DNA of 64,000 nucleotides, from assembly GCA_018816865.1 (NCBI GenBank), contig JAHIUW010000025.1, forward strand, positions 1-64,000. The letters are read 5' to 3'. Positions 1-64,000 of the stretch are shown piece by piece (position 1 is the first letter of the stretch; every line of letters begins with the position of its first letter). The position numbers and the translations under genes are program-made. The stretch comes from Pseudomonadota bacterium (lineage in GTDB: Bacteria > Desulfobacterota > Desulfovibrionia > Desulfovibrionales > Desulfovibrionaceae). A model generated the notes under the pieces. It saw only the letters and a list, made by a program, of their open reading frames with translations, did no database searches and had not been told where the DNA came from.

Positions 1-30
1 GAGCCAGGATCAAACTCTCCAGTTGAAGAG
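1..30 (-). rRNA. rrs: 16S rRNA, 5' end only
   Basis: The first bases are the reverse complement of the nearly universal 16S start, reading GGAGAGTTTGATCCTGGCTC on the minus strand. Only about 27 to 30 bases of the mature gene lie here; the rest is left of the window. The exact mature 5' end is estimated by analogy with other 16S genes. The leader, boxA-like site and promoter array to its right all read in the same direction. Confidence 0.92.
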
Positions 31-80
31 TATTTGATCACGATTCCTGTTTTAGAATCGCAAAGCAAGCTTTCCAGAAT

Positions 81-95
81 GTCTGCATAGCAGAC
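81..95 (-). other. small hairpin in the 16S leader
   Basis: On the minus strand GTCTGC and GCAGAC form a 6 bp stem with a 3 base loop between boxA and the 16S start. It could belong to the leader processing structure. The evidence is the inverted repeat alone. Confidence 0.4.
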
Positions 96-123
96 CTTTA
101 TAATTTCCTAACTCGCTATTTAA

Positions 124-135
124 TTGTCAAAGAAC
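124..135 (-). promoter_or_regulatory. boxA-like antitermination site in the rRNA leader
   Basis: The minus strand reads GTTCTTTGACAA about 95 bases before the 16S start. This resembles the boxA element of bacterial rRNA leaders, which recruits NusB/NusE for antitermination. Its place between the last promoter and 16S is as expected. The TTGACA inside it has no matching -10 at a normal distance, so I do not read it as another promoter. Confidence 0.65.
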
Positions 136-177
136 CTTCCCACCGGAGTGGTACCCTGAGCTTCAGGGCGGACGAAT

Positions 178-206
178 AATGTAACCCTCTTATGGAAGTG
201 AGTCAA
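178..206 (-). promoter_or_regulatory. rrn promoter P5 (closest to 16S)
   Basis: Minus strand -35 TTGACT (201-206), a 17 base spacer, and -10 TACATT (178-183). It is the last member of a regularly spaced array. Initiation about 7 bases after the -10 would give a leader of roughly 140 bases before 16S. Confidence 0.75.
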
Positions 207-259
207 CACCGTTTCGCTTTTTTCAAGGTGCCGCAAACTTTCGTTTGTGGCGAGGGCCG

Positions 260-288
260 TTTTTAACCGGAACAACTTGTCCCGTCAA
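260..288 (-). promoter_or_regulatory. rrn promoter P4
   Basis: Minus strand -35 TTGACG (283-288), a 17 base spacer, and -10 TAAAAA (260-265), followed by a GC-rich discriminator CGGCCCTCGCC. It lies 82 bases upstream of P5 and shares flanking sequence with P3 and P2, so these units look like tandem duplications. Confidence 0.8.
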
Positions 289-349
289 CCCTTTCCGGAA
301 GTTTCTTTCCGGTGCCCGGAGGGAGTAACCTCCCTTTGGGCGAGGGGTG

Positions 350-378
350 TTTCTACTTGGAAGCAGTGCCTCCGTCAA
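350..378 (-). promoter_or_regulatory. rrn promoter P3
   Basis: Minus strand -35 TTGACG (373-378), a 17 base spacer, and -10 TAGAAA (350-355), followed by CACCCCTCGCC. It is exactly 90 bases from P4. The GC-rich discriminator is typical of promoters under growth-rate or ppGpp control. Confidence 0.8.
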
Positions 379-439
379 CCCCTTTCTGGAACTCTTTTTG
401 AAAGAGTTTGCAGGACCTTGGCCCTTGCAACAGAGAGGC

Positions 440-468
440 GTTTTAGCCGGACGAGCCGACCGCGTCAA
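440..468 (-). promoter_or_regulatory. rrn promoter P2
   Basis: Minus strand -35 TTGACG (463-468), a 17 base spacer, and -10 TAAAAC (440-445), followed by GCCTCTCTG. It is again exactly 90 bases from its neighbour P3. Confidence 0.78.
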
Positions 469-537
469 CCTCTATTTCCTTTGTTTTCAAATCCGCTCTG
501 CAGGTGGCCGGTCAGGCCCTCGTCAGCGCGGATGTGG

Positions 538-566
538 TTTATGACTGAACACTCAGCCAAGGTCAA
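538..566 (-). promoter_or_regulatory. possible rrn promoter P1 (most distal)
   Basis: Minus strand -35 TTGACC (561-566), a 17 base spacer, and -10 CATAAA (538-543). It lies 98 bases upstream of P2. The -10 is weaker and the flanks do not obviously match the P2-P4 units, so it is the least certain member of the array. Confidence 0.5.
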
Positions 567-621
567 CATGATTTTACGAAAGAACCCAGACAAAGAACTC
601 AACATCCTGAAATAGTGGATA

Positions 622-650
622 ATAAAAGGGGCAGCCTGCCTTTGACTGCC
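622..650 (-). terminator. Rho-independent terminator after the pseudouridine synthase gene
   Basis: On the minus strand GGGCAG, an 11 base loop and CTGCCC are followed by CTTTTATTAT. It separates the upstream pseudouridine synthase transcript from the rRNA promoters. Confidence 0.7.
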
Positions 651-725
651 CATTATCATTATATATGCTTTTAAAAGTCGCAAAGGACTGGGCTCCTCCA
701 CCGTTGTTTTGGCGGTTCACCAGAG

Positions 726-1613
726 TCAGATCGTCTCCTTGTCCAAGCCCCATTGGTCCCATTCCGACCACTCCGGAACAACCATGGTCTCGAATTCCGG
801 CAGGCTCACGCGGACATGGTGCAGATACATCCGCTCCCCTTCCGTGCCCACGCCGTACAAGGGATCGCCCACGATCACATAACCCACAGCCGCCAAATGG
901 GCCCGGATCTGGTGGCGGGCCCCCATGGTGATTTTCACCCGCACCAGGGTCGTGCCCGTGTCCTGGAAGCGCAGAAGCGGCTCCACGCTGGTCCGCCGCA
1001 AGAAGCTGTAGTCGTCATGATCCCGGACACGCACTTTTTTACGGTCTGCCGTATCCAGGGCTCGGGCCACCGTGAAGGGTTCCGAAACGTCCCCAAGGAC
1101 CAAGGCCAGATAGGTCTTCTCCACCTGTCCGGCGTTTTCCAATTCCTTGTAGCGAGCCTCTGCCTCTTCGGACAGGGCCACGAGCACAAGCCCGGACGTC
1201 GGCAGATCCAGTCTGTTCAACAGCCGGGCATGCTGTCCCGGCCACAGCGCCGGCAAGGCACCTTCCACCGTGAGGCCAGGCCGTCCGGCGATGGTGGCGG
1301 AATGCACCCCGGCGGGCTTGAGCACAGCCGCCATGAAGCCGCTTTTCTGCCCCACCACCCGCACCCCTTCGGGCACCTGCGTCGGGATCTCTTCGACGGC
1401 TGTAGCCTCCAAAGCGCACAGCGACAGTTCCTGCCCAGCCTGAACGCGATAACCCTTGGGACGCGGATAACCGTTCACCAATACTATATAATGTTCCCAA
1501 GCCCGCCTGCGCTCCCGAATCCCCGCCTGGGGGAGCAGAAGCTCCAGTGCCTGGTCCAAACGCTTCCCATGCCAGTCTGCGGGCACCGTGGCCCGCTCAA
1601 GAAAGTTGCTCAT
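726..1613 (-). CDS. RluA-family RNA pseudouridine synthase
   Basis: This 295 residue protein isomerises uridine to pseudouridine in ribosomal or transfer RNA. The family's catalytic segment is visible as LLNRLDLPTSGLVLVAL, with the aspartate of RLD as nucleophile; the usual HRLD is NRLD here. A basic N-terminal part resembles an S4-like RNA-binding domain (GKRLDQALELLLP and a NGYPRPKGYRV segment). I prefer the ATG that gives MSNFLERATV; a TTG 36 bases upstream is open but has no clear ribosome site. Target uridine and exact subfamily (RluA, C or D) cannot be decided. It is a single-gene unit ended by a terminator before the rRNA promoters. Confidence 0.85.
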   Translation of the reverse strand: MSNFLERATVPADWHGKRLDQALELLLPQAGIRERRRAWEHYIVLVNGYPRPKGYRVQAGQELSLCALEATAVEEIPTQVPEGVRVVGQKSGFMAAVLKPAGVHSATIAGRPGLTVEGALPALWPGQHARLLNRLDLPTSGLVLVALSEEAEARYKELENAGQVEKTYLALVLGDVSEPFTVARALDTADRKKVRVRDHDDYSFLRRTSVEPLLRFQDTGTTLVRVKITMGARHQIRAHLAAVGYVIVGDPLYGVGTEGERMYLHHVRVSLPEFETMVVPEWSEWDQWGLDKETI

Positions 1614-1747
1614 GCCTGCACTTGTAGCCCGCTTCGCTCCCCTTGCCAAGGCTCAGCAGCCACCCATCAGCCCAAGAGGCCACCCCTCCTTGATCCGCAC
1701 GCCACCAGGCCTTCAGCCCCGGACACTGCCCCTCCCAAACCAAAACA

Positions 1748-1775
1748 CCGACGCCCCCCCAAAGGGAGGCGTCGG
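1748..1775 (-). terminator. probable terminator after the 1.8-2.8 kb gene pair
   Basis: CCGACGCC pairs with GGCGTCGG, with an inner CCC/GGG and an AAA loop. On the minus strand the stem is followed by GTGTTTTGGTTT. The tract is imperfect, so termination strength is uncertain. The plus side has no T run. Confidence 0.5.
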
Positions 1776-1831
1776 CCGAAGGATAGAGACACACCAGGGA
1801 CTTTGCCCGCACGCCGTATCGGCGCGCCAAA

Positions 1832-2188
1832 CTAGCCCTGTTTACTGACGAAACGGCTGTAGAGCGGCGTAAACTTCGTGGACCTGTGATAGCCCGCCAG
1901 CCGACGCCCCTGTTTCTTGATGCGCGACAGGTCTTCAGCCAGATTGCTGTGCAGGGTCCGTGCCTCGCGGGACAACTTGCCCTGCAGCGATTTCAGTTTC
2001 TGCAGCTTGTCCAGCAGATCTTCCACACTGACCTGTTCCGTCTCCCTGAGGAGCCAAGCTTCCTCAATGAGACGCCCGCGCTCCTGAGCCACTACTTCGA
2101 TGCTTTCGATCTCGCCGGCGGCGAGGCACTCGAGTTCACGCTCTCCAGCATCCAGGGCCTGCTCAAGCAGGTTCAGGCATTGCGGCAT
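1832..2188 (-). CDS. small helical protein, flagellar-chaperone-like (uncertain)
   Basis: This 118 residue protein is almost wholly alpha-helical and charged, with coiled-coil-like heptads (LLEQALDAGERELECLAAGE, then RLIEEAWLLRETEQ) and a basic C-terminal tail. Size and helix pattern recall FlgN/FliT-type export chaperones, but no diagnostic residue confirms this. The start MPQCLNLLEQ follows AAGGCGG; an upstream in-frame extension lies within the preceding gene and is rejected. Its ATG is one base after the stop of the upstream gene, so the two are cotranscribed and probably translationally coupled. Function unknown. Confidence 0.6.
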   Translation of the reverse strand: MPQCLNLLEQALDAGERELECLAAGEIESIEVVAQERGRLIEEAWLLRETEQVSVEDLLDKLQKLKSLQGKLSREARTLHSNLAEDLSRIKKQGRRLAGYHRSTKFTPLYSRFVSKQG

Positions 2189-2189
2189 A

Positions 2190-2798
2190 CTACGCCGCCT
2201 TGGATGCATCGCGAATGTCTTCGCGCACCTCGGCGATGACCTTCTTCCACTTTTCAACGCTGGCGAGGAACTCGTATTCCAGCAAGTCGGCCAGCAGAAT
2301 CCAGTCCTCATTCTCGCTGACTTCGATCATCTCGCTGAACAGCGCCGTGATCTCTTCGATGTTGGTGTGCATGGTTTCGCGATCTTTCAAGCTGAACTCA
2401 TCGCGCAGCACGCCGATCATGCCCAGGAAATCGCGGGTCACGTCCAGCAGGTCCTGGTACAGTTCCAGGGCCTCGGCATCGTCACCCCGGCGGAACTGGT
2501 CAGCCACCGTCCGGCACCCGTGGCCCATGAGGCTCACGACCTTATACAGCTCGCGAGTGATGTTCACGGCCATCTCCGGAACGGGCATGCTGACAATCTC
2601 CACGCTCTCGATCTCTTCGGTGGAAATGTCCTCCGCCTGGTGCGGATAGATCTCGGAAAAAGCTTCCTTGTTCACGAAGACGTCGGTGACCATCCTGTTG
2701 TCCAGGGTGCCGCCCTCCATCACCTTAACCAGCAGATCTTCGAGATTACTGAAGTTATTGACCTTCAGACCGGTCTCTTGCCCATCGATAACAATCAT
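2190..2798 (-). CDS. conserved hypothetical protein paired with the small helical protein
   Basis: This 202 residue protein starts at MIVIDGQETG behind GGAGGAG, which decides the start against a longer reading. The N-terminal 60 residues look like a small beta-rich fold (GLKVNNFSNLEDLLVKVM), and the rest is acidic and helical (EDWILLADLLEYEFL near the C-terminus). There is no signal peptide, membrane segment or catalytic motif. I do not recognise a named family; a protein of this style may be conserved in Desulfovibrio. It is the first gene of a two-gene operon with a downstream helical, chaperone-like partner, which suggests a shared structural or assembly task. Confidence 0.65.
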   Translation of the reverse strand: MIVIDGQETGLKVNNFSNLEDLLVKVMEGGTLDNRMVTDVFVNKEAFSEIYPHQAEDISTEEIESVEIVSMPVPEMAVNITRELYKVVSLMGHGCRTVADQFRRGDDAEALELYQDLLDVTRDFLGMIGVLRDEFSLKDRETMHTNIEEITALFSEMIEVSENEDWILLADLLEYEFLASVEKWKKVIAEVREDIRDASKAA

Positions 2799-2877
2799 CT
2801 CTCTCCTCCTTACAAAGGGAAAATATGTACGCAAATCATGCGTCAAACACTTTCATACAAGTATCATGCCAGCCTAT

Positions 2878-4428
2878 TCACAAACACCGTCTCCAGACCT
2901 CGACCAACCTGGAATACCGCTTGATCAACGCCGAAAGCATCGCAAAATCACTGACCATGGACTGGGACTCCTGATGCCACATGTCTCCCAAGACCGAGAA
3001 CAGGGGGGCTTCGGCCAGCAGGGCCGTCACCCGCTCGAAATTCCCAAGGAATTTGTTCTTGACCATGGGCAGAGGCACCTGCGCCAAGGCTGTGGCCTGT
3101 TCTCCCATCAGAAATAGCAGCTGCCCGGCCTGCCCCAGGACCCTACTCGCTGAATCGGTGACTTCCGCAGAAAGAAGAGAAGCCTTGCGGGGAGGAATCG
3201 GCTCCACCTCGTCGAGAAATTGACGGTAGAAATGGCGCTGCAAATGAACCCAGGATGTCCTGTCGACATCCTCATGGCCGGACAACGATTCAAGCCCCAT
3301 GGTCCCGTCAGGCTGCACCACTGTCTTCCAGACACGGACACCTGTCGAAGCGGGAGCTTTGGCGGCCCACTGGCCTGTCTCAATGAAAGCCCTTATATAA
3401 TGATAGAGGGCATCGGGTTTAACCATTGACCGGCAGGCGTGATCGATCTGGCAACGGTGTCGAAATCCGCAGGGATGGCAGTCCAGGTCAGCCTCAACAC
3501 ACAGACTTCCTGCTGCGTAGGGGCCGGTATCCCAGGGCTGGGCCGTCACCAGAAACACGGCGCAGACAGGTGTGCCCAGTCCTGCGGCCAGATGCATGGT
3601 TCCCGTGTCATTGGTGACCAGCAGGTGCATCTCGGTCAGAACCGCGGCCAGTTGAGTCAGATTCGTGGCGCCGATCAGATTGATATGCGGACAGGAGGCC
3701 TCCCTGGCAAAGCGCTCTCCCAAGTCAACCTCGGCCTGCGTCCCCAGGAGCACCGGCATCAAGCCCTGCTCGTTCCAGATCCTCATGGCCAGAGCCGCGA
3801 AATGTCCAATCGGCCAGCGGCGCTTGTCATCGCTGGCACCCAGTTGCAACGCGACATACCCCGAAGCCTGCCCCTTGGATACGGCCTCAAGACGGGCCTG
3901 CATCTCGGCCTTGGCCTCAATCGTGGGTTCCGCCAGGCGATAGGTCCGCTCGCCGGCACCCAATCCGGACACCCGCCAGAACTGATCCACCAGATTATAC
4001 GGGCTACAGCCCCGGCTACGGGAGGATACCTGCAAAAACGCCGCCCAGGGCGATGAATTCACAGCAAAGCCGAATTCGTCCATGGCAAAGCCCTGCACAT
4101 CCTCCGTCGCAAAGCGGCTGAGCAAACGTCCCGGCAGCGTGGCCGTCAGATTCACCACGCGCTCTGGCGCGAAGGAGTGCAACTCCTCCCCGCCCCACTG
4201 CCAAAACAGATTCAGGGCGCTCTGCCAATCCGCATCCAGACGCGCCAAAAGCGCCGCGCCGGGCAGAGGAAACACCTGATCCACATCGCGCATCAGGGAC
4301 ACTGCCGAGGCAAAATTCTCAAGACACATCAACCCGATTTCATGCCCTTGGGCCTTCAAGCCTGAAATCACGGGCTGGGTCTGCAAAAGATCCCCAAAGC
4401 GGGTCAAATTGATGACGAGGATTCTCAA
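2878..4428 (-). CDS. glycosyltransferase family 9 (heptosyltransferase-like)
   Basis: This 516 residue protein opens with MRILVINLTRFGDLLQTQPV, the usual start of ADP-heptose:LPS heptosyltransferases. A second Rossmann half carries the sugar-nucleotide site (VALQLGASDDKRRWP, then VTNDTGTMHLAAGLGTPVCA). A cysteine cluster (DLDCHPCGFRHRCQIDHAC) follows, as in several relatives. The roughly 150 residue C-terminal extension after residue 370 is helical and not part of the usual 350 residue enzyme. The family adds heptose to the lipopolysaccharide core, though in Desulfovibrio such enzymes may modify other surface polymers. It is monocistronic as far as visible. Confidence 0.85.
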   Translation of the reverse strand: MRILVINLTRFGDLLQTQPVISGLKAQGHEIGLMCLENFASAVSLMRDVDQVFPLPGAALLARLDADWQSALNLFWQWGGEELHSFAPERVVNLTATLPGRLLSRFATEDVQGFAMDEFGFAVNSSPWAAFLQVSSRSRGCSPYNLVDQFWRVSGLGAGERTYRLAEPTIEAKAEMQARLEAVSKGQASGYVALQLGASDDKRRWPIGHFAALAMRIWNEQGLMPVLLGTQAEVDLGERFAREASCPHINLIGATNLTQLAAVLTEMHLLVTNDTGTMHLAAGLGTPVCAVFLVTAQPWDTGPYAAGSLCVEADLDCHPCGFRHRCQIDHACRSMVKPDALYHYIRAFIETGQWAAKAPASTGVRVWKTVVQPDGTMGLESLSGHEDVDRTSWVHLQRHFYRQFLDEVEPIPPRKASLLSAEVTDSASRVLGQAGQLLFLMGEQATALAQVPLPMVKNKFLGNFERVTALLAEAPLFSVLGDMWHQESQSMVSDFAMLSALIKRYSRLVEVWRRCL

Positions 4429-4714
4429 GAATAAATTCCTTTATAATCAGTACATTGAAGTTCAGGAACCACCGCAACTCAGCAAACATGGCTCCAGGAT
4501 GATGAACCTTGGGGGGCAGCAATCAAGAAGCGGGCCAATCCCGTGCCCACAGCTCTGCCGTGGGCGAAGCTTGCAATCCAATGGGTCCTGCAATACCTTT
4601 CCTCATCTGAATCAAATCAACTAGGCAAGGAGCGGAGCGCGGATCGACAACCGACCCCACCCCGCCCAGCACACATTTCGTCGATCAACCCGTCAAACCG
4701 GAGGCACCTCCATT

Positions 4715-6034
4715 ATGGCACTGTTCACCAAGCAAGAAGCTCTCGACTACCACTCCTTGGGCCGCAAGGGGAAAATCGAGGTCATTCCCGTCAAGCCTTG
4801 CCGCACCCAGAAAGACCTTTCCCTGGCCTATTCCCCGGGCGTGGCCCACCCCTGCCTGGAGATTGCCGCCGACCCGTCCAAGTCCTTCGAGTACACCAGC
4901 CGCGGCAACTTGGTGGCCGTGGTCTCCAACGGCACCGCCGTTCTGGGCCTGGGCAACATTGGCGCCGCCGCCGGCAAGCCCGTGATGGAGGGCAAGGGAG
5001 TCCTCTTCAAATCCTTCGCGGACATCGACGTCTACGACATCAACCTCGCCACCGAGGACCCCGACAAGATCATCGAGACCGTGAAACTCATGGAACCCAC
5101 CTTCGGCGGGATCAACCTCGAAGACATCAAGGCCCCTGAATGCTTCTACATCGAGGAGCGGCTCAAGGCCGAGATGAACATCCCGGTGTTTCATGACGAC
5201 CAGCACGGCACGGCCATCATCTCGGGCGCCGGCATCATCAACGCCCTGGAGATCAGCGGCAAGAAGATCGAAGATCTGAAGCTCATCGTCTCCGGCGCGG
5301 GTGCGGGCGCCATCGCCTGCACCAAGTTCTATGTGAGCATGGGCATCCGCAAAGAAAACGTCTTCATGTTTGACTCGCGCGGCCTGCTGCACAAGGGACG
5401 TGCCGGTCTGAACCCCCAAAAACAATTCTTCGCCCAGGACAAGGACCATGGCAGCCTGGCCGATTGCATGAAGGGCGCGGACATGTTCCTGGGCCTGTCG
5501 GTGAAGGACGCCATCAACAAGGACATGGTCAAGTCCATGGGCAAGGCCCCCATCATCTTCGCCTGCGCCAACCCGGACCCGGAAATCACCTACCCGGACG
5601 CCAAGGAGGCCCGCCCCGAGTGCATCATGGGCACCGGGCGCTCCGACTACCCCAACCAGATCAACAACGTGCTGGGCTTCCCCTCCATCTTCCGTGGCGC
5701 ACTGGACACCCGTGCCACCGCCATCAACGAGGAAATGAAACTGGCCGCCGCCAAATCCCTGGCCGCCCTGGCCAAGGAGCCGGTCCCGGACGAGATCTGC
5801 GCGATCTATGGACGCAAGCTTGAATTCGGCCCGGACTACATTATCCCCAGCCCGTTCGACCCGCGCGTACTGGAGTGGGAAGCCGCAGCCGTGGCCCAAG
5901 CCGCCATGGATACGGGCGTGGCCACCATCCAGCTGGACATCCCGGAATACAAGAAATCCCTGCGGGCTCGCCTCAAGAAATCCAAGAAGCGCATTGCCCT
6001 GGTCGTCGATGCCTATGGCATGGATTTCGACTAA
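4715..6034 (+). CDS. malic enzyme, NAD(P)-dependent (oxaloacetate-decarboxylating)
   Basis: This 439 residue cytoplasmic enzyme converts malate to pyruvate and CO2 with reduction of NAD(P). Diagnostic stretches are [16 protein letters not shown], the metal and substrate region [12 protein letters not shown], and the dinucleotide fold [30 protein letters not shown] and [19 protein letters not shown] near the C-terminal third are also characteristic. Length matches the short bacterial form without a phosphotransacetylase domain. GGAGG lies 10 bases before the ATG, and a strong terminator follows. With the fumarase and fumarate reductase genes 5 to 10 kb away it could serve malate/fumarate oxidation or NADPH supply. 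Cofactor preference cannot be read from sequence. Confidence 0.95.
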
Positions 6035-6062
6035 ACGATCCAGCCCTCAACTCACTTGCATA

Positions 6063-6088
6063 GGCCGCCCTCCGGGGCGGCCTTTCTT
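6063..6088 (+). terminator. Rho-independent terminator after malic enzyme
   Basis: GGCCGCCC, loop TCCG and GGGCGGCC are followed by TTTCTT, about 30 bases after the malic enzyme stop. Confidence 0.88.
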
Positions 6089-6200
6089 GTCCTATCCAAG
6101 ACAACCATGCAGGAGAGCACCACCTCCCCCAAAGGCTTGCTCAAATCGCTTCACCCATTGTACGATGGAGATGAGTGGTTCTTTTCGGAGGGGGAAACTC

Positions 6201-8183
6201 ATGCAGACAGCTCTGCGTCATGCCAACACCGTCCTGACGGATCGATTCGAAACCATGGCCCAGACCAGGGGACGACCAGAAGCCGTTGTGGACATCAAGC
6301 AAATAGTCACCCTCGGGGTGGACATCATCCTTGAGCGCGCCCAAGGCCGCGCCCTCAATGCAGCCCAAAACATTGTGGTCTCGGCCATTCATTCCGGCCG
6401 GGTGGATCTGCTGGTGGAGGAAATCGCCGCCGATGTCCAGGATCTGTCCAAGGCCCGCAACCAGAAGTATCTGCTGGAGGTCCCCACCCGCCACGGGTCC
6501 CTGACCTTCCTGCCCGACGTCCTGATTCCGGCTGACGAGGCAACTATCCACCGCTGGCAGGGATTCCTGGACAGCTTAAATGCATTCAGCCTGCGCGGTG
6601 AGGACCCGGTCACCTTGCTTCGGGGGCGCATCCCCTTCCGCGAAAAAGTCTGGCTGGGGGATCTTGTTTTTGCTCCTGGACCCTCCGTCACCGTCATCCA
6701 GGATATCCAGGAGGTCAGGGGAAACCTGATGCTGCGCAGCCACACACTGGCCATAAAGCACCAACTCTCCCTGCAGGGCAGCCTGTACATCGACGCCGAT
6801 CAGCTGGGCAATTCCCCGTCCTGCATCAAGGCACTCAAAGGTTATCTGCGTATCTATTCCGAGCGCATCAAGTCCGTCGACGATCTTAACGTCTCAGCAG
6901 AAATCCTGAGAGAATGGGGAGTCACCCAAGGGACACTCATATTTATAAATGATCGCCGCGCTTACCGTTTTCTTGAGGAAGAAGGCCCTGACGGACTCAA
7001 GCTGGCCCTGGTGGAAAGCCCCGGCGGGCAGGACCTGGACATACGCTCCTTGCGCTATCTCTGGAACGGAACCAGCTGGGCGCAGTTCCACCGCAAGCTG
7101 CCACCCGACATCGCCTACCTGCTGCTACGCCAGTTCCGGCATGTCTGCGCCCTCTTGGGTCTGGGCGAAGACTTCATCATCAGGGAGCGAGACGCCGACC
7201 TGTCAGTGGAAGCAAACACGGAACGCATCGTCGCCCTGCTGGACCTGGTCCAGGGCTGTCACAGTACCAAGGCGGCCGAGCAGTTCCCAGAGGAGATACG
7301 GCAACTCGTCGAGACCATCCGAGGGCATTTACTCCGGCTCAAGACCCTGGCCCTCGGCGAAAAACAGGAATTCTACCGGGACATGAGCCAGGTTTCCGAG
7401 GACATCAAGGAGACACTGGACAAACTCAGCGACAGCAAGCTGACGCAAATCGCCCAAGCCATCGGCAACCACTGCTGGCGCATTGATCGCAGAGGATTGA
7501 AGTCCGACAGCGATTATCTCAAGATCCTGGAGGGCGGGGGCCTGGATTTTGGACACGTCCTCGGCACAGCTGGCCGAGCCGTGGTCTTCGTGAACAACCT
7601 CTGCCGCTCCCGCCCCATGCGCGCCCGCGCCGCTGAGGCCATCGCCGATATCCGGCGCGACCTGAAAGAGATCCTTGGACGGACGGCCGAACAGAATCTA
7701 CTCCTGAACCTGCTGAAGTTCCCCGATCATGAGACCATCCAACAACTGTCCATGAAATACCCGGGGCGCAAGCGATTCGTCGAGGATCTGACCAAGCATC
7801 TGGAACTGCTCAACCAGAAGCCCCCCCTCGAATTGCTCCAGGACTTCGCCACACGCCCCTTCAAGACGGTTACGCCAGAGCTGGATGTGGATCGCGCGCT
7901 CCTGCGCCGAGTGCTCTCCCTGGGCAAAGGCACCTTGGACAACATCTTCAGCAGCGACATCCCCGGCTACGGCACCCAGCACGGTCAGCTGCTCATGCTG
8001 GCCCTGGCCGTGAACATGCGCTCTTTCCTGACGGAAGAACTCAAGGGCCTCTCCATGGATACGGACCTGGAGCTGCCCTCTGTGCTCGTAGCACGCATCC
8101 AACACAAGGTGGGGCGCTTTCGCGGGGTCATCCCGGTCTTCAACCGCCTCTGCATCCATCCCGAGAGTACGACTCCGGCCTGA
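6201..8183 (+). CDS. large protein of unknown function (660 residues)
   Basis: Translation starts at MQTALRHANTVL behind GGAGGGGG; a longer upstream reading overlaps malic enzyme in another frame and is rejected. I see no signal peptide or membrane helix. Residues about 150-240 contain short beta repeats (GNLMLRSHTLAIKHQLSLQ, GSLYIDADQLG, KGYLRIYSERIK) that could form a beta-solenoid-like or bactofilin-like section. The C-terminal two thirds are helical. No catalytic motif is recognised. It is a single gene between the malic enzyme terminator and the AraC regulator, with composition like its neighbours, so it is probably a resident gene. Confidence 0.75.
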   Translation: MQTALRHANTVLTDRFETMAQTRGRPEAVVDIKQIVTLGVDIILERAQGRALNAAQNIVVSAIHSGRVDLLVEEIAADVQDLSKARNQKYLLEVPTRHGSLTFLPDVLIPADEATIHRWQGFLDSLNAFSLRGEDPVTLLRGRIPFREKVWLGDLVFAPGPSVTVIQDIQEVRGNLMLRSHTLAIKHQLSLQGSLYIDADQLGNSPSCIKALKGYLRIYSERIKSVDDLNVSAEILREWGVTQGTLIFINDRRAYRFLEEEGPDGLKLALVESPGGQDLDIRSLRYLWNGTSWAQFHRKLPPDIAYLLLRQFRHVCALLGLGEDFIIRERDADLSVEANTERIVALLDLVQGCHSTKAAEQFPEEIRQLVETIRGHLLRLKTLALGEKQEFYRDMSQVSEDIKETLDKLSDSKLTQIAQAIGNHCWRIDRRGLKSDSDYLKILEGGGLDFGHVLGTAGRAVVFVNNLCRSRPMRARAAEAIADIRRDLKEILGRTAEQNLLLNLLKFPDHETIQQLSMKYPGRKRFVEDLTKHLELLNQKPPLELLQDFATRPFKTVTPELDVDRALLRRVLSLGKGTLDNIFSSDIPGYGTQHGQLLMLALAVNMRSFLTEELKGLSMDTDLELPSVLVARIQHKVGRFRGVIPVFNRLCIHPESTTPA

Positions 8184-8258
8184 GTATCCTCTCCGCAAGA
8201 TTTTACAAAACTCCCGACCGTGATTATGCCATGAGCACAGCAAAGACCGGATTAAACC

Positions 8259-9116
8259 ATGATCATCGCCGCAGACCACACAAAGGGCTCCACCCTGACC
8301 GACGAAACCCGCATCACGCTGCCCCGCGTGCACGGGGTCGAGGTGTTGACGGCGCGCTTCACTGACCAGCGATTCTCCAAGCACTTCCACCGCCGCTACG
8401 GGTTGGGCGTCATTGAGCGCGGGGCCATGGCCTTTTCCTTCCTAGGACAGAATTTCGTGGCCGACGCGGGCAGCGTGAACCTCACGGTGCCCGGCGAGAT
8501 GCACGACGGCCACGCCGCCACCCGCGAGGGCTGGGCCTACCGAATGCTGTACCTGGACCAGGAAGTGGTGGAACGCGCCGCCTCGCAGGCTGCGGGACGG
8601 CCGGTGGCCCCACCCGATTTTGCCACGGGGGTCATCCATGACCCACAATTGGCCGCACGAGTCCATGCCTGCCACCTGATTATGGAAAACGCCCAGGCAT
8701 CGCTGTTGGCTCAGCAGTCGGCGCTGCTTTCCATGCTCGGCCTGTGGATCAAGCGCCATGCGGCAGACCGCATCACGAACCTGCGCACCGGCCCGGAGCC
8801 TTCGGGAGTGGCCCTGGCCCGGACCTTCATGGACGAACACTGCGCACAGGACATCTCCCTGGACGAACTGGCTGGACTGGCCCACCTCTCACCCTATCAT
8901 TTTCTGCGGGTCTTCCACCGTGCCGTGGGTGCCCCACCCCACGCCTACCTCATGAACTCCCGCATCCGCAGGGCCAGACAACTGCTGCGCACACAGATGC
9001 GCCTAGCCGACATCGCCCAGGAAACCGGCTTCAGCGACCAGGCTCATTTCACCACGACCTTCAGACGATTCACCGGACTCACCCCCGGCAACTACCGCAA
9101 GCATCTACAAAACTGA
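8259..9116 (+). CDS. AraC-family transcriptional regulator
   Basis: This 285 residue regulator has an N-terminal cupin-like sensing domain (KHFHRRYGLGVIERG, histidine-rich as usual) and a C-terminal double helix-turn-helix. The second motif is ADIAQETGFSDQAHFTTTFR and then RFTGLTPGNYRK, the AraC signature. It ends 62 bases before an EamA exporter gene on the same strand, so it probably controls that exporter. The AraC/EamA pair is a common arrangement for efflux or metabolite export. The ligand is unknown. Confidence 0.92.
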   Translation: MIIAADHTKGSTLTDETRITLPRVHGVEVLTARFTDQRFSKHFHRRYGLGVIERGAMAFSFLGQNFVADAGSVNLTVPGEMHDGHAATREGWAYRMLYLDQEVVERAASQAAGRPVAPPDFATGVIHDPQLAARVHACHLIMENAQASLLAQQSALLSMLGLWIKRHAADRITNLRTGPEPSGVALARTFMDEHCAQDISLDELAGLAHLSPYHFLRVFHRAVGAPPHAYLMNSRIRRARQLLRTQMRLADIAQETGFSDQAHFTTTFRRFTGLTPGNYRKHLQN

Positions 9117-9178
9117 CCGCCTCTGACGGGCTACAACCCTGGGAACATCGGCTTCGGCCGTCACCACCAGGAGAATCC

Positions 9179-10084
9179 ATGCCCCAGACCTCACCCTTTC
9201 GCGCCTATTTCGACCTGACCATGGCCATGATCCTGGTCGGCAGTTCCGTTGTCGCCGGAAAATTCATGATCCTTGAGCTGCCGCCGCAGCTGGCCTCGGC
9301 CCTGCGCTTTGCCTTCGCCGCCCTGCTCATCGTCCCGTTACTGCTGATCCTCGAGGGCCTTCCCAGACTTTCGCGCCGTAGCTGGTGCATCCTGTTCATC
9401 CAGGCCCTGTGCGGATCGTTCCTGTTCAATGTCTTCCTGCTGAAGGGCCTGACCATGACCGGAGCCGGGGCCGCAGGTATCATCACCAGCACCACCCCCG
9501 CCTGCATGGGGCTCATTGCCCTGACCGTGCTGCGCGAGCCGCTCGCCCCCCGCGCCATGGCGGGCATCCTGCTGTCCATGACCGGGGTCATGGCCGTGAA
9601 CATCCAGGCAACGGGCCTGGATACGAGCCCCGACATGGGGACCCTGGCGGGCAACGGGCTCATCCTGTGCGCGGTGCTGGCGGAGGCGCTGTTCCTGTTG
9701 CTGCGCAAAACCGTGCCCGAACCCATCTCCCCCCTGGCGGTCGCCACCATCATGACCTGCTTCGGCCTGGCCCTGTTCACCCCCGGAGCCATCGCCGAGT
9801 CCAGAGGCTTTGATTTCCACGCCGTGTCCTGGGCCACATGGGGCACCGTGGCCTACTACGGGGCCTTCGTCACCGTGGCGGCCTATCTGTTCTGGTTTTC
9901 AGGGGTGGTGCGCGTCAGCGCAGGGACGGCGGGGGTCTTCACCTCGATCATCCCCGTCTCGGCGTTGGCCCTCTCGGCCCTGCTGCTGGGGGAACCCGTC
10001 ACAGGGGCGCACGTCGGCGGCTGTGGACTGGTCTTGGCGGGCATCTGGTGCATCAGCGCGCGTCCCAGCAAGAGTGCGGCCTAA
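9179..10084 (+). CDS. EamA-family (DMT superfamily) transporter
   Basis: This 301 residue inner-membrane protein has about ten hydrophobic helices in two repeated halves of five, the usual EamA/RhaT layout. It starts at MPQTSPFRAYFDL behind CAGGAGA. Seen motifs include the early SALRFAFAALLIVPLLLI helix and the second-half AAYLFWFSGVVRVSAGTAG. The family exports amino acids, drugs or other small metabolites; substrate cannot be told. It is probably cotranscribed with, and controlled by, the AraC-type regulator just upstream. Confidence 0.92.
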   Translation: MPQTSPFRAYFDLTMAMILVGSSVVAGKFMILELPPQLASALRFAFAALLIVPLLLILEGLPRLSRRSWCILFIQALCGSFLFNVFLLKGLTMTGAGAAGIITSTTPACMGLIALTVLREPLAPRAMAGILLSMTGVMAVNIQATGLDTSPDMGTLAGNGLILCAVLAEALFLLLRKTVPEPISPLAVATIMTCFGLALFTPGAIAESRGFDFHAVSWATWGTVAYYGAFVTVAAYLFWFSGVVRVSAGTAGVFTSIIPVSALALSALLLGEPVTGAHVGGCGLVLAGIWCISARPSKSAA

Positions 10085-10140
10085 AACAAGGAGAGGCGGT
10101 CTGCGCTCCAGAGACCAGCACGCACACGGGAAAGAATTGG

Positions 10141-10941
10141 TCAGTCGAAAGAGCGATCGTAGCGATGGGCGTAGAGATTGGCGAGCAAGCGGGCGTAGAT
10201 TCCGTTAGCCCGAATCTGAGCCAGGCCCTTGTTGAACAAGAGCATCAATGCCTTGTTCTCCTCCACTTGCTTCGTGAGCAGCAGATGATAGTGACGTCTC
10301 TGGATCACCCTGTGATAAGAGGCAATCCTTTTTCGTTCCTCCTCGATCAGTGTCGTCTGGATGTAGAAACGCCCGACCTGCGTCACCAGAGGCACGGCGT
10401 CAACCCGGCCAGACAACAATCTTCTGAACAGGGAGGTATAGCTCACCGCGCGCTCTATGGTCAGGATGCCGTCCTTCTCCGCCTCGTCAAGCAGCGGGTA
10501 TGCCGCAGAGCTGACGCCCCCAAGGACCTTGCCACGCAGGTCCTCGATGCTCAACCAGACCACGGGATTGTCTTTGCTGTAGAACAACACCTCCGAGTCC
10601 TCCAACACCAGATCACTATAGATGAAGGAGGCCTCTCGCTCAGGCGTTTTTATCCAGACAAGGGTCCCGTGCAGGACATGGCCATCTTCGTCCTCGCCTT
10701 GCAGGGCATTGGCATAGGCCCTGGACCAAGGGTAGAATTCGTATTTCACATCGACGCCAACGGACTTGAAGGCCTCCTGCACCACATGCGAGGCGAAACC
10801 GTAATGCGGCAGATGCTCGGAGAGGTACGGAGGCCATTCCCCATTGGTCAAGCGCACCAGATGCGCGGCACGCGCAGGGGAGCACACCAACCCCAGCGTC
10901 AGGCAGACGAAAAGAACCATCCAATAAAATCGAGCGATCAC
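10141..10941 (-). CDS. periplasmic solute-binding protein, amino-acid-binding family 3 type
   Basis: This 266 residue protein has a clear signal peptide (MVLFVCLTLGLVCSPARAA) and then the family 3 opening VRLTNGEWPPYLSEHLPHYG. A typical binding-fold segment follows (VDVKYEFYPWSRAYANALQG). No permease or ATPase gene is adjacent, so it may be an orphan sensor or binding protein rather than part of an ABC importer. In Desulfovibrio many such orphans exist. The ligand is unknown. It is convergent with the EamA gene, with only 56 bases between them. Confidence 0.82.
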   Translation of the reverse strand: MIARFYWMVLFVCLTLGLVCSPARAAHLVRLTNGEWPPYLSEHLPHYGFASHVVQEAFKSVGVDVKYEFYPWSRAYANALQGEDEDGHVLHGTLVWIKTPEREASFIYSDLVLEDSEVLFYSKDNPVVWLSIEDLRGKVLGGVSSAAYPLLDEAEKDGILTIERAVSYTSLFRRLLSGRVDAVPLVTQVGRFYIQTTLIEEERKRIASYHRVIQRRHYHLLLTKQVEENKALMLLFNKGLAQIRANGIYARLLANLYAHRYDRSFD

Positions 10942-11153
10942 GTTACCCCCTCAGTCCAGTATCCGGCACCGCCAACCCGAAGTCCCTTGCCTCTCAATTC
11001 CAAGACCAAGGACCCGTGTCCGGGTTGGGTGCTCAACGTCTTTATACCTATCTGAAGACCATATGGATACATCTTGCGGATCAACACTTCAAACCTTGAT
11101 CGAAAAGAGAGCTGATGATCAGCTACGCCAGCTTGGTCGGGCTGCACAGCAAA

Positions 11154-11183
11154 CGCAAAAAGGCCGCCCCAGGGGCGGCCTTT
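11154..11183 (-). terminator. terminator of the fumarase genes
   Basis: GGCCGCC, a short loop and GGCGGCC, with TTTTTGCG after the stem on the minus strand. A shorter T run on the other side could let it act in both directions. It lies about 65 bases after the fumarase beta stop. The rest of the roughly 300 base gap to the solute-binding protein gene shows no further feature. Confidence 0.8.
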
Positions 11184-11246
11184 GCTATCGAAAATCCAAA
11201 GAGAATGATTTGGGATGACAGAGTCAGGGGCAACACCCCTGACAGA

Positions 11247-11807
11247 TTAGTCCTCCAAGCCCGCGGCCTTCAAGTTCGGCACGGCGTAGAGTTCGCCACC
11301 GTGGCAGTCATTGATGACCAAGACCGGGAATTTCTCCACCGTCAGTTCGCGGATGGCCTCGGGACCGAGTTCGTCAAAGGCGATGACGCGGGCGGCGGTG
11401 ATGCACTTGGAGAGCAGCGCTCCGGCCCCGCCGGTGGCCCCGAAGTACACGGCCTTGTGCTCCTTCAAGGCGGCCTTGACCTCTTCACTGCGTTTGCCCT
11501 TGCCGATGGAGGCCTTTTGGCCCAAGGCATGCAGCCGCGGGGCGTAACTGTCCATGCGGTAGCTGGTGGTGGGCCCGGCCGCGCCGATGGGACGGCCCGG
11601 AGGCGCAGGGCTTGGACCCACGTAATAGACAATGGACCCCTTGAGCTCGAAGGGTGTCTGTTCGCCCTTGTCGATCAGATCCATCAACCGCTTGTGGGCG
11701 GCGTCACGGGCCGTATAGATGGTGCCGGTGATGAACACCACGTCCCCGGCTTTCAGGGGAATGATGTCCGCATCGCTCAGGGGAGTCTTCAAAGTGTATT
11801 CGGCCAT
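11247..11807 (-). CDS. fumarate hydratase class I, beta subunit (C-terminal domain)
   Basis: This 186 residue subunit, with the alpha subunit, makes the oxygen-sensitive iron-sulfur fumarase that hydrates fumarate to malate. Characteristic pieces are AGDVVFITGTIYTARDAAHKR, VYYVGPSPAPPGRPIGAAGP (substrate loop, with GPTTSYRMD following) and VYFGATGGAGALLSKCI. It starts at MAEYTLKTPL; the start ATG shares its A with the alpha subunit's TAA stop, so the two are translationally coupled. The split two-gene form is typical of anaerobes; in E. coli FumA/FumB the two parts are fused. Confidence 0.93.
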   Translation of the reverse strand: MAEYTLKTPLSDADIIPLKAGDVVFITGTIYTARDAAHKRLMDLIDKGEQTPFELKGSIVYYVGPSPAPPGRPIGAAGPTTSYRMDSYAPRLHALGQKASIGKGKRSEEVKAALKEHKAVYFGATGGAGALLSKCITAARVIAFDELGPEAIRELTVEKFPVLVINDCHGGELYAVPNLKAAGLED

Positions 11808-12643
11808 TAGATCACCACCTCCTGATGCCGGATGGAATGGCACTGCACGTTGACGGCCAGGGGCAGGCTGGCGAGGTGGCAGGGGGCCATCTCGATTTTC
11901 ACGCCCAGGCAGGTGGTCTTGCCGCCCAGGCCCATGGGGCCGATGCCCAGCGCGTTGACGGCTTCCAACAGTTCGTCCTCAAGCTTGGCGATGGCGGGGT
12001 CGGAATGCCTGTCGCTCAGGGGACGCAGCAAAGAGCGCTTGGCCAGGATGGGCGCACGCTCGAAGGTGCCGCCGATGCCGATGCCGAGCATGGTGGGCGG
12101 GCACGGGTTGGGCCCGGCCTCGGCCACGCGGTTGACCACGAACTGTTTGATGCCTTCCCAGCCCTGGGCCGGAGACAACATGGTCACGCGACTCATGTTC
12201 TCGGAACCGCCGCCCTTGGCCATGAAGTGGATGGTGATCTTATCGCCGGGCACAAAATCAAAGTGGATGATGGCCGGGGAGTTATCCTTGGTATTGGCGC
12301 GGGTCATGGGGTCACAGGAGGACTTGCGCAAATAGCCCTGCTCATAGCCCTGGATCATGCCCTGGGTCACGGCATCCTTCAGGCTGCCCTCAATCACCAC
12401 ATCCTCGCCGATGTCCACGAAGAATACGGCCAAGCCGCAGTCCTGACACAGGGGCAACCCGGTCTCCTCGGCCATGGCCGAGTTCTCCAGCAACTGACGG
12501 AAGATCTCCTTGGCGGCCGGGGAATCCTCGTTCGCCATACGATCCCTGAACGCCTGCTTGACGTCTTCGGGCAACTTCAGATTGGCCTCACGGCACATGG
12601 CCGCCACGGGGGCGATCACGTCCTGGGCCTTGATCGTTCTCAT
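11807..12643 (-). CDS. fumarate hydratase class I, alpha subunit (N-terminal domain)
   Basis: This 278 residue subunit carries the three cysteines expected to ligate the catalytic [4Fe-4S] cluster, in GLPLCQDCG, RKSSCDPMTR and GPNPCPPTMLGIGIGGT. GGAGAG precedes the ATG of MRTIKAQDVIAP. It lies downstream of the fumarate reductase genes on the same strand after a 317 base gap that holds a palindromic repeat, so it may be cotranscribed with frdCAB or have its own promoter. Together the genes interconvert malate, fumarate and succinate. Confidence 0.94.
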   Translation of the reverse strand: MRTIKAQDVIAPVAAMCREANLKLPEDVKQAFRDRMANEDSPAAKEIFRQLLENSAMAEETGLPLCQDCGLAVFFVDIGEDVVIEGSLKDAVTQGMIQGYEQGYLRKSSCDPMTRANTKDNSPAIIHFDFVPGDKITIHFMAKGGGSENMSRVTMLSPAQGWEGIKQFVVNRVAEAGPNPCPPTMLGIGIGGTFERAPILAKRSLLRPLSDRHSDPAIAKLEDELLEAVNALGIGPMGLGGKTTCLGVKIEMAPCHLASLPLAVNVQCHSIRHQEVVI

Positions 12644-12668
12644 ACTCTCTCCACGTTCTATGGTGACT

Positions 12669-12688
12669 CCCCCGCTACTGGCCGGGGG
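12669..12688 (-). other. small hairpin in the leader of the fumarase alpha gene
   Basis: On the minus strand CCCCC and GGGGG form a 5 bp stem with a 10 base loop, 26 bases before the fumarase start codon. It could affect translation or be incidental in GC-rich DNA; there is no T run. Confidence 0.3.
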
Positions 12689-12869
12689 TATTTCCTTGTC
12701 TTCGTCTTAGGCCGCTCGAAGATCCACCCAAGCGAATACACAGCTAGTTAGTCATTATACCTATTCAGCAACGCATGAAGGTCATTCACAACCATTCCAA
12801 AGATCGTTCAAAACACCAACATGAGTTTGCATCGAGCTCATAACAACGTTTAAAAACACGCCGGACCAG

Positions 12870-12945
12870 GCGCAAGGGGAAAACGGGATTGATGCGTATA
12901 GAGACATACACGAGATTCCGTTTCAGCCCGAGCAACGCCGCCCGA
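12870..12945 (+). repeat. structured palindromic repeat, copy E (frdB-fumarase gap)
   Basis: Stem arms AAACGG (12881-12886) and CCGTTT (12918-12923), flanked by GGG and CCC, enclose a hairpin GTAT (12896-12899) / ATAC (12906-12909). The conserved tail CGAGCAACGCCGC (12929-12941) follows. Architecture matches the copies at 24.0 and 25.1-25.3 kb although the stem sequence differs. It begins about 20 bases after the frdB stop on the coding strand. Confidence 0.7.
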
Positions 12946-12960
12946 CGGAGAATTTCAACG

Positions 12961-13704
12961 TTATTTCATGCCCGGGATAAAACGTTTGATGGCGGCAAAG
13001 CCCATCTTGCGCCGCAAGAACCCCAGCTGATCCTGCAAAGGCAGTTCCTTGGGGCAGACGTCCTCGCAACCCAAGAGGCCCATGCAGCCGAAGATGCCCT
13101 CGTCCGAACCGATGATCTCATAGTACTCGGCTTCGCTGCGCTGGTCGCGCGGGTCGATGAGGAACCGCGCCACTCGGTTCAGGGCCACCGCGCCCATAAA
13201 GTCCCGGCGCATGCGGGCCGTGCCGCAACCGGCAACACAGCAGCCGCATTCCACGCAGCGTTCCAGCTCGTAGATGGCCTCGGCCACGGAGTTATCCATG
13301 CGCTCTTCCTCGGCGTTGGGATCGAACTGCGTGTCCGTATGCACCCAGCTCTCGACCTTCTGATACATCTCGCGGAACCAAGTGCCCGTGTCCACGGACA
13401 GATCGCCCACCAGCTTGAACACCGGCAGAGGCAACAGCGTAATCTCATCGGGCAGGTCCTTGGTCTTGGTCTTGCAGCCCAGGCCGGGGCGGCCGTTGAT
13501 GAGCATCCCGCAGGCCCCGCAGATGCCCGCGCGGCAACAGAAATCGAACTGCAACGAGGGGTCCTGCTCCTCGCGGATCTGGTTCAGGGCGATGAACAGG
13601 GTCATGGACGGAATCTCGGGCAGCACGAAGGTATCCATGTGCGGCACGGACTTCTCGTCCATGGGATTATAACGGAAGATATTGAATTTCAGGGTACGCG
13701 CCAT
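12961..13704 (-). CDS. frdB: fumarate reductase iron-sulfur subunit
   Basis: This 247 residue electron-transfer subunit carries a plant-type [2Fe-2S] site (CRAGICGACGMLINGRPGLGC region) and, after residue 140, ligands for the [4Fe-4S] and [3Fe-4S] clusters (CVECGCCVAGCG, then GCMGLLGCEDVCPKE). It passes electrons from the cytochrome b subunit to the flavoprotein on the cytoplasmic face of the membrane. It starts three bases after the frdA stop. The order frdC-frdA-frdB matches the Wolinella/Desulfovibrio quinol:fumarate reductases. The direction in the cell (fumarate reduction or succinate oxidation) cannot be read from sequence. Confidence 0.95.
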   Translation of the reverse strand: MARTLKFNIFRYNPMDEKSVPHMDTFVLPEIPSMTLFIALNQIREEQDPSLQFDFCCRAGICGACGMLINGRPGLGCKTKTKDLPDEITLLPLPVFKLVGDLSVDTGTWFREMYQKVESWVHTDTQFDPNAEEERMDNSVAEAIYELERCVECGCCVAGCGTARMRRDFMGAVALNRVARFLIDPRDQRSEAEYYEIIGSDEGIFGCMGLLGCEDVCPKELPLQDQLGFLRRKMGFAAIKRFIPGMK

Positions 13705-13707
13705 GAC

Positions 13708-15555
13708 CTAGTCCTCCTTTCCAGCCGGGGGGTTGTCCATGGGGATGATGGTGCCGCCGCCGTAGCCGCGGTCCCCCGGGGGGATTTCGAAGGACGGGGT
13801 GGCGTCCTCATAGTTCAGGGTGGGCAGATCGTCGTCCTCGTTGGCCCAGGTCGCCAGGGTGCGCTTGAGCCAATCACGGTCGTTGCGCGCTGGGAAGTCC
13901 TCACGGGCATGGGAGCCCCGGGACTCGGTGCGCTTCAAGGCCCCGTAGGCCACACACAGGGCCAGCTTGACCTGGCCGGACATCTTCAGCGCCAGGGCCA
14001 GTTCGGGGTTGGCCCCCTTGCCGTTGGACTTCAGACCGATCTTCTTGGCCCGCTCGTGCACTTCCTGCAACTGGAACACGGCCTGCTCCAGGTCGTTATG
14101 GCTGCGGAAGATGTGCACTCCGTCCTGCAAGGCGTCCTGCATGGCACGGCGCACGGCGAAGACATCCTCGCCGCCATCGGCACAGTCCATCAGACGCTGG
14201 ATGCGGTTGCGGTCCTTGGCCACCTGGGCCTCGATGACCGAGGTCTTGAACTGGGCCTCGGCACCCTGGAGGTATTCCACGACCTTGCCGCCGACCACCA
14301 TGCCGGCCACCACGGTCTCGGCCAGGGAGTTGCCGCCCAGACGGTTGAAACCGTGCATGTCCCAGCAGGCGGCCTCGCCCGCGGAGAACAGGCCTTCCAG
14401 GCCATAGGCCGCGCCGTCCTTGTTGGTGCGTACGCCGCCCATGGAATAGTGCTGCACGGGCTTGACCGGGATCAGGTTCTGCACCGGGTCGATGCCCAGG
14501 AAGTTCTGACAGATCTCGTCCACCTCGCGCAGCTTGCCGCGGATATGCTCCTCGCCCAGATGGCGGATGTCGAGCCAGAGGTGCTCGCCATAGGGACTCT
14601 TAACGCCCTTGCCCTGGCGGATGTGATGCATCATCCAGCGGGAGACCACGTCACGCGAGGCCAGTTCGGCCTTTTCAGGCTCGTAGATGTTCATGAACCG
14701 TTCCTGGTTCACGTCCAGCAGGGTGCCACCGTCGCCCCGGCACCCTTCGGTCACCAGGATGTAGGTGGGCACAATACCGGTGGGATGGAATTGCACGGCC
14801 TCCATGTTGCCCAGCGGCACCACGCCGGTGTCCAGCACGGCGGCATGCGCCCCGCCATCACAGATCACGGCATTGGTGGACTCGCGATAGATACGTCCGA
14901 ATCCGCCCGCAGCCACCAGGGTGGCCTTGGCCAGATAAACGCGCAGTTCGCCGGTCTTCAGGCAACGGGCCACGGCACCCATGCAGCGCTTGCCGTCCTG
15001 GATCAGGCTGATGACCTCCACCTTGTCATGGACCTGCACACCCATCTGGGCAGCGCGGTTGTCCATAGTGTAGAGCACGGTGTGGCCGGTGCCGTCGGAG
15101 GTGTAGCAGGTGCGCCACTTGGCGGTGCCGCCGAAATTGCGCGCGGTGATCAGCCCCTCATTCTCGGGCTTCTCAAACTTCTCGAAGCGTTCGCCGCCCT
15201 TGAAGTAGAAACCCTTGCCACCCACCACGCGATTCCAGGGCACACCCCAATGCGCCATCTGGCGCATGGCAATGGGCGCGTTTTCACAGAAGATGCGCGC
15301 CACTTCCTGGTCGCAGCCCCAGTCGGAGCCCTTGACCGTGTCCAGGAAATGGACGTCGGTGCTATCGCCCTCGCCCATGGCACTATTGCCCAGGGCCGCC
15401 TGCATCCCGCCCTGAGCGGCAGAGGAATGCGAACGGCGGGCAGGAACAATGGATAAACAAATGGCGTCAAACCCGGCTCCGGCGGCCTCGATGGCCACAC
15501 GCTCGCCCGCCAGGCCCGCGCCGATGCTCAAAACGTCGGTATAAAACGTCTGCAT
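13708..15555 (-). CDS. frdA: fumarate reductase flavoprotein subunit
   Basis: This 615 residue catalytic subunit reduces fumarate to succinate with covalently bound FAD. Visible are the dinucleotide motif SIGAGLAGERVAIEA, the HSSAAQGGMQAA segment whose histidine is the usual FAD attachment site, the substrate-site motif QFHPTGIVP, and GLFSAGEAACWDMHGFNRLG near residue 390. It starts at MQTFYTDVLSIG, 12 bases after the frdC stop. It forms a membrane-bound complex with the neighbouring FrdB and FrdC. Confidence 0.96.
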   Translation of the reverse strand: MQTFYTDVLSIGAGLAGERVAIEAAGAGFDAICLSIVPARRSHSSAAQGGMQAALGNSAMGEGDSTDVHFLDTVKGSDWGCDQEVARIFCENAPIAMRQMAHWGVPWNRVVGGKGFYFKGGERFEKFEKPENEGLITARNFGGTAKWRTCYTSDGTGHTVLYTMDNRAAQMGVQVHDKVEVISLIQDGKRCMGAVARCLKTGELRVYLAKATLVAAGGFGRIYRESTNAVICDGGAHAAVLDTGVVPLGNMEAVQFHPTGIVPTYILVTEGCRGDGGTLLDVNQERFMNIYEPEKAELASRDVVSRWMMHHIRQGKGVKSPYGEHLWLDIRHLGEEHIRGKLREVDEICQNFLGIDPVQNLIPVKPVQHYSMGGVRTNKDGAAYGLEGLFSAGEAACWDMHGFNRLGGNSLAETVVAGMVVGGKVVEYLQGAEAQFKTSVIEAQVAKDRNRIQRLMDCADGGEDVFAVRRAMQDALQDGVHIFRSHNDLEQAVFQLQEVHERAKKIGLKSNGKGANPELALALKMSGQVKLALCVAYGALKRTESRGSHAREDFPARNDRDWLKRTLATWANEDDDLPTLNYEDATPSFEIPPGDRGYGGGTIIPMDNPPAGKED

Positions 15556-15567
15556 TGGTGCTTCCTC

Positions 15568-16221
15568 CTAGGATGCGAGCAACAGGAATCGGATCAGGGT
15601 CAACGCGCCGATGGTGATCATGGTCAGCGTGACGACTTTTTCCAGCTTCTTGGCCTTGGGACGGTTGGAACGCTTGATCACGCCCCATTTAACGCCGATG
15701 CGGTAAAATCCGATGCCCACGTGCAGTTCAACCAGGGGCAGCAGGATCATGTAGAACAGCAGCCACCAGCCCTCGGACACGCGTGCGGCGCTCTTGGCGG
15801 CACTGATGGGCAGATCGGTCAGGACCACCCACATATGGATGGAGCCCATGATCAGGATGATCATGGCCGTCCCCGCCTGCACCAGCCACAGCCAGGTGTC
15901 GGTGTGCTTCAAGGTCTTGGCGTGGGCCCAGATCGTTTTCTGCTCCTGCATCCGAAACGGCAGCTTGCGTGCCGCCAGCACGAAATGCAGCATGAAGGCG
16001 AAACCGATCAGGGGTCCGCCGACCTGGGCCATGTACGTGGCCTCAAAAAAATGGGCCAGAGCGTTCATCACGCCCGGCCCAAGAAGGACACTGGACACCA
16101 AGATCATATGGCTCCACATAAACAAAACGAGCCCAGCGCCGGTGAGCATCTGCAACCAATCCAGGTAGGCAGACGCCCGCGACGGCATGGGCACGTGCAG
16201 GGTCGAGTCGACAACCGACAT
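15568..16221 (-). CDS. frdC: fumarate reductase cytochrome b subunit (dihaem type)
   Basis: This 217 residue membrane protein has five hydrophobic helices. Histidines in four of them (WSHMILVSS, FMLHFVLAAR, GSIHMWVVLTD, VELHVGIGFYR) match the four haem ligands of the Wolinella dihaem FrdC. It oxidises menaquinol and anchors FrdAB. GGAGGAG lies just before the ATG of MSVVDSTLHV, which decides the start against a reading ten codons longer. It is the first gene of the frdCAB series. Confidence 0.94.
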   Translation of the reverse strand: MSVVDSTLHVPMPSRASAYLDWLQMLTGAGLVLFMWSHMILVSSVLLGPGVMNALAHFFEATYMAQVGGPLIGFAFMLHFVLAARKLPFRMQEQKTIWAHAKTLKHTDTWLWLVQAGTAMIILIMGSIHMWVVLTDLPISAAKSAARVSEGWWLLFYMILLPLVELHVGIGFYRIGVKWGVIKRSNRPKAKKLEKVVTLTMITIGALTLIRFLLLAS

Positions 16222-16367
16222 CTCTACTCCTCCGTATGGATTACCAACCAACTGGAATCAGACCAATTCCAGCCCCAGCCACCGACCAAGGCGCCATCAC
16301 GGGGCCGAAACTCAAACAGATCGGCGATGCGATGCTTACGCGCGCAAAGGACCACCGAACACCAAAG

Positions 16368-16396
16368 TTGTTGAACGCTTGGAAAAGGTTTGTCAA
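16368..16396 (-). promoter_or_regulatory. weak candidate promoter for frdCAB
   Basis: A perfect -35 TTGACA (16391-16396, minus strand) lies about 170 bases before frdC. At 17 bases distance the -10 position reads CAACAA, a poor match, so an activator would be needed if it is used. No clear CRP/HcpR-type palindrome is seen. Confidence 0.3.
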
Positions 16397-16399
16397 TTA

Positions 16400-16900
16400 T
16401 TAGGTGGCATACAGTATTGATCTTAACCATATCCAGAGTGAAGGTCTGAGACTAGGACCGGCTGAACCCTGCTCAAAAATCCAGCGAATCTTGAGATCCG
16501 GCACTAACACAGCCGGTTAGACATCTTCTCAATTCAACAAGCCGCTGTCCATGGGGCGATACCCAAATGAGGACCTGCGGTCGATGTGGGAATTGTCAGA
16601 CAATCCAACTTCAAGGACCTTTCTGAATCTATGGATAGTCCGTGGCGAAATGTCATAAACCCAATCGGTTATGGGCATTGGCTGAAAACACCGAGATAAA
16701 CTGAGTCCCGGCCCTTCTCAACCATCCGAGATCAACAAGTCCCAATGAAGATGTGAACAACAAGATTCTAACCACGAACAATTTGCCTTACCGATTCCGG
16801 GGCAAGGAGCTCTCCAAGCTCAAGATCATGGGGAGTCATGTGACCAAGTACGTTTTGACCGAAAGAATCTGCATTTCAAGTGGATTTCATAGTAATCCTA
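16400..16900. other. intergenic stretch without recognisable gene
   Basis: About 500 bases between the frdC upstream region and the diguanylate cyclase show no long reading frame, tRNA or rRNA. Short open pieces are visible (for example 16631-16702, starting MDSPWRNVINPIGYG) but match nothing I know. The stretch is AT-richer than its neighbours and may be decayed DNA. Confidence 0.4.
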
Positions 16901-16967
16901 TGACAATATAATACAGTGATAACGATCTTAAATGGTACGACTTGGACCAGAAAACAAGGTTCCCTAT

Positions 16968-18317
16968 ATGACACAGCAGGAAGCAACAGATAAAAGGTTT
17001 TTTATTGAGAAGAAGTCGATACGGCGGTACTTTTATATTGGCTCGCTGTCGAGCATCGTCATACTCGCCTCCGTACTGTCTTTCATCTACAGCAAAAGTC
17101 TTAACCAAGAGTTTAGCAATAAAATCAGCCAACTATCAAGAAGCATCATAGAAGAGAAAAAGCGTTTTATACACAATGCCGTCGACCGGACTTTGTTTCT
17201 CATTGAACATGAAAGGAAGCATATCAGATTGGAATATGCTGACAAAAACTATTCGGATGAACAACTTGATGCGATAATTGTTGATCGGGTAAGCGAACTC
17301 ATCCGTGATTTACGGCTCATTGATGATGGGTACATCTGGGTCAATGAGATAGTGAACTACGAAGGTGGCGACAAGTATGCCATTCGCAGGATACATCCCA
17401 ACCTGCCCGACACCGAGGGCATGTGGCTGTCGACAATGGCCACAGACATCAAGGGCAATAAGCCATACGAAGCGGAACTCAATGGGATCAAACAACATGG
17501 CGAACTTTTTTATGAGTATTATTTCAAGAAAATTAACTCAGATAAAATCGCCCATAAGATGTCCTTTGCCAAACTGTACAAGCCATATGACTGGGTTGTG
17601 GCGACCGGTGTTTATCTTGATGACGTGGACCAGTTGATTCAAGAGGAAACAATGAAAATGCAGCAGACGTATGACGAGCAACGGCTACTGACGTTTTCCA
17701 TTGCCCTTGTCGTTGTGTTTCTGTCGACGGTGAATGTGGTCTTTTTTGAAAAACAGATCATCCGTTTGATGTCGAACTATGAGCAGAGAACAAGTGAATA
17801 CACCACAACCCTTGAAGAAATATCAAACACTGACAGACTCACCGGATTGTTCAATCGACTCAAACTGGATGAGGTGCTCACCTACGAAATACTGCAGGCG
17901 CAACGCTACAAGAAGGTCTTCTCCATTCTTATGCTGGATCTGGACAGGTTCAAAAGCGTGAACGACACACATGGGCATCAGATTGGGGACCAGGTTTTGG
18001 TGAAGACTTCCGAGCTCTTGAAAAGCAATTCCCGAAGAACCGACACGGTCGGGCGCTGGGGCGGCGAAGAATTTTTGATCATTCTGCCGGAAACACATTC
18101 TGACAAAGCCATTTTTATCGCGGAAAAAATTCGCCAAGCATTCGCCGCTTCCGACTTTCCCGTTGTCGGCAACGTCACCTGCTCCATTGGCGTCAGCACG
18201 TTTCATGAGCAGGACAGCCTGGAAAGCATCATCCATCGCGCCGACACGGCGATGTATTGCGCAAAGCGTGAGGGACGCAACAAAGTTGTGTGCGAGGACA
18301 TCCCTCACTCTGCGTAA
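16968..18317 (+). CDS. membrane diguanylate cyclase with extracytoplasmic Cache sensor
   Basis: This protein (449 residues from MTQQEATDKR) makes cyclic di-GMP. A membrane segment near residues 25-45 and another near 235-255 flank a periplasmic Cache domain (YIWVNEIVNYEGGDKYAIR, then LYKPYDWVVATGVYLDD). The C-terminal GGDEF domain has an intact active site RWGGEEFLIILPE and an inhibitory I-site RRTD five residues upstream, so product inhibition is likely. An ATG 36 bases upstream is also open; I prefer the later one because AAGG precedes it and a TATAAT at about 16905 would leave only a short leader for the first. Composition is AT-richer than neighbouring genes. The ligand is unknown. Confidence 0.9.
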   Translation: MTQQEATDKRFFIEKKSIRRYFYIGSLSSIVILASVLSFIYSKSLNQEFSNKISQLSRSIIEEKKRFIHNAVDRTLFLIEHERKHIRLEYADKNYSDEQLDAIIVDRVSELIRDLRLIDDGYIWVNEIVNYEGGDKYAIRRIHPNLPDTEGMWLSTMATDIKGNKPYEAELNGIKQHGELFYEYYFKKINSDKIAHKMSFAKLYKPYDWVVATGVYLDDVDQLIQEETMKMQQTYDEQRLLTFSIALVVVFLSTVNVVFFEKQIIRLMSNYEQRTSEYTTTLEEISNTDRLTGLFNRLKLDEVLTYEILQAQRYKKVFSILMLDLDRFKSVNDTHGHQIGDQVLVKTSELLKSNSRRTDTVGRWGGEEFLIILPETHSDKAIFIAEKIRQAFAASDFPVVGNVTCSIGVSTFHEQDSLESIIHRADTAMYCAKREGRNKVVCEDIPHSA

Positions 18318-18435
18318 AGCAGGCCCTCCTCATCCGTTTCCTGACCTGCAAGGATCAAGGAAAGACGACTCCTTCAGCAAAAGCATACCCTTGCTGGCCC
18401 AGCGAATCAGATGTCCCTTTTCGTATCTCAAAAGA

Positions 18436-19200
18436 TCAAAGAGGCTGTAAGTGGTCGATTCTTTTCCAATCCAGGCCTAACAACCCGGCGGCCTCTCGGT
18501 CCAGGGCCAAGGCGTCGGCCCCGGCCAGCAACCGGCCCACGGGCGGATCACAGGGAGGGCCTCCCAGATGAAACGAGGCCAGCCCCAGCGAGGCGTCCAT
18601 GAGCGTCAGGTCCGGCAGGCGATGGGCCGCCAGTTCACGCAGAGATTGCTGCATCCGGGCATGGAACAGGGCCTTTTTCCAGGAGCCGGGCGGCCCCGCG
18701 TAGTGCGCGGGAGGGAGAAAGCCCATCATGTTCTTGATGCTGCCGGACATGCCAGCCAGGGAATGGGCCTTGAGCATGGGCACGCTGATGAGGAAATGCG
18801 TGAAGGCCACCTCGGGCAGCCACATTCGGGGGAACAGTTCGCAGTCAGGGTTCTGCCGCTCCACCAGGGGCGCGATGTTCAGGTCCAGCAGTTGGACTCC
18901 CGTGCGCTGTGCCAGCTCGTCATAACCCAACGCGGCAAAGACCTCCGGCGTCTCGCGGCAGGCGTCCCCGCAGCCTTCGGCCACCAGGATCTCGGCAGCG
19001 CAGTGGGCGCGCACGTACTCAATGATGGCCTGAACGCAGGCCACGGGCGTAGTCACGGGGGGCGGTGAAGCATTGACCAGATTGGGTTTGATCAGCACCC
19101 GGTCCTGCGTTGCCAGCACCCGCCCCACCCCGCAGGCGTCCAGAATGCGGGGCACCGAGACCGCAAAGGACTCGAATTCAACGCTGACCAGAGGCTGCAT
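18436..19200 (-). CDS. DUF362 domain protein
   Basis: This 254 residue protein shows the DUF362 pattern: VLIKPNLVNASPPPVTTPVA near the N-terminus, EILVAEGCGDA, and the SVPMLKAHSLAGMSGSIKNM section. Some members carry ferredoxin-type cysteines at the C-terminus; none are seen here. Biochemical role is not established for most of the family. It starts one base after the upstream exonuclease gene ends, so the two are cotranscribed. Confidence 0.85.
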   Translation of the reverse strand: MQPLVSVEFESFAVSVPRILDACGVGRVLATQDRVLIKPNLVNASPPPVTTPVACVQAIIEYVRAHCAAEILVAEGCGDACRETPEVFAALGYDELAQRTGVQLLDLNIAPLVERQNPDCELFPRMWLPEVAFTHFLISVPMLKAHSLAGMSGSIKNMMGFLPPAHYAGPPGSWKKALFHARMQQSLRELAAHRLPDLTLMDASLGLASFHLGGPPCDPPVGRLLAGADALALDREAAGLLGLDWKRIDHLQPL

Positions 19201-19201
19201 C

Positions 19202-19972
19202 CTAGGAATCCAGATTCAGTTCCAGGCCCACCGGACAATGGTCCGATCCCAGGACATCCTGCTCGATCCAGGACCGGGTCACGTTGCCGCGTAATTCCTC
19301 GGACACAAAGAAATAGTCGATGCGCCAGCCCGTGTTGCGCGCCCGCGACCCGAAGCGGTACGACCACCACGAATACTGCTCGGGCTCCTGGTTGAACAGC
19401 CGGAAGGTATCCACGTAGCCGTGGGCGACGAACTTGTCGATCCAGGCCCGTTCAACGGGCAAAAAGCCCGAGGTTTTTTCGTTCTCCTTGGGGCGTTTCA
19501 GGTCGATGGGCTTATGCGCGGTGTTGAAATCCCCACAGGCCACAATGGGCTTTTTCTTGCGCAACTCCTGTGCATATTCCAGGAAGCAGTCATAATAGCC
19601 CAGCTTGAACCTCAGACGTTCGTCGTCTTTCTGACCATTGGGATAATAGATGTTGAAGAAATAGAAAGACGGGTACTCCAGCAGGATGCAACGCCCCTCG
19701 CTGTTGTAGGCCTCGTTGGGCAACCCGTGGGAGATGGACAGGGGCGGGGTCCGGTAGAAGGCCGCCGTGCCGGAGTAGCCCTTGCGCTTTCTGCTGGGAT
19801 TCCAGACCACCTCATAGCCCGCAGGATTGCGATCCGTCTCGGACAGCTGTTCCGGTTCGGCCTTGATCTCCTGCAAGCCCACCACATCCGCGTCGCTGGC
19901 ATGGAACCAGTCCCAAAAACCTTTTTGAATCACGGCACGCATGCCGTTAACGTTCCAGGAATAGAATTTCAT
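19202..19972 (-). CDS. xth: exodeoxyribonuclease III / AP endonuclease
   Basis: This 256 residue enzyme cuts DNA at abasic sites and has 3'-5' exonuclease activity in base excision repair. All family active-site pieces are present: FYSWNVNGMRA, the metal-binding LQEIK, the central VACGDFNTAHKPIDL, WRIDYFFVS, and the final GSDHCPVGLEL. It starts at MKFYSWNVNG; three more in-frame codons upstream are possible. Its stop abuts the DUF362 start. Confidence 0.95.
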   Translation of the reverse strand: MKFYSWNVNGMRAVIQKGFWDWFHASDADVVGLQEIKAEPEQLSETDRNPAGYEVVWNPSRKRKGYSGTAAFYRTPPLSISHGLPNEAYNSEGRCILLEYPSFYFFNIYYPNGQKDDERLRFKLGYYDCFLEYAQELRKKKPIVACGDFNTAHKPIDLKRPKENEKTSGFLPVERAWIDKFVAHGYVDTFRLFNQEPEQYSWWSYRFGSRARNTGWRIDYFFVSEELRGNVTRSWIEQDVLGSDHCPVGLELNLDS

Positions 19973-20006
19973 CGTTCCCACTTGGCTACAAGGTCTTCGG
20001 CTCCGG

Positions 20007-20684
20007 CTACAGCGTCTTCAATTCGATTGACAATTGACCGTCGCGCAACTGGATGAGGGCATAGCCCCCATGGTCCAGCATCCCAGGATTGACCACGGAG
20101 GTCCGACCCAGAAGGTCCTGGCTGCGGGCCTCGTGGATATGGCCGGTCAGGCAGGCCACAGGCTGAACCCGCTCAATAAAGGCGCGTACCGCCGGGCTGC
20201 CCACATGGTGACCACCGCCCAGGTCGTCGGCCCTTGTCCCGTAGGGGGGGGTATGCACCACCAGCAGCAATTGCTCCCAGTCCTCTGCCCGGTCATGGAC
20301 GGCGTCCAGCCAGTTGCCGATGGTGGCATCCGGCACCTCGCAGGGTGTGGCAAAGGGCGTGGGCGATGACCAGCCCACCCCGATCAGGCCGACCCCCGGT
20401 GCCAGTTCACGGGCCTCGGCGTGGATGTTCAGGCCTTCCTGTTCCAGCCAACCCGAGATGGCCGTGCTGTCCATGTTCCCGATCTGGGCCAGGACCCTGG
20501 GGTTGGCCACGCGCAGCTCGTCCATCACTCGCCGGGCGTCATCCAGGCTGCCGTGCGTGGTGATGTCGCCGGACAGGATGAGTCCCTGGGCGATCCCTAC
20601 TCCGGGAATCCTGACCGCGTTCCCGGCCCGGCCATGGATATCGCCCACGCCGATCCAGTATGTGTCTGTATTTTTCAAGGACAT
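20007..20684 (-). CDS. calcineurin-like metallophosphoesterase
   Basis: This 225 residue protein has the metallophosphoesterase metal ligands in order: GVGDIHG, LSGDITTHG, IGNMDS, VVHTPPYG and TGHIHEA. It resembles the short phosphodiesterases related to YfcE/MJ0936, but substrate is unknown. AAGGGA precedes the ATG. The stop is about 35 bases before the exonuclease III start on the same strand, so it probably heads a three-gene operon with xth and the DUF362 gene. It is divergent from the formyl-THF cyclo-ligase gene across about 120 bases that must hold both promoters. Confidence 0.88.
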   Translation of the reverse strand: MSLKNTDTYWIGVGDIHGRAGNAVRIPGVGIAQGLILSGDITTHGSLDDARRVMDELRVANPRVLAQIGNMDSTAISGWLEQEGLNIHAEARELAPGVGLIGVGWSSPTPFATPCEVPDATIGNWLDAVHDRAEDWEQLLLVVHTPPYGTRADDLGGGHHVGSPAVRAFIERVQPVACLTGHIHEARSQDLLGRTSVVNPGMLDHGGYALIQLRDGQLSIELKTL

Positions 20685-20804
20685 TCCCTTTTCACTTGCC
20701 GCTCAAACGGTTACAGAGAAAACGCACCGACGGACCGCCCGTCGGACTGCCCCTCGGGCATGATATGGCACTGTATGACACCTAGCCCAGGCCACGCAAG
20801 ACCC

Positions 20805-21392
20805 ATGACCCAAGCCACTGACCCCAAACAACTCCTGCGCAGACGCCTGATCCAGCAGCGCGCCGCCCTGCCCGACACCCAACGCCAGACGCTGTCCGCA
20901 GCCGTGCTGGCACGGCTGCGCGAGACCCCGGCCTGGGCCAAGGCCCACGAAGTCCTGACCTACATGCCCATACGCGGAGAGGTTGACGTCAGCCCGCTGC
21001 TGGACGAGTTGTGGCAACGCGGCTCCAAGGTCTTACTGCCCCGCTGCCGTCCACAAGAACCCGGAGTCATGGATCTGGCCTGCGTCACCTGCCTGGAGGA
21101 CCTGCGACCGGGGATGTACGGCATTCCCGAACCAACCCCGGACACCTGCGCCGCCGTCCAGGACGCCCGCCCCGATCTGATCCTGATCCCGGGGGTGGGC
21201 TTCGATTGCCAAGGCTATCGCCTGGGCTTCGGTGCAGGTTTCTATGACCGCTTCCTGTCCGGGGGACAGGCTCCACAAGCAACACTCTACGGGCTGTCCT
21301 ATGAATTCCAGATCGTTGAGGCCCTGCCCCGCGACCCCTGGGACATTCCAGTCCACGCAGTCATCACGGAGAATCGAATCATATGGACATGA
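20805..21392 (+). CDS. 5-formyltetrahydrofolate cyclo-ligase
   Basis: This 195 residue enzyme converts 5-formyl-THF to 5,10-methenyl-THF using ATP. The ATP-binding signature is visible as GYRLGFGAGFYDRFL, and LPRCRPQEPGVMDL and PDLILIPGVGFDCQG are typical family segments. I start at MTQATDPKQLL; a longer upstream reading overlaps the divergent promoter region and is rejected. The stop overlaps the start of the following laccase-domain gene by ten bases, indicating coupled translation. Confidence 0.92.
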   Translation: MTQATDPKQLLRRRLIQQRAALPDTQRQTLSAAVLARLRETPAWAKAHEVLTYMPIRGEVDVSPLLDELWQRGSKVLLPRCRPQEPGVMDLACVTCLEDLRPGMYGIPEPTPDTCAAVQDARPDLILIPGVGFDCQGYRLGFGAGFYDRFLSGGQAPQATLYGLSYEFQIVEALPRDPWDIPVHAVITENRIIWT

Positions 21393-22123
21393 AGCATCTT
21401 CCCTTTGCTTTTCCAGGCCTGGACAAGGTGGGCTGCGCCTTCGGCCTGCGCGGCAGCGGCTCCGGCCCCTTTGGCGGCAACAACATTTCCTTTGATGTGG
21501 GCGACGACCGGGCCGCGGTGCAGGCCAACCGCAACGCCATGCGCGAGGCCTTGGGATTCAAGCATTGGCAGGCGGTCCGCCAAGTCCACGGCCCGCAGAT
21601 CATCTTCGATCCGGAACCGGGCCCCTGCGACGAACCGGGAACGCTGGAGGCCGATGGACTGGCCACAGGCCGCCCTGGGCTGGCCCTGACCATCAAGACC
21701 GCCGATTGTCAGCCCATCCTGCTGGCCCACAAGAGCGGAAAATTCATCGCGGCGCTGCACGTGGGCTGGCGGGGCAACGTCCTGAAATTCCCGGCCACGG
21801 GTGTGCGTGATTTCTGTGAGGAATACGACATCTCAGCCTCGGAAGTTCTGGCCGTGCGCGGGCCGAGCCTTGGGCCGGGCAAAAGTGAATTCACAAATTT
21901 CGACCAGGAATTCGGCCCGGACTTTGAAAACTGGTACGACCATGAGACCCGGTGCGTGAACCTGTGGCGCATGACCCGCGACCAATTAGTCAGCGCGGGC
22001 CTCAAACCGGCCAACATCTATTCCCTGGACCTGTGCACCATGAGCCTGCCCGAGTTGTTCTTCTCGTACAGACGGGAACAGACCTGCGGCCGCCAAGCCA
22101 GCCTGATCTGGATTCGGGGGTAG
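21383..22123 (+). CDS. pgeF: multicopper polyphenol oxidase-like (YfiH/PgeF laccase domain) protein
   Basis: This 246 residue protein shows the YfiH family metal-site residues: RQVHGPQI (His), KTADCQPILL (Cys) and AALHVGWRGN (His). Members have been called laccases and, in E. coli, a peptidoglycan editing factor that removes L-Ser-containing precursors. It is about the usual length. It overlaps the cyclo-ligase gene by ten bases, so both are cotranscribed; no functional link between folate and this domain is evident. Confidence 0.88.
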   Translation: MDMKHLPFAFPGLDKVGCAFGLRGSGSGPFGGNNISFDVGDDRAAVQANRNAMREALGFKHWQAVRQVHGPQIIFDPEPGPCDEPGTLEADGLATGRPGLALTIKTADCQPILLAHKSGKFIAALHVGWRGNVLKFPATGVRDFCEEYDISASEVLAVRGPSLGPGKSEFTNFDQEFGPDFENWYDHETRCVNLWRMTRDQLVSAGLKPANIYSLDLCTMSLPELFFSYRREQTCGRQASLIWIRG

Positions 22124-22226
22124 GCCCGCCCATTCTGCGCCGAAAAGCCGGGGCCGATATTACTCTATTAGGCTGCAGTCAAAAAATAGATATACTGTCC
22201 CCCTAATTCCTGAAGGAGTTCGATCA

Positions 22227-23897
22227 ATGTCTCCCCTCTTTCGACGCCATCGCGACAACACAGACACAGACAACGCTTTGAAGAAAGCATTACGCTCAAA
22301 GCCGTGGGGGTTCTGGGGAATCTCAATCCATGGCTATTTGTTACAGCAAGCCAAGCTCAGTCGAGATGAAAAATTTGATTCATGCATCACCCTTCCTGAT
22401 AAGGAACAAAACGAAGAGCATCGACGTTGGTCTCCGGGAGCAATTGACGGGAATTTCGGTCATCTGGAAGGTATGGGACCTGAACTACGCGCAGAAACGG
22501 TTTTATCGTCACTCCGATTGATGCTCAACCACCCTTCTCAACAGCAGCTGAAACAGTTCTATGCGACTGTCCTTGCAAATCCTGCCCTTCTCATGATTGA
22601 CGAACTCGTTCCCCTCATAGTCAATAGCCAACTCCCGCCTCATCAAGTCCTTAGAATCGGTCACTGGCTCGCCACGGAGGCCCCAGACAGGGAGCCTGTC
22701 AAAACAGGTATTACCCTCATTGGCCTCTTTCAAAAACCAGAGCTTGCAGATTTAATTGCGTTTCTTGGCCGACATGAGGAGTTCACACTTTTTTCGTCCA
22801 TTGCCTTGCAACGAATGCTTGACGAACCCGATGAACACCTTTGGGAACTAGCCAAAGATGTTGGCAGATGGGGCAGAATACAGGTTGTTAAGCGACTTCA
22901 GAACACTTCCAACCCAACAATCAAAGACTGGATATTACGCGAAGGGTATAAAAACTGCGTTTTCAATGAGTCACTTGCCTACATTTCTGCAACCACGGGA
23001 GGCCTTCTCGACGCGCTAAGGTCAAACGACCCTGACGACGAACTCCTCGTCTCGGCGGGTGACATTCTTGCTGCCCTTATCAACGCAATAACCTGGCCAG
23101 ACAACTCAATATTCGACTACCAGGATGCCCCCCACGCAACGCTACGATATGCAAAGCAATGTAAAAACAGGCAACTAACGATAGGACAACTTATTTCATT
23201 CATTGCTATCCGTTCTTTTGTTGATAGCGGCAAGCACGAAGCAAAAAAAATAGACAATGGATGGACAAGTGAAATCTGCAATGAGATATTTAATATTTCG
23301 CAATCAATAATCGAAAGAAAATCTTGGCCAATGATTATAACGGCGGCAATTGAAGACAACATCAATATCAAAGGAAGCATAGAATTTCATATTGCTGCAA
23401 AAGCGGCAAAAGAGATGGATATCGACATATGGAAATATTACTTACACAGACACAAAAAAGGAGTCGATTCGCACTGGCAGGAAATGATGCAAACAAATAA
23501 CAGCGACTACATATCAGAGGTCATCTCACTAGCAGAAAAAACACTACCCATCGACAAAATACAAAAACACAATTTTTCATTCTTATCCCAAAAACAAGTC
23601 AATAGTATTATTGAAGATATTAATATGCTAGCACAAGAGCTCCGCAATTTCCCTGGAATGGGATGGAACATCCTAAAAGTGAGTTTACGAGGCCCTTCTC
23701 AACGAGGTCGATACATGACCATCCACGCGCTAAGGCACTGGGGAAGAAAGAACTGGCCCAATGACGCCATCGAAGTTTTGATGGAGGCTCATCGCAAAGA
23801 ATCAGACTTTGATATTGCATGGTGCATTCAAGAGCTATTATCTCCTCCCAATGATGAAGCCGATAATCCTGACTACCCCGAGAACTGGCTGCCGTAG
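22227..23897 (+). CDS. AT-rich orphan protein of unknown function (556 residues)
   Basis: The gene starts behind GAAGGAG and is clearly richer in A and T than its neighbours, especially in its second half, so it was probably acquired. The protein is soluble and helical, with HEAT-like helical pairs in the middle. A recognisable segment is LAKDVGRWGRIQVVKRLQN, which resembles a motif in a poorly characterised bacterial family sometimes annotated as limonene hydroxylase; I do not trust that function. No catalytic or membrane motif is visible. It sits just left of the repeat-rich, rearranged region at 23.9 to 25.4 kb. Confidence 0.72.
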   Translation: MSPLFRRHRDNTDTDNALKKALRSKPWGFWGISIHGYLLQQAKLSRDEKFDSCITLPDKEQNEEHRRWSPGAIDGNFGHLEGMGPELRAETVLSSLRLMLNHPSQQQLKQFYATVLANPALLMIDELVPLIVNSQLPPHQVLRIGHWLATEAPDREPVKTGITLIGLFQKPELADLIAFLGRHEEFTLFSSIALQRMLDEPDEHLWELAKDVGRWGRIQVVKRLQNTSNPTIKDWILREGYKNCVFNESLAYISATTGGLLDALRSNDPDDELLVSAGDILAALINAITWPDNSIFDYQDAPHATLRYAKQCKNRQLTIGQLISFIAIRSFVDSGKHEAKKIDNGWTSEICNEIFNISQSIIERKSWPMIITAAIEDNINIKGSIEFHIAAKAAKEMDIDIWKYYLHRHKKGVDSHWQEMMQTNNSDYISEVISLAEKTLPIDKIQKHNFSFLSQKQVNSIIEDINMLAQELRNFPGMGWNILKVSLRGPSQRGRYMTIHALRHWGRKNWPNDAIEVLMEAHRKESDFDIAWCIQELLSPPNDEADNPDYPENWLP

Positions 23898-23914
23898 GCG
23901 AATTTTGGAGCCCT

Positions 23915-24000
23915 ACGGCGGCAGAGAGCAGCGCTGTATCTGCCAATGCATGAAGGGCGGCGGAAATTGCTGCAGCGGCGCAATCGTAAGATCTACCAAA
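23915..24000 (+). repeat. possible decayed palindromic repeat, copy D
   Basis: The segment holds a loop region GTATCTGCCAATGCATGA and a tail GCAGCGGCGCAATCG that recall copies A and B, but the stem is poorly kept. It lies directly upstream of copy A in the same orientation. Assignment is tentative. Confidence 0.35.
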
Positions 24001-24006
24001 AATTTC

Positions 24007-24130
24007 AAAAGCGGGCGCAAATGAGGTGAGTGCTAGACGCAAGGGTTTGGCCGGGCCGACGCGTATCAAGGAATACACGAGGCTTGGCGAAGCCCGAAGC
24101 AACGCCGCAATCGCCATACTTGCGCCCGTT
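24007..24130 (+). repeat. structured palindromic repeat, copy A
   Basis: Outer arms GGGCGCAA (24013-24020) and TTGCGCCC (24120-24127) enclose stem GGGTTTGGCC (24043-24052) / GGCGAAGCCC (24086-24095), an inner GGCC/GGCT pair and hairpin GTAT/ATAC (24063-24076). The conserved tail CGAAGCAACGCCGCAATCG follows (24095-24113). On the minus strand it begins right after the stop of the ntrX-tail fragment. Confidence 0.75.
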
Positions 24131-24131
24131 T

Positions 24132-24332
24132 TTACTGGATGTCGTAGGACTTGAGCTTGCGGTAGAGATAGGACCGCTCCAGGCCGATGGCCTCGGCCAG
24201 ACGGGTGATGTTGCCGTCGCATTCCAGAAGCTTGCGGTGCAGGAACTCGTACTCGAACTCCTGACGCGGGGCCTTGAAATCCAAGGCCCCGGACGGCTGA
24301 CTTTCGGCAGCCATCCGGGGCCATCTTTTCAT
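24132..24332 (-). pseudogene. duplicated 3' fragment of the ntrX-like gene (Fis-type HTH)
   Basis: The last about 52 residues (GALDFKAPRQEFEYEFLHRK through LERSYLYRKLKSYDIQ) nearly repeat the C-terminus of the sigma-54 regulator encoded 1.2 kb to the right, which reads GAMDFKAARQEFESEFLRRK and ends identically. The receiver and AAA domains are absent. An ATG could give a 66 residue stand-alone Fis-like protein (MKRWPRMAAES...), just after the DUF2087 stop, so expression is possible. More likely it is debris of a duplication that also copied the adjoining repeat. Confidence 0.75.
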
Positions 24333-24354
24333 CCCAACGGTTGAGACTCCGGGA

Positions 24355-24888
24355 CTAGTGAGGCAGATGCCGCAGCAGTTCCAAGGCTTCGGCGGGCGGC
24401 TGAAGCTCGATCCGCCGGTACTGTCTGCCATCCGCCGTCCGGGTCACCAGACCGTTATCCACAAGTTCGCGCCTGAGCAAGGCGTAATCGCCGAACAGGT
24501 GCTGTTCATCAAGCCATTCGCTGATTTCACGTTCCGACAAGGTCCCCCGCGCATCGATACGCGACCAGATCACCCATAGGCAAAGCATGCGCAGGGTGTA
24601 TTTCTTGGGCCAACGAGTCAGACGCCCCTGACCATCAAAGATACGCACCAGCTGCTGCACCCGTTTGAAATCGACTTCCACGGGTGATGGCGGCGGCACA
24701 TCAAGGGCCGCCTGGGCATCCTGCTGCGCCCGGAAATGCTGAAAATTGCGATAGCCGCCCGCCTTGGCGAGCAGGTTCAGCATTTCAACATGACTGGGAG
24801 TGCGCTCCAACCCGTCAAGCTGGCGACGCAGGGACCGGGCAAACTCCGAGATGTCGCCCACGGGAAAAGGCAAAGGGGTTTTGGACAT
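24355..24888 (-). CDS. DUF2087 domain protein
   Basis: This 177 residue protein has the DUF2087 pattern in its C-terminal half: FDGQGRLTRWPKKYTLRMLCL, LSEREISEWLDEQ, and LLRRELVDNGLVTRTADGRQYRRI, which looks like a winged-helix DNA-binding fold. The N-terminal 60 residues (LNLLAKAGGYRNFQHFRAQQ) form a helical toxin/antitoxin-like or regulatory part. It starts at MSKTPLPFPVGD. The gene lies between two direct copies of a segment made of the structured repeat plus the ntrX 3' end, so it may have arrived by recombination between them. Confidence 0.8.
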   Translation of the reverse strand: MSKTPLPFPVGDISEFARSLRRQLDGLERTPSHVEMLNLLAKAGGYRNFQHFRAQQDAQAALDVPPPSPVEVDFKRVQQLVRIFDGQGRLTRWPKKYTLRMLCLWVIWSRIDARGTLSEREISEWLDEQHLFGDYALLRRELVDNGLVTRTADGRQYRRIELQPPAEALELLRHLPH

Positions 24889-25115
24889 GACGTATCCTCA
24901 CTCTCGCGCCTACCAAAAATACATGGATTGCCGGTGGTCACCGTCTTCCGACTCGGCACGGGGTAAGGTGTCGGGTGGAAAGGAGAAGGATGGCAGGTTT
25001 AGCATCCCAAAAGGGACGGTGACGCCTGGGTGAACTGCCGACCAGGACGAGATATATAAAAGAACAAGGGTTTCTGCAACCGGTCGCTTTGCGGGGATTT
25101 ACAAAAAATCGGTCA
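24889..25115. other. intergenic, no gene seen
   Basis: This stretch upstream of the DUF2087 gene has no convincing reading frame. It probably holds the DUF2087 promoter on the minus strand, but no clear -35/-10 pair stands out. Palindromic repeats B and C follow to the right. Confidence 0.4.
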
Positions 25116-25231
25116 CAAAATGGGCGAGTGCAAGGCGCGAGGTTCCCACCGGGCCGAGGTGCACACACAATGCATGAGGGTCGGCGTAGACCGAAGCAAC
25201 GCCGCAATCGTAGAATATACGGCAACGTCTT
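25116..25231 (+). repeat. structured palindromic repeat, copy B
   Basis: Stem GGTT (25141-25144) / GACC (25189-25192), an inner CCGGGCC / GGGTCGG pairing, and hairpin TGCA (25160-25163) / TGCA (25171-25174) where other copies have GTAT/ATAC. The tail CGAAGCAACGCCGCAATCG (25192-25210) is identical to copy A. It is in tandem with copy C. Confidence 0.72.
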
Positions 25232-25355
25232 AAAACGGGCGTAAATTGGGCGAGCGCACGGCACAAGGGCCAGGGCGGACCGCAGTGTATAAGCAATACA
25301 TAAGGGTCGACCTGGCCCGAAGTAACACCGCGATCGTGCGGTTTACGCCCGTTTT
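25232..25355 (+). repeat. structured palindromic repeat, copy C
   Basis: A perfect 14 bp outer inverted repeat, AAAACGGGCGTAAA (25232-25245) and TTTACGCCCGTTTT (25342-25355), encloses stem GGGCCAGG (25267-25274) / CCTGGCCC (25311-25318), an inner GACC/GGTC stem, and hairpin GTAT/ATAC. The tail reads CGAAGTAACACCGCGATCG. On the minus strand the element starts at the stop codon of the ntrX-like gene, so it would form the 3' end structure of that mRNA. Confidence 0.8.
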
Positions 25356-26722
25356 TACTGGATGTCGTAGGACTTGAGCTTGCGATACAAATAGGACCGT
25401 TCCAGGCCGATGGCCTCGGCCAGGCGGGTGATGTTGCCGTCGCACTCTTCAAGCTTGCGGCGTAGGAATTCGGACTCGAATTCCTGGCGAGCGGCCTTAA
25501 AATCCATGGCACCAGAGGGGAAATGCCCCACAACGCCAATCTCGCCCGTTTTCAAGGAACGGGTAATTTCGTCGGGCAGGTCCTCAGGGCCAACCTCGTC
25601 GCCGCCATGCATGATCAGCATCCGCTCCACGAAGTTCTTGAGTTCACGCACGTTGCCTGGCCAAGCATAACGCGTCAGGGCAATCAGGGCATCCTCAGAG
25701 AAGCGCAACGGCTTGAAGCCATGCATCCGGGTCAAACGCCCCACGAATTCCTCAATGAGCAGCGTGATGTCCTCGGCACGCTCGCGTAGTGGCGGCACCA
25801 TCAGTGGAAAGACCTTGAGCCGGTAGTAAAGGTCCTCGCGAAAGCGCCCCTCCTTGATCTCCTCCAACAGGTCCTTGTTGGTGGCGGCAATGACCCGCAC
25901 GTCCACGGACTGGGTGCGGCGTCCACCCACACGCTCGAATTTCTGCTCCTGGAGGATGCGCAGGATCTTGGCCTGGGTCTTCAGGCTCATGTCCCCGATC
26001 TCGTCCAGGAACAACGTGCCCTTGTCCGCCAATTCAAATTTTCCGGCCTGGGCCGAGTCCGCGCCCGTGAACGCCCCCTTTTCATGCCCGAACAGTTCGC
26101 TCTCGATGAGCTCCTCCGGGATGGCGGCGCAGTTCACGGCCACCAGCGAACGGCCAGCCCGTTTGCTGCCGTCGTGGATCATTCGGGCCACAATCTCCTT
26201 GCCCGTACCGTTCTCGCCGGCGATGAGCACCCAGGCGTCCGTGGGAGCCACGCGCTCGATCTGGGCGCAGAGCGAGGCCACACCCTTGGAGCGGCCGGTC
26301 AGCTCGTGCACCTCGTTGGAGGACAGCCTCTGGCGCAGGGCGATATTTTCGCGCCGGATGGAATTGAACTCCAAGGCCTTGTGCACACAGACGATGACCT
26401 TTTCCAGGGACAAAGGCTTCTCGATGAAGTCAAAGGCCCCTTTCTTGATGGCGTTGACGGCGGTTTCGATATTGCCATGACCGGAGATCATGATCACCGG
26501 CGGAGGGGCCACGCCCCCGCGGATGCGGGTCAGGACCTCCAGGCCGTCCATGCCCGTGAGCCAGATATCCAGGAGCAGCAGATCCGGGAGACGGTCTTCC
26601 AGATAGGCCAGCGCGGCCTCTCCGCTCTCCGCCTCGTCGACCTCGAACCCCTCGTCCTCCAGGATGCCCCGCAGGGACAGACGGATGTCCTTTTCGTCGT
26701 CCACCACCAGAATCTGTGCCAT
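25355..26722 (-). CDS. ntrX: NtrX-like sigma-54-dependent response regulator
   Basis: This 455 residue regulator has a receiver domain (acidic pocket VVDDE, phospho-acceptor Asp52, Lys102), a sigma-54 AAA domain with Walker A GENGTGKE (169-176) and the GAFTGA loop (216-221), and a C-terminal Fis-type helix-turn-helix. I start at MAQILVVDDE; a longer reading adds 26 residues of no sense. The histidine kinase encoded 3 kb upstream on the same strand is the likely partner. Targets are sigma-54 promoters not identifiable here. Its last 52 codons are duplicated 1.2 kb to the left. Confidence 0.92.
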   Translation of the reverse strand: MAQILVVDDEKDIRLSLRGILEDEGFEVDEAESGEAALAYLEDRLPDLLLLDIWLTGMDGLEVLTRIRGGVAPPPVIMISGHGNIETAVNAIKKGAFDFIEKPLSLEKVIVCVHKALEFNSIRRENIALRQRLSSNEVHELTGRSKGVASLCAQIERVAPTDAWVLIAGENGTGKEIVARMIHDGSKRAGRSLVAVNCAAIPEELIESELFGHEKGAFTGADSAQAGKFELADKGTLFLDEIGDMSLKTQAKILRILQEQKFERVGGRRTQSVDVRVIAATNKDLLEEIKEGRFREDLYYRLKVFPLMVPPLRERAEDITLLIEEFVGRLTRMHGFKPLRFSEDALIALTRYAWPGNVRELKNFVERMLIMHGGDEVGPEDLPDEITRSLKTGEIGVVGHFPSGAMDFKAARQEFESEFLRRKLEECDGNITRLAEAIGLERSYLYRKLKSYDIQ

Positions 26723-26832
26723 AACGTCGTCACTCCTCTGAATACAGGCCCAGGCTGGGCCCTCCCCCTTTCCATAAACGCAAAGGCCCGGCAGGAGCAA
26801 GGCCCCCCGAGCGCTTTATCCTTTCAGGAAAC

Positions 26833-28200
26833 TTAGACGAAAACGAATTCGCCCTCGGCGAACAAGGACAGACAGGCATCGACCACCTGCGGATCATAAC
26901 GCAGATTCCTTCCCGCGCGGATCTCCTCCAAGGCACGTTCCAGGCCTAAGGCCGGGCGGTAAGGCCGGTGCGAACTCATGGCCTCGACCACATCTGCCAC
27001 GCAGATGATCCGGGCTTCCGGTAGAATTTGCGCCCCGGACAAACCTCGGGGATAGCCCGTGCCGTCCAGCCGTTCATGGTGCTGCAGCACGATGTCCGCG
27101 ACGGGCCAGGGAAAGGGCACCCCGGACAGAATATCGTAAGCCACCTGGGAATGGGTGCGCATCAGCCCCATCTCCATCTCCGTCAGCCGGGCTGGTTTTG
27201 AGAGTATCTCGGCCGGGATATAGATCTTCCCCAGGTCGTGCAGCAGGCCGGTGACCCGGATAGCGTCCAGTTGGTCCCCTTCCAAGCCCAAATGCCGGGC
27301 AATGGCCACGGCCAATTGCGCCACACGCTGCTGGTGTCCGGCCGTATAGGGGTCACGCTTCTCGGAGGTCACCACCAGGGCCTGCACCGTGGCCTCCACG
27401 GTCTGGCGCAGCTTGCTCACGATGTGTTTCAACTCGCGAACGGTCTCCTTGCGGCCGCTGATATCCCGAAATGCCAGGGCCGCCCCCATGATCCCGCCAC
27501 CCTCCTCCTGCACCGTGCGGCAAGAGACTTCCACGGGAATCCTGCTACCGTTGCCCACGTCCAGGAACAGGTCGTCGGAGCGCGCGGACGAGTTGCCGGA
27601 CAGGGCCAGTGCCACGGGATCGACCTTTTCCCCTTGGCCATCGCAAAAGCTCAGCAGGTTCTCCAGGTGCATGCCTTTGAGCTCCTGCTGCGAAATCGAA
27701 GTCATGCTGGCGGTCGCTGCGTTGGCGTAGGTCACAATCCCCGAAGGATCAGTGGAAATGATGGCCTCGCCCACGCTGTCCAGAGTGGTCTGCATCCACA
27801 TCCGGTCCTCGCGTCGCAGACGTTCCATGCAATGCCGGTAGCTGGCCATTTCGATTGTCGTGTGCAGTTCGCGATCCTGAAAAGGCTTGATGATATACCC
27901 GAAGGGCTGGGTGACCTTGACCCGTTGCAGGGTGGCCTCATCTGCATAGGCCGTGAGATAGATGACGGGCAGATCCATCTTGGCCTGGATTTCAGCTGCG
28001 GCCTGCACCCCGTCCATCTTCCCGGCCAGCAGGATATCCATCAGCACGAGGTCGGGGAGCAATTCAGCCGCCAGGCGCACGGCGTCCTCGCCGGTCTTGG
28101 CCTGCCCCACGATCTCATAGCCCAGCTTGGACAGCCGGTGGCTGATGTCCATGGCGACGATGGTTTCGTCTTCAACAACCAGGATCCTCTTGCAGGACAT
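26833..28200 (-). CDS. response regulator with PAS and HD-GYP domains
   Basis: This 455 residue protein has a receiver domain with Asp55, a PAS domain at about 130-245 (SVGEAIISTDPSGIVTYANA), and an HD-GYP cyclic-di-GMP phosphodiesterase domain at about 275-440. The HD-GYP active site is intact (LLHDLGK at 319-325, HHERLDGTGYP at 374-384). It should hydrolyse c-di-GMP when phosphorylated. It lies between the NtrX-like and NtrY-like genes on the same strand, which suggests shared input from the same kinase. Confidence 0.93.
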   Translation of the reverse strand: MSCKRILVVEDETIVAMDISHRLSKLGYEIVGQAKTGEDAVRLAAELLPDLVLMDILLAGKMDGVQAAAEIQAKMDLPVIYLTAYADEATLQRVKVTQPFGYIIKPFQDRELHTTIEMASYRHCMERLRREDRMWMQTTLDSVGEAIISTDPSGIVTYANAATASMTSISQQELKGMHLENLLSFCDGQGEKVDPVALALSGNSSARSDDLFLDVGNGSRIPVEVSCRTVQEEGGGIMGAALAFRDISGRKETVRELKHIVSKLRQTVEATVQALVVTSEKRDPYTAGHQQRVAQLAVAIARHLGLEGDQLDAIRVTGLLHDLGKIYIPAEILSKPARLTEMEMGLMRTHSQVAYDILSGVPFPWPVADIVLQHHERLDGTGYPRGLSGAQILPEARIICVADVVEAMSSHRPYRPALGLERALEEIRAGRNLRYDPQVVDACLSLFAEGEFVFV

Positions 28201-28230
28201 GCATGCCCCTCCGTCTGAACACCTGAAGAA

Positions 28231-29178
28231 CTATTTGATCACAGGTCTGCGGATGGATTTGACCAATGCGGATTCAAGCTCCATGACCCGAAAACCATAG
28301 CCTTCGTCCAGCAGTCGAACCGGAACGGCCCGCTGACTGGCGAGCACGGTTTCATCCGCCATTTCACGGCCCAGCATCAGGCGCAGAACGGCCGAAGGCA
28401 CCGGCAGCCACGAAGGCCGCCCCAGGCAACGCCCAAGGGTCTTGCAGAACTGCCGCATAGTCACCGGCATGGGAGCAGAAAGATTGTACGCCCCGCTGGC
28501 CTTGCCGTTCTCCAACAGCCAGACAATGGCCCTCACCATGTCCGAAAGGTGGATCCATGATAGCCATTGGTCGCCGTCACCCAACGGGCCACCCGCGAAC
28601 CACCTGAATGGCGGCAGGAACTTGGCCAGCATCCCACCAGGACCGATGACAAGGCCGGTGCGGATCACCACCCGCCGCAGGCCAGTGGCTTCCACAGGGG
28701 TTCCGGCTGTCTCCCAGGCCGCACAGACCTGGGCCAAAAATCCTGTGCCCAGGGGGCTGGCCTCGTCCAGAATCCTGTCCTGCCTTGAGGCCTGGGATCC
28801 GTAGTAACCCACCGCCGACCCCTGGATAATCACCGCAGGGGGCCTGGACGCGGCCATAGCGGCATTGTTCACGGCCGTGGCGGCATGGACCCGGCTCTCA
28901 AGAATACGTTTCTTCTTGTCGGCATCCCAACGCCCATCGGCGAGTCCCTCACCGACGAGGTTGACCACAGCGCACTCTTCCTGAGTGTTGTCCAGTAGAC
29001 GGACCAGCACAGCGGCATCGCGCCCATCCCAGGCCACGCAGTCCACGCGGGGTCCAAACAGGGCCCGGGCCGATTCGGGCGAACGGCTCGGGACGGCGAC
29101 GCTGTGGCCTGACTCCATCAGTTCTGCCACAAGCGCTCTGCCAATAAAACCCGTCCCGCCGGTGACGACGATATACAT
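28231..29178 (-). CDS. TIGR01777-family NAD(P)-dependent epimerase/SDR protein (YfcH-like)
   Basis: This 315 residue protein has an N-terminal Rossmann motif VVTGGTGFIGRALVAELM and the family segments VNLVGEGLADGRW, VRTGLVIGPGGMLAKFLPPF and AYNLSAPMPVTMRQFC. The C-terminus matches the extended-SDR domain DUF1731 (ESALVKSIRRPVI). Substrate is unknown for the family. It ends 30 bases before the HD-GYP regulator and is probably part of the same transcript unit, with no evident functional tie to signalling. Confidence 0.9.
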   Translation of the reverse strand: MYIVVTGGTGFIGRALVAELMESGHSVAVPSRSPESARALFGPRVDCVAWDGRDAAVLVRLLDNTQEECAVVNLVGEGLADGRWDADKKKRILESRVHAATAVNNAAMAASRPPAVIIQGSAVGYYGSQASRQDRILDEASPLGTGFLAQVCAAWETAGTPVEATGLRRVVIRTGLVIGPGGMLAKFLPPFRWFAGGPLGDGDQWLSWIHLSDMVRAIVWLLENGKASGAYNLSAPMPVTMRQFCKTLGRCLGRPSWLPVPSAVLRLMLGREMADETVLASQRAVPVRLLDEGYGFRVMELESALVKSIRRPVIK

Positions 29179-29276
29179 GAAGGTCCCTCGCTCGAATCAC
29201 ACACACTTTGAGACTCACTAGTTTACCGCAAGGGGCAAAGAAGGGAAAGGGAGGAAAAAAGAAAAGGGAGGAAAGC

Positions 29277-31478
29277 TCAGGAGACAGGTAATTCAATGAC
29301 CACGGTCGTTCCCCTTTCGGAGCCGGGCACGGCACGGACATAACCGTGATGATCGCTGACAATGGATTTGACGATGGTCAGACCAAGGCCTGTACCACCC
29401 TTCTTGCGCGAGAAATAGGGTTCGAACAGTCGGGAGCGCTCCTCCTGGGTCAGGCCGGGGCCGTTGTCATGGACCTCCATCCGAACCCAACCGGTCACGG
29501 CGTCGTGAGAGACCTTGACCTGCACAGCGGCGACCTCCTGCCCGACCAGGGCCTCGGCAGCGTTGGTCAGCACGTTGATCAGCACACGGCGAATGCTGTC
29601 GCGGTCCATACGGATCTGGGGAAGGGGGGAGTTGAACGTCAGGCTCCAGGCGATATTGCTATGGCTGTGCTCGAACATGCCAACCACCTCTTCGATGAGC
29701 GGGGCGGGAGAGTCCAGGCGCAGCTCCACCTCGGGCAGCTTGGCAAAGGCCGAAAACTCCTTGACCATCTCCTGCATGTTCTCCACCTGGCGCACGATGA
29801 GGTCCGTGCACTGACCCAGGACCGGGTCGTTGACCTGGGAGGCAAACCTGCGTTCCAGACGCTGGGCCGAAAGCTTGATGGGGGTCAGGGGATTCTTGAT
29901 CTCGTGAGCGATGCGCCGGGCTACCTCGCGCCAGGCTGCCACGCGCTGCATCTTTTCCAACTCCGTGATGTCCTCGAACACGGCCACCAGCCCGGCGGGC
30001 TTACCGTCTGCGGAGTTCAGGGTCACGCAGTTGACGAGCAGCTTCAAGTCGCGGCTGCCCAGGTTCAGATCCAGCTGGCGCTGCCACTGGGAGAAGGGGC
30101 TCTCCATCAGCTGTTCAAACACCTCGCGCAGCATCCCCAGGTATTCGCCCTGGAGCAGATCCAGCGGTTTGCGGCCCAGGATGGCGTTGCCGTCCAGGCT
30201 CAACATGGATTCGGCGGCCTTGTTCACGGTGCTGATGCGCCCCTGGCTGTCCAGGGAGATGACGCCTGCGGTGATGTTGTCCAGCAAGGCCTCGATATAA
30301 CGACCCCACTGCTCCAGCTCGCGATTCTGACGATTCAGCTGCAGATTGGCCTTGGTCAGTCGGGCACGGCCCTGCTGCAGATCCTCGGCCATCTGGTTGA
30401 AACTCTGCACCAGAAAACCCAGCTCGTCGCTGGAGGTGTCCTCCAGACGCACGGACAGGTCTCCGCGCGCCACCCGCTGAGTGCCCTCGGCCAAGGCCAT
30501 CACCGGAGCTGACAATTCCTTGGCCAAGCGGATCCCAAACCAGATGGCCCCCATGACAATGAGCAGGGTGACCACGGCCAGCAAAACATACAGGGCCATC
30601 TTCCACTGATGCTTCATGGTCCGGATCTGCTTGTACTCACTGATGCCTTTGACAATCTGGTCCAGCTTGTACAACAGACCATGGCCGATGCTTTCGCCAA
30701 GCAGGATATAGCCGGTTTTGCCATCGTCCACGGGCATCAGCCCGATGACCATGTCGGCCCCGGGTCCCGGACGGATGGTGGACCAGAACTCGGGACGCTC
30801 CTTCTGGCTCTCCCAGTTGATGGCCCCCTTGATTTCCGGCCAAAGGCCCTCCCACAGTTCATCGGAGTCCCAATTCAGCTTGGTGCCATCCGGGCGCACC
30901 ACACCGACCACGCCAAGATCGTACTCCCGGCGTTTCTCCTTGAGGAAGGTCTCCATGGCCTTGCCTCCCCAGGCAAACTGCCGCTGAACGATGCGCTCCA
31001 CCATGTGCCCGGCGCGCCGTTCCAGACGCTCCTGAGATGAGGTATAGAACGCCTGCCCCACCTTCAGGGCCTGTTCCAGAGAGTCCTCGACCTGTGTCTT
31101 GAACCAGAAATCCACGGAGGTTTGGACGAACATCGCACCCAGGGCAAACATCAGCACAGTGGGCACGATGGACAGGGTCAGAAAGGCCATGACGAGGCGC
31201 GAACGCAGGCGTGAGCCAAGGACGTTGCGCCGCCGTTCCAGGAACAACTTGACCATGTTGCGCAGCACCACGAACAGCACCACGAACAGCAGGATCACAT
31301 TAATATTGAAGAGACCCAGAAAAACCAAAGAACTGATCTCGCCGAAGTATTTCAGCTCGACACCGGTCAGAATGACAACCACCAGCAAAAGCCCCATGGC
31401 CAGGAGCAACTCACGCTGGCGACGCTTGCGCTCGCGAGTCTTGTCCACGCTGACCGGGATGGATTCCGCGGGGTCCAT
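29277..31478 (-). CDS. ntrY: NtrY-like sensor histidine kinase
   Basis: This 733 residue membrane kinase has three N-terminal hydrophobic helices, a periplasmic section, a fourth helix near residues 285-305, HAMP, PAS (LLDNITAGVISLDSQGRIS), HisKA with REVARRIAHEIKNPLTPIK and an HATPase with DNGPGLTQEE and GGTGLGLTIVKS. The architecture is that of NtrY. AGGTGAG sits four bases before the ATG I chose; a GTG nine bases upstream abuts the preceding stop. The DUF4390 gene upstream and the NtrX-like gene downstream match the conserved DUF4390-NtrY-NtrX order of many Proteobacteria, here with two genes inserted between kinase and regulator. Confidence 0.93.
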   Translation of the reverse strand: MDPAESIPVSVDKTRERKRRQRELLLAMGLLLVVVILTGVELKYFGEISSLVFLGLFNINVILLFVVLFVVLRNMVKLFLERRRNVLGSRLRSRLVMAFLTLSIVPTVLMFALGAMFVQTSVDFWFKTQVEDSLEQALKVGQAFYTSSQERLERRAGHMVERIVQRQFAWGGKAMETFLKEKRREYDLGVVGVVRPDGTKLNWDSDELWEGLWPEIKGAINWESQKERPEFWSTIRPGPGADMVIGLMPVDDGKTGYILLGESIGHGLLYKLDQIVKGISEYKQIRTMKHQWKMALYVLLAVVTLLIVMGAIWFGIRLAKELSAPVMALAEGTQRVARGDLSVRLEDTSSDELGFLVQSFNQMAEDLQQGRARLTKANLQLNRQNRELEQWGRYIEALLDNITAGVISLDSQGRISTVNKAAESMLSLDGNAILGRKPLDLLQGEYLGMLREVFEQLMESPFSQWQRQLDLNLGSRDLKLLVNCVTLNSADGKPAGLVAVFEDITELEKMQRVAAWREVARRIAHEIKNPLTPIKLSAQRLERRFASQVNDPVLGQCTDLIVRQVENMQEMVKEFSAFAKLPEVELRLDSPAPLIEEVVGMFEHSHSNIAWSLTFNSPLPQIRMDRDSIRRVLINVLTNAAEALVGQEVAAVQVKVSHDAVTGWVRMEVHDNGPGLTQEERSRLFEPYFSRKKGGTGLGLTIVKSIVSDHHGYVRAVPGSERGTTVVIELPVS

Positions 31479-31487
31479 GACACTCAC

Positions 31488-32126
31488 CTAATAGGTAAAA
31501 TCAAGCTGGTAACTGGCCGGAGGATAGACATCGAACGACCAAAAGAAGACCACATAGCGCAACCAGACCGGAACATCCGACCGGTCCAGGGAGATTTCAA
31601 TTTTCAACTGATAGTCGTTCCCCGGAGCCAGGGCCGTCCAAGGACCAAGGTCCAGGGCCAGACTGCCCCAAGAGGCCTCGAGCAACGCGCCGAGGTCCTT
31701 TCCGCGTCGCGGTTTACTCTCCCCGGGCAATTGCAGTCGATATTCGTCGGCCAGCACGTCCTTGGTCACCGTGCTGTTCAATTCGGCGCCCACAAGCTGC
31801 TTGTCCAGCCACATTCGCCCCTTGCGCGAGACCGTGGCCTGACAGCCCAGGATCACGGTCGTGCCCGCATCCAATTCCTCACGCAACTCATCCAATCCTG
31901 ACAACCGGATGCCAAAGCGCACACCGAGGTTGCCGTCCTGGTTATCCAGGATCAGGCTGCCCAGCTCAAGTTCGCCCGCCAGACAAGGGGCGCAGACAAA
32001 CACCACGCCCAGGATCACGGCACACAGCAAGACGCCCAACGCCCACAAGCGCCCCGTCATGGATGGAATATGGAAAAAGCCAGTGCGCTGCACGGATAAC
32101 GACTCGTTTGATTGTCCCGGTTTCAT
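31488..32126 (-). CDS. DUF4390 domain protein, exported
   Basis: This 212 residue protein has a signal or membrane segment (LWALGVLLCAVILGVVFVC) and a beta-rich extracytoplasmic domain ending PVWLRYVVFFWSFDVYPPAS, typical of DUF4390. Such genes usually precede ntrY, which suggests a role in kinase input, although none is proven. A start at the internal MTGRLWALG (residue 23) would give a cleaner signal peptide. Its stop is directly followed by the NtrY start region, so the two are cotranscribed. Confidence 0.85.
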   Translation of the reverse strand: MKPGQSNESLSVQRTGFFHIPSMTGRLWALGVLLCAVILGVVFVCAPCLAGELELGSLILDNQDGNLGVRFGIRLSGLDELREELDAGTTVILGCQATVSRKGRMWLDKQLVGAELNSTVTKDVLADEYRLQLPGESKPRRGKDLGALLEASWGSLALDLGPWTALAPGNDYQLKIEISLDRSDVPVWLRYVVFFWSFDVYPPASYQLDFTY

Positions 32127-32239
32127 TGGGCAAAACTACTACAGCCACTGGGGAGGGTTGCCTCTCCGTACGATTCCTGACAAGTAAACCAAGGCCCGCT
32201 GTTTGACAACCTGCGAACCGTCGCTCAGGCTATTATCCC

Positions 32240-32584
32240 ATGCGAAAAATCTCATTCATCTGGATCGGCAAGCTCAAGAAGGGCTGGTGGCTGGACGCCG
32301 CAGCCCACTACGTGAAGCGGCTCACGCCGCACTATCCCGTCCAGCAGATCGTGCTCAAGGACGCGCCCGGACACCTGCCGCCCGAGGAAAAGAAACTCTG
32401 GGAAGGCAAAAGAATCCTGGAAAAGCTCGGCCCCGGGGATTATCCCATCGTCCTGGACGAGCACGGCAAGACCATGACCTCCCCGCAGTTGTCCAAAATG
32501 CTCATCACCTGGGCCGAAGATCCGGCCACATCGCCCTGCTTCATCGTGGGCGGGGCCTTTGGTGTGGGGGGGCAGAAGAAATGA
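32240..32584 (+). pseudogene. rlmH: rlmH, truncated by prophage insertion
   Basis: The first about 107 residues are normal RlmH, the SPOUT methyltransferase that N3-methylates pseudouridine 1915 of 23S rRNA: FIWIGKLKKGWWLDAAAHY, VLDEHGKTMTSPQLSKML and CFIVGGAFG. Intact RlmH is about 155 residues and continues with GL(S)xx and a C-terminal knot helix; here the frame runs into phage DNA after GGAFG and stops at GVGGQKK. The knot, with the SAM site, is incomplete, so the product should be inactive. The missing 3' part should lie beyond the prophage right end, outside the window. Confidence 0.9.
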
Positions 32585-32740
32585 GAAACGGCTAAGTGCC
32601 TGGTGGCAACAGGAGGAATGTAGGAGAAACGTAGGTGTGGTGCGGGATTGATGGCACCCGCGAAACTTTTTGTAGCCGTTTGGTCAAGATGAGAAAAGCT
32701 CAAGGAACAAGGGGCACTTTTTCAGTTAAGATGAGAAAGT
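32563..32740 (+). other. prophage left-end region with candidate transposase-binding repeats
   Basis: The motif GAGAAACG occurs at 32583-32590 and 32624-32631, and relatives GAGAAAAG at 32691-32698 and GAGAAAGT at 32733-32740. Three copies are preceded by AT (ATGAGAAA). Several direct copies within 180 bases of the end are what transposase end-binding sites look like, but MuA-like specificity here is unknown. The last copy overlaps the loop and arm of a terminator. Confidence 0.5.
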
Positions 32741-32754
32741 GCCCCTTGTTCCTT
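32702..32754 (-). terminator. terminator of the lysogenic (repressor-side) transcript
   Basis: A perfect 19 bp inverted repeat, AAGGAACAAGGGGCACTTT (32702-32720) and its complement (32736-32754), with a 15 base loop, lies directly after the stop of the DUF4875-like gene. On the minus strand it is followed by GAGCTTTTCTC. It should stop leftward transcription before the host DNA. Confidence 0.75.
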
Positions 32755-32755
32755 C

Positions 32756-33325
32756 TCACTGATGCAGAAACGATTTGAGCGAGTAGAGGGGCAAGGAAAC
32801 TTCATCTGCCCGGATCGATAATTGATCAGCAATAAATTTAGAGAGTTGAGGTTCATCTGTTGATCCATCCTTTTGAAAGCGCGACCTATTTTTCCCCCAC
32901 AATTTCAGCGTAGCAAGCTCCAACTCTGTGGGGCTTTCAGTTGTTGCCTCGACATCCCAGGTGTATCCCTGACTTCCAGAATATCCGCCATTATCGGGCG
33001 AGTATTCTGCTTTTGCTGCGACATAACCCAGACCTAATGTTTCAGAGCTGTACTCCATTAGGACAGAAACCATCTTAGCTTGAGTTTGTTTTTGTAAATC
33101 AGCTGCTGCCTTCATTGCCGTGTGTGCTTTTTGTTCAAAGGTTAGGTTATTATTCGCAACTACGATACTAGCTCCGACACGTTTACGACCTGGGAAACTA
33201 AAATCTTCAGTTTGAACAACCTTATATTGGACGGCTTTTGACATTTCTACTGACGGATTACTGTTGCAAGCCGGAAGGCTAATAGAAATTAGAAGACACC
33301 ACATGATACATGCCAACCTAAACAT
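32756..33325 (-). CDS. lipoprotein, DUF4875-like, of the lysogenic region
   Basis: This 189 residue protein has a lipoprotein signal with lipobox LPAC (LLISISLPACNSN), so it is expected to be lipid-anchored in the envelope. The first part, VVQTEDFSFPGRKRVGASIV, resembles the poorly known DUF4875 family. GAGGGGG sits seven bases before the ATG of MFRLACIMW, which decides the start. It is AT-rich and lies at the end of the repressor-side transcript, so it may be expressed in the lysogen. Envelope lipoproteins in this position sometimes block superinfecting phages; that is inference only. Confidence 0.72.
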   Translation of the reverse strand: MFRLACIMWCLLISISLPACNSNPSVEMSKAVQYKVVQTEDFSFPGRKRVGASIVVANNNLTFEQKAHTAMKAAADLQKQTQAKMVSVLMEYSSETLGLGYVAAKAEYSPDNGGYSGSQGYTWDVEATTESPTELELATLKLWGKNRSRFQKDGSTDEPQLSKFIADQLSIRADEVSLPLYSLKSFLHQ

Positions 33326-33372
33326 CAATTTCCCCCTCAGTTTTAAAACAAAATCCACTGAGCCTGGCTATT

Positions 33373-33807
33373 TTAGTCCAGTCCCATCAGAGAGTAATTT
33401 TCACCCTCCAGAACGAGGACATCCCTGCTATCTATGACTTTTCCGGTGTCAGGGTTGAACAGCCTTGAATTGACAACAAATTCAACGCGATTCTTGCTCC
33501 GAGTTATTTGAACGTCTGCGCATTCAGGGTGTTTAGGATTACAAACGTAATGATCGCTGCCTATTGTTAGGCTTATGGAAAAAAGTTTGCTTGGACTTTT
33601 AAGGGTTGCACCGTCGACAATAGCTTCCTTTGCAATTGTGAAGTCATAGCTGTTGTCATTAGATTTTCCGAAAACGATAGGGACCGCAGATTTCCCGTCA
33701 ATCGTAAACTCGAAGTCCCCAACCATTAAAACTTCATGGGCAGAGGCTGGCTGGGCACTTAACATCGCAGCTGCAATAACAGCACAAACAATTATAAAAG
33801 CCTTCAT
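33373..33807 (-). CDS. exported protein of unknown function, lysogenic region
   Basis: This 144 residue protein has a clean Sec signal peptide (FIIVCAVIAAAMLSAQPASA, cleavage after ASA) and a beta-rich mature part with a cysteine pair in YVCNPKHPECADV, probably disulfide-bonded in the periplasm. No family is recognised. It lies between the repressor gene (9 bases after its stop) and the lipoprotein gene on the same strand, so all three are likely one lysogenic operon. It is AT-rich, as phage morons often are. Confidence 0.7.
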   Translation of the reverse strand: MKAFIIVCAVIAAAMLSAQPASAHEVLMVGDFEFTIDGKSAVPIVFGKSNDNSYDFTIAKEAIVDGATLKSPSKLFSISLTIGSDHYVCNPKHPECADVQITRSKNRVEFVVNSRLFNPDTGKVIDSRDVLVLEGENYSLMGLD

Positions 33808-33816
33808 TCCCTCTCC

Positions 33817-34503
33817 TTATCGTGCTTCCCTGCACCACCAGACAACTCGTCCTATGATGCGAACGTTGAGCGACTCGTCCTTTAGATCGATCTCCATAGG
33901 CTCATACCCCTTATTTGCGCTCCGGAGCACGAGCCTGCCAGGTTTCATGTCCAAATACTTGATCAATACACCATCGTCCACGCCAATGGCGTAGATCGCC
34001 CCAGGTATTGCATCCTGTTGGGCCTGATCGATGAGGACCATGTCTCGGTCTCGAATATCCGGTTCCATGGAATCTCCCGCGATGTCCATGAGAACCATAC
34101 GGTTAACTTGGCCTTTGCTTCGCAGCCATGAAGACCGGAATGCGTAGCGCCCGTCTATTTCATTTGATGTCTCAAGCGATCCAGTGCCAGCAGATAGGCG
34201 AGCCCTAACCTTGGGCACCATCACCAGGTCACAGTCTTCCCCCTCCATCGCCAGGGAGCATGGACGAAGATTATCTTCTGATCCCCCCTCTCCGTCTTTT
34301 TTTATCGGCCCAGTCCCGAAGAGAAACCATTCAGGCAAAACGTCAAAAATTGTGCATATGCACGCAATTGTATCAGCAGAAGGAGATGTGCGCCCTTTTT
34401 CGTACGCTCTCAGCGTATTGGCATTGATACCAGATCTAGCCGCGAACTCTGCCTGGGAGAGATCACCACGAATAAGGCGTATACGGTCGGCTAGAGTTCT
34501 CAT
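33817..34503 (-). CDS. phage repressor, XRE helix-turn-helix with S24 (LexA-like) protease domain
   Basis: This 228 residue repressor has an N-terminal HTH (LSQAEFAARSGINANTLRAYEKG) and a C-terminal LexA/CI-type domain (IAGDSMEPDIRDRDMVLID with the catalytic serine in GDSMEP, and the lysine region AIYAIGVDDGVLIKYLD). It should keep the prophage silent and be removed by RecA-stimulated self-cleavage. Mu's own c repressor lacks this protease domain, so induction here may follow DNA damage. It is divergent from the early operon. Confidence 0.92.
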   Translation of the reverse strand: MRTLADRIRLIRGDLSQAEFAARSGINANTLRAYEKGRTSPSADTIACICTIFDVLPEWFLFGTGPIKKDGEGGSEDNLRPCSLAMEGEDCDLVMVPKVRARLSAGTGSLETSNEIDGRYAFRSSWLRSKGQVNRMVLMDIAGDSMEPDIRDRDMVLIDQAQQDAIPGAIYAIGVDDGVLIKYLDMKPGRLVLRSANKGYEPMEIDLKDESLNVRIIGRVVWWCREAR

Positions 34504-34751
34504 GCAGAAGTTACCTTGAAGAAGTTGTGCGTGAACCTTTGCATCGCAAAGAAAGCATATCTATCTGAAATAAATCAATAAACATGGGATTCGTACATTA
34601 TTAAACTTTTGCGTCATTTATTGTTGACTAAGCGTCAAAATCTGTGCAAACAATAGGTCCATAGGCGGCACACTGGTGCGGCACATACGCACCAAATACC
34701 ACCCAGACACAAGCCCGGTCAACATCCGGGCGGCGGAGAGTCCAGACGGCA
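34504..34751. promoter_or_regulatory. divergent control region between repressor and early operon
   Basis: About 250 AT-rich bases. Visible are a near-palindrome CTTTGCATCGCAAAG (34537-34551) upstream of the repressor start, and a perfect inverted repeat TTGAC/GTCAA with a five base centre (34624-34638), preceded by a direct GCGTCA at 34611 and 34632. The TTGACT at 34624 could be the -35 of the rightward early promoter, but no good -10 follows. These are operator candidates; binding is not shown. Confidence 0.5.
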
Positions 34752-35222
34752 ATGCGAACAACAGCGGACGGCAGAATGACGAACCAACTCCAGCTTCCCC
34801 TTTTCGATCAGCGCGAGACTGCGCTGGCAGGGTTGATGCCAACGGTCAAGGCAGCAATGAACCGGACCGTTAAAAATTGGTGCGACAGGCGTGGCTTGAA
34901 GCGCGAAGGCCTGCTGGAACAGATGAACGAAATGGCTGATCGAGCAGGCGTCTCTTTGACCGCCGGGAATGGAACAACGTCTATGGCTGTTTTTGAAAAA
35001 TGGCTGGCCCCTAGAGACACCTCAAACATTCCGGGCGTCATGGCTGTGAACGTTTTCTGTTTAGTGACCGGAGACTTTACCCCTTTGGAAGCCATGTTGG
35101 CCATTCACGGCTGCGCCATCATGGGACGTGAGGACAAACGTCTGCGTGATTACGGAGCCGCGCTGATAGCTGAACGAAAAGCGCGCAAACGCAAGCGCAT
35201 ACTGGAGGCCGAAATTGACTAA
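34752..35222 (+). CDS. first early-operon protein, unknown, probably regulatory
   Basis: This 156 residue protein is mostly helical with a very basic C-terminus (AERKARKRKRILEAEI), suggesting nucleic acid binding. A phage-type segment (NWCDRRGLKREGLLEQMNEMAD) could be an HTH. No family is recognised. GGAGAG lies 11 bases before the first ATG; MTNQLQLPLF eight codons in is the alternative start. As the first gene after the operator region it takes the place of ner or cro-like genes in Mu-type phages. Its end overlaps the next gene by eight bases. Confidence 0.68.
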   Translation: MRTTADGRMTNQLQLPLFDQRETALAGLMPTVKAAMNRTVKNWCDRRGLKREGLLEQMNEMADRAGVSLTAGNGTTSMAVFEKWLAPRDTSNIPGVMAVNVFCLVTGDFTPLEAMLAIHGCAIMGREDKRLRDYGAALIAERKARKRKRILEAEID

Positions 35223-35466
35223 TCCCCACGCAAGTGCCGGTGCCGGACGCGCCAGAAAGACCTACCGGATCAAGGAGTGGATGGACCTCAATGGGCTTAT
35301 TCAGAAGGACGTTGCAGCCCAGGCTGGAGTTAAAACCCATGCGGTTGTCAGCCGGACCATCCGTGGCAGCGTGAACAATCGTAAGGTTTTGCGTGCTCTG
35401 AAGGATCTTGGTTGTCCAGAGGCATATTTGGCACTTCCCAAGGACATGAAGGAAGAGGCGGCGTAG
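35215..35466 (+). CDS. small HTH regulator (Ner/Cro-like position)
   Basis: This 83 residue protein contains a helix-turn-helix (LIQKDVAAQAGVKTHAVVSRTI) and ends in an acidic tail. It starts at TTG within the end of the upstream gene; GGAGG lies six bases before, which supports that unusual codon over the ATG 66 bases further in. Its position directly before the transposase gene is that of Mu Ner. It probably tunes early transcription. Confidence 0.7.
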   Translation: MTNPHASAGAGRARKTYRIKEWMDLNGLIQKDVAAQAGVKTHAVVSRTIRGSVNNRKVLRALKDLGCPEAYLALPKDMKEEAA

Positions 35467-35468
35467 CC

Positions 35469-37598
35469 ATGAAAAATGCCTATTCCACCAGGGAACTGCA
35501 AAGCGTCTTGGCTTTGGATGTGAGTACAGTCACACGCCGCGCTCAGCGCGAAGGCTGGCCTTCCCGCAAGCGCTCTGGGCGCGGTGGCGGGTTTGAGTTT
35601 CCTCTCTCCACCCTGCCTAAGGATGTGCGCACGAAGATCCAGCAGGCCGAGGCCAAGGCCGCACCCGCTGCCCCCGTCACAGTAAATGGAGCCGCCCAGC
35701 CTATTGCACTGGATGAAGTGCGTAAGCGCAAGGCCGCTGCCAAGTTGGACCTGATGGGGCTGTATGGGGAATGGCTGCTGGCCAACGGCAGAAGCGCCGC
35801 ACAACGTCAGGCATTCATCACCGCATACCAGTCCGGCGCTTGGCCGGTACTCCTGGAGATCATCGGCCCCCAAGTCAGCTGGAAAAGTATCGAGCGTTGG
35901 AAGGTTGCTATCAGGCGCGGGGGGAACATTGCGGCAGTGGCCGACAAGCGCGGACTGTGCCGTCGCGGACAGCGAAATTTAAACGAAACACAGCGTCAGA
36001 CGCTGATCCGTTGCTGCCTCCAAGCCCAGCGACCCCTGTCCGAGGCATACCGCGAGGCCAACAAGCTCCTGGCCTTTGAGGGACAGCCCCCCATCGGAAG
36101 CGAGGCCACGGCCCGGCGCTTCATTATGCAGGACTGGGTATCCGAAAATTTTGGAGACTGGACCTATGTGCGCGAAGGGGAAAAGGCCTGGAACGACAAG
36201 TGTGCCTTCTTCATTGAGCGCGACTACTCGCTGATCGAAGTTGGCGACATCGTGGTGGCCGACGGCCACAAACTGAATTTCGAGATCATCAATCCGGAGA
36301 CCGGCAAGGCCCAGCGTATGGAGCTGGTGCTCTGGTACGACATGAAGTCGAATTTCCCGCTGGGCTGGGAGATTCTGCCCAGCGAAAATACGCAATGTAT
36401 TGCCGCCGCCTTCCGTCGCGCATGTTTGATGCTCGGCAAATATCCCAAGGTTGCCTATCTGGATAATGGTCGCGCCTTCCGCTCCAAATATTTCAACGGA
36501 GTGGACATGCGGCAGACCGGCGTTGGCGGCCTGTTTAAGGCGTTAGGAGTGCAGCCCCTGTTTGCATGGCCGTATCACGGCCAATCCAAGACCGTGGAGC
36601 GGTTCTTTGGATCGTTTGCGGAGCTGGAACGATGGGCTCCGAGCTATTCCGGGACATCCATCGCCACTAAGCCCCCGCGCATGATGCGGGGCGAAAAGAC
36701 CCACGTGGACATCTATAAGAAGTCCGGTGCGCGTCCCCTGACCATTCCCGAGGCTCACGTCGCCATCGCAATGTTCTTCGATGAATACGTAACACGCGGC
36801 CAGCGTGGCCACCTGGCAGGGGAAGCACCCCTGGACACGTTCCTGGCTGGGCGCGGCCCTGGGTTGGGTGAGGCGCAGCTGATGCAGCTGCGGGATCTGA
36901 TGCTGACCAAGACGCTCCGCACCCTGAACCGCAACGGTGTCAGTGTGATGGGCAAAAACTATTACTCGCCCGAATTGTACAACCGCCGCCACCAGGTGGA
37001 GGTGCGCTACGATCCGCAGCTCCTCGATGACGCTGGGGATGTGGCCCACGTTCTGGTCTACGACTCAACAGGCAACTACCTCTGCCGCGCGGATAGGGTA
37101 CGTGGGATTCATCCGGCGGCAAGCATTCTGGGAGACGCCAGTCACCAGCGCGATTTCAAGGCCGCAATTAGCCTGAAGCATGCTCAGAAGCAGCAAGCGT
37201 CGACCATGGCCAGGACCCTCCTGACCACTGTGGTCCTGCCTGAGACCGCAGAGCGGATGCGCGTGGTTGAGGTTAAGGACGCCGCCCCGGTCGATCACGA
37301 GCCCAAGCCCCTGACGCAAACCAAGATTCAGGCTATTGAGGCCGCCAAACACAAGGCTACCGCCGCCAAGGCCAACACCACGGCCTACATTCCCCCGGCC
37401 CAACGCCAGGACATCACGACAGAACTGGAACGGTATGAGTACCTTTTTGGTCTTGCAGTGCGCGATGGCCTGACCTTGCGCGACGCCGACCAAGAGTGGA
37501 TGCGCCAATACGAGGCCACGGATGAATACAGGGATGCCGCTGCCCCTCGCTTTGAGCGCCTGCGGCTTTTCTACCAACGCAAACAGGCTCAAGCATAA
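35469..37598 (+). CDS. MuA-like DDE transposase
   Basis: This 709 residue enzyme joins phage ends to target DNA. The N-terminus has a winged-helix DNA-binding start (TRELQSVLALDVSTVTRRAQ) and the core a retroviral-integrase-type domain. Candidate DDE residues are D265 (VVADGHKLNFE), D332 (AYLDNGRAFRSKYF) and E377 (SKTVERFFGSFAE), with spacing close to MuA's. The C-terminal part (after about 500) corresponds to the Mu transposase beta-barrel and ATPase-contact region, ending RLFYQRKQAQA. The ATG of MKNAYSTREL is preferred over a reading 19 codons longer. Confidence 0.95.
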   Translation: MKNAYSTRELQSVLALDVSTVTRRAQREGWPSRKRSGRGGGFEFPLSTLPKDVRTKIQQAEAKAAPAAPVTVNGAAQPIALDEVRKRKAAAKLDLMGLYGEWLLANGRSAAQRQAFITAYQSGAWPVLLEIIGPQVSWKSIERWKVAIRRGGNIAAVADKRGLCRRGQRNLNETQRQTLIRCCLQAQRPLSEAYREANKLLAFEGQPPIGSEATARRFIMQDWVSENFGDWTYVREGEKAWNDKCAFFIERDYSLIEVGDIVVADGHKLNFEIINPETGKAQRMELVLWYDMKSNFPLGWEILPSENTQCIAAAFRRACLMLGKYPKVAYLDNGRAFRSKYFNGVDMRQTGVGGLFKALGVQPLFAWPYHGQSKTVERFFGSFAELERWAPSYSGTSIATKPPRMMRGEKTHVDIYKKSGARPLTIPEAHVAIAMFFDEYVTRGQRGHLAGEAPLDTFLAGRGPGLGEAQLMQLRDLMLTKTLRTLNRNGVSVMGKNYYSPELYNRRHQVEVRYDPQLLDDAGDVAHVLVYDSTGNYLCRADRVRGIHPAASILGDASHQRDFKAAISLKHAQKQQASTMARTLLTTVVLPETAERMRVVEVKDAAPVDHEPKPLTQTKIQAIEAAKHKATAAKANTTAYIPPAQRQDITTELERYEYLFGLAVRDGLTLRDADQEWMRQYEATDEYRDAAAPRFERLRLFYQRKQAQA

Positions 37599-37607
37599 GG
37601 AGATCGC

Positions 37608-38315
37608 ATGCGTAAGGACGTGTTCATTGAGACCTCCAACGTCACCGAGTTCCGTCAAAAGATTCGGACGCTGGAAGACCGCGAAAACGGGGAACCGGGG
37701 ATTGCCTTGGTCTACGGCCAGGCCGGACGAGGCAAGACTGAGACAACCCGCCATCACTACGCCCTTAACGGGGGAGTTTATCTGCGCGTGATGCAGGGAT
37801 GGACGCAAGCCGCCTTTCTTCAAGAATTGTGCTTTCTGACCTGTGGCGTCCGCCCTCGGGCGGCCTCCGCATGCAAGTCCAAAATCATAGAAGCCCTGGA
37901 CGTAGAACCCACGACCCTCTTTGTGGACGAGGCCGACCGGCTGCACGTCGATAGGGTGGAAGATCTGCGCGACATTTATGACGTATGCGGAGCACCCATC
38001 GTCCTTATCGGCGAACGGGAATTGAAGGGCTTGCTGGGTGAGCGCCGTCGGATCTGGAGCCGAGTCTCTCAGGTCGTGGAATTTGGCCCGGTGGTCGAGG
38101 AAGACGTCGCCATCCTAGCTGACGAAGCCGCTGGACTGGACGTCTCCGCTGAGGCTTGCGGCAGTATTGTCCGCCATGCTGACGGCGACTTCCGGCTGGT
38201 CTGGACGCTTCTGGGACACCTGGAGCGGGCTGCCAAGGCCAAGGATACCACCAAGATCGACGCCGCCATGGTCGGGGTAGTTTCCAAGAAGGTTGCCAGC
38301 TGGAGGCGGTCATGA
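37608..38315 (+). CDS. MuB-like AAA ATPase for target capture
   Basis: This 235 residue ATPase has Walker A GQAGRGKT (37-44), Walker B TLFVDEAD (103-110) and sensor-like VLIGERELKG. It should bind target DNA and deliver it to the transposase. Compared with MuB (312 residues) it lacks the N-terminal HTH domain. It starts ten bases after the transposase stop and overlaps the next gene by four bases. Confidence 0.92.
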   Translation: MRKDVFIETSNVTEFRQKIRTLEDRENGEPGIALVYGQAGRGKTETTRHHYALNGGVYLRVMQGWTQAAFLQELCFLTCGVRPRAASACKSKIIEALDVEPTTLFVDEADRLHVDRVEDLRDIYDVCGAPIVLIGERELKGLLGERRRIWSRVSQVVEFGPVVEEDVAILADEAAGLDVSAEACGSIVRHADGDFRLVWTLLGHLERAAKAKDTTKIDAAMVGVVSKKVASWRRS

Positions 38316-38929
38316 AGACTGACGCCATGACCGCCCTGCGCGACGCCGCCAGCAATCTGGGGCGCGGAGGGAAAGAGCTGACCAATGCCTTGCTGTATGC
38401 GGCTCTGGGCGTGCCCACTCAGGACACTGCCGAGCGCGATCGTATCCGTAAACGCTGCACCATGCTGGTCAGATCCGGAGAGTTGGTGCGCATCGCTCCT
38501 GGCCGATACACCTACAATTTCAAAGCTACGCCAGCTCAGACGCATATCATTGCCGCCCAGATGTGGAGGGCCATCCGCTCTGCGGGGCCTGGCTTTACCG
38601 TTCAGGAGATCACCCGCCTCTCCGGGGCAAATTACAACTACGCCACCAAGTACATTCGCCATCTGGAAGGCGAAGGCTACATCCTACGCCATGGCCGGGA
38701 TGGCAACGTCCTCAAATACCGGATGAGTTCCAAAGGCCGACAGGCCCGCAACGCCCCCCTGCCGTCAAAGCCGATCACAGATCCGTTTGAGGACGAGCGC
38801 CGTGCAGTCCATGAGTTGGTGGGTTTGTTCCTGTTGCGGGATCCGTATCAGCCCGCCGTGAGGGAGCGGATAGTCACGGCCAGCCGGACCATCCTGGAAC
38901 GATTTGAAAAGGAGGAGGACGCATCATGA
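38312..38929 (+). CDS. winged-helix DNA-binding protein, phage early
   Basis: This 205 residue protein has two DNA-binding-like parts: an N-terminal section (ERDRIRKRCTMLVRSGELVR with APGRYTYN) and a clear winged helix near residues 85-130 (TVQEITRLSGANYNYATKYI, then RHLEGEGYILRHG). No specific family is recognised. It overlaps the MuB-like gene (ATGA) and the next gene by four bases each, so it is tightly coupled in the early operon and may act in transposition or regulation. Confidence 0.7.
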   Translation: MKTDAMTALRDAASNLGRGGKELTNALLYAALGVPTQDTAERDRIRKRCTMLVRSGELVRIAPGRYTYNFKATPAQTHIIAAQMWRAIRSAGPGFTVQEITRLSGANYNYATKYIRHLEGEGYILRHGRDGNVLKYRMSSKGRQARNAPLPSKPITDPFEDERRAVHELVGLFLLRDPYQPAVRERIVTASRTILERFEKEEDAS

Positions 38930-39153
38930 GCCTGATGAGCGCACGAGCCCGGCTGCTGGCCCAGGACCTGCGGGATATGGCCGGGGAGACATCACCCTCG
39001 GTGTGGCACCTGTTGCGGCCTATCGCCAATGAGGCCGAGGCAATCGCCGTTGATCTGGAACGCAGCGAGGCGTTTGAGGCTCAAGTCCTCCATGCCTCGC
39101 ACAGGGAGGCCGGGCATGGACAGCGGGCGGCGGGAGAAGCAACGGCACGATGA
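38926..39153 (+). CDS. small helical phage protein, unknown
   Basis: This 75 residue protein starts at an ATG overlapping the previous stop, behind AAGGAGGAGG. It is helical with no motif. It overlaps the following small gene in another frame. No function can be assigned. Confidence 0.6.
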   Translation: MSLMSARARLLAQDLRDMAGETSPSVWHLLRPIANEAEAIAVDLERSEAFEAQVLHASHREAGHGQRAAGEATAR

Positions 39154-39307
39154 CGCCAGGGACACCCTGGTCAGACTGACCAATAGGGAGCGGGGCCGCA
39201 TCCTGCGCGACGCGCGACGGCTTCGCATCCGACCCCAGGACATACTTGAGACCAGACACAGGAGGAACAGAGATGGATATCAGAGAAATCCCGGAAGGCT
39301 GCATTGA
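39116..39307 (+). CDS. small basic phage protein, unknown
   Basis: This 63 residue, very basic protein (RREKQRHDDARDTLVRLTNR, then RILRDARRLRIRPQDI) starts behind AGGGAGG at normal distance and overlaps both neighbours. The good ribosome site supports that it is real although it lies in overlapping frames. The arginine content suggests nucleic acid binding. Confidence 0.55.
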   Translation: MDSGRREKQRHDDARDTLVRLTNRERGRILRDARRLRIRPQDILETRHRRNRDGYQRNPGRLH

Positions 39308-39890
39308 AGATTCCCAGGGCCGCTTCGTGCCCAAGGACAAGATCAAGCCCGAGGATCTGCAAAAGGACGAGTTGGTGCGCGAACTCATCCAGAAGGCAAA
39401 AGGCTTGCGCGAGAATCTGGCGCATCTGAAGGCCACGGCTCTGGGCGACGTCCGTGCCCATGTGGATCTGGTGGCCGAGCGTTACGACGTCAAACTGGGC
39501 GGGAAGAAAGGGAATATCTCGCTGCTCAGCTACGACGGCAAGTTCCGCGTCCAAGTCGCCGTGGCCGAGCGCCTGGTGTTTGATGAGAAAATAACTATCG
39601 CCAAATCCTTGGTTGACGAGTGCTTAACCGATTGGACGCAGGATGGCCGGGAAGAAATTAAGTTGCTCATTACCGACGCCTTCCAGGTGGACAAGGAGGG
39701 CTGTTTGAACACCGGGCGCATCCTTTCTCTGCGCAAGTTGGACATCCGGGATGAGCGCTGGCAACGGGCCATGACGGCTATCTCCGACAGCCTGAGCGTC
39801 CACAGCACCGCAACCTACATCCGGTTTTACGAGCGCCAGGAGAGCGACGGCAAGTGGCTGCCCATCTCTCTGGACCTGGCCGTTGTGTAA
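39273..39890 (+). CDS. DUF3164 family phage protein
   Basis: This 205 residue protein has the DUF3164 pattern, opening with GCIEDSQGRFVPKDKIKPED and carrying VAERYDVKLGGKKGNISLLS, DGKFRVQVAVAERLVF and the C-terminal ISDSLSVHSTATYIRFYERQ. This family is frequent in early regions of Mu-like phages and sits where Mu carries small early genes; function is not established. GGAGG lies before the ATG of MDIREIPEG. Confidence 0.88.
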   Translation: MDIREIPEGCIEDSQGRFVPKDKIKPEDLQKDELVRELIQKAKGLRENLAHLKATALGDVRAHVDLVAERYDVKLGGKKGNISLLSYDGKFRVQVAVAERLVFDEKITIAKSLVDECLTDWTQDGREEIKLLITDAFQVDKEGCLNTGRILSLRKLDIRDERWQRAMTAISDSLSVHSTATYIRFYERQESDGKWLPISLDLAVV

Positions 39891-39910
39891 CCCCAAGGAG
39901 GAATACGAAA

Positions 39911-40195
39911 ATGACCAAGCAGGAATTGATCCAGGCCATCAAAGACCACCCTGGCAGCCCCTATCGGGTGCGCAAGGGCGAGGTAGAGACGGTCGTCAAC
40001 CTCGCCCTGGAACTGATTACCTCGTCGTTGGCCAACGACGAGGATGTGGCCCTCACCGGCTTCGGTAAGTTCGCCGCGCATGACCGCGCCGCCAGGACCG
40101 GCCGCAACCCCCAGACGGGCGAAGCCATCGAGATTCCGGCCAGCATCACCGTCAAGTTCACCCCCGGCAAGGGCCTCAAGGAGGCCGTGAACTAA
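39911..40195 (+). CDS. HU-family DNA-binding protein
   Basis: This 94 residue protein is a full HU/IHF fold: MTKQELIQAIKDH, the beta-arm start FGKFAAHDRAARTGRNPQTG and EIPASITVKFTPGKGLKEAV. Mu transposition needs host HU to bend the left end; this phage may supply its own. GGAGG lies 11 bases upstream of the ATG. Confidence 0.95.
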   Translation: MTKQELIQAIKDHPGSPYRVRKGEVETVVNLALELITSSLANDEDVALTGFGKFAAHDRAARTGRNPQTGEAIEIPASITVKFTPGKGLKEAVN

Positions 40196-40200
40196 GCGAA

Positions 40201-40218
40201 ACCGCCCTGCGGGGCGGT
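40201..40218 (+). terminator. hairpin after the HU gene
   Basis: ACCGCCC, loop TGCG and GGGCGGT lie six bases after the HU stop. No T run follows, so it may only stabilise or process the mRNA. Confidence 0.4.
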
Positions 40219-40268
40219 CGCCAGGGCGTGGTGCCCCTGGCCTGATGAGCAGCCAAGGACAGCAGATT

Positions 40269-40856
40269 ATGGAATGGAAAACGATACCGGGGTTCCCGGC
40301 CTACGAGATCAACAAGCGCGGTCGCATCCGCAAGGCCGACACGCGCTATGTGCTTTCCCCTAAGGGAGCCAAGGTCCAACTATGGAGCGCAGGCGTGGCC
40401 TTCAGCTTCACCGTGGCGGACCTGATCGCGCAGGCCTTCGCGGAGGAGGACTGGCGACCAGTCTCCCACTTGCCCGGTCACGAGATCAATCGCCAAGGGG
40501 ACGTGCGGAGGATCAAGGATCAGGTCCTGCTGAAACACAACCAGGGAGGCTTCCACAAAGTCCCCTATGTGCAGGGTCAGACGCCGGATGGTCCCAAAGC
40601 CGGAACCATCAATGTCTTGCTGGAGGAGGCCTTTGGAGAAGGTGCGGCTGAGGCCGCAGGTTTCCCCCGCCCTGACCTCAGCCGGGTCGAACGAGGCCGA
40701 GCCGCCAGGCAGAGGGGAAAGCGCGATACCAAGCCCAAGCGTGTCTGCCACGACTGCGGCAGGCCAACTGATAACTACCGCTGTTCACACTGCTGGAAGG
40801 TTATTCGCGGGGAATCTGAGACAAGCATCAGCCCCATGGATCCCGAGTTCATTTAA
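40269..40856 (+). CDS. NUMOD4-like / zinc-ribbon phage protein
   Basis: This 195 residue protein contains two copies of a short NUMOD4-type motif (IPGFPAYEINKRGRIRK and LPGHEINRQGDVRRIK), a DNA-contact element otherwise seen in homing endonucleases. A C-terminal CxxC zinc ribbon (CHDCGRPTDNYRCSHC) follows. No HNH or GIY-YIG nuclease is present, so it is probably a DNA-binding protein. I start at MEWKTIPGF; an ATG eight codons upstream is open. Confidence 0.72.
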   Translation: MEWKTIPGFPAYEINKRGRIRKADTRYVLSPKGAKVQLWSAGVAFSFTVADLIAQAFAEEDWRPVSHLPGHEINRQGDVRRIKDQVLLKHNQGGFHKVPYVQGQTPDGPKAGTINVLLEEAFGEGAAEAAGFPRPDLSRVERGRAARQRGKRDTKPKRVCHDCGRPTDNYRCSHCWKVIRGESETSISPMDPEFI

Positions 40857-40872
40857 ACACTGGAGGAAAGCC

Positions 40873-41055
40873 ATGAGCGACGAGTGCAGGCGTTGCCACA
40901 AGGTGTTCGATTCCAAGCACAAGCCAGATCCGAGTTACCCTCATCTGTGTGGGGCTTGTGTAATCGAAATCCAAAAGGAAATGGCAGAGGCAGAGAAGCG
41001 CCTGGAAGTGGAGGCGCTGGACTACGACCTTTTTGAACGTTGCCCGGAGCTGTGA
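40873..41055 (+). CDS. small zinc-finger protein
   Basis: This 60 residue protein has two CxxC pairs (CRRC and CGAC, 20 residues apart) followed by an acidic helix, a compact zinc-finger layout. GGAGGAAAG precedes the ATG. Its TGA shares a base with the next start. Function unknown. Confidence 0.65.
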   Translation: MSDECRRCHKVFDSKHKPDPSYPHLCGACVIEIQKEMAEAEKRLEVEALDYDLFERCPEL

Positions 41056-41579
41056 TGAACGTCGGAACCAAATCCATCCTGTTTGGCTACCACCAGGCCG
41101 CGCTCCATCCTTTGTTCGTGTTGGCCGCCTGGCGCATCCTCTATCGGCGTTGGCCACGGCCTCATGAATTGGCGGCCATCGTAACGCACGATCTTGGATA
41201 CTGGGGCAGCCCCAACATGGACGGCCCCGAGGGTGAAGCCCACCCGGCCAGAGTAGCGGCTTGGTGGCGTGGACGCTTCGGCTCTTTCGGCGATGCCGTG
41301 GCAGCGGAGATCCTGGGACACAGCAGGTTCCATTCCAAAGCCGCCGGGCTTCCGATTTCTCCCCTGTGCTGGGCCGACAAGCTGGCCACGGCCCTTTATC
41401 CTGCCTGGCTGGCCATGCTGCTTTACCGCCTCTCTGGAGAACTCGCCGAATACCGCCAAGCCAGCGCCGATGGACGGTATGAAAACGGAGCCGGGAAGAC
41501 CGCCAGGCAATGGTTGTTGGAAATGCAGGCGCAATGCGCCCTGTTGGGGCTCAGAGGGGGCAACGGCCATGAGAACTAG
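41055..41579 (+). CDS. HD-domain-like phage protein
   Basis: This 174 residue protein carries histidine and aspartate motifs in HD-phosphohydrolase order: FGYHQAALHP, VTHDLGYWG, EGEAHPARVAAWW, LGHSRFHS and CWADKLATALYP. This suggests a metal-dependent phosphohydrolase acting on a nucleotide or similar substrate. Start is the ATG overlapping the previous stop (TGATG). It could alter the nucleotide pool during lytic growth; that is inference. Confidence 0.62.
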   Translation: MNVGTKSILFGYHQAALHPLFVLAAWRILYRRWPRPHELAAIVTHDLGYWGSPNMDGPEGEAHPARVAAWWRGRFGSFGDAVAAEILGHSRFHSKAAGLPISPLCWADKLATALYPAWLAMLLYRLSGELAEYRQASADGRYENGAGKTARQWLLEMQAQCALLGLRGGNGHEN

Positions 41580-41982
41580 TCGCTACGACGTCGCCATCGC
41601 CTCCAGGGACAACGCAGTCCTGATGGACCGCAGAGACGGCATGACCCCCTCCAGAACCGTGGCTGTGTTCCAGGCGGACCCGCACAGGCCGGGCCGGGCG
41701 CTGGAACTGGCTCAGTTCTGTTGCACGGCGCTGAACGATGCGGACACCAGTTGGCACCCCTCCATGGGTGTTCCCGAGGTCAAACCGTCGCCGCAGGAGA
41801 AGGCCACCCCGGCCACGCCAACGGCTCCAAAGGTGAAGACCAAGCGCAAACCGTGGTCAGCTGGCAAGCCGCTTCCCTTGGATTGGGACACCATGAAGGG
41901 GATGGAGAAGGCTGCCTTCCTGGCGGGGCTGACGCGCAAGAGCGAACAGGGAGATCTGTTGGAGGGGACATCATGCGATTGA
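41569..41982 (+). CDS. phage protein of unknown function
   Basis: This 137 residue protein has a folded N-terminal half (RYDVAIASRDNAVLMDRRDG) and a proline- and lysine-rich linker, then an acidic tail. It starts within the end of the upstream gene and ends within the start of the next. No family is recognised. Confidence 0.6.
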   Translation: MRTSRYDVAIASRDNAVLMDRRDGMTPSRTVAVFQADPHRPGRALELAQFCCTALNDADTSWHPSMGVPEVKPSPQEKATPATPTAPKVKTKRKPWSAGKPLPLDWDTMKGMEKAAFLAGLTRKSEQGDLLEGTSCD

Positions 41983-42164
41983 GCATTGGGGATCGAGTGT
42001 TCAGCAGACGGCACAAGCGCGAGATCGAAGTCGTGCGCGTGTCCCGGGCCGGAGTGGTCGGGAAGAAAGTGAAGACCAACCTGGAACTGGAGCAACGCGA
42101 GGTTGTCGTTTACCCGCAGGATCTGACCGCCGTGCGCCTGGCGCTGCCGGGAGTGAAGTCATGA
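41973..42164 (+). CDS. small basic phage protein
   Basis: This 63 residue protein is beta-rich (LSIGDRVFSRRHKREIEVVR, VVVYPQDLTAVRL), like a small SH3 barrel. GGAGGGG precedes the ATG. It overlaps both neighbours. Function unknown. Confidence 0.58.
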   Translation: MRLSIGDRVFSRRHKREIEVVRVSRAGVVGKKVKTNLELEQREVVVYPQDLTAVRLALPGVKS

Positions 42165-42613
42165 TGAATTCCAACCGCCGGGCCGACCTGGCCAGAATCC
42201 ATATGGGCAAGAAGCAGTTGGGGATGGACGACATCGGCTACCGCGACATGCTGTTCCGGCTGTTTGATAAGGACAGCTCTGCAAAGCTGAATGCGAAGGA
42301 ACGTTGGCGGCTGATCCTGCGCCTGGAGGAGCTGGGCGCGAGCTTCACCCATAAGGGCGCTACCAGCGTCTCAAAGCCGAAGAACGACTTTTATGAAATT
42401 CCGGATGGTACGTCTCACGCCAGGCAAAAACGCTACGTCGCTGCCCTGTGGAAGTCCCTGGGCTACAAGATGAGCGGCCTGGACGTGCGGGCAAAGAAGC
42501 AATTCGGCGTGGACAAGTTTTTGTGGCTCGATGATGAGGCCGCCGTCGGGACCATGGCCCGGGATCTATACAGCCGGGCCAAGAAGCGCGGCCTTTCCCC
42601 TGACTCCTGGTAG
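42161..42613 (+). CDS. gemA: GemA (Mu gp16-like) protein, DUF1018
   Basis: This 150 residue protein matches the Mu gp16/GemA family: ADLARIHMGKKQLGMDDIGY, YRDMLFRLFDKDSSAKLN, and a C-terminal GYKMSGLDVRAKKQFGVDKF. In Mu, GemA affects host DNA supercoiling and gene expression. The start overlaps the previous stop (ATGATG). Its position late in the early cluster is as in Mu. Confidence 0.9.
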   Translation: MMNSNRRADLARIHMGKKQLGMDDIGYRDMLFRLFDKDSSAKLNAKERWRLILRLEELGASFTHKGATSVSKPKNDFYEIPDGTSHARQKRYVAALWKSLGYKMSGLDVRAKKQFGVDKFLWLDDEAAVGTMARDLYSRAKKRGLSPDSW

Positions 42614-42620
42614 CCACGGA

Positions 42621-42950
42621 ATGGACGAACAGGAACAGGCTGGCCTGCGGGCCGAGATCGAGGAGCAGCATGAAACGGTCTATCGATTCTGCAAAATTTC
42701 AGGGCTCAACAAGTCCACGGTCTACATGGTCCTGTCCGGACGTTACCCGGGCGATATGGCCCGCCAGGCAGGGCGCATCAGGGCTGCCCTGGCCGGGGAT
42801 AGCCCCAGGGCCGAAAAGATCCGCACGGTCATCCAGCGGGAGGCCTGCGCCTTGTGTAAGAAGCGCCGGGCCTGCGATGGCTCACCCTGCGCCCGTATTT
42901 TCGATGCCCAGGCGCAGGCGGTGATGAAAACAATTTCTCAGATTGGATGA
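42621..42950 (+). CDS. HTH protein with cysteine cluster
   Basis: This 109 residue protein has an N-terminal HTH (YRFCKISGLNKSTVYMVLSG, then RYPGDMARQAGRIRAAL) that resembles the N-terminal domain of MuB. A C-terminal cluster CALCKKRRACDGSPC may bind metal. It starts at MDEQEQAGLRAE, 8 bases after the GemA stop. It could supply the HTH missing from the MuB-like ATPase; see findings. Confidence 0.68.
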   Translation: MDEQEQAGLRAEIEEQHETVYRFCKISGLNKSTVYMVLSGRYPGDMARQAGRIRAALAGDSPRAEKIRTVIQREACALCKKRRACDGSPCARIFDAQAQAVMKTISQIG

Positions 42951-42964
42951 AGAGGGAGGTTTGC

Positions 42965-43309
42965 ATGGCTGAGTTTACCGAGGTTCATATACTTCTCCTG
43001 TGCCCGCTGTGCAGGGGGGTCTTTACTGGAGAGGGTGTCTCCTTGTCAGATCCGTGCCCCAAGTGTGGGGCGACAGGTGCATGGTCAGCTTATCTACGAG
43101 CGGGTTGCATTATTGATGACAGGGAGAACTCGGAAGCCCTGAAATTCATTATTAACAACGTGGACCACAATATTGTCGCGGATGTGGCTGAATTGTTGGG
43201 TTTCAAAGGAGGTGGCTGTTGCAAGGTTCGTCACGACAACAGCAGGATCGAAGCCCTCCGGGAATACATTGAGGGTGAGGCACACAAAGACGAAGAGGAA
43301 ACGCTATGA
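42965..43309 (+). CDS. zinc-ribbon phage protein, unknown
   Basis: This 114 residue protein has a zinc ribbon (CPLCRGVFTGEG...CPKCGATGAW) and a helical C-terminus with CCKV. GAGGGAGG lies eight bases before the ATG of MAEFTEVHIL. It is AT-richer than most of the phage. No function known. Confidence 0.62.
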   Translation: MAEFTEVHILLLCPLCRGVFTGEGVSLSDPCPKCGATGAWSAYLRAGCIIDDRENSEALKFIINNVDHNIVADVAELLGFKGGGCCKVRHDNSRIEALREYIEGEAHKDEEETL

Positions 43310-43500
43310 GGAACTTTATCCTTGTCCCGCTTTGTACGGCTTCGATGCTCTTTCATTTTGTTTGCGCATTTGCAGTGCTTTTAGATTGTGGAATGAAGCC
43401 TTGGTGGGCTTGTGCTTCTGTTACCGTGACTTTCCTAATCCAGACAATCTCCCTCTTGGAATTCGGAGAAAACAACGGAGCAAAGCAAAGCAATGGCTGA
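43306..43500 (+). CDS. small membrane protein, two transmembrane segments
   Basis: This 64 residue protein has two hydrophobic segments (FILVPLCTASMLFHFVCAFA and WWACASVTVTFLIQTISLLE) and a short polar tail, a shape typical of small phage membrane proteins. It overlaps the upstream gene by four bases (ATGA). It may affect the host membrane; no family known. Confidence 0.58.
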   Translation: MRNFILVPLCTASMLFHFVCAFAVLLDCGMKPWWACASVTVTFLIQTISLLEFGENNGAKQSNG

Positions 43501-43927
43501 CCCACGCAAAGCAATGCAAACCATTATGCTCAAAAATGATGGCAGAACAGCTATAAAAATCGAGTTGTTTTGTGCGTCATCTTGGCCTGGTTCCTCTGGT
43601 GCGCGGCGTGGCCTGGTCCGCCTGCGCGTTGACAGGAGGTGGTTCCAGGCCGGGACGAAATACACGTTTTTCAATGCCGACGGGGTGGCCCTGCTCATGG
43701 GGGCGATCCTGGCGGGCAAGGGTCTTGAATTGGCGCAAGCGCCAGACCTGCCCCGTGGCAGCCGGGTGCGTGTGCCCAACGGCAACGCCGTGGCCGGGCA
43801 GCCGCTCTATGACAAGACCCGGACGGTCGCCGACCCGATAATGGGCATAGATGGCCGCTGGTATGTGCCGGTGACGTTGTTCGGCCAGGGTACGTTTCAT
43901 GTGCCCGTGGACGAGCTGGGAGAGTGA
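43493..43927 (+). CDS. phage protein of unknown function
   Basis: This 144 residue protein is basic and beta-rich, with segments RRGLVRLRVDRRWFQAGTKY and GRWYVPVTLFGQGTFHVP. No motif or family is recognised. It overlaps the previous gene by eight bases and ends one base before the next ATG. Confidence 0.6.
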   Translation: MADPRKAMQTIMLKNDGRTAIKIELFCASSWPGSSGARRGLVRLRVDRRWFQAGTKYTFFNADGVALLMGAILAGKGLELAQAPDLPRGSRVRVPNGNAVAGQPLYDKTRTVADPIMGIDGRWYVPVTLFGQGTFHVPVDELGE

Positions 43928-43928
43928 A

Positions 43929-44375
43929 ATGAGCAAGCAGATGGTGCGCGAGATACTGGCGATGCTGGACAGGGGGTTTTTGCCCTACGATGGCGAGGTG
44001 GAGGAATCCGTCTACGTGCGCTTGCGCTGCCCGTCACCGGCCCGCGCTGCCTGGTTCCAGCACGAGGGTAAGACATGGCTCTGCCTGGGCTGCAAGCGCC
44101 GTTGTGTGACGGCGGATTCAGCAGGGTTCCAGCTCCTGCTGGCCACCAGGTACCCTGTGCGCCTGGCGTTCGCTGATCTGCCCCTGGTCACCGCTGAGGA
44201 GTTGCTCCGCTGCAAGACGTTGCTGCGCCCTGACGAGGCCATGTTCTGCCTGGGCGGCATCAGCCGCCGCAAATTCGATTACATGGTGGACTCCGGCATC
44301 TTGGAGCGCCACCCGGCCCTGCCTGTGCGCGTGACGGCGGAAAGCGTCAAGATGGAGATGCGCAAGTCTGGCTGA
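43929..44375 (+). CDS. excisionase-like HTH protein, last early gene
   Basis: This 148 residue protein has a Cys cluster (CLGCKRRCVTADSAG) and a C-terminal section (LLRPDEAMFCLGGISRRKFD, then YMVDSGILERHPALPVRVTA) resembling the MerR/excisionase winged HTH. It is the last gene before the early terminator, the place where Mu has mor, so it is a candidate activator of late transcription, though it is not recognisably Mor. Confidence 0.62.
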   Translation: MSKQMVREILAMLDRGFLPYDGEVEESVYVRLRCPSPARAAWFQHEGKTWLCLGCKRRCVTADSAGFQLLLATRYPVRLAFADLPLVTAEELLRCKTLLRPDEAMFCLGGISRRKFDYMVDSGILERHPALPVRVTAESVKMEMRKSG

Positions 44376-44400
44376 CACGCTCATGCACCAGTCCTAAGTA

Positions 44401-44426
44401 GAGACCCCTCCGGGTCTCTTTTTTTT
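44401..44426 (+). terminator. strong terminator closing the early region
   Basis: GAGACCC, loop CTCC and GGGTCTC are followed by eight T. It lies 25 bases after the last early gene and separates early from late transcription. Confidence 0.93.
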
Positions 44427-44620
44427 GGTCCACCCTCCAAGTTGACGCAAATTAATGCAGAAACACGGCACAGACCTGCACAGATTCCCGCGCATTCTTT
44501 TTCTGTCTTGTATTCAGAAGGCTACACAGCATGCGGCCATCAGCCAATACCTGCACGCCATGGTCCACCCGGCGTTCTCCGCATGCAGCGCCGGGTGGGC
44601 CACCCCTTGGAGGGGAGACA
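44427..44620 (+). promoter_or_regulatory. late-region leader with hairpin (candidate late promoter)
   Basis: About 190 bases between the early terminator and the endolysin gene. A TTGACG at 44442-44447 has no good -10, as expected if a phage activator is needed. CCACCCGGCG (44565-44574) and CGCCGGGTGG (44589-44598) form a 10 bp hairpin in the mRNA leader, just before the endolysin ribosome site. No gene is seen. Confidence 0.45.
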
Positions 44621-45121
44621 GTGAAAGAACGCATCCAACTCAGTGAGAATTTCTTCCTGGACGAATTCACCATGTCGCAAACAGCGTCCCGGTTGGGCCA
44701 GGTGCTGGAGATCGAACCAGGGTCCGAGTTGCACCGGAACATCGAGCACCTGTGCGTGACCGTGCTCCAGCCGCTTCGTGGCGCTCTCAACCGCAGTGTG
44801 CATGTCACCAGCGGCTGGCGGCCCGAGTGGCTCAATCTGGCGCTGCATGGGTCCGACACCTCGGATCACATCCTGGCCCTAGCCGCTGACATCGTTGTGC
44901 CTGGGCTGCGGCCTCTGGCCGTGTGCGAAATCGCCCTCGAGCTGAATCTGCCGTTCAAGCAATTGATTCACGAATTTGAGGAGTGGACGCACCTGTCCGC
45001 TCCACCCATCGGCAAGCCCCCTATTCGGGAAGTTCTCACCGCCTACAAGCGGCGGGTCCATGGCCGGTTACGCACGGCCTACGCCCAGGGGCTGCACTCC
45101 ATCGAAACCCTGACTGCCTAA
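44621..45121 (+). CDS. phage endolysin, peptidase M15 (D-Ala-D-Ala carboxypeptidase) type
   Basis: This 166 residue protein matches the peptidase M15 fold: VTSGWRPEWLN, a zinc motif SDHILALAADIVVPG (His and Asp) and a later EEWTHLSAPP (His). These are the expected metal ligands of M15 peptidases, which cut cell-wall cross-bridges. The start is GTG behind GGAGGGG. It sits first in the late block next to holin-like genes, as lysis genes do in Mu. Confidence 0.82.
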   Translation: MKERIQLSENFFLDEFTMSQTASRLGQVLEIEPGSELHRNIEHLCVTVLQPLRGALNRSVHVTSGWRPEWLNLALHGSDTSDHILALAADIVVPGLRPLAVCEIALELNLPFKQLIHEFEEWTHLSAPPIGKPPIREVLTAYKRRVHGRLRTAYAQGLHSIETLTA

Positions 45122-45133
45122 AGGAGGCAACCC

Positions 45134-45970
45134 GTGGACACCAAGAACATTCTGCAATCCAAAACGATCCAGGGCGTCATTGTCATGCTGCTGGCCTCGG
45201 CGCTGCCGCTGCTGGGGTGGGACACCTCCGACGGAGACATCACCCAGATCGCCCAGGCGATTGGCGTGTTGGGCGGTGCCGTGCTGACCATCATCGGTCG
45301 CGTCAAGGCCAAAACCGACCTCACCATTCTGCCCAAGGCCAAGGCATCCGGCTTTGCCATCCAAAAAGTGGCTGGAGGCATGGCCCTTGCCGTGATGAGC
45401 ATCCTTATCATTGGAGTGCTGATCGCCTCACCCGGCTGCGCCTTGAAGGACAAAACAGCCATGGAAAAAGCCCGCATCACATCGGTCGCCAGTGGCGAGA
45501 CCTACTTGATTCTGCACAACCGTTATCAGGATCTGATGAAGACGTTGCCGTCTGGCCAGGCGGAGCAACTGCGCAAGGCAGCCCCATATCTGGACACCGC
45601 CAAGCGAGTCATCGTGGCCGCCCAAAGCTCCGAGATCGTGGCCGAGCTGGCCGCCAATCCCATGGATAATCTGAAGCAGCTGCAAACGGAACTGCATGGG
45701 TTGCTGGACGACATTGAGAAAGCCTGGCCCGGAACCCCTCCCGGCGAATTGAGTACCGCCCATACGGCGGTGGACATGTTGGCCATGGGGGCCGGGATGT
45801 TGCCTGGAGTCATTCAGACCGTGGGCCGGGTCTTCGGCCTGGACATCGACACTGAAGCCGAAGACCCGGCTGGGCAGTTGTCCGACGGGCTGATGGCCAG
45901 GGCCGATGGTGCGTACGCCGAGGCGCTGGGCCAGGTGGCCAGCGCCGCCATCACCAAGCAGGAGGAATAA
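45134..45970 (+). CDS. holin-like membrane protein fused to a lipoprotein-like domain
   Basis: This 278 residue protein has two hydrophobic segments in the first 65 residues (VIVMLLASALPLLGW and IGVLGGAVLTIIGRV), a third at about 82-104 ending in LIASPGCALKDK, and a long helical domain after. The SPGC sequence is lipobox-like. The first part resembles a phage holin and the rest an outer-membrane-spanin or envelope protein, so it may be a fused lysis protein. The start is GTG behind AGGAGG. Confidence 0.65.
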   Translation: MDTKNILQSKTIQGVIVMLLASALPLLGWDTSDGDITQIAQAIGVLGGAVLTIIGRVKAKTDLTILPKAKASGFAIQKVAGGMALAVMSILIIGVLIASPGCALKDKTAMEKARITSVASGETYLILHNRYQDLMKTLPSGQAEQLRKAAPYLDTAKRVIVAAQSSEIVAELAANPMDNLKQLQTELHGLLDDIEKAWPGTPPGELSTAHTAVDMLAMGAGMLPGVIQTVGRVFGLDIDTEAEDPAGQLSDGLMARADGAYAEALGQVASAAITKQEE

Positions 45971-45973
45971 GAC

Positions 45974-46159
45974 ATGGATCCGGTAACCATTCAATCCGTT
46001 GTGGCCATTGCCCAGGTCGCGCTGACTTTGGGCGCGGAGTTGACCGCTCAGCTCCAGAAGCTCTCCGACGAAGGTGTCGAGGTTCCTAAACTGGATGATC
46101 TGGTCGCCCTGCGCAACGAGCTGCGGGGCCTGCCTGATCTGGCATCCGGCAAGGAGTGA
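45974..46159 (+). CDS. small phage protein, unknown
   Basis: This 61 residue protein has one hydrophobic helix (VVAIAQVALTLGAELTA) and an acidic tail. It lies four bases after the preceding stop, in the lysis region. Function unknown. Confidence 0.58.
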   Translation: MDPVTIQSVVAIAQVALTLGAELTAQLQKLSDEGVEVPKLDDLVALRNELRGLPDLASGKE

Positions 46160-46163
46160 TCCT

Positions 46164-46625
46164 GTGGATGCAACAGTCCTAACGCAGGTGGTCACGGCTC
46201 TCACCGTCATCGCCCGGATCGTGGACAGCCTGGGCGTGGGCGGCGTGATCGCCCTCGCCCTGGCCGGGCCGGTGGTGGTGGTCCTGGCCGTGATGGTTCT
46301 CAGCTACCTGAACGGCGTCAAACTGGCCCGGATCATCGAAGCCTACCGCGCCGATGCTGACGCCCGATTTGAGGCCTATCGCAACGACTCAGAACGACGT
46401 TTCGACGCCTACCGGGAGCTGGCGGACAAGACACTGTCCCAGCACGGCGATGCTCTCTCCGAGACCAGGCTCTACTACTCCAACAACGTGGAGCTGGTGC
46501 GAGGGTTTGAGCGCATGTGCAAGGACTTTGCGGGAGTCATCAGCCTCAACTCGACCAACATGCAGAAGCTGGCGGATCGGATCGAAGCCATCCTGTCCTG
46601 CCTTAACAAGGGGGGATCAGCGTGA
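46164..46625 (+). CDS. membrane-anchored coiled-coil protein, lysis region
   Basis: This 153 residue protein has a transmembrane segment near residues 25-47 (VGGVIALALAGPVVVVLAVM) followed by a long coiled coil (ADADARFEAYRNDSERRFDA). The layout is that of an inner-membrane spanin (Rz-like) or holin. It starts at GTG, four bases after the previous stop. It overlaps the next gene by four bases. Confidence 0.65.
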   Translation: MDATVLTQVVTALTVIARIVDSLGVGGVIALALAGPVVVVLAVMVLSYLNGVKLARIIEAYRADADARFEAYRNDSERRFDAYRELADKTLSQHGDALSETRLYYSNNVELVRGFERMCKDFAGVISLNSTNMQKLADRIEAILSCLNKGGSA

Positions 46626-46864
46626 GCGAACGAGCAAAATTCCGAGGACGCCTGGCCGAAGCCGAAGACTTGGCCCACAAGCTGAGCCTCAAGGCCAATG
46701 GCCTGGTGATCGCCTTGCGGGACAATTTGGATCCGTTGACTGAGCTTGCCGACCTGCCTGTTGACATCATCGGCCAGCAGGCCCTGGAGCTGCACCAGGC
46801 CGTGATGGAACTGCGGGCCGAGCACGACAAGATCGACCGAATCACCAAGCTCCTGGAGGACTGA
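46622..46864 (+). CDS. small helical phage protein upstream of terminase
   Basis: This 80 residue protein is a single helical coil (LAEAEDLAHKLSLKANGLVI, then ELHQAVMELRAEHDKID). It starts at GTG overlapping the previous stop and ends one base before the small terminase. It sits at the place of Mu gp26. Function unknown. Confidence 0.62.
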   Translation: MSERAKFRGRLAEAEDLAHKLSLKANGLVIALRDNLDPLTELADLPVDIIGQQALELHQAVMELRAEHDKIDRITKLLED

Positions 46865-46865
46865 G

Positions 46866-47471
46866 GTGGGCCGTGAGCATGAGCCGGGGGTGGTTTGGCG
46901 TGCCCAGGAGCTGTACTGCGCTGACCGTTTGTCCATGGAGCGGGTGCGCGAGATCCTGGCCGCCGAGCTGACCGAGGATGTCCCGTCCATGAGCACTCTG
47001 TGGCGTTGGTCGGACAAGTACGGCTGGCCTGCCAAGCGGGATGCCATTGCTCAGGCGCTGGCGGACATCAAGGCCGACACCATCCTGGCCAGGTCGGTGA
47101 TGCTCAAGGAGTTGATCTCCTCCCGAGATGCACAGACGGGATTCGCCGTGGCCAGCCTGGAAGGCTTGGCCCTCAAGCAAGCCGAGGCAGCCCGTGCCGG
47201 GCAGATGATTCAGGCGCAGCTGGAGGCCCCGGCCAAACGCTTTGAGACCAAGGCCGAGGCCGCAGAAGTCCTCCAGCAGGCCGTGGAGCTCAGGCTGGCG
47301 ACCATGCTGGCGGACCCCTCCAAGGTCAACCTCAAGGCCGTCAAGGAGATCCAGGACGCCCTGGGCCTCATAGAGACCATGAAGCCCAAGGGACCCACCT
47401 CACAGACCGGTAAAGAAGGGCTTTCCGGGGACACTGTTCGCCAGATCAAGGAGTTTTTGGGGTACGCATGA
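46866..47471 (+). CDS. terminase small subunit-like protein (Mu gp27 position)
   Basis: This 201 residue protein has an N-terminal HTH (AQELYCADRLSMERVREILA, STLWRWSDKYGWPAKRD) and a helical C-terminal half, as terminase small subunits and DUF1804 proteins do. It recognises phage DNA for packaging. It starts at GTG and overlaps the large terminase by four bases. Confidence 0.75.
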   Translation: MGREHEPGVVWRAQELYCADRLSMERVREILAAELTEDVPSMSTLWRWSDKYGWPAKRDAIAQALADIKADTILARSVMLKELISSRDAQTGFAVASLEGLALKQAEAARAGQMIQAQLEAPAKRFETKAEAAEVLQQAVELRLATMLADPSKVNLKAVKEIQDALGLIETMKPKGPTSQTGKEGLSGDTVRQIKEFLGYA

Positions 47472-49003
47472 CCAATCCAGACGCTTTAGACGGCACTCGC
47501 CACTTCGACGGCCCGATTCTGCTGCCCTACCAGGCGGCATGGAATCAGGACCAAGCACCGTTGGCTGTGTGCGAGAAGGGTCGGCGCGTTGGTCTCTCCT
47601 GGGGGGAAGCTGCCGAGGACGCTCTGTTGGCCTCGACGTCAGCAACCGATGGCGGCATGGACGTTTGGTATCTCTCCTACAACAAGGAGATGACCGAAAC
47701 CTTCATTAAGGACGTGGCGTTCTGGGCCAAGATTTACAATCTGGCAGCCGGAGATATCGAAGAGGCTGAGGAAATCTTTCAGGACGGTGACGAGCGTAAA
47801 GCTATCACCGTATTCCGAGTGCGCTTCGCCTCGGGGCACAAGGTCACGGGGTTGGTCTCGCACCCCCGGGTTCTGCGCTCCAAACAAGGCAAGGTGGTCA
47901 TCGACGAGGCGGCCTTTGTGGACGACCTGGATGAGCTGCTCAAGGCCGCCCTGGCCATGCTGGTCTGGGGCGGATGTGTGCGCGTCATCTCCACCCACAA
48001 CGGCGAGGACAACCGCTTCAACGAGCTGATCAATGACATCCGGGCGGGCAAGCTCAAAGGAGCCGTGGTCCACCGCATCGAATTCAAGGAGGCTGTGCGC
48101 CAGGGCCTGTTCAAGCGGATCTGCGCCAAGAAGGGGGCCACCTGGACCCCAGAAGGCGAGGCCTCGTTCATTGAGGAGATCTATGAGCTGTATCGGGACA
48201 ACTCCGATGAGGAGCTGGACTGCGTTCCGAAAACCAACACTGGTGGCTGGCTGACAGGCGCACTCATTTCCTCCTGCATGAGCGCGGATATCCCTGTCCT
48301 GCGTTGGGTTCCCCCCGCCGAGGACTTTGTGGACTGGCCCGTGGAGGATGCCGAAAGCGAAGTGGCTGACTGGTGCGAAGAATACCTTCTGCCCCTCTTG
48401 GAGGCGCTTCCCGCGAAATCCCGGCACTACCTGGGTGAGGACTTCGGACGCAGTGGAGACCTCACGTGCCTGGTGCCGTTGACCGAGATGCCTTCCCTGG
48501 AGTTGGCAGCGCCGTTTGTGCTCGAGCTGCGCAATGCGCCGTACCGCACCCAGACCCAGATTATTCACTACATTCTGGACAAGCTGCCGCGCTTCAGCGG
48601 GGCGGCCTTCGATGCCCGGGGCAACGGCCAGGCCGTGGCCGAGGCCGCCCGCCAGCGATATGGCCCGGCACTGATCGCCGAGGTCATGCTCACGGATGGT
48701 TGGTACCGGGAGCACATGCCCAAAACCAAGACCCGATTTGAAGACCGCACGCTGCTCCTGCCCAAGGACACGCAGATCCGCGACGACCTCCGTGCGGTGA
48801 AAATGATCAACGGTGTGGCCAGGCTCCCCCAGCAAAAGACGAACGTCACGGGGGCCGCTCAGCGCCACGGTGATGCGGCCATCGCCATCGCCTTGGGCGT
48901 GTTTGCGGCAGAGACCATTGAAGCTGGGGAGTTCTCCGTGAAAAGCAGTGGTGCCAATGCCAGAACCTCACGCGCCATCCTGGAGGGCTACAATGAATTT
49001 TAA
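47468..49003 (+). CDS. terminase large subunit (Mu gp28-like)
   Basis: This 511 residue protein is the DNA-packaging motor: GRRVGLSWGEAAEDALLA (Walker A region, with SW in place of the usual GKS/T), VVIDEAAFVDD (Walker B), and a C-terminal nuclease with ADW...YLGEDFGRSGD and FDARGNGQA. The non-standard P-loop is common in Mu-type large terminases. It overlaps the portal gene by 11 bases. Confidence 0.92.
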   Translation: MTNPDALDGTRHFDGPILLPYQAAWNQDQAPLAVCEKGRRVGLSWGEAAEDALLASTSATDGGMDVWYLSYNKEMTETFIKDVAFWAKIYNLAAGDIEEAEEIFQDGDERKAITVFRVRFASGHKVTGLVSHPRVLRSKQGKVVIDEAAFVDDLDELLKAALAMLVWGGCVRVISTHNGEDNRFNELINDIRAGKLKGAVVHRIEFKEAVRQGLFKRICAKKGATWTPEGEASFIEEIYELYRDNSDEELDCVPKTNTGGWLTGALISSCMSADIPVLRWVPPAEDFVDWPVEDAESEVADWCEEYLLPLLEALPAKSRHYLGEDFGRSGDLTCLVPLTEMPSLELAAPFVLELRNAPYRTQTQIIHYILDKLPRFSGAAFDARGNGQAVAEAARQRYGPALIAEVMLTDGWYREHMPKTKTRFEDRTLLLPKDTQIRDDLRAVKMINGVARLPQQKTNVTGAAQRHGDAAIAIALGVFAAETIEAGEFSVKSSGANARTSRAILEGYNEF

Positions 49004-50522
49004 AGGAATGTGGGCGCGGTTGACGAATGGCACCTCTCAAGATTTCTCCGACCAGCCAGCCGGGCGTGAGATGCTCCTGGCCGAGGTGGCCACCCGCGAA
49101 ACCTCCGGTGATTCCTTTCTGACCGGTCTGGGGCTGCTGCCCGATCCGGATCCGGTACTGCGCAAGCGTGGTGATGATGCCACTGTGCTGCGGGATCTCT
49201 CTGCCGATGATGCGGTCTGCACTGCTATCCAGTCCCGCAAGATCAAGACCCTGAACAAGAGAAATTTTCGGTTCTCCCCCGGGGCGTTGGACGGCCAGGA
49301 ACCAAACGAGTCCGCTGTAGCCCTGTGCCGCGCTCTGGAAAAGGACCTGGAGCGCGTGGACCTGCTGGCACTGTTCTCCGAGATATTGGACGCCCCATAC
49401 TACGGCTACACCGTTATTGAGCTGCTCTGGCGGGCCAACGCTGGTGCCATGCGTCTGGCGGATATCGTGGCCAAGCCCCGGCACTGGTTTGGCTGGAATG
49501 ACCTGAATCAGTTTTGCTTCCTGGAGGCGGGCGTTAGCGAGAAGCCGGTTCCTCCTCACAAGTTTGTCGTGGCTAGGCATTTCCCTAGCTACGAGAACCC
49601 TTATGGCCTGCGTTTGCTCAGCCGCTGCCTTTGGCCCGTCGCGTTCAAATCCGGCGGTGTCCGATTCTGGATGATCTTTGCGGAACGCTTCGGGATCCCT
49701 TGGGTCATCGGGCATTACACCGGCGGTGACGAAACTAAGCGGCAGCAGATGCTCAGCCAGTTGTCGACCATGGTGCAGGACGCGGTGGCCGTCATCTCGG
49801 GTGGGGGCAATGTGGATATCCACGATGTCAGCGGCAAGGCCGGTGCGCTCCACCAGGACATGGTCAAGCATTGGGACAGCGCCGTCAGCCGCGTCATCAT
49901 GGGCCAGACGCTGACCAGTTCGGATGGCGGTGGTGCAGGCAGCTACGCCCTTGGGCAAACCCACTACGCCGTGCTCGAGGACTATGCCGAGTGTGACGAG
50001 ACGCTGCTGGCCACCGCCATGAACGACCTGGCCTGGAGCTATGGCCAGGTCAACGCGCCGGGAGAGCTGAGCCCCGTTTTTGAATTCATTCAGCCCGAGG
50101 ACCACATGTCGCGGGCGGAGCTGGACGGCAAGCTCAAGGAGTCCGGCGTCCGCTTCCGCAAAGCCCACTACACCCGAGCCTACGGCCTAGCTGAAGACGA
50201 ATTCGACGTCGAAGGGGATGACGCCGGACAGCCCGCCTTCAGCTCGGACTTTGCCGAGGCTGAGGATAACGCGCAGCGCATCCTGGACGACATGGTGACC
50301 AAAGCCCTGCCCAAGGCTGTGGGTATCTCCGAATCCATGGTCAACGAGATCCTGACCCTCGTGGACAAGGCCGAGAGCTATGAGGACCTGCAAATCCTGT
50401 TGGGAGAGGCCTTGAGCGGTTTGGCCAGTGACAAGGAGCTGGAGCAAGCGATGCAGGAGATCCTGATCGCTGCCGAGTTGTACGGGCGGTACAGCGTGGA
50501 GGGGGGCGGCGATGAATCCTGA
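48993..50522 (+). CDS. portal protein, DUF935 (Mu gp29-like)
   Basis: This 509 residue protein shows DUF935 features: LLPDPDPVLRKRGDDATVLR, ILDAPYYGYTVIELLW, KFVVARHFPSYENPYGLRLL and the HWDSAVSRVIMGQTLTS segment. It forms the dodecameric portal at the capsid vertex. It starts at MNFKGMWARL, overlapping the terminase end. Confidence 0.92.
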   Translation: MNFKGMWARLTNGTSQDFSDQPAGREMLLAEVATRETSGDSFLTGLGLLPDPDPVLRKRGDDATVLRDLSADDAVCTAIQSRKIKTLNKRNFRFSPGALDGQEPNESAVALCRALEKDLERVDLLALFSEILDAPYYGYTVIELLWRANAGAMRLADIVAKPRHWFGWNDLNQFCFLEAGVSEKPVPPHKFVVARHFPSYENPYGLRLLSRCLWPVAFKSGGVRFWMIFAERFGIPWVIGHYTGGDETKRQQMLSQLSTMVQDAVAVISGGGNVDIHDVSGKAGALHQDMVKHWDSAVSRVIMGQTLTSSDGGGAGSYALGQTHYAVLEDYAECDETLLATAMNDLAWSYGQVNAPGELSPVFEFIQPEDHMSRAELDGKLKESGVRFRKAHYTRAYGLAEDEFDVEGDDAGQPAFSSDFAEAEDNAQRILDDMVTKALPKAVGISESMVNEILTLVDKAESYEDLQILLGEALSGLASDKELEQAMQEILIAAELYGRYSVEGGGDES

Positions 50523-51804
50523 ACTGCACAAGATTGAGCCCCTGCCCATGGCCGAAGCCCAGAGCTTTTGGAACGGCAAGGTCCCCGTGGACTCTGCTGA
50601 ATTCAAGCGGCTGGCGGACAGTGCCAAGACCCGCGCCTTTACCGTGAGTGGACTGGCTAGGAATGGTCAGTTGGAGTCGGTGCAGGCGGCCCTGGGCGAG
50701 GCCCTGGCAAACGGTGAAACCCTGGGGGACTTCAAGAAGCGGATCCGCGAGACGATCCTGGACAAGGGCTGGACCGGCAAACGCGCCTGGCGGGTGGATA
50801 ATATCTACCGCACCAATGTCCAGACAGCGTTCCAGGCCGGGCGGTATCAGCAGATGAAGACGGTGGCCAAGACCCGCCCGTACTGGCGCTACGTCGCCGT
50901 GGCGGACAAACGGACACGCCCTACCCATATGGCGTTGAACGGCAAAATCTACCCGCATGACCATCCGTTCTGGGATCAGTTCTACCCGCCCAACGGCTTC
51001 ATGTGCCGTTGTACGGTGTCTACTATGTCCGCCCGCCAGATGGAGGGCAAAGGGCTGAAGGCCGAGACGGACATGCCAGACCTGGTGGAGCCCATCGACC
51101 CCAAGACCGGGCAGCGGCTTCCAGCCAGGCCGGTGCTCCCTGACCGTGGTTTCAACGGCAACGTCGGACGGGACTGGCTGGCGGGTCTGTCTCCCGAGAA
51201 CGTGACTCAGGTCACGTATCCCGCAACTTCGACGCTGTGCCGCAAGGGGCAGTTTAGCGAGGATCCGTGCAAGCCACCTTTGGCCGGGCTGGATCGCCGC
51301 CACATTCTCCAGGTCAAGGACTCGGACATCCTGGCCAAAAGCCTTTCCAAGGAGAGCCAGGTCCTGGCCTTCCTGAAGGAATTCGGCCTGCCCAGCATCG
51401 ACGCCAGCAAGGTGATCACGATCCCCGGTGGCTATCCCGTGGTCGTGGACAAGTGGTTGTTCATGGACAAGACCAGCGGCGCTTTCAAGAGCACGTGGGC
51501 GGACAAGGGACCCTACATGAGGCTGCTGGCCAGGACCATCCAAAACCCATTTGAGGTCTGGTGGGCTCCTGTTGAGATCGGCAAACACAAGCGCCTGGTT
51601 TACTCGCTGCGCCTAATCCGGCTGTTTACATTGCCTGAAAGCAAGGACGTGGGTGGGTACTGTTCATTCAGCCTGATCGGCGGTCGCCACTGGCATGGAG
51701 CCACGGCGTTCGCGCCCAAGGCGGACAGGTCGAGTCAGGCGATACTGGATTATTTGGAAAAGCAAAGGGCGGGCGTGCTGCTGCATCGGGAAACGCTCAC
51801 GTAA
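50512..51804 (+). CDS. MuF head morphogenesis protein with C-terminal toxin-like (PBECR2-type) domain
   Basis: This 430 residue protein has the MuF domain at about 50-175, ending with the signature RTRPTHMALNGKIYP ... FYPPNGFMCRCTV. Residues about 270-425 form a second domain (DILAKSLSKESQVLAFLKEF, YPVVVDKWLFMDKTSGAFKS, IQNPFEVWWAPVEIG, HWHGATAFAPK, LEKQRAGVLLHRE) that resembles the phage barnase/EndoU/colicin/RelE-like nuclease (PBECR2) class. MuF-toxin fusions are packed into phage heads and may be delivered with the DNA. The first ATG overlaps the portal gene by 11 bases. Nuclease activity is not shown. Confidence 0.85.
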   Translation: MNPELHKIEPLPMAEAQSFWNGKVPVDSAEFKRLADSAKTRAFTVSGLARNGQLESVQAALGEALANGETLGDFKKRIRETILDKGWTGKRAWRVDNIYRTNVQTAFQAGRYQQMKTVAKTRPYWRYVAVADKRTRPTHMALNGKIYPHDHPFWDQFYPPNGFMCRCTVSTMSARQMEGKGLKAETDMPDLVEPIDPKTGQRLPARPVLPDRGFNGNVGRDWLAGLSPENVTQVTYPATSTLCRKGQFSEDPCKPPLAGLDRRHILQVKDSDILAKSLSKESQVLAFLKEFGLPSIDASKVITIPGGYPVVVDKWLFMDKTSGAFKSTWADKGPYMRLLARTIQNPFEVWWAPVEIGKHKRLVYSLRLIRLFTLPESKDVGGYCSFSLIGGRHWHGATAFAPKADRSSQAILDYLEKQRAGVLLHRETLT

Positions 51805-51907
51805 GCCGGTGCCGTGAGCCCCCTGCCAAACCGATCCCTCTCCGGCTGGTTGGTTATGGCGGGGTCCGATGGAAATAACAGTAACGACGAAGTGAAACGG
51901 AGTCAAC

Positions 51908-52867
51908 ATGCACGAATTACGAGGCGTCGAGGTCTTCAGGACAGGAACCCATACCGACAGCTCTGGAGCCACCGATACATGGACCCTGGCTGACCTGGAG
52001 AAAATCCGCGACCAGTATGACCCCAAAACGCAGGAAGCCCCCGCTGTCCTGGGCCACCCTAAAGGTGGAGCTCCGGCCTATGGCTGGGTGCAGAGCCTGA
52101 AGGTCGAGGGAGACCGCCTACTGGCGGACTTTCACCAGTGCCCCAGTGAATTTGTCGAGGCGCTGAAAGCCGGGCGCTTCAAGAAGCGCAGCATCTCCGT
52201 CCGGGACCATCAGCTCCGGCATGTGGCCTTCCTGGGTGCCCAAATCCCAGCCGTGTCTGGTTTGAAGGACGTGGCCTTCGCCGAAGGCGAGCCCGGCCAG
52301 GAATATACGTTCAGCCAAGGGGCCGAGGCCCCGGAAAACCTTATGGAGGACCCTACCATGAAAACCGAGCTGGAAAAGCTCCTAGCAGCGATCAACGAGC
52401 TGCGTACTGAAGTGGCGACCCTGAAAAGCGGCCAACCGGGGAGTGACTTCTCCCAGCGGATCGGGGCCATCGAGACTCAAGCCAAGCAGGTGGTTGAAGA
52501 TGCCCAGGCCAAGACCAAGGCAGCCGAGGCCGCCCAGGAGAAGGCCGAAAAGAGCCTGGCCGAGTTCCAGGCCGACCAGGGCAAGAAGGACCGGGAAGTG
52601 CGTTTTGCGGCCCTGGTAGCCAAGGACCTGATCACGCCTGGCGAAAAGGACCAGGTCCTGAGTCTGGCCGAAGCCCTGTCCGAGTCCAAGCGGCCCATGG
52701 AGTTTGCCCAGGGCGATGGCAAGCCCAAGCAGGTCACGGCTGAGGAGGCCTTCTGGCTGCGCCTGGAGGCCAATAAGGCCCAGGGCCTGTTGGCCGAGTA
52801 CAGCGCGCCCAGTGGCGGGCAGCAAGAGAAAACCATCAACACCGCCGACCTGGCGAACAAGGTCTAG
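51908..52867 (+). CDS. capsid maturation protease (Mu gpI-like) with C-terminal scaffold
   Basis: This 319 residue protein has an N-terminal Mu gpI-like protease domain (EVFRTGTHTDSSGATDTWTL, VLGHPKGGAPAYGWV, KAGRFKKRSISV) and a helical, glutamate-rich scaffold part after residue 150. Like Mu I/Z, the scaffold has its own internal start; see the nested entry. It precedes the decoration and major capsid genes. Confidence 0.88.
   Translation: MHELRGVEVFRTGTHTDSSGATDTWTLADLEKIRDQYDPKTQEAPAVLGHPKGGAPAYGWVQSLKVEGDRLLADFHQCPSEFVEALKAGRFKKRSISVRDHQLRHVAFLGAQIPAVSGLKDVAFAEGEPGQEYTFSQGAEAPENLMEDPTMKTELEKLLAAINELRTEVATLKSGQPGSDFSQRIGAIETQAKQVVEDAQAKTKAAEAAQEKAEKSLAEFQADQGKKDREVRFAALVAKDLITPGEKDQVLSLAEALSESKRPMEFAQGDGKPKQVTAEEAFWLRLEANKAQGLLAEYSAPSGGQQEKTINTADLANKV
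52358..52867 (+). CDS. nested scaffold protein (in-frame internal start of the protease gene)
   Basis: An ATG at residue 151 of the protease (MKTELEKLLAAI) has GGAGGA eight bases upstream. Initiation there gives 169 residues of pure coiled-coil scaffold (EDAQAKTKAAEAAQEKAEKS), as Mu gpZ is made from gene I. The separate product is predicted, not shown. Confidence 0.65.
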   Translation: MKTELEKLLAAINELRTEVATLKSGQPGSDFSQRIGAIETQAKQVVEDAQAKTKAAEAAQEKAEKSLAEFQADQGKKDREVRFAALVAKDLITPGEKDQVLSLAEALSESKRPMEFAQGDGKPKQVTAEEAFWLRLEANKAQGLLAEYSAPSGGQQEKTINTADLANKV

Positions 52868-52876
52868 GAGGAGCAA

Positions 52877-53230
52877 ATGCCCATCAACGGAGTAGTGGGA
52901 ACTTTCAATTACGGCGGCGTTCGCGCTTCCACCACGGGCCACCCGCCCGTTTTCGAGACCGGCGTGGTGAAGGCCGACAACGGCATCTATCCCGCCGGGG
53001 TCGTCCTGGCCAAGGACGGCGACGGCAAGTTGGTGCCTTGCGAGGACCTGGTCGCCGAGACCGTGCAGGGCGTCAACGATGCACCCGTGGATACCTCCGT
53101 GGATACCGTTGCCCAGTATCTGGTGCATGGCACCGCTCGTGAGGACATGCTGGTTAAGGGGGCGGCTGCCACCGCTTTGACCGTGGCCGATATCGCTGAA
53201 CTGAAAACCGTCGGCATCTTCGCCGACTAG
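52877..53230 (+). CDS. capsid decoration protein
   Basis: This 117 residue protein, with FNYGGVRASTTGHPPVFETG and AAATALTVADIAELKTVGIF, has the compact beta fold of head decoration (lambda D/DUF2190-like) proteins. It sits between scaffold and major capsid as in other phages. AGGAGG precedes the ATG. Confidence 0.82.
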   Translation: MPINGVVGTFNYGGVRASTTGHPPVFETGVVKADNGIYPAGVVLAKDGDGKLVPCEDLVAETVQGVNDAPVDTSVDTVAQYLVHGTAREDMLVKGAAATALTVADIAELKTVGIFAD

Positions 53231-53239
53231 GAGATCCAC

Positions 53240-54238
53240 ATGCTTGCTCAACTGCGTGCGCTGTTCGCCGCACAAGCGGTGGCGAATCACCTGGCGGCTC
53301 TGCCCCCGGTGCATTCCACCATCATGGACGACATGTTCCCCAACCGCCCGACGCATCCGTTCGCGTTGCTCGGTCTGGAGGAGCTGGTCGAGGTGTTGAA
53401 GGAGATCCCCGTGATCACTCGCGGCGGTCGTTCGATCCCCATCGGCGGCGAAGGCGTGGGCGTCAGCTTCATCGAGCCGTTGCCCGTCAAGCCCTCCCGC
53501 GACATCACCGGCCAGGATCTGAACAACCTGAAGATGATCCTCGGCAACCGGGCCTCGCTGGAGGTTTGGGTGCGCGGTCGCATCGACTCGCTTCGCAGAG
53601 CCTGCCGGGCGACCACCGAGGCCATCGCGGCCACGGCCATCACCGGCAAGATCAGCTGGCCGGTCAAGCTCGATGGTGGTGGTTGGGATGTCTACGAGGT
53701 GGACTTCGGTGCGCCGCTGACCTTTGTGGCCCCCAAGAAGCTGGATGTGGAAGGTGTCACCCTGGCCGATGCCTACAAGATCCTGTCCGGGATGCGCACC
53801 TCCATCCAGAACGCTGGAATGGGTGGTGGCGATATTGGGTTCCTGGCGGGCCAGAATGCCTTTGCGGCGATCCTGACCGTGGCCGAGAACATCAAGACCA
53901 CGGCCAAGCACAACATCCGTATCGAGATCAAGAATGGAACGGTCGATGTGGGCGGCTTCGTGGTCAAGGAGTGCGCCGAGACCTATCGCGATCCCAAGGA
54001 AGGCACGTTTGTCAAGAAGGTCCCCGACCACAAGATCGTGGCCTACGCCAAGGACACCCCGGGCTCGGTCTTCTACTGCGCCCTGGACGACATCGACAAC
54101 AACCTGAGGGCCATGCCGTTCCTGTCCCGCGTGGACAAGCTGCCCGAAGGCACCGGCGTCAAGGTAATCGGGCACAGCAAGCCTATGCCTGCCCGTTCCC
54201 CCAAAACCATCTGCTGGTGTGAAGTGGTGGCCGCGTAG
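53240..54238 (+). CDS. major capsid protein (lambda gpE-like)
   Basis: This 332 residue protein matches the major capsid protein E family: SFIEPLPVKPSRDITGQDLN, ILGNRASLEVWVRGRIDSL, ISWPVKLDGGGWDVYEVDFG, and the C-terminal VIGHSKPMPARSPKTICW. It forms the HK97-fold shell. It differs from Mu's own gpT, so the head module is partly of non-Mu type. GGAGAT precedes the ATG. Confidence 0.9.
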   Translation: MLAQLRALFAAQAVANHLAALPPVHSTIMDDMFPNRPTHPFALLGLEELVEVLKEIPVITRGGRSIPIGGEGVGVSFIEPLPVKPSRDITGQDLNNLKMILGNRASLEVWVRGRIDSLRRACRATTEAIAATAITGKISWPVKLDGGGWDVYEVDFGAPLTFVAPKKLDVEGVTLADAYKILSGMRTSIQNAGMGGGDIGFLAGQNAFAAILTVAENIKTTAKHNIRIEIKNGTVDVGGFVVKECAETYRDPKEGTFVKKVPDHKIVAYAKDTPGSVFYCALDDIDNNLRAMPFLSRVDKLPEGTGVKVIGHSKPMPARSPKTICWCEVVAA

Positions 54239-54246
54239 TCCAAACA

Positions 54247-54278
54247 GCCTCCCTGGCCTCGTTAAAGGCCAGGGAGGC
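54247..54278 (+). other. strong hairpin after the major capsid gene
   Basis: A perfect 12 bp stem, GCCTCCCTGGCC (54247-54258) and GGCCAGGGAGGC (54267-54278), with an eight base loop lies just after the capsid stop. No T run follows, so it may protect or process the abundant capsid mRNA rather than terminate it. Direct repeats AACTAGTCCAAA / ACTAGTTCAAA lie at 54303-54327. Confidence 0.7.
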
Positions 54279-54344
54279 ATAACGGGACCGGACAACCCCT
54301 AGAACTAGTCCAAAACTAGTTCAAAACGACAATGAGAGGCCCCT

Positions 54345-54776
54345 GTGTACTGTGGAAGCGATGATCTCAAGGACTACGTGCTCGAAGCCTACCTGGCCAA
54401 GGCTGAGGAGCTGAACCCCGGCGGAGCCGAACGGCACCTCGCCCAGGTCTCCGAGGAGATCGATGGCGCACTGCTCCAGGCGGGTCATGCGCTGCCCCTG
54501 AAACGGGTCCCCGGCAAGCTCAAGCAGCTGGCCGCTGTGATCACGGCCTTCAGGGTGGTCAGCAACATCACCAGCTTGATGCAGGACTCTGGCACCAGCG
54601 GCAACGAGTGGCTGGGATTGCAGACCCTGCACAAGCAGGCGGTCAAGGATTTGGACTCCATCCGCAGTGGGGATCTGGATCTGTTTCCTACTGTGGACCC
54701 CGAGCCCGCCGAACACGGCCTTGAGGTCAGCACCCAACCCCGGATCTTCGGGGATGATGTCTGGAGGCGCTTCTGA
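54345..54776 (+). CDS. head-tail connector, DUF1320 (Mu gp36-like)
   Basis: This 143 residue protein opens with MYCGSDDLKDYVLEAYLAKA and has the helical DUF1320 pattern (LKQLAAVITAFRVVSNITSL). It starts at GTG behind GAGAGG. It acts at the head-tail junction and overlaps gpG by one base. Confidence 0.82.
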   Translation: MYCGSDDLKDYVLEAYLAKAEELNPGGAERHLAQVSEEIDGALLQAGHALPLKRVPGKLKQLAAVITAFRVVSNITSLMQDSGTSGNEWLGLQTLHKQAVKDLDSIRSGDLDLFPTVDPEPAEHGLEVSTQPRIFGDDVWRRF

Positions 54777-55216
54777 TGGCTGGCGCTGGATTCGAGATGA
54801 GCATGACCCCGCTGCTGCGCGTGGTGAATTCGAGCATCGCCCATATAACCACCCGCCGCCAGCTGTTGGCCGCCGAGATTGGCGAGGCCCTGGTCAGCAG
54901 CACTCGGGATCGTTTTGATGATGGCGTGGCTCCGGATGGAACGCCCTGGGAGCCGACCCAGCGCGGCGGGCAGATTCTGGTGGACAAGGGACCGCTGCGC
55001 AACTCCATCGGCTATGAGGCCAGCCCGGCCATGGTGGTCTGGGGCAGCGGCCTCGTCTACGCCCGCCCCCATCAGAAAGGCGGACAGGTCGGGCGCGGGC
55101 TTGCGGTGACACTGCCCGCCAGGACGTACCTGGGCATCAGCGAGGACGATCAGGAGGAGATCGAACAGATCATCCAGGACTTCATTGCCGAAGGATTCTC
55201 GCGGGGCCGGTCATGA
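54776..55216 (+). CDS. virion morphogenesis protein (Mu gpG-like)
   Basis: This 146 residue protein has the gpG pattern: STRDRFDDGVAPDGTPWEPT, a loop LVDKGPLRNSIGY and VWGSGLVYARPHQKGG, then LPARTYLGISEDDQEEIEQI. It is needed for tail completion. Overlaps DUF1320 and the next gene by a few bases. Confidence 0.88.
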   Translation: MAGAGFEMSMTPLLRVVNSSIAHITTRRQLLAAEIGEALVSSTRDRFDDGVAPDGTPWEPTQRGGQILVDKGPLRNSIGYEASPAMVVWGSGLVYARPHQKGGQVGRGLAVTLPARTYLGISEDDQEEIEQIIQDFIAEGFSRGRS

Positions 55217-55728
55217 GAACGCTGATGGAGCAGGTCATCACCAACGCGGCTGTGGCCGCTGGCTTCGCCTCCACGGCGGTCATGCACAAGCCGGAGGGTT
55301 CTGAACGGTTGCTACCGGGCAAGCGGGTGGAGATGGATTTTCAGTCCGGGGCTCTCAAGTATTCGCCTCGCAAAATCGCCAAGTTTGACGCTGGCGAGGA
55401 GGGTACGCACCGCACCGTCCGTACACGGGTCTACAAGCGCAGTCCCATGGCCCGGGTGGTGCTGGTTTCGGACGACGAACAGTGGCTGGAAGACGCCACC
55501 CTCAATTTTTTGTCCGCGCTGCCCCGGCGTGTTGCCGACAGTCAGAATAACCTGGTCGGCGTCATGGCCACCAAGGCGGAGATGGGAGGATTCACCTCCA
55601 AGATAGTCGAGGTGTTCAAGAAGCGCACAAGCGCCATTCACATAGAATTCACCGGCATGATCTGCCGGGACCAGGACGTGCCTCTGATCCGTGAGGTGAA
55701 CCTGGTGGACAACATCAGCACCAAGTGA
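55213..55728 (+). CDS. tail completion protein (Mu gp37 position)
   Basis: This 171 residue protein has a C-terminal helical part with FTGMICRDQDVPLIREVNL and an upstream beta section. Position between gpG and the sheath genes matches Mu gp37. The family is not otherwise certain. It overlaps gpG by four bases. Confidence 0.7.
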   Translation: MRTLMEQVITNAAVAAGFASTAVMHKPEGSERLLPGKRVEMDFQSGALKYSPRKIAKFDAGEEGTHRTVRTRVYKRSPMARVVLVSDDEQWLEDATLNFLSALPRRVADSQNNLVGVMATKAEMGGFTSKIVEVFKKRTSAIHIEFTGMICRDQDVPLIREVNLVDNISTK

Positions 55729-55736
55729 GGGCTGTC

Positions 55737-55937
55737 ATGGCAATCAAGAAGAAGACAGAAGCGGAAGGACTCTACCCCGTGGACGAATTGGCCACGATCA
55801 ACGATCTGGCTCCGTGGGAGCTGGCCAGCCTCAAGCGATTCGCCGGGTGGGCCGAGGGGCGGCAGGTTTCCGAAGATGATTTCAACAACGCGCTGACGCT
55901 GTTCCGTGGTCGCACCATGGGCGGCGGCAAGCTGTAA
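55737..55937 (+). CDS. small phage protein (Mu gp38 position)
   Basis: This 66 residue, acidic and helical protein (LATINDLAPWELASLKRFAG) lies between the tail completion and sheath genes, like Mu gp38. I start at MAIKKKTEAEG; an upstream GTG adds four residues. Function unknown. Confidence 0.68.
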   Translation: MAIKKKTEAEGLYPVDELATINDLAPWELASLKRFAGWAEGRQVSEDDFNNALTLFRGRTMGGGKL

Positions 55938-55949
55938 CGGGAGGACCCT

Positions 55950-57641
55950 ATGGGCGACGTATTGGAATATTTGATCGACGGAACCTCCGGGCTGGCCCCG
56001 GGCGGCGTCGAGGGCACGGCCATCATCGCGGGGGTCTGCTCCGACGGCCAAATTGGCAAGGGCTATCTCCTGGGCAAGAGTTCCGACCTGACCGGCCTGT
56101 TGGGAGTGGGACCGCTGGCCGCCGCCCTGCGCGATGCCTTCGCGACTGGTGGCCAGAATCCCATCCTCATCGCCGTGCCCGTGGCGGGCCTGCCAGGCGG
56201 CTACCTGGGCACCGTGAATCAGGCCGGAACCGGCCCCGAGGCATTGGTGAGCGGTGTGGCCGTCGCTAATGCCAATGTGGTGGTGGAAATTGTTGATGCC
56301 GGGGTGCTGGGAACCGCCACCTACAAGCTGTCTGAAGACGATGGCTCCACCTGGGGCGGAGCCACGGCCATCCCGGCCAACGGACAGATCAGCGTTGGCG
56401 ATACTGGGGCGACCCTGGTGCTGGCCTCGGGCGACTATGCCTCCGGCGACAGCTACAGTTTTGTTGTCCGGACCTCCATCGGTCCGGTCTCCAAGGTGGG
56501 TACAGGCCCCGATATCACCGTGGCCGGGACGGTCCGCGCCGCCGCTCAGGTGGAGCTGCTGATCATGTCAGCCGGAGGCCGGAACAAGGGCACCTACATG
56601 CTCAGCGTGGATGGCGGGGATTCCTGGGGTGGAGCCCGTACCTTGCCCACGGACGGAGCAATTTCCGTGGGCTCCACCGGGGCGGTCATCACCTGGCCCG
56701 CCAGTGATGCGGTGGCCGGGGATACATACACCTTCAACCTGTTGGCTCCGGTGCCGTCCATCAGTTCAGTGGTCTCCTCGCTGGAGCGACCCCTGGAACT
56801 GTTCGACGTGGAATTTGTCCATGTCGTAGGTGAATCCGACAGCGTGGATTGGGCCGCTCTGGGCGTGATCTCCGACGAGCAATGGAACAAACACAGGCCG
56901 TTGTTCTTCACCGCAGAGACCCGGCTCCCCCAGGACAACGAGGATCTGTCCGACTGGGCTGCGGAGCTCCTGGCGGACCGTCAGGGCGTGGCGCATCGGT
57001 TCGTCTCCCCTGTCTCTGTTTTTGGTGAGGTCAGCGACAGCACCGGCAAGCGCCAGGTGCGCAACTGGGGCGGCCTTTTGGCTGGCCGCATGGTATCCAT
57101 TCCGGTGATGCGGGCCGTTGGCCGTGTGCGTGACGGGGGCATCACCCAGGGCACCTTGCCCGAGGCCTGGAACGAGGCGGTGCAGACGATGCTTGAGGCC
57201 GCCGGATTCGTGACCGCCAAGCATTACGCCGGGATGTCTTCGGCCTTCTGGGGCGATGCCCGCACCCTGGCCGAGGATACCAGCGACTTCCGCTACCTGG
57301 TCGTGGTGCGCACGGTTTTCAAGGCCGTCCGCAAGGCGCGGATTGCCTGCTTGAAGTCCATGTACGACGAAGCAGGCGACCCTCTCCAGGAAGGTGGCGG
57401 TGCGGGCCTGGCCTTCCTCCAAGCGTCCATTGAGAACGCCTTGAACACCATGGTCGCGGCCATTCCTAAGGAGCTGGCCGGTTTTGTGGTGGAGATTCCG
57501 GACGGCCAAGACATCGCCAATAACGGCGTTGCCGTCGAGCAGACGCTCATTGGCATCCCCATTATCAGAAAAATCAAGCTCTACAGCCGGTACGTGTATG
57601 CCGGTGGGGCCTTCGATCCGAGACTGGAGGGTACAAACTAA
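55950..57641 (+). CDS. tail sheath protein, DUF2586-like, with internal repeat
   Basis: This 563 residue protein builds the contractile sheath. The C-terminal half has the sheath fold (RHFVSPVSVFGEVSDSTGKR region, YLVVVRTVFKAVRKARIACL, SIENALNTMVAAIPKEL, YSRYVYAGGAFDPRLEG). Residues about 93-173 and 185-264 are two tandem copies of one Ig-like unit (TYKLSEDDGSTWGGAT / TYMLSVDGGDSWGGAR, ISVGDTGA / ISVGSTGA). The inserted repeat probably decorates the tail surface. It shares one base with the tube gene. Confidence 0.86.
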   Translation: MGDVLEYLIDGTSGLAPGGVEGTAIIAGVCSDGQIGKGYLLGKSSDLTGLLGVGPLAAALRDAFATGGQNPILIAVPVAGLPGGYLGTVNQAGTGPEALVSGVAVANANVVVEIVDAGVLGTATYKLSEDDGSTWGGATAIPANGQISVGDTGATLVLASGDYASGDSYSFVVRTSIGPVSKVGTGPDITVAGTVRAAAQVELLIMSAGGRNKGTYMLSVDGGDSWGGARTLPTDGAISVGSTGAVITWPASDAVAGDTYTFNLLAPVPSISSVVSSLERPLELFDVEFVHVVGESDSVDWAALGVISDEQWNKHRPLFFTAETRLPQDNEDLSDWAAELLADRQGVAHRFVSPVSVFGEVSDSTGKRQVRNWGGLLAGRMVSIPVMRAVGRVRDGGITQGTLPEAWNEAVQTMLEAAGFVTAKHYAGMSSAFWGDARTLAEDTSDFRYLVVVRTVFKAVRKARIACLKSMYDEAGDPLQEGGGAGLAFLQASIENALNTMVAAIPKELAGFVVEIPDGQDIANNGVAVEQTLIGIPIIRKIKLYSRYVYAGGAFDPRLEGTN

Positions 57642-58069
57642 TGGCTATCAACGGAGTTCTCTACGACTGGGAAGGCGTGGAAATCCAGCTGCCGAACGGT
57701 GTGGCCGTCGGCATCGAGGACATCTCGTATTCCGACGAACGACCCATCGAGCCCAGATACGGCAAGGGCAGCACCCCCAGGGGCTATGGCCGCAAGAACT
57801 ACAAGGGCAGCGGCAGCATGACCCTGGACAAGGACGAATTCGAGCGTCTGCGCACGGCCCAGGGTGGCAGCGTCTACAACGGCGATCCGTTCCCCATCGT
57901 GGTGGCGTACGCAGCCGATGGACAGTCCACCGTTACCGACACCCTGCCCGACGTGAAGATCACCAAACAGGACACCAGCGCCAAACAGGACGACGACAAC
58001 GCTGGGCAGATGAAATTGGATTTCGAGATCCTGTCGCCCATCAAGTGGAACGGCACTGCGGCCCTGTAA
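57641..58069 (+). CDS. tail tube protein
   Basis: This 142 residue protein has the beta fold of contractile tail tubes (Mu gpM/XkdM-like): LYDWEGVEIQLPNGVAVGIE, RGYGRKNYKGSGSMTLDKDE and MKLDFEILSPIKW near the end. It follows the sheath gene with a one base overlap, as usual for sheath-tube pairs. Confidence 0.85.
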   Translation: MAINGVLYDWEGVEIQLPNGVAVGIEDISYSDERPIEPRYGKGSTPRGYGRKNYKGSGSMTLDKDEFERLRTAQGGSVYNGDPFPIVVAYAADGQSTVTDTLPDVKITKQDTSAKQDDDNAGQMKLDFEILSPIKWNGTAAL

Positions 58070-58099
58070 TCCACCACTCAAAATGAGAAAAGGAGAACG

Positions 58100-58423
58100 A
58101 TGATGACCAAGGGAACGGAAAGCGCGGGAGCGGACAGCTCCGTGAAGTATATCGAGCTGAAGCACACGTTTGAGGATCGTTTCGAGGGCCGCGAGGTCGA
58201 GGCGGCAGCCCGATTCCGCAAGCCTTCTCCAGCGGAGATCTCACGTGCGCAGCGCTCCATGCTCAAGAAGCCCGGGTTGGCCATGTCCAACCTGCTCATG
58301 GACACCGTCCACCCGGAGGACAAAGAGCAATTGCAGCAATTGCTCAAGGACTACACCGGGCTGAGCACGACCTTTGGGTCGGCCCTTTTCGACTCCGTGG
58401 GCATGGGTGAACTGGGAAAGTAA
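58100..58423 (+). CDS. tail assembly chaperone, short form (lambda G analogue)
   Basis: This 107 residue helical, charged protein (AEISRAQRSMLKKPGLAMSN) lies between tube and tape measure, the fixed place of the tail chaperone. It ends GELGK right at a slippery GGGAAAG. AGGAGAA precedes a double ATG. Confidence 0.85.
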   Translation: MMTKGTESAGADSSVKYIELKHTFEDRFEGREVEAAARFRKPSPAEISRAQRSMLKKPGLAMSNLLMDTVHPEDKEQLQQLLKDYTGLSTTFGSALFDSVGMGELGK

Positions 58424-58608
58424 TCCAGGAGGCGCTGGCCCATCTGGAAAGGGATGGGCTGGCGCAGGCTGGTGCACTGATCCGGCACTGGCTGGGCCGT
58501 GAGCCTCCGGACGATTTGGATGAATTGACTGAGATGGTCGCCCAGGCCAGATGGCTGGAAGAACGGCACTGGAAACACATGACGCGAGCAATGGGGACAC
58601 GCAAATGA
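58100..58608 (+). CDS. tail assembly chaperone, frameshifted long form (lambda GT analogue)
   Basis: A -1 shift at GGGAAAG (58414-58420) continues the frame past the TAA as VIQEALAHLERDGLAQAGAL, then RHWLGREPPDDLDELTEMVA and on to GTRK, stopping at 58606-58608. This adds about 62 residues rich in helix and tryptophan, a normal T domain. Together with the short form it should chaperone the tape measure. The shift rate is not known. Confidence 0.8.
58414..58420 (+). other. programmed -1 frameshift site GGGAAAG
   Basis: The heptamer is in frame as G GGA AAG and is the same slippery sequence used for lambda G-T. It sits directly before the zero-frame stop TAA. Confidence 0.82.
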
Positions 58609-60560
58609 TGGAAGGATTTTCGACCTTCGCCTCCATGGGGCTCATCGACATGATCACCGCGCCCCTGCGCAAGGTCAGGGCCAGCATGAAGAGCACCGAG
58701 GGCGGTGTCGCCAGCCTGGCCTCGCGCATGGGCAGGCTGGCGATGGCCATGGCCCCGGTGGCCATCGCCGCCGGAGTGGTGGTGGCTGTCTTCGCTGCAA
58801 CGGTGCTATCGACGGTGCAAACCCAAAAAGCCTTGGGTGAATTGGGCAGCGTAGGAGTGGCCGACTTCGCTGCAATGGAGGCTGCAGCCACCGACTTCTC
58901 CAACCGTTTTTCCGGGACCACGAAAAGCGACTTCCTCTTCGCGGCCTACGACATCAAATCCGGCATCAGCTCCCTGAGCGACGAGGGTGTGGCCCAGTTC
59001 ACCGGCCTGGCCGCCCTCACGGCCAAGGCGACCAAGGCCACCGTAAGTCAGATGACCGGGCTGTTCGCCACCGGTTACGGCATCTACAAGGGCTTCTATG
59101 CCGACATGAGCGACATGGAGTTTGGCGAGATGTTTTCTGCCGCCATGGCCGCCGGGGTGCAGCAATTCAAGACGGATGGCTCGAAGATGAGCCAGGCCAT
59201 CAGTACCCTGGGAGCGACGGCGACCAATGCCAACGTCGCTCTGGAAGAACAGGTGGCTATTCTGGGCATGCTCCAGGCCACCATGCCCGGAGCTGAGGCC
59301 GGAACCAAGTACAAAGCATTTCTCAACGCGGCGGCTTCAGGTGGGGCCAAACTGCGGCTGAACTTCTTAGACGCAAACAACCAACTCCTCTCCGTGCCAG
59401 CAATTCTGGAAAAAATGCGCAGCAAGTTTGGCCCCACCATCGACGCGATGGAAAAGATGCAGATCAAAAAGGCCTTTGGCACGGACGAAGCCGTGGCCTT
59501 TCTCGACCTCTTGTATTCCAAGACAGGCCAGCTCGCCGAGGGCATCACCTCGGTAGGCACGGCCATGAGCATGGGGTCTGAGTTCACGGAGAAGATGGCC
59601 AACCACATGAACAAAGACCTGGGTGCGGCTTCAGCTCTGGCCGGGCAGCAGTTCCACAATCTGTACGAAATCATCGGCAACGTGTTCGCTCCCGCCGTGA
59701 CCGTAGGATTTAAGTCCCTTTCCCCATTGATTCTGGCCCTGCAAAAGATCGCAGGTTCCACCGTGGGCAAGGTGCTGCTTTGGATCGTGGCGGTCGCCGC
59801 CATCCTTGTCCTGACCATGACGGCCTTGGCCGCCGGGACCTGGGCAGCTGCCACCGGATTTGCCTTCGTCAAAGCGCAACTCCTGATCTTCGCTTCCGCC
59901 ACCAAGCTGGCCGCAGCCGGGCAATGGCTGCTCAACATCGCCCTGAACGCCAACCCCATCGGCCTGATCGTTTTGGCCATCGCGGCGGTCATTGCCGGGC
60001 TGGTCGCTCTGTATACCTACTGTGAGCCGGTGCGAACGGCCTTGAACGATCTGTGGGGTTGGATCAGAGGGCTGTTTGATATCGACTTGACCGAAAGTGG
60101 CCGCAAGCTGATGAGCACGTTCATGGCGGGCATCCGCTCTTTGATCTCCGCCCCCATGGAACTGGTTAAATCCGGCCTCCAGGGGGTGCGCGACCTGCTG
60201 CCGTTTTCCGATGCCAAGATCGGCCCGCTGTCATCCCTGACCCTCTCCGGGACGCGGATGATGGAGACGCTGGGCAGCGGGATCCGCGCGGCGGCTCCGC
60301 AACTGGCGAACACCGCCGCCACCGCCCTGGGTGGCGTGGCCCTGGCTGCGAACGTGATGATGACTCCCGCCGTGGCCAGCCCTCGGGCGCTGGATGAATC
60401 CGTCCTGAAGACAAACAAGCAAATCACCGAACCCCAGGGCCGCACGTCGGGCAAGGGTGGAACAAGCATCACAATCAACACTCTCACGCTCTCCGGAATT
60501 CAGGATCCGGAAGGCTTCGTGGCAGCACTCCAAAAACTGGTGGAGAGTCACAATGGCTAG
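58605..60560 (+). CDS. tail tape measure protein
   Basis: This 651 residue protein sets tail length. It has an N-terminal helical section, a core QFKTDGSKMSQAISTLGATA (tape-measure TIGR01760 type) and strongly hydrophobic helices at about 400-480 (VGKVLLWIVAVAAILVLTMT, NPIGLIVLAIAAVIAGLVAL). The C-terminus ends ITINTLTLSGIQDPEGFVAA. The start ATGATG overlaps the chaperone's long-form stop. Its length predicts a tail of roughly 100 nm by the usual 1.5 angstrom per residue rule (rough estimate). Confidence 0.92.
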   Translation: MMEGFSTFASMGLIDMITAPLRKVRASMKSTEGGVASLASRMGRLAMAMAPVAIAAGVVVAVFAATVLSTVQTQKALGELGSVGVADFAAMEAAATDFSNRFSGTTKSDFLFAAYDIKSGISSLSDEGVAQFTGLAALTAKATKATVSQMTGLFATGYGIYKGFYADMSDMEFGEMFSAAMAAGVQQFKTDGSKMSQAISTLGATATNANVALEEQVAILGMLQATMPGAEAGTKYKAFLNAAASGGAKLRLNFLDANNQLLSVPAILEKMRSKFGPTIDAMEKMQIKKAFGTDEAVAFLDLLYSKTGQLAEGITSVGTAMSMGSEFTEKMANHMNKDLGAASALAGQQFHNLYEIIGNVFAPAVTVGFKSLSPLILALQKIAGSTVGKVLLWIVAVAAILVLTMTALAAGTWAAATGFAFVKAQLLIFASATKLAAAGQWLLNIALNANPIGLIVLAIAAVIAGLVALYTYCEPVRTALNDLWGWIRGLFDIDLTESGRKLMSTFMAGIRSLISAPMELVKSGLQGVRDLLPFSDAKIGPLSSLTLSGTRMMETLGSGIRAAAPQLANTAATALGGVALAANVMMTPAVASPRALDESVLKTNKQITEPQGRTSGKGGTSITINTLTLSGIQDPEGFVAALQKLVESHNG

Positions 60561-61074
60561 GGACGGATTGCTGACCTTCGAGGACGGAGTGATCCGCCTG
60601 GGTGGGGATGAGATCCCCGGCGTCCTGCACAGCTTGTCTGTGGGCTGCGAGGTGCGCTTCGACGAAGCCGAGCAGGACGCCATGAGTGGCAAAACCCGTA
60701 CCCCTCTGGGTTGGGGCGACGCCGCCGTGACCGTGATCCTGGATCTGCTCACCGACGCCACCAGCTGCTACGCTAAGCTCGCGGTACTGAACGGCCTGTT
60801 CAAGGGCTACGACAACGGCTCCAATCCCAAGGTCTACGACGTGGTCAATCCTCATCTGGTTGCCCGAGGGGTGCGCCAGGTGGTGTTCAGCGGCCTGACC
60901 TCCCAGGAGTCAGACAGCGACGACGTGATCCAGGCCAACCTGAAATTTGACGAACACCGACCGGCCATCGTGCAGGTCGAGCGCCGTGAGGCCTCCAAGG
61001 GCAGCGCCCCGGCCATCGATGCTGCGCCGGTCACGTCCTCCAGCTCCATCAGCACGGAAGGGGGTGGCAGATGA
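60553..61074 (+). CDS. baseplate/tail protein after the tape measure
   Basis: This 173 residue protein (ITLGGDEIPG-type: VIRLGGDEIPGVLHSLSVGC, TRTPLGWGDAAVTVILDL) is a beta-rich tail protein. Position between tape measure and hub is that of Mu gp43 / baseplate complex proteins. It starts overlapping the tape measure by eight bases. Confidence 0.74.
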   Translation: MARDGLLTFEDGVIRLGGDEIPGVLHSLSVGCEVRFDEAEQDAMSGKTRTPLGWGDAAVTVILDLLTDATSCYAKLAVLNGLFKGYDNGSNPKVYDVVNPHLVARGVRQVVFSGLTSQESDSDDVIQANLKFDEHRPAIVQVERREASKGSAPAIDAAPVTSSSSISTEGGGR

Positions 61075-61883
61075 GCGCCATCGCTGGAATCAACATAAGC
61101 GCCACCCTGGGCGGTCTGCGTGTGGACCGGTGCCCACGCCTGACCATCGAATCGGAACGTCATCGCCCGCTGTCTCTGGGGCAGATGCAGTTGCCCGATC
61201 CGGACGGCAGCCTCATCAACAACATCAGCCGAGGCATGGAAGCCTCCATCACCTTCGGCTATCGGGGCCAGACCCCGGCAACTTGGCGTGGCCAGGTGCA
61301 TGAGGTCACCAGGGGCATGGCGCGGGACCAGGTGGACGTGCGCATGCAGGGCCTAGCCGAATGGCCGTTGGCCTCCACCCTGATCACCGAGACCTGGATG
61401 GACGAAACCCCCGAGGCCATCCTGCGTTGGGCCGCTGGCCAGTGCGGTGTCAGCGTGGCCACTCTGGATTCTCCCGGGATCACCATCCCCCGGGTTGTGG
61501 CGTCCTCCATCCCGTTGTGGAAGCTGGCCGAACAGGTCGCGCATACCGTCCAGAAGGCCAGTGGCCAGGACATGAGCGCCTGGCCGCTGTGGCTGGGGGC
61601 CGACGGTCTGCATTGGGGTGACCATGACGAGCCCGGCGACGTGCCCGTTCTGGAAACCGGCAAGGGACTCATCACCCACAACCCCCTTCAGGACGGTGGC
61701 AGATCCTGGGGCGAAGTTGAAACGTTTCTGCTGCCCGGCTTCGCCCATTCCCGGCGCTTTCGCATCGTGGACAGCTGGCGCAGCATCCAAGCGCAGCCCC
61801 GGGCGCTGCGCGTGACCCATGAAGTCACGCCGGACAAGGCCCGCACCTGGATTCGCTACGGAGTTGAGCATGAGCGCTACTGA
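61071..61883 (+). CDS. baseplate hub protein (Mu gpP / gpD-like)
   Basis: This 270 residue protein resembles the late control D / gpP hub: PDGSLINNISRGMEASITFG, RGQVHEVTRGMARDQVDVRM and a C-terminal LRVTHEVTPDKARTWIRYG. It forms the cell-puncturing hub with the spike below. Overlaps both neighbours. Confidence 0.84.
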   Translation: MSAIAGINISATLGGLRVDRCPRLTIESERHRPLSLGQMQLPDPDGSLINNISRGMEASITFGYRGQTPATWRGQVHEVTRGMARDQVDVRMQGLAEWPLASTLITETWMDETPEAILRWAAGQCGVSVATLDSPGITIPRVVASSIPLWKLAEQVAHTVQKASGQDMSAWPLWLGADGLHWGDHDEPGDVPVLETGKGLITHNPLQDGGRSWGEVETFLLPGFAHSRRFRIVDSWRSIQAQPRALRVTHEVTPDKARTWIRYGVEHERY

Positions 61884-62595
61884 TTTGAAGACTCTGCTCA
61901 AGCGTGTGGTGGAGCTGGTGATGCCCGACTTGCGGGCCTACTACCGCGTCCCCAGGAAGGGCATCGTCGTCGCCACCTATGCCAGCGATGGGCACTACTG
62001 GGCAGACGTACGGCCCCTGCGCAATGACGACAGCGTGGACGAATCCGAGCCCATGATTCCCAAGGTGGAGATCCCGGTCCTCTGGGGCGGCCCGGAGCGT
62101 GGCGTGGTCTGCCCGCCCATGCCCGGCACCCTCTGCGACATCACCTATTACGACGGCGATCCCAACTATCCAAGAATCAGTAATTTTCGTTGGGCCGGGA
62201 ACAAGGCCCCGGCCTGCGAGGTGGGCGCGTTCGTGATCCAGGCCGATCCCGAGACCTACATCAAGATCGACGCTGTCAGGAAGATCCTCCAGATCACACC
62301 TGGCGACATCGAGACCAGAGCCGGAGGGGACAGCACAACCGAGATCGGCGGGGACAAGTCGGAAACCATCGGCGGCGTCTGGACCATCAAGGCTCCGCTC
62401 ATCATTCAGGAGGGCAATGTCCAGGCCACCGGCGCTGACGGCGCGGTCGGCACCGTCAGCTGCAAGGCCCACACTACTCAGGAAGGCAGTTTTGATCTGG
62501 TCGGGCCGATGATTGTGGACAGTCTGATCGTGCGCGGTGACGCGCAGATCGGCGGCAACTGCGACGCGGCCACCAGATCAGGGGGGACGATATGA
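61870..62595 (+). CDS. baseplate spike protein (Mu gp45 / gpV-like)
   Basis: This 241 residue protein has an N-terminal OB-like domain (YYRVPRKGIVVATYASDGHY, VLWGGPERGVVCPPMPGT) and C-terminal beta-helix repeats (GDSTTEIGGDKSETIGGVWT, then HTTQEGSFDLVGPMIVDSL). It is the membrane-piercing spike. It overlaps the hub gene by 14 bases. Confidence 0.86.
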   Translation: MSATDLKTLLKRVVELVMPDLRAYYRVPRKGIVVATYASDGHYWADVRPLRNDDSVDESEPMIPKVEIPVLWGGPERGVVCPPMPGTLCDITYYDGDPNYPRISNFRWAGNKAPACEVGAFVIQADPETYIKIDAVRKILQITPGDIETRAGGDSTTEIGGDKSETIGGVWTIKAPLIIQEGNVQATGADGAVGTVSCKAHTTQEGSFDLVGPMIVDSLIVRGDAQIGGNCDAATRSGGTI

Positions 62596-62600
62596 CGAGG

Positions 62601-63122
62601 CTACAGGGTGATGCCCAGCGCCAGGGCCACGGTCTTGAGCGCTGCCATAGGATCGTCCAGAGTCTTTTCGATGAGCTTGGTGGTGATCGTTTGCAGAACG
62701 GTGCCGGGAGCCTTGCTGATGGCCTCGCGGATGGCCCCTTTCTTTTTCTCGGGCAAGTCAGCGCGGAGCAAACCGGCCTCAATCATGCTGCGGATATTCT
62801 CCGCGTCGAATTTCACGGTCACGGTGTTCAGGATGGCCGACAGGCCCCCGTCGTTCTCAAGATGATCAATCCCAAGAGAAGATATTCTAAAGAAACCATT
62901 ACCATTATTTTCAAGCAATTTGTGCCCAGCGAGATAATTTGTATTAAATATAACACTCTGACGTTGTGTCTCGCTTATTGCCCCTACACCCAGTTCATAA
63001 AAGGCCCTAACCGCCAACGAGTGTTGATCGATGTGATTGGGGTAAGTGCTTTTCAGTGCTTCAAGGATCCTGCGTTGAATTTTCCTATCGACCACTTTTT
63101 CTTCTCCCTTTTCACCCCCCAT
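62601..63122 (-). CDS. reverse-strand moron inside the tail operon, unknown function
   Basis: This 173 residue protein is transcribed against all surrounding tail genes and is AT-richer. The N-terminus looks like a winged helix (KIQRRILEALKSTYPNHIDQ), and the C-terminal half (RISSLGIDHLENDGGLSAIL, VTVKFDAENIRSMIEAGLL) recalls a conserved prophage family of unknown role. ATG at MGGEKGEEK is chosen; a GTG nine codons further, behind AAGGGAG, may be used. The 66 base gap downstream and its own promoter on the right (about 63.1 kb) would let it act in the lysogen, perhaps in defence against other phages; that is inference. Confidence 0.75.
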   Translation of the reverse strand: MGGEKGEEKVVDRKIQRRILEALKSTYPNHIDQHSLAVRAFYELGVGAISETQRQSVIFNTNYLAGHKLLENNGNGFFRISSLGIDHLENDGGLSAILNTVTVKFDAENIRSMIEAGLLRADLPEKKKGAIREAISKAPGTVLQTITTKLIEKTLDDPMAALKTVALALGITL

Positions 63123-63160
63123 ACGTCCATTCAATCATCTTGTCATGCGGAGGTTCTCCA

Positions 63161-63595
63161 ATGAGCGGCGAAGTCTACGGCCAGGACATCCGCCTCGGCG
63201 CGGACTTTCAGGCGCTCGTGGCCGCCAACGGTGAGCTGGTGCTTTCGGACGGTGTGCAGACCGGCGAACAGGACGTGCGGCTCAGGCTGTTCACCCGCCT
63301 GGGCACCTTATTCTACGACGTAAATTTCGGCTCTCTGATCCACGACTGGATCCACGACGAGAACACGTCGACCAACCGCCTGGGCCTTGCGTCCGAGCTG
63401 GCCGTGCGCGTGGCGTTGGATTCACGGGTGGAGCCCGGCACCGTGGTCAGCTCGGTCCTCAGCTGGAACGAGACCGGCCTGGTGATCCAGGTCGCTTGGA
63501 CATTCATTGACGAGGACCATCCCAGCAACCTGGTGCTCGAAGTGGGCGAGGACGGAACAATCAGCGAGGTATTGCAGGATGTCGCTACCGATTAA
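63161..63595 (+). CDS. baseplate wedge protein (Mu gp46-like)
   Basis: This 144 residue protein has the GpW/gp46 pattern: YGQDIRLGADFQALVAANGE, EQDVRLRLFTRLGTLFYD and FGSLIHDWIHDENT. It joins gpJ in the wedge. It starts behind CGGAGG and overlaps gpJ by 17 bases. Confidence 0.86.
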   Translation: MSGEVYGQDIRLGADFQALVAANGELVLSDGVQTGEQDVRLRLFTRLGTLFYDVNFGSLIHDWIHDENTSTNRLGLASELAVRVALDSRVEPGTVVSSVLSWNETGLVIQVAWTFIDEDHPSNLVLEVGEDGTISEVLQDVATD

Positions 63596-64000
63596 CAAAA
63601 GCCTGAATGACATCCGTGCCCAGGTGTTCGGCCACGTTGAAGACGTGCAGAACGAATACCAGGCCAAGGGTTGGTTGCCGGGCAGGATGAACCTGAACAA
63701 GGGCGTGGTGCGTGGCCTGCTGGAAATCTTCTGCTGGGGCCTGTTCCAGCTCTATCTGTTCATGCAGGACAACCTCTGCCAGGCGTTCCCCCACATGGCC
63801 ACCGGGACCTGGCTGGACCTGCATTCCGAACAGGTGGAACTGCCACGCAAGTCGGCCACCAAGGCCCAGGGCGTGGTCTACTTCCTGCGCGAGGGAACCA
63901 CGGGCAACGTCCTGATCCCAGCCGGGCGCATTCTGCGCACACCCGCCGATGGCCAGGGCCAGGTCCGGCGCTTCGTGACCACCAAACAGGCGGTCATGCT
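63579..64000 (+). CDS. baseplate protein gpJ (Mu gp47-like), 5' part
   Basis: The first 140 codons run off the window. MSLPINKSLNDIRAQVFGHV, TGTWLDLHSEQVELPRKSAT and GTTGNVLIPAGRILRTPADG are typical of the baseplate J/gp47 family. It is expected to be about 350-400 residues long. The rest of the prophage lies to the right. Confidence 0.9.
   Translation, partial: MSLPINKSLNDIRAQVFGHVEDVQNEYQAKGWLPGRMNLNKGVVRGLLEIFCWGLFQLYLFMQDNLCQAFPHMATGTWLDLHSEQVELPRKSATKAQGVVYFLREGTTGNVLIPAGRILRTPADGQGQVRRFVTTKQAVM

Follow-up and report, generated by a model that had tools for sequence, protein, structure and literature searches.

Five predicted tandem promoters ahead of an rRNA operon in a Desulfovibrionaceae genome

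Five tandem promoters of the sigma-70 type very probably feed a single rRNA operon in the DNA analysed here (the window: 64,000 nucleotides, positions 1 to 64,000 of contig JAHIUW010000025.1, from a member of the Desulfovibrionaceae). They appear as five pairs on the minus strand, each formed by a TTGAC box, a 17-base spacer and a -10 box, ahead of a 16S gene which is truncated at the window edge. An earlier note on this DNA had described five -35/-10 pairs with 17-base spacers: All five are found on the minus strand where it had placed them, with exactly this spacing (its -35 positions are the low-coordinate ends of the boxes). The steps between -35 boxes, from P1 to P5, are 98, 90, 90 and 82 bases. 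By a tandem rRNA promoter array we mean at least three promoter-like units that immediately precede 16S and are oriented like it, and this is what the window contains:

538-566, minus strand: P1, TTGACC, 17 bases, CATAAA; -35 box at 566-561, predicted start G at 529
440-468, minus strand: P2, TTGACG, 17 bases, TAAAAC; -35 box at 468-463, predicted start G at 431
350-378, minus strand: P3, TTGACG, 17 bases, TAGAAA; -35 box at 378-373, predicted start G at 341
260-288, minus strand: P4, TTGACG, 17 bases, TAAAAA; -35 box at 288-283, predicted start G at 251
178-206, minus strand: P5, closest to 16S, TTGACT, 17 bases, TACATT; -35 box at 206-201, predicted start G at 169
1-18, minus strand: first bases of the 16S rRNA gene, 5' end at 18-1; the contig stops here

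P2, P3 and P4 had also been taken for duplicates of each other, a reading which the sequence bears out only weakly. Over 90 bases, excluding TTGAC and TA, identity is 0.40 between P2 and P3, 0.47 between P3 and P4 and 0.30 between P2 and P4 (0.25 ± 0.045 for shuffled bases), which speaks weakly for duplication, but no direct repeat of at least 12 bases is found in positions 1-900. A recent duplication is not supported, given the low pairwise identity and the lack of such repeats. Duplicated units are plain in relatives: Locus L180 has two near-identical ones, and L089 has alternating ones.

The anatomy of the unit was obtained from 69 units with a mutual difference of at least 20%. The search imposed TTGAC, the spacing and TA, and in part also the fourth -10 base, A; everything else was free. 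A is found in 61–90% of the units at each of the six positions from -10 to -5 before TTGAC, and 39 of the 69 units have at least five A in the seven bases upstream of the -35 box, a tendency rather than a rule. This A-tract gives the logo the A+T-rich UP-element character of the E. coli rrn P1-type promoters. The base after TTGAC is G in 64% of the units, and the -10 box reads TAGAnR, with G at the third place in 80%. The discriminator ends in pyrimidines (97–100% at the third- and second-last base, 99% at the last) and, with the start predicted from the sequence, has a mean G+C of 0.68, with at least five of its eight bases G or C in 57 of the 69 units. All five window promoters have a G nine bases after the -10 box. 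Across the 69 units this base is C in 55% and G in 41%, the predicted start therefore varies within the family.

The E. coli rrn P1 promoters have Fis sites and, unlike the units seen here, a consensus-like -10 box. They combine strong recruitment with an unstable open complex, which results in fast escape and in control by ppGpp and the initiating nucleotide. The units resemble them in the A-tract, the strong -35 box, the weak -10 box and the GC- or pyrimidine-rich discriminator. A UP element and a discriminator rich in G+C are reported for rrnB P1, where transcription starts nine bases downstream of the -10 box (PMC7822876), and the tandem promoters of E. coli rrn are described as about 120 bp apart (PMC4696680). 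E. coli rrn has two promoters, whereas the window has five.

Most likely, to judge from the sequence, the array consists of real, stringently controlled tandem rRNA promoters. The A-rich stretch just before the -35 box, which we read as a proximal UP element, would contact the C-terminal domain of the RNA polymerase alpha subunit, and together with a near-perfect -35 box it would ensure good polymerase recruitment. A -10 box short of consensus, followed by an 8-base pyrimidine- or G+C-rich discriminator, would make the open complex unstable. Recruitment combined with such an unstable complex would allow fast escape when nutrients are plentiful, while ppGpp or low initiating nucleotide would shut the promoters off. 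With promoters stacked about one polymerase footprint apart, initiation rates would add, and transcripts from the upstream promoters would cross the downstream ones, giving a common leader with boxA. We infer from these motifs that each promoter fires, that the rates are additive and that control is stringent. Selection for initiation at a very high or a graded rate, which the earlier note read from the regular spacing, may be behind such an array.

The nucleotide sequence of the array is hardly conserved, only one of 16 relatives matched (E 0.005). As far as comparison of genomes can tell, the plan of the array is nevertheless conserved in relatives, even though the letters are not. Among 297 genomes from the order, 15, belonging to 8 of 55 genera and counting the window's own, have three TTGACN18TANA motifs at 80–110 base steps, an undercount because a 16S start was found in just 66 of 191 genomes. 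The reversed pattern, used as a control, has no match in the 297 genomes. Upstream regions of 16S were collected in 78 rows, which correspond to 75 distinct places (73 of the 126 16S places, the window and one further place). In these rows the rRNA strand has 124 strict TTGAC-N18-TA sites and the opposite strand has 2. Removing three duplicates, which leaves the 75 distinct places, lowers the first count to 120 and keeps the second at 2.

A promoter profile trained on the 69 units, leaving out the genus under test and with a threshold of 10, gives a similar picture. We dropped eight of the 78 rows, with less than 600 bases upstream of 16S, and one duplicate; rRNA-strand sites less than 110 bases from 16S were excluded in order to drop boxA, while those on the control strand were kept. 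Each of the 69 rows that remain extends 600 bases or more upstream of 16S; together they have 171 sites on the rRNA strand and one on the opposite strand. After two more duplicates were removed, there are 168 and one, in 67 distinct rrn upstream regions. One promoter is found in 14 of these regions, two in 27, three in 10, four in 10 and five in 6, so that 53 of the 67 have at least two and 26 at least three. By genus, 19 of 23 have at least two and 10 of 23 at least three. The steps peak at 90–110 bases, 68 of 102 being of 90–109 bases.

With the strict motif, locus L184 has seven units, L089 (Solidesulfovibrio alcoholivorans DSM 5433) has six before its edge, and L045 and L183 have five. The units of L089 are worded as in genus g25, which belongs to the family of the window. 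Solidesulfovibrio and other genera of the family have the same unit as the window, with steps of 98–105 bases, about 10 bases longer than those of the window, and their arrays differ from it in a higher G+C, stronger A-tracts and more uniform TAGAnR boxes. The CATAAR type of -10 box found in P1 recurs in the arrays of genus g47 (L225, L227, L232, L234). The -10 box closest to 16S ends in TT, as in P5, in 12 of 20 chosen array loci, the window included. We also observed that whole arrays of genus g47 use CATAAA, CATAAG or CATAAC instead of TAGAnR, the preferred -10 box therefore differs by genus.

The leader region has one further match in its own genome, at the end of contig C26 (second rrn copy, L002). 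This copy has TTGACC-17-CATAAA, as in P1, and 97 bases further on TTGACG with a 17-base spacer to TAG, where the contig ends. P1 and P2 are thus common to both rrn copies, the second one being cut after P2. The earlier note would have given up its reading if the array were absent from other rrn loci and from relatives; the second copy keeps P1 and P2, and 53 of the 67 regions have at least two promoters. The tandem rRNA promoters that it proposed are backed by the anatomy of the units, the strand bias (168 versus 1), the architecture in relatives and the second rrn copy as far as it is assembled. A 16S family search of the own genome gave no match, since its assembly lacks rRNA genes. The only other genome of the genus, G001, has no match to the array, but it lacks a recognisable 16S start and therefore cannot bear on its conservation.

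Not all five sites need be useful promoters. A sigma-70 consensus scan of positions 1-1000 reported P5 alone among the five, because the -10 boxes of P1–P4, which depart from consensus at the last base, are poor. With the leave-one-genus-out profile, P2, P3 and P4 score 26.3, 35.3 and 24.6, while P1 and P5 fall below the threshold of 10. Some sites in the array may therefore be weak or dead, and promoters are described as unequally used in published arrays (PMC10218544, PMC4983044). Going further, one or two sites might fire usefully, the others being worn copies or polymerase-loading sites which add little. We consider this rather unlikely: P2–P4 retain the A-tract, the -35 box, the 17-base spacing and the discriminator despite an identity of only 30–47% between them, arrays of at least three persist in 10 of the 23 genera, and similar weak types of -10 box are found throughout the arrays of relatives.

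Another feature of the array is the presence of hairpins at the predicted transcript starts:

491-533, minus strand: hairpin at the predicted 5' end of the P1 transcript, -22.7 kcal/mol, z -3.73
408-430, minus strand: hairpin at the predicted 5' end of the P2 transcript, z -2.74 (45-base segment)
314-341, minus strand: hairpin at the predicted 5' end of the P3 transcript, z -3.01 (45-base segment)
230-251, minus strand: hairpin at the predicted 5' end of the P4 transcript, z -2.77 (45-base segment)
153-169, minus strand: hairpin at the predicted 5' end of the P5 transcript, z -0.91, weaker than the other four

The stem sequences of these hairpins are unrelated to one another. A stem of at least six pairs, starting at most nine bases into a segment taken from about the predicted start, is found in 56 of the 69 units, compared with 25 expected from shuffles, and in 29 of 36 (14 expected) without the over-represented genus g25; the p-values of these tests are too small, since the units are related. 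Overall RNA stability was rejected as evidence for hairpins, it is not specific: The mean z is -1.21 at the predicted 5' ends and -0.94 in the control just upstream (p 0.40), and the position test alone separates the segments. Further peaks of the position profile lie at offset 10 and between -50 and -40, and g25 is mainly responsible for them. The first of these corresponds to units which fold across the -10 box (31 of 33 g25 units, 12 expected). In g25 and Solidesulfovibrio (L045, L183, L184, L089) the -10 box often lies within a short inverted repeat, for example GCG-TAGAAA-CGC.

It is possible, and we put it forward only tentatively, that the rRNA control region of the Desulfovibrionaceae is made of repeating modules, each with a promoter and a working 5' hairpin that stays in place at +1 but drifts in sequence. 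Such hairpins might, for example, stop backtracking or R-loops and so let trains of polymerases from upstream pass occupied downstream promoters. The repeated 5' hairpin is in any case a candidate for a role in promoter read-through. These same hairpins, and the inverted repeat across the -10 box in g25, are what would be expected if the repeat served mainly for binding or structure (an architectural protein, DNA dyads or RNA hairpins of the nut type), the TTGAC and TA boxes being secondary. This appears very improbable: Most of the information is at promoter positions (A-tract, TTGAC, the 17 bases, TAGA and the discriminator, TTGAC and TA being imposed), the hairpin sequences vary from unit to unit and the boxA-like element is found once per operon in the arrays inspected.

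Chance matches in an AT-rich leader are practically out of the question: Single weak sigma-70-like pairs are indeed common (the looser pattern TTGACN{15,19}TANNNT has 7 matches in the window, 2.55 expected), but TTGACN18TANA matches the 64 kb exactly at four sites, and these are P2–P5, within one stretch of 290 bases (mean 0.30 and maximum 2 in 100 shuffles of the 64 kb). The ratio of 168 to 1 between the two strands in relatives refutes this explanation.

Tandem rRNA promoters are published for other bacteria as well as for archaea. In M. chelonae, five successive promoters are reported upstream of a single rRNA operon (PMC10218544), and in M. fortuitum rrnA there are four (PMC2904383). Mycobacterial rrnA has several promoters of the sigma-70 family in tandem, as here, in a different phylum. 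Up to five promoters of differing strengths are described ahead of one rRNA operon in H. cutirubrum, and three mapped rRNA starts in Haloferax volcanii (PMC4983044). The haloarchaeal arrays are like the window in promoter number, but they have archaeal promoters and basal factors and an independent origin. Arrays of four or five rRNA promoters are already published for mycobacteria and haloarchaea, and that of the Desulfovibrionaceae joins them. A search for work on Desulfovibrio rRNA promoters in the open-access literature, judged by titles and abstract openings, gave none.

The hint in the earlier note that such arrays are rare was too strong: At least three promoters per operon are found in 10 of the 23 genera, and outside the order the triple pattern often lies by a 16S gene or a contig end. 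Named genomes contain at least 117 stretches with this pattern, many with Firmicutes names among the matches listed. Of the 80 stretches given as loci (L057-L136), a 16S start lies within 900 bases in 20, the locus ends within 400 bases downstream in 42, and neither is the case in 18; a locus end near the array is typical of assemblies broken at rRNA genes, it is not a proof. Arrays of at least three promoter-like units are probably common outside the few cases studied. Multi-promoter rrn operons look more common than textbooks suggest.

Many genomes of the group have few rrn copies, and multiplying the promoters ahead of one operon may be their way to a strong rRNA expression. Promoter number does not fall significantly as rrn copies increase (27 genomes, Spearman rho -0.23, p 0.24, uncorrected for relatedness). 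Here each 16S start in an assembly was counted as one copy, and many of the assemblies are incomplete. With one to seven units per operon, these genomes form a clean natural series in which to ask if tandem promoters are additive, hinder one another or share out the work between growth conditions.

The leader between P5 and 16S contains one further element:

111-133, minus strand: boxA-like leader element TTCTTTGACAATTAAATAGCGAG, containing a sixth TTGACA, at 130

We take this stretch to be the boxA antitermination signal. Short matches to the leader in relatives come mostly from it, with up to 97–100% identity over 23–29 bases. A sixth promoter at 130 was rejected: The TTGACA found there belongs to the boxA-like element. 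In the arrays of relatives which we inspected, this element is present once per operon; a by-eye look for a boxA in every unit found just GGTTCTT-like fragments, in genus g25. A scan of positions 1-12000 of the window against Rfam gave no match, which is expected, as few 16S bases are present. Beyond P1 there is a terminator-like hairpin (651-629) and then a gene (726-1649) whose product has an RNA pseudouridine synthase domain. The sequence TATATAATGATAA is present in both rrn copies (window 629-670, minus strand; L002 1395-1415), about 100 bases or more upstream of P1, and in the window a GC hairpin that ends in a T-rich tail comes after it. This region may represent a further start (P0) or a terminated RNA of very short length.
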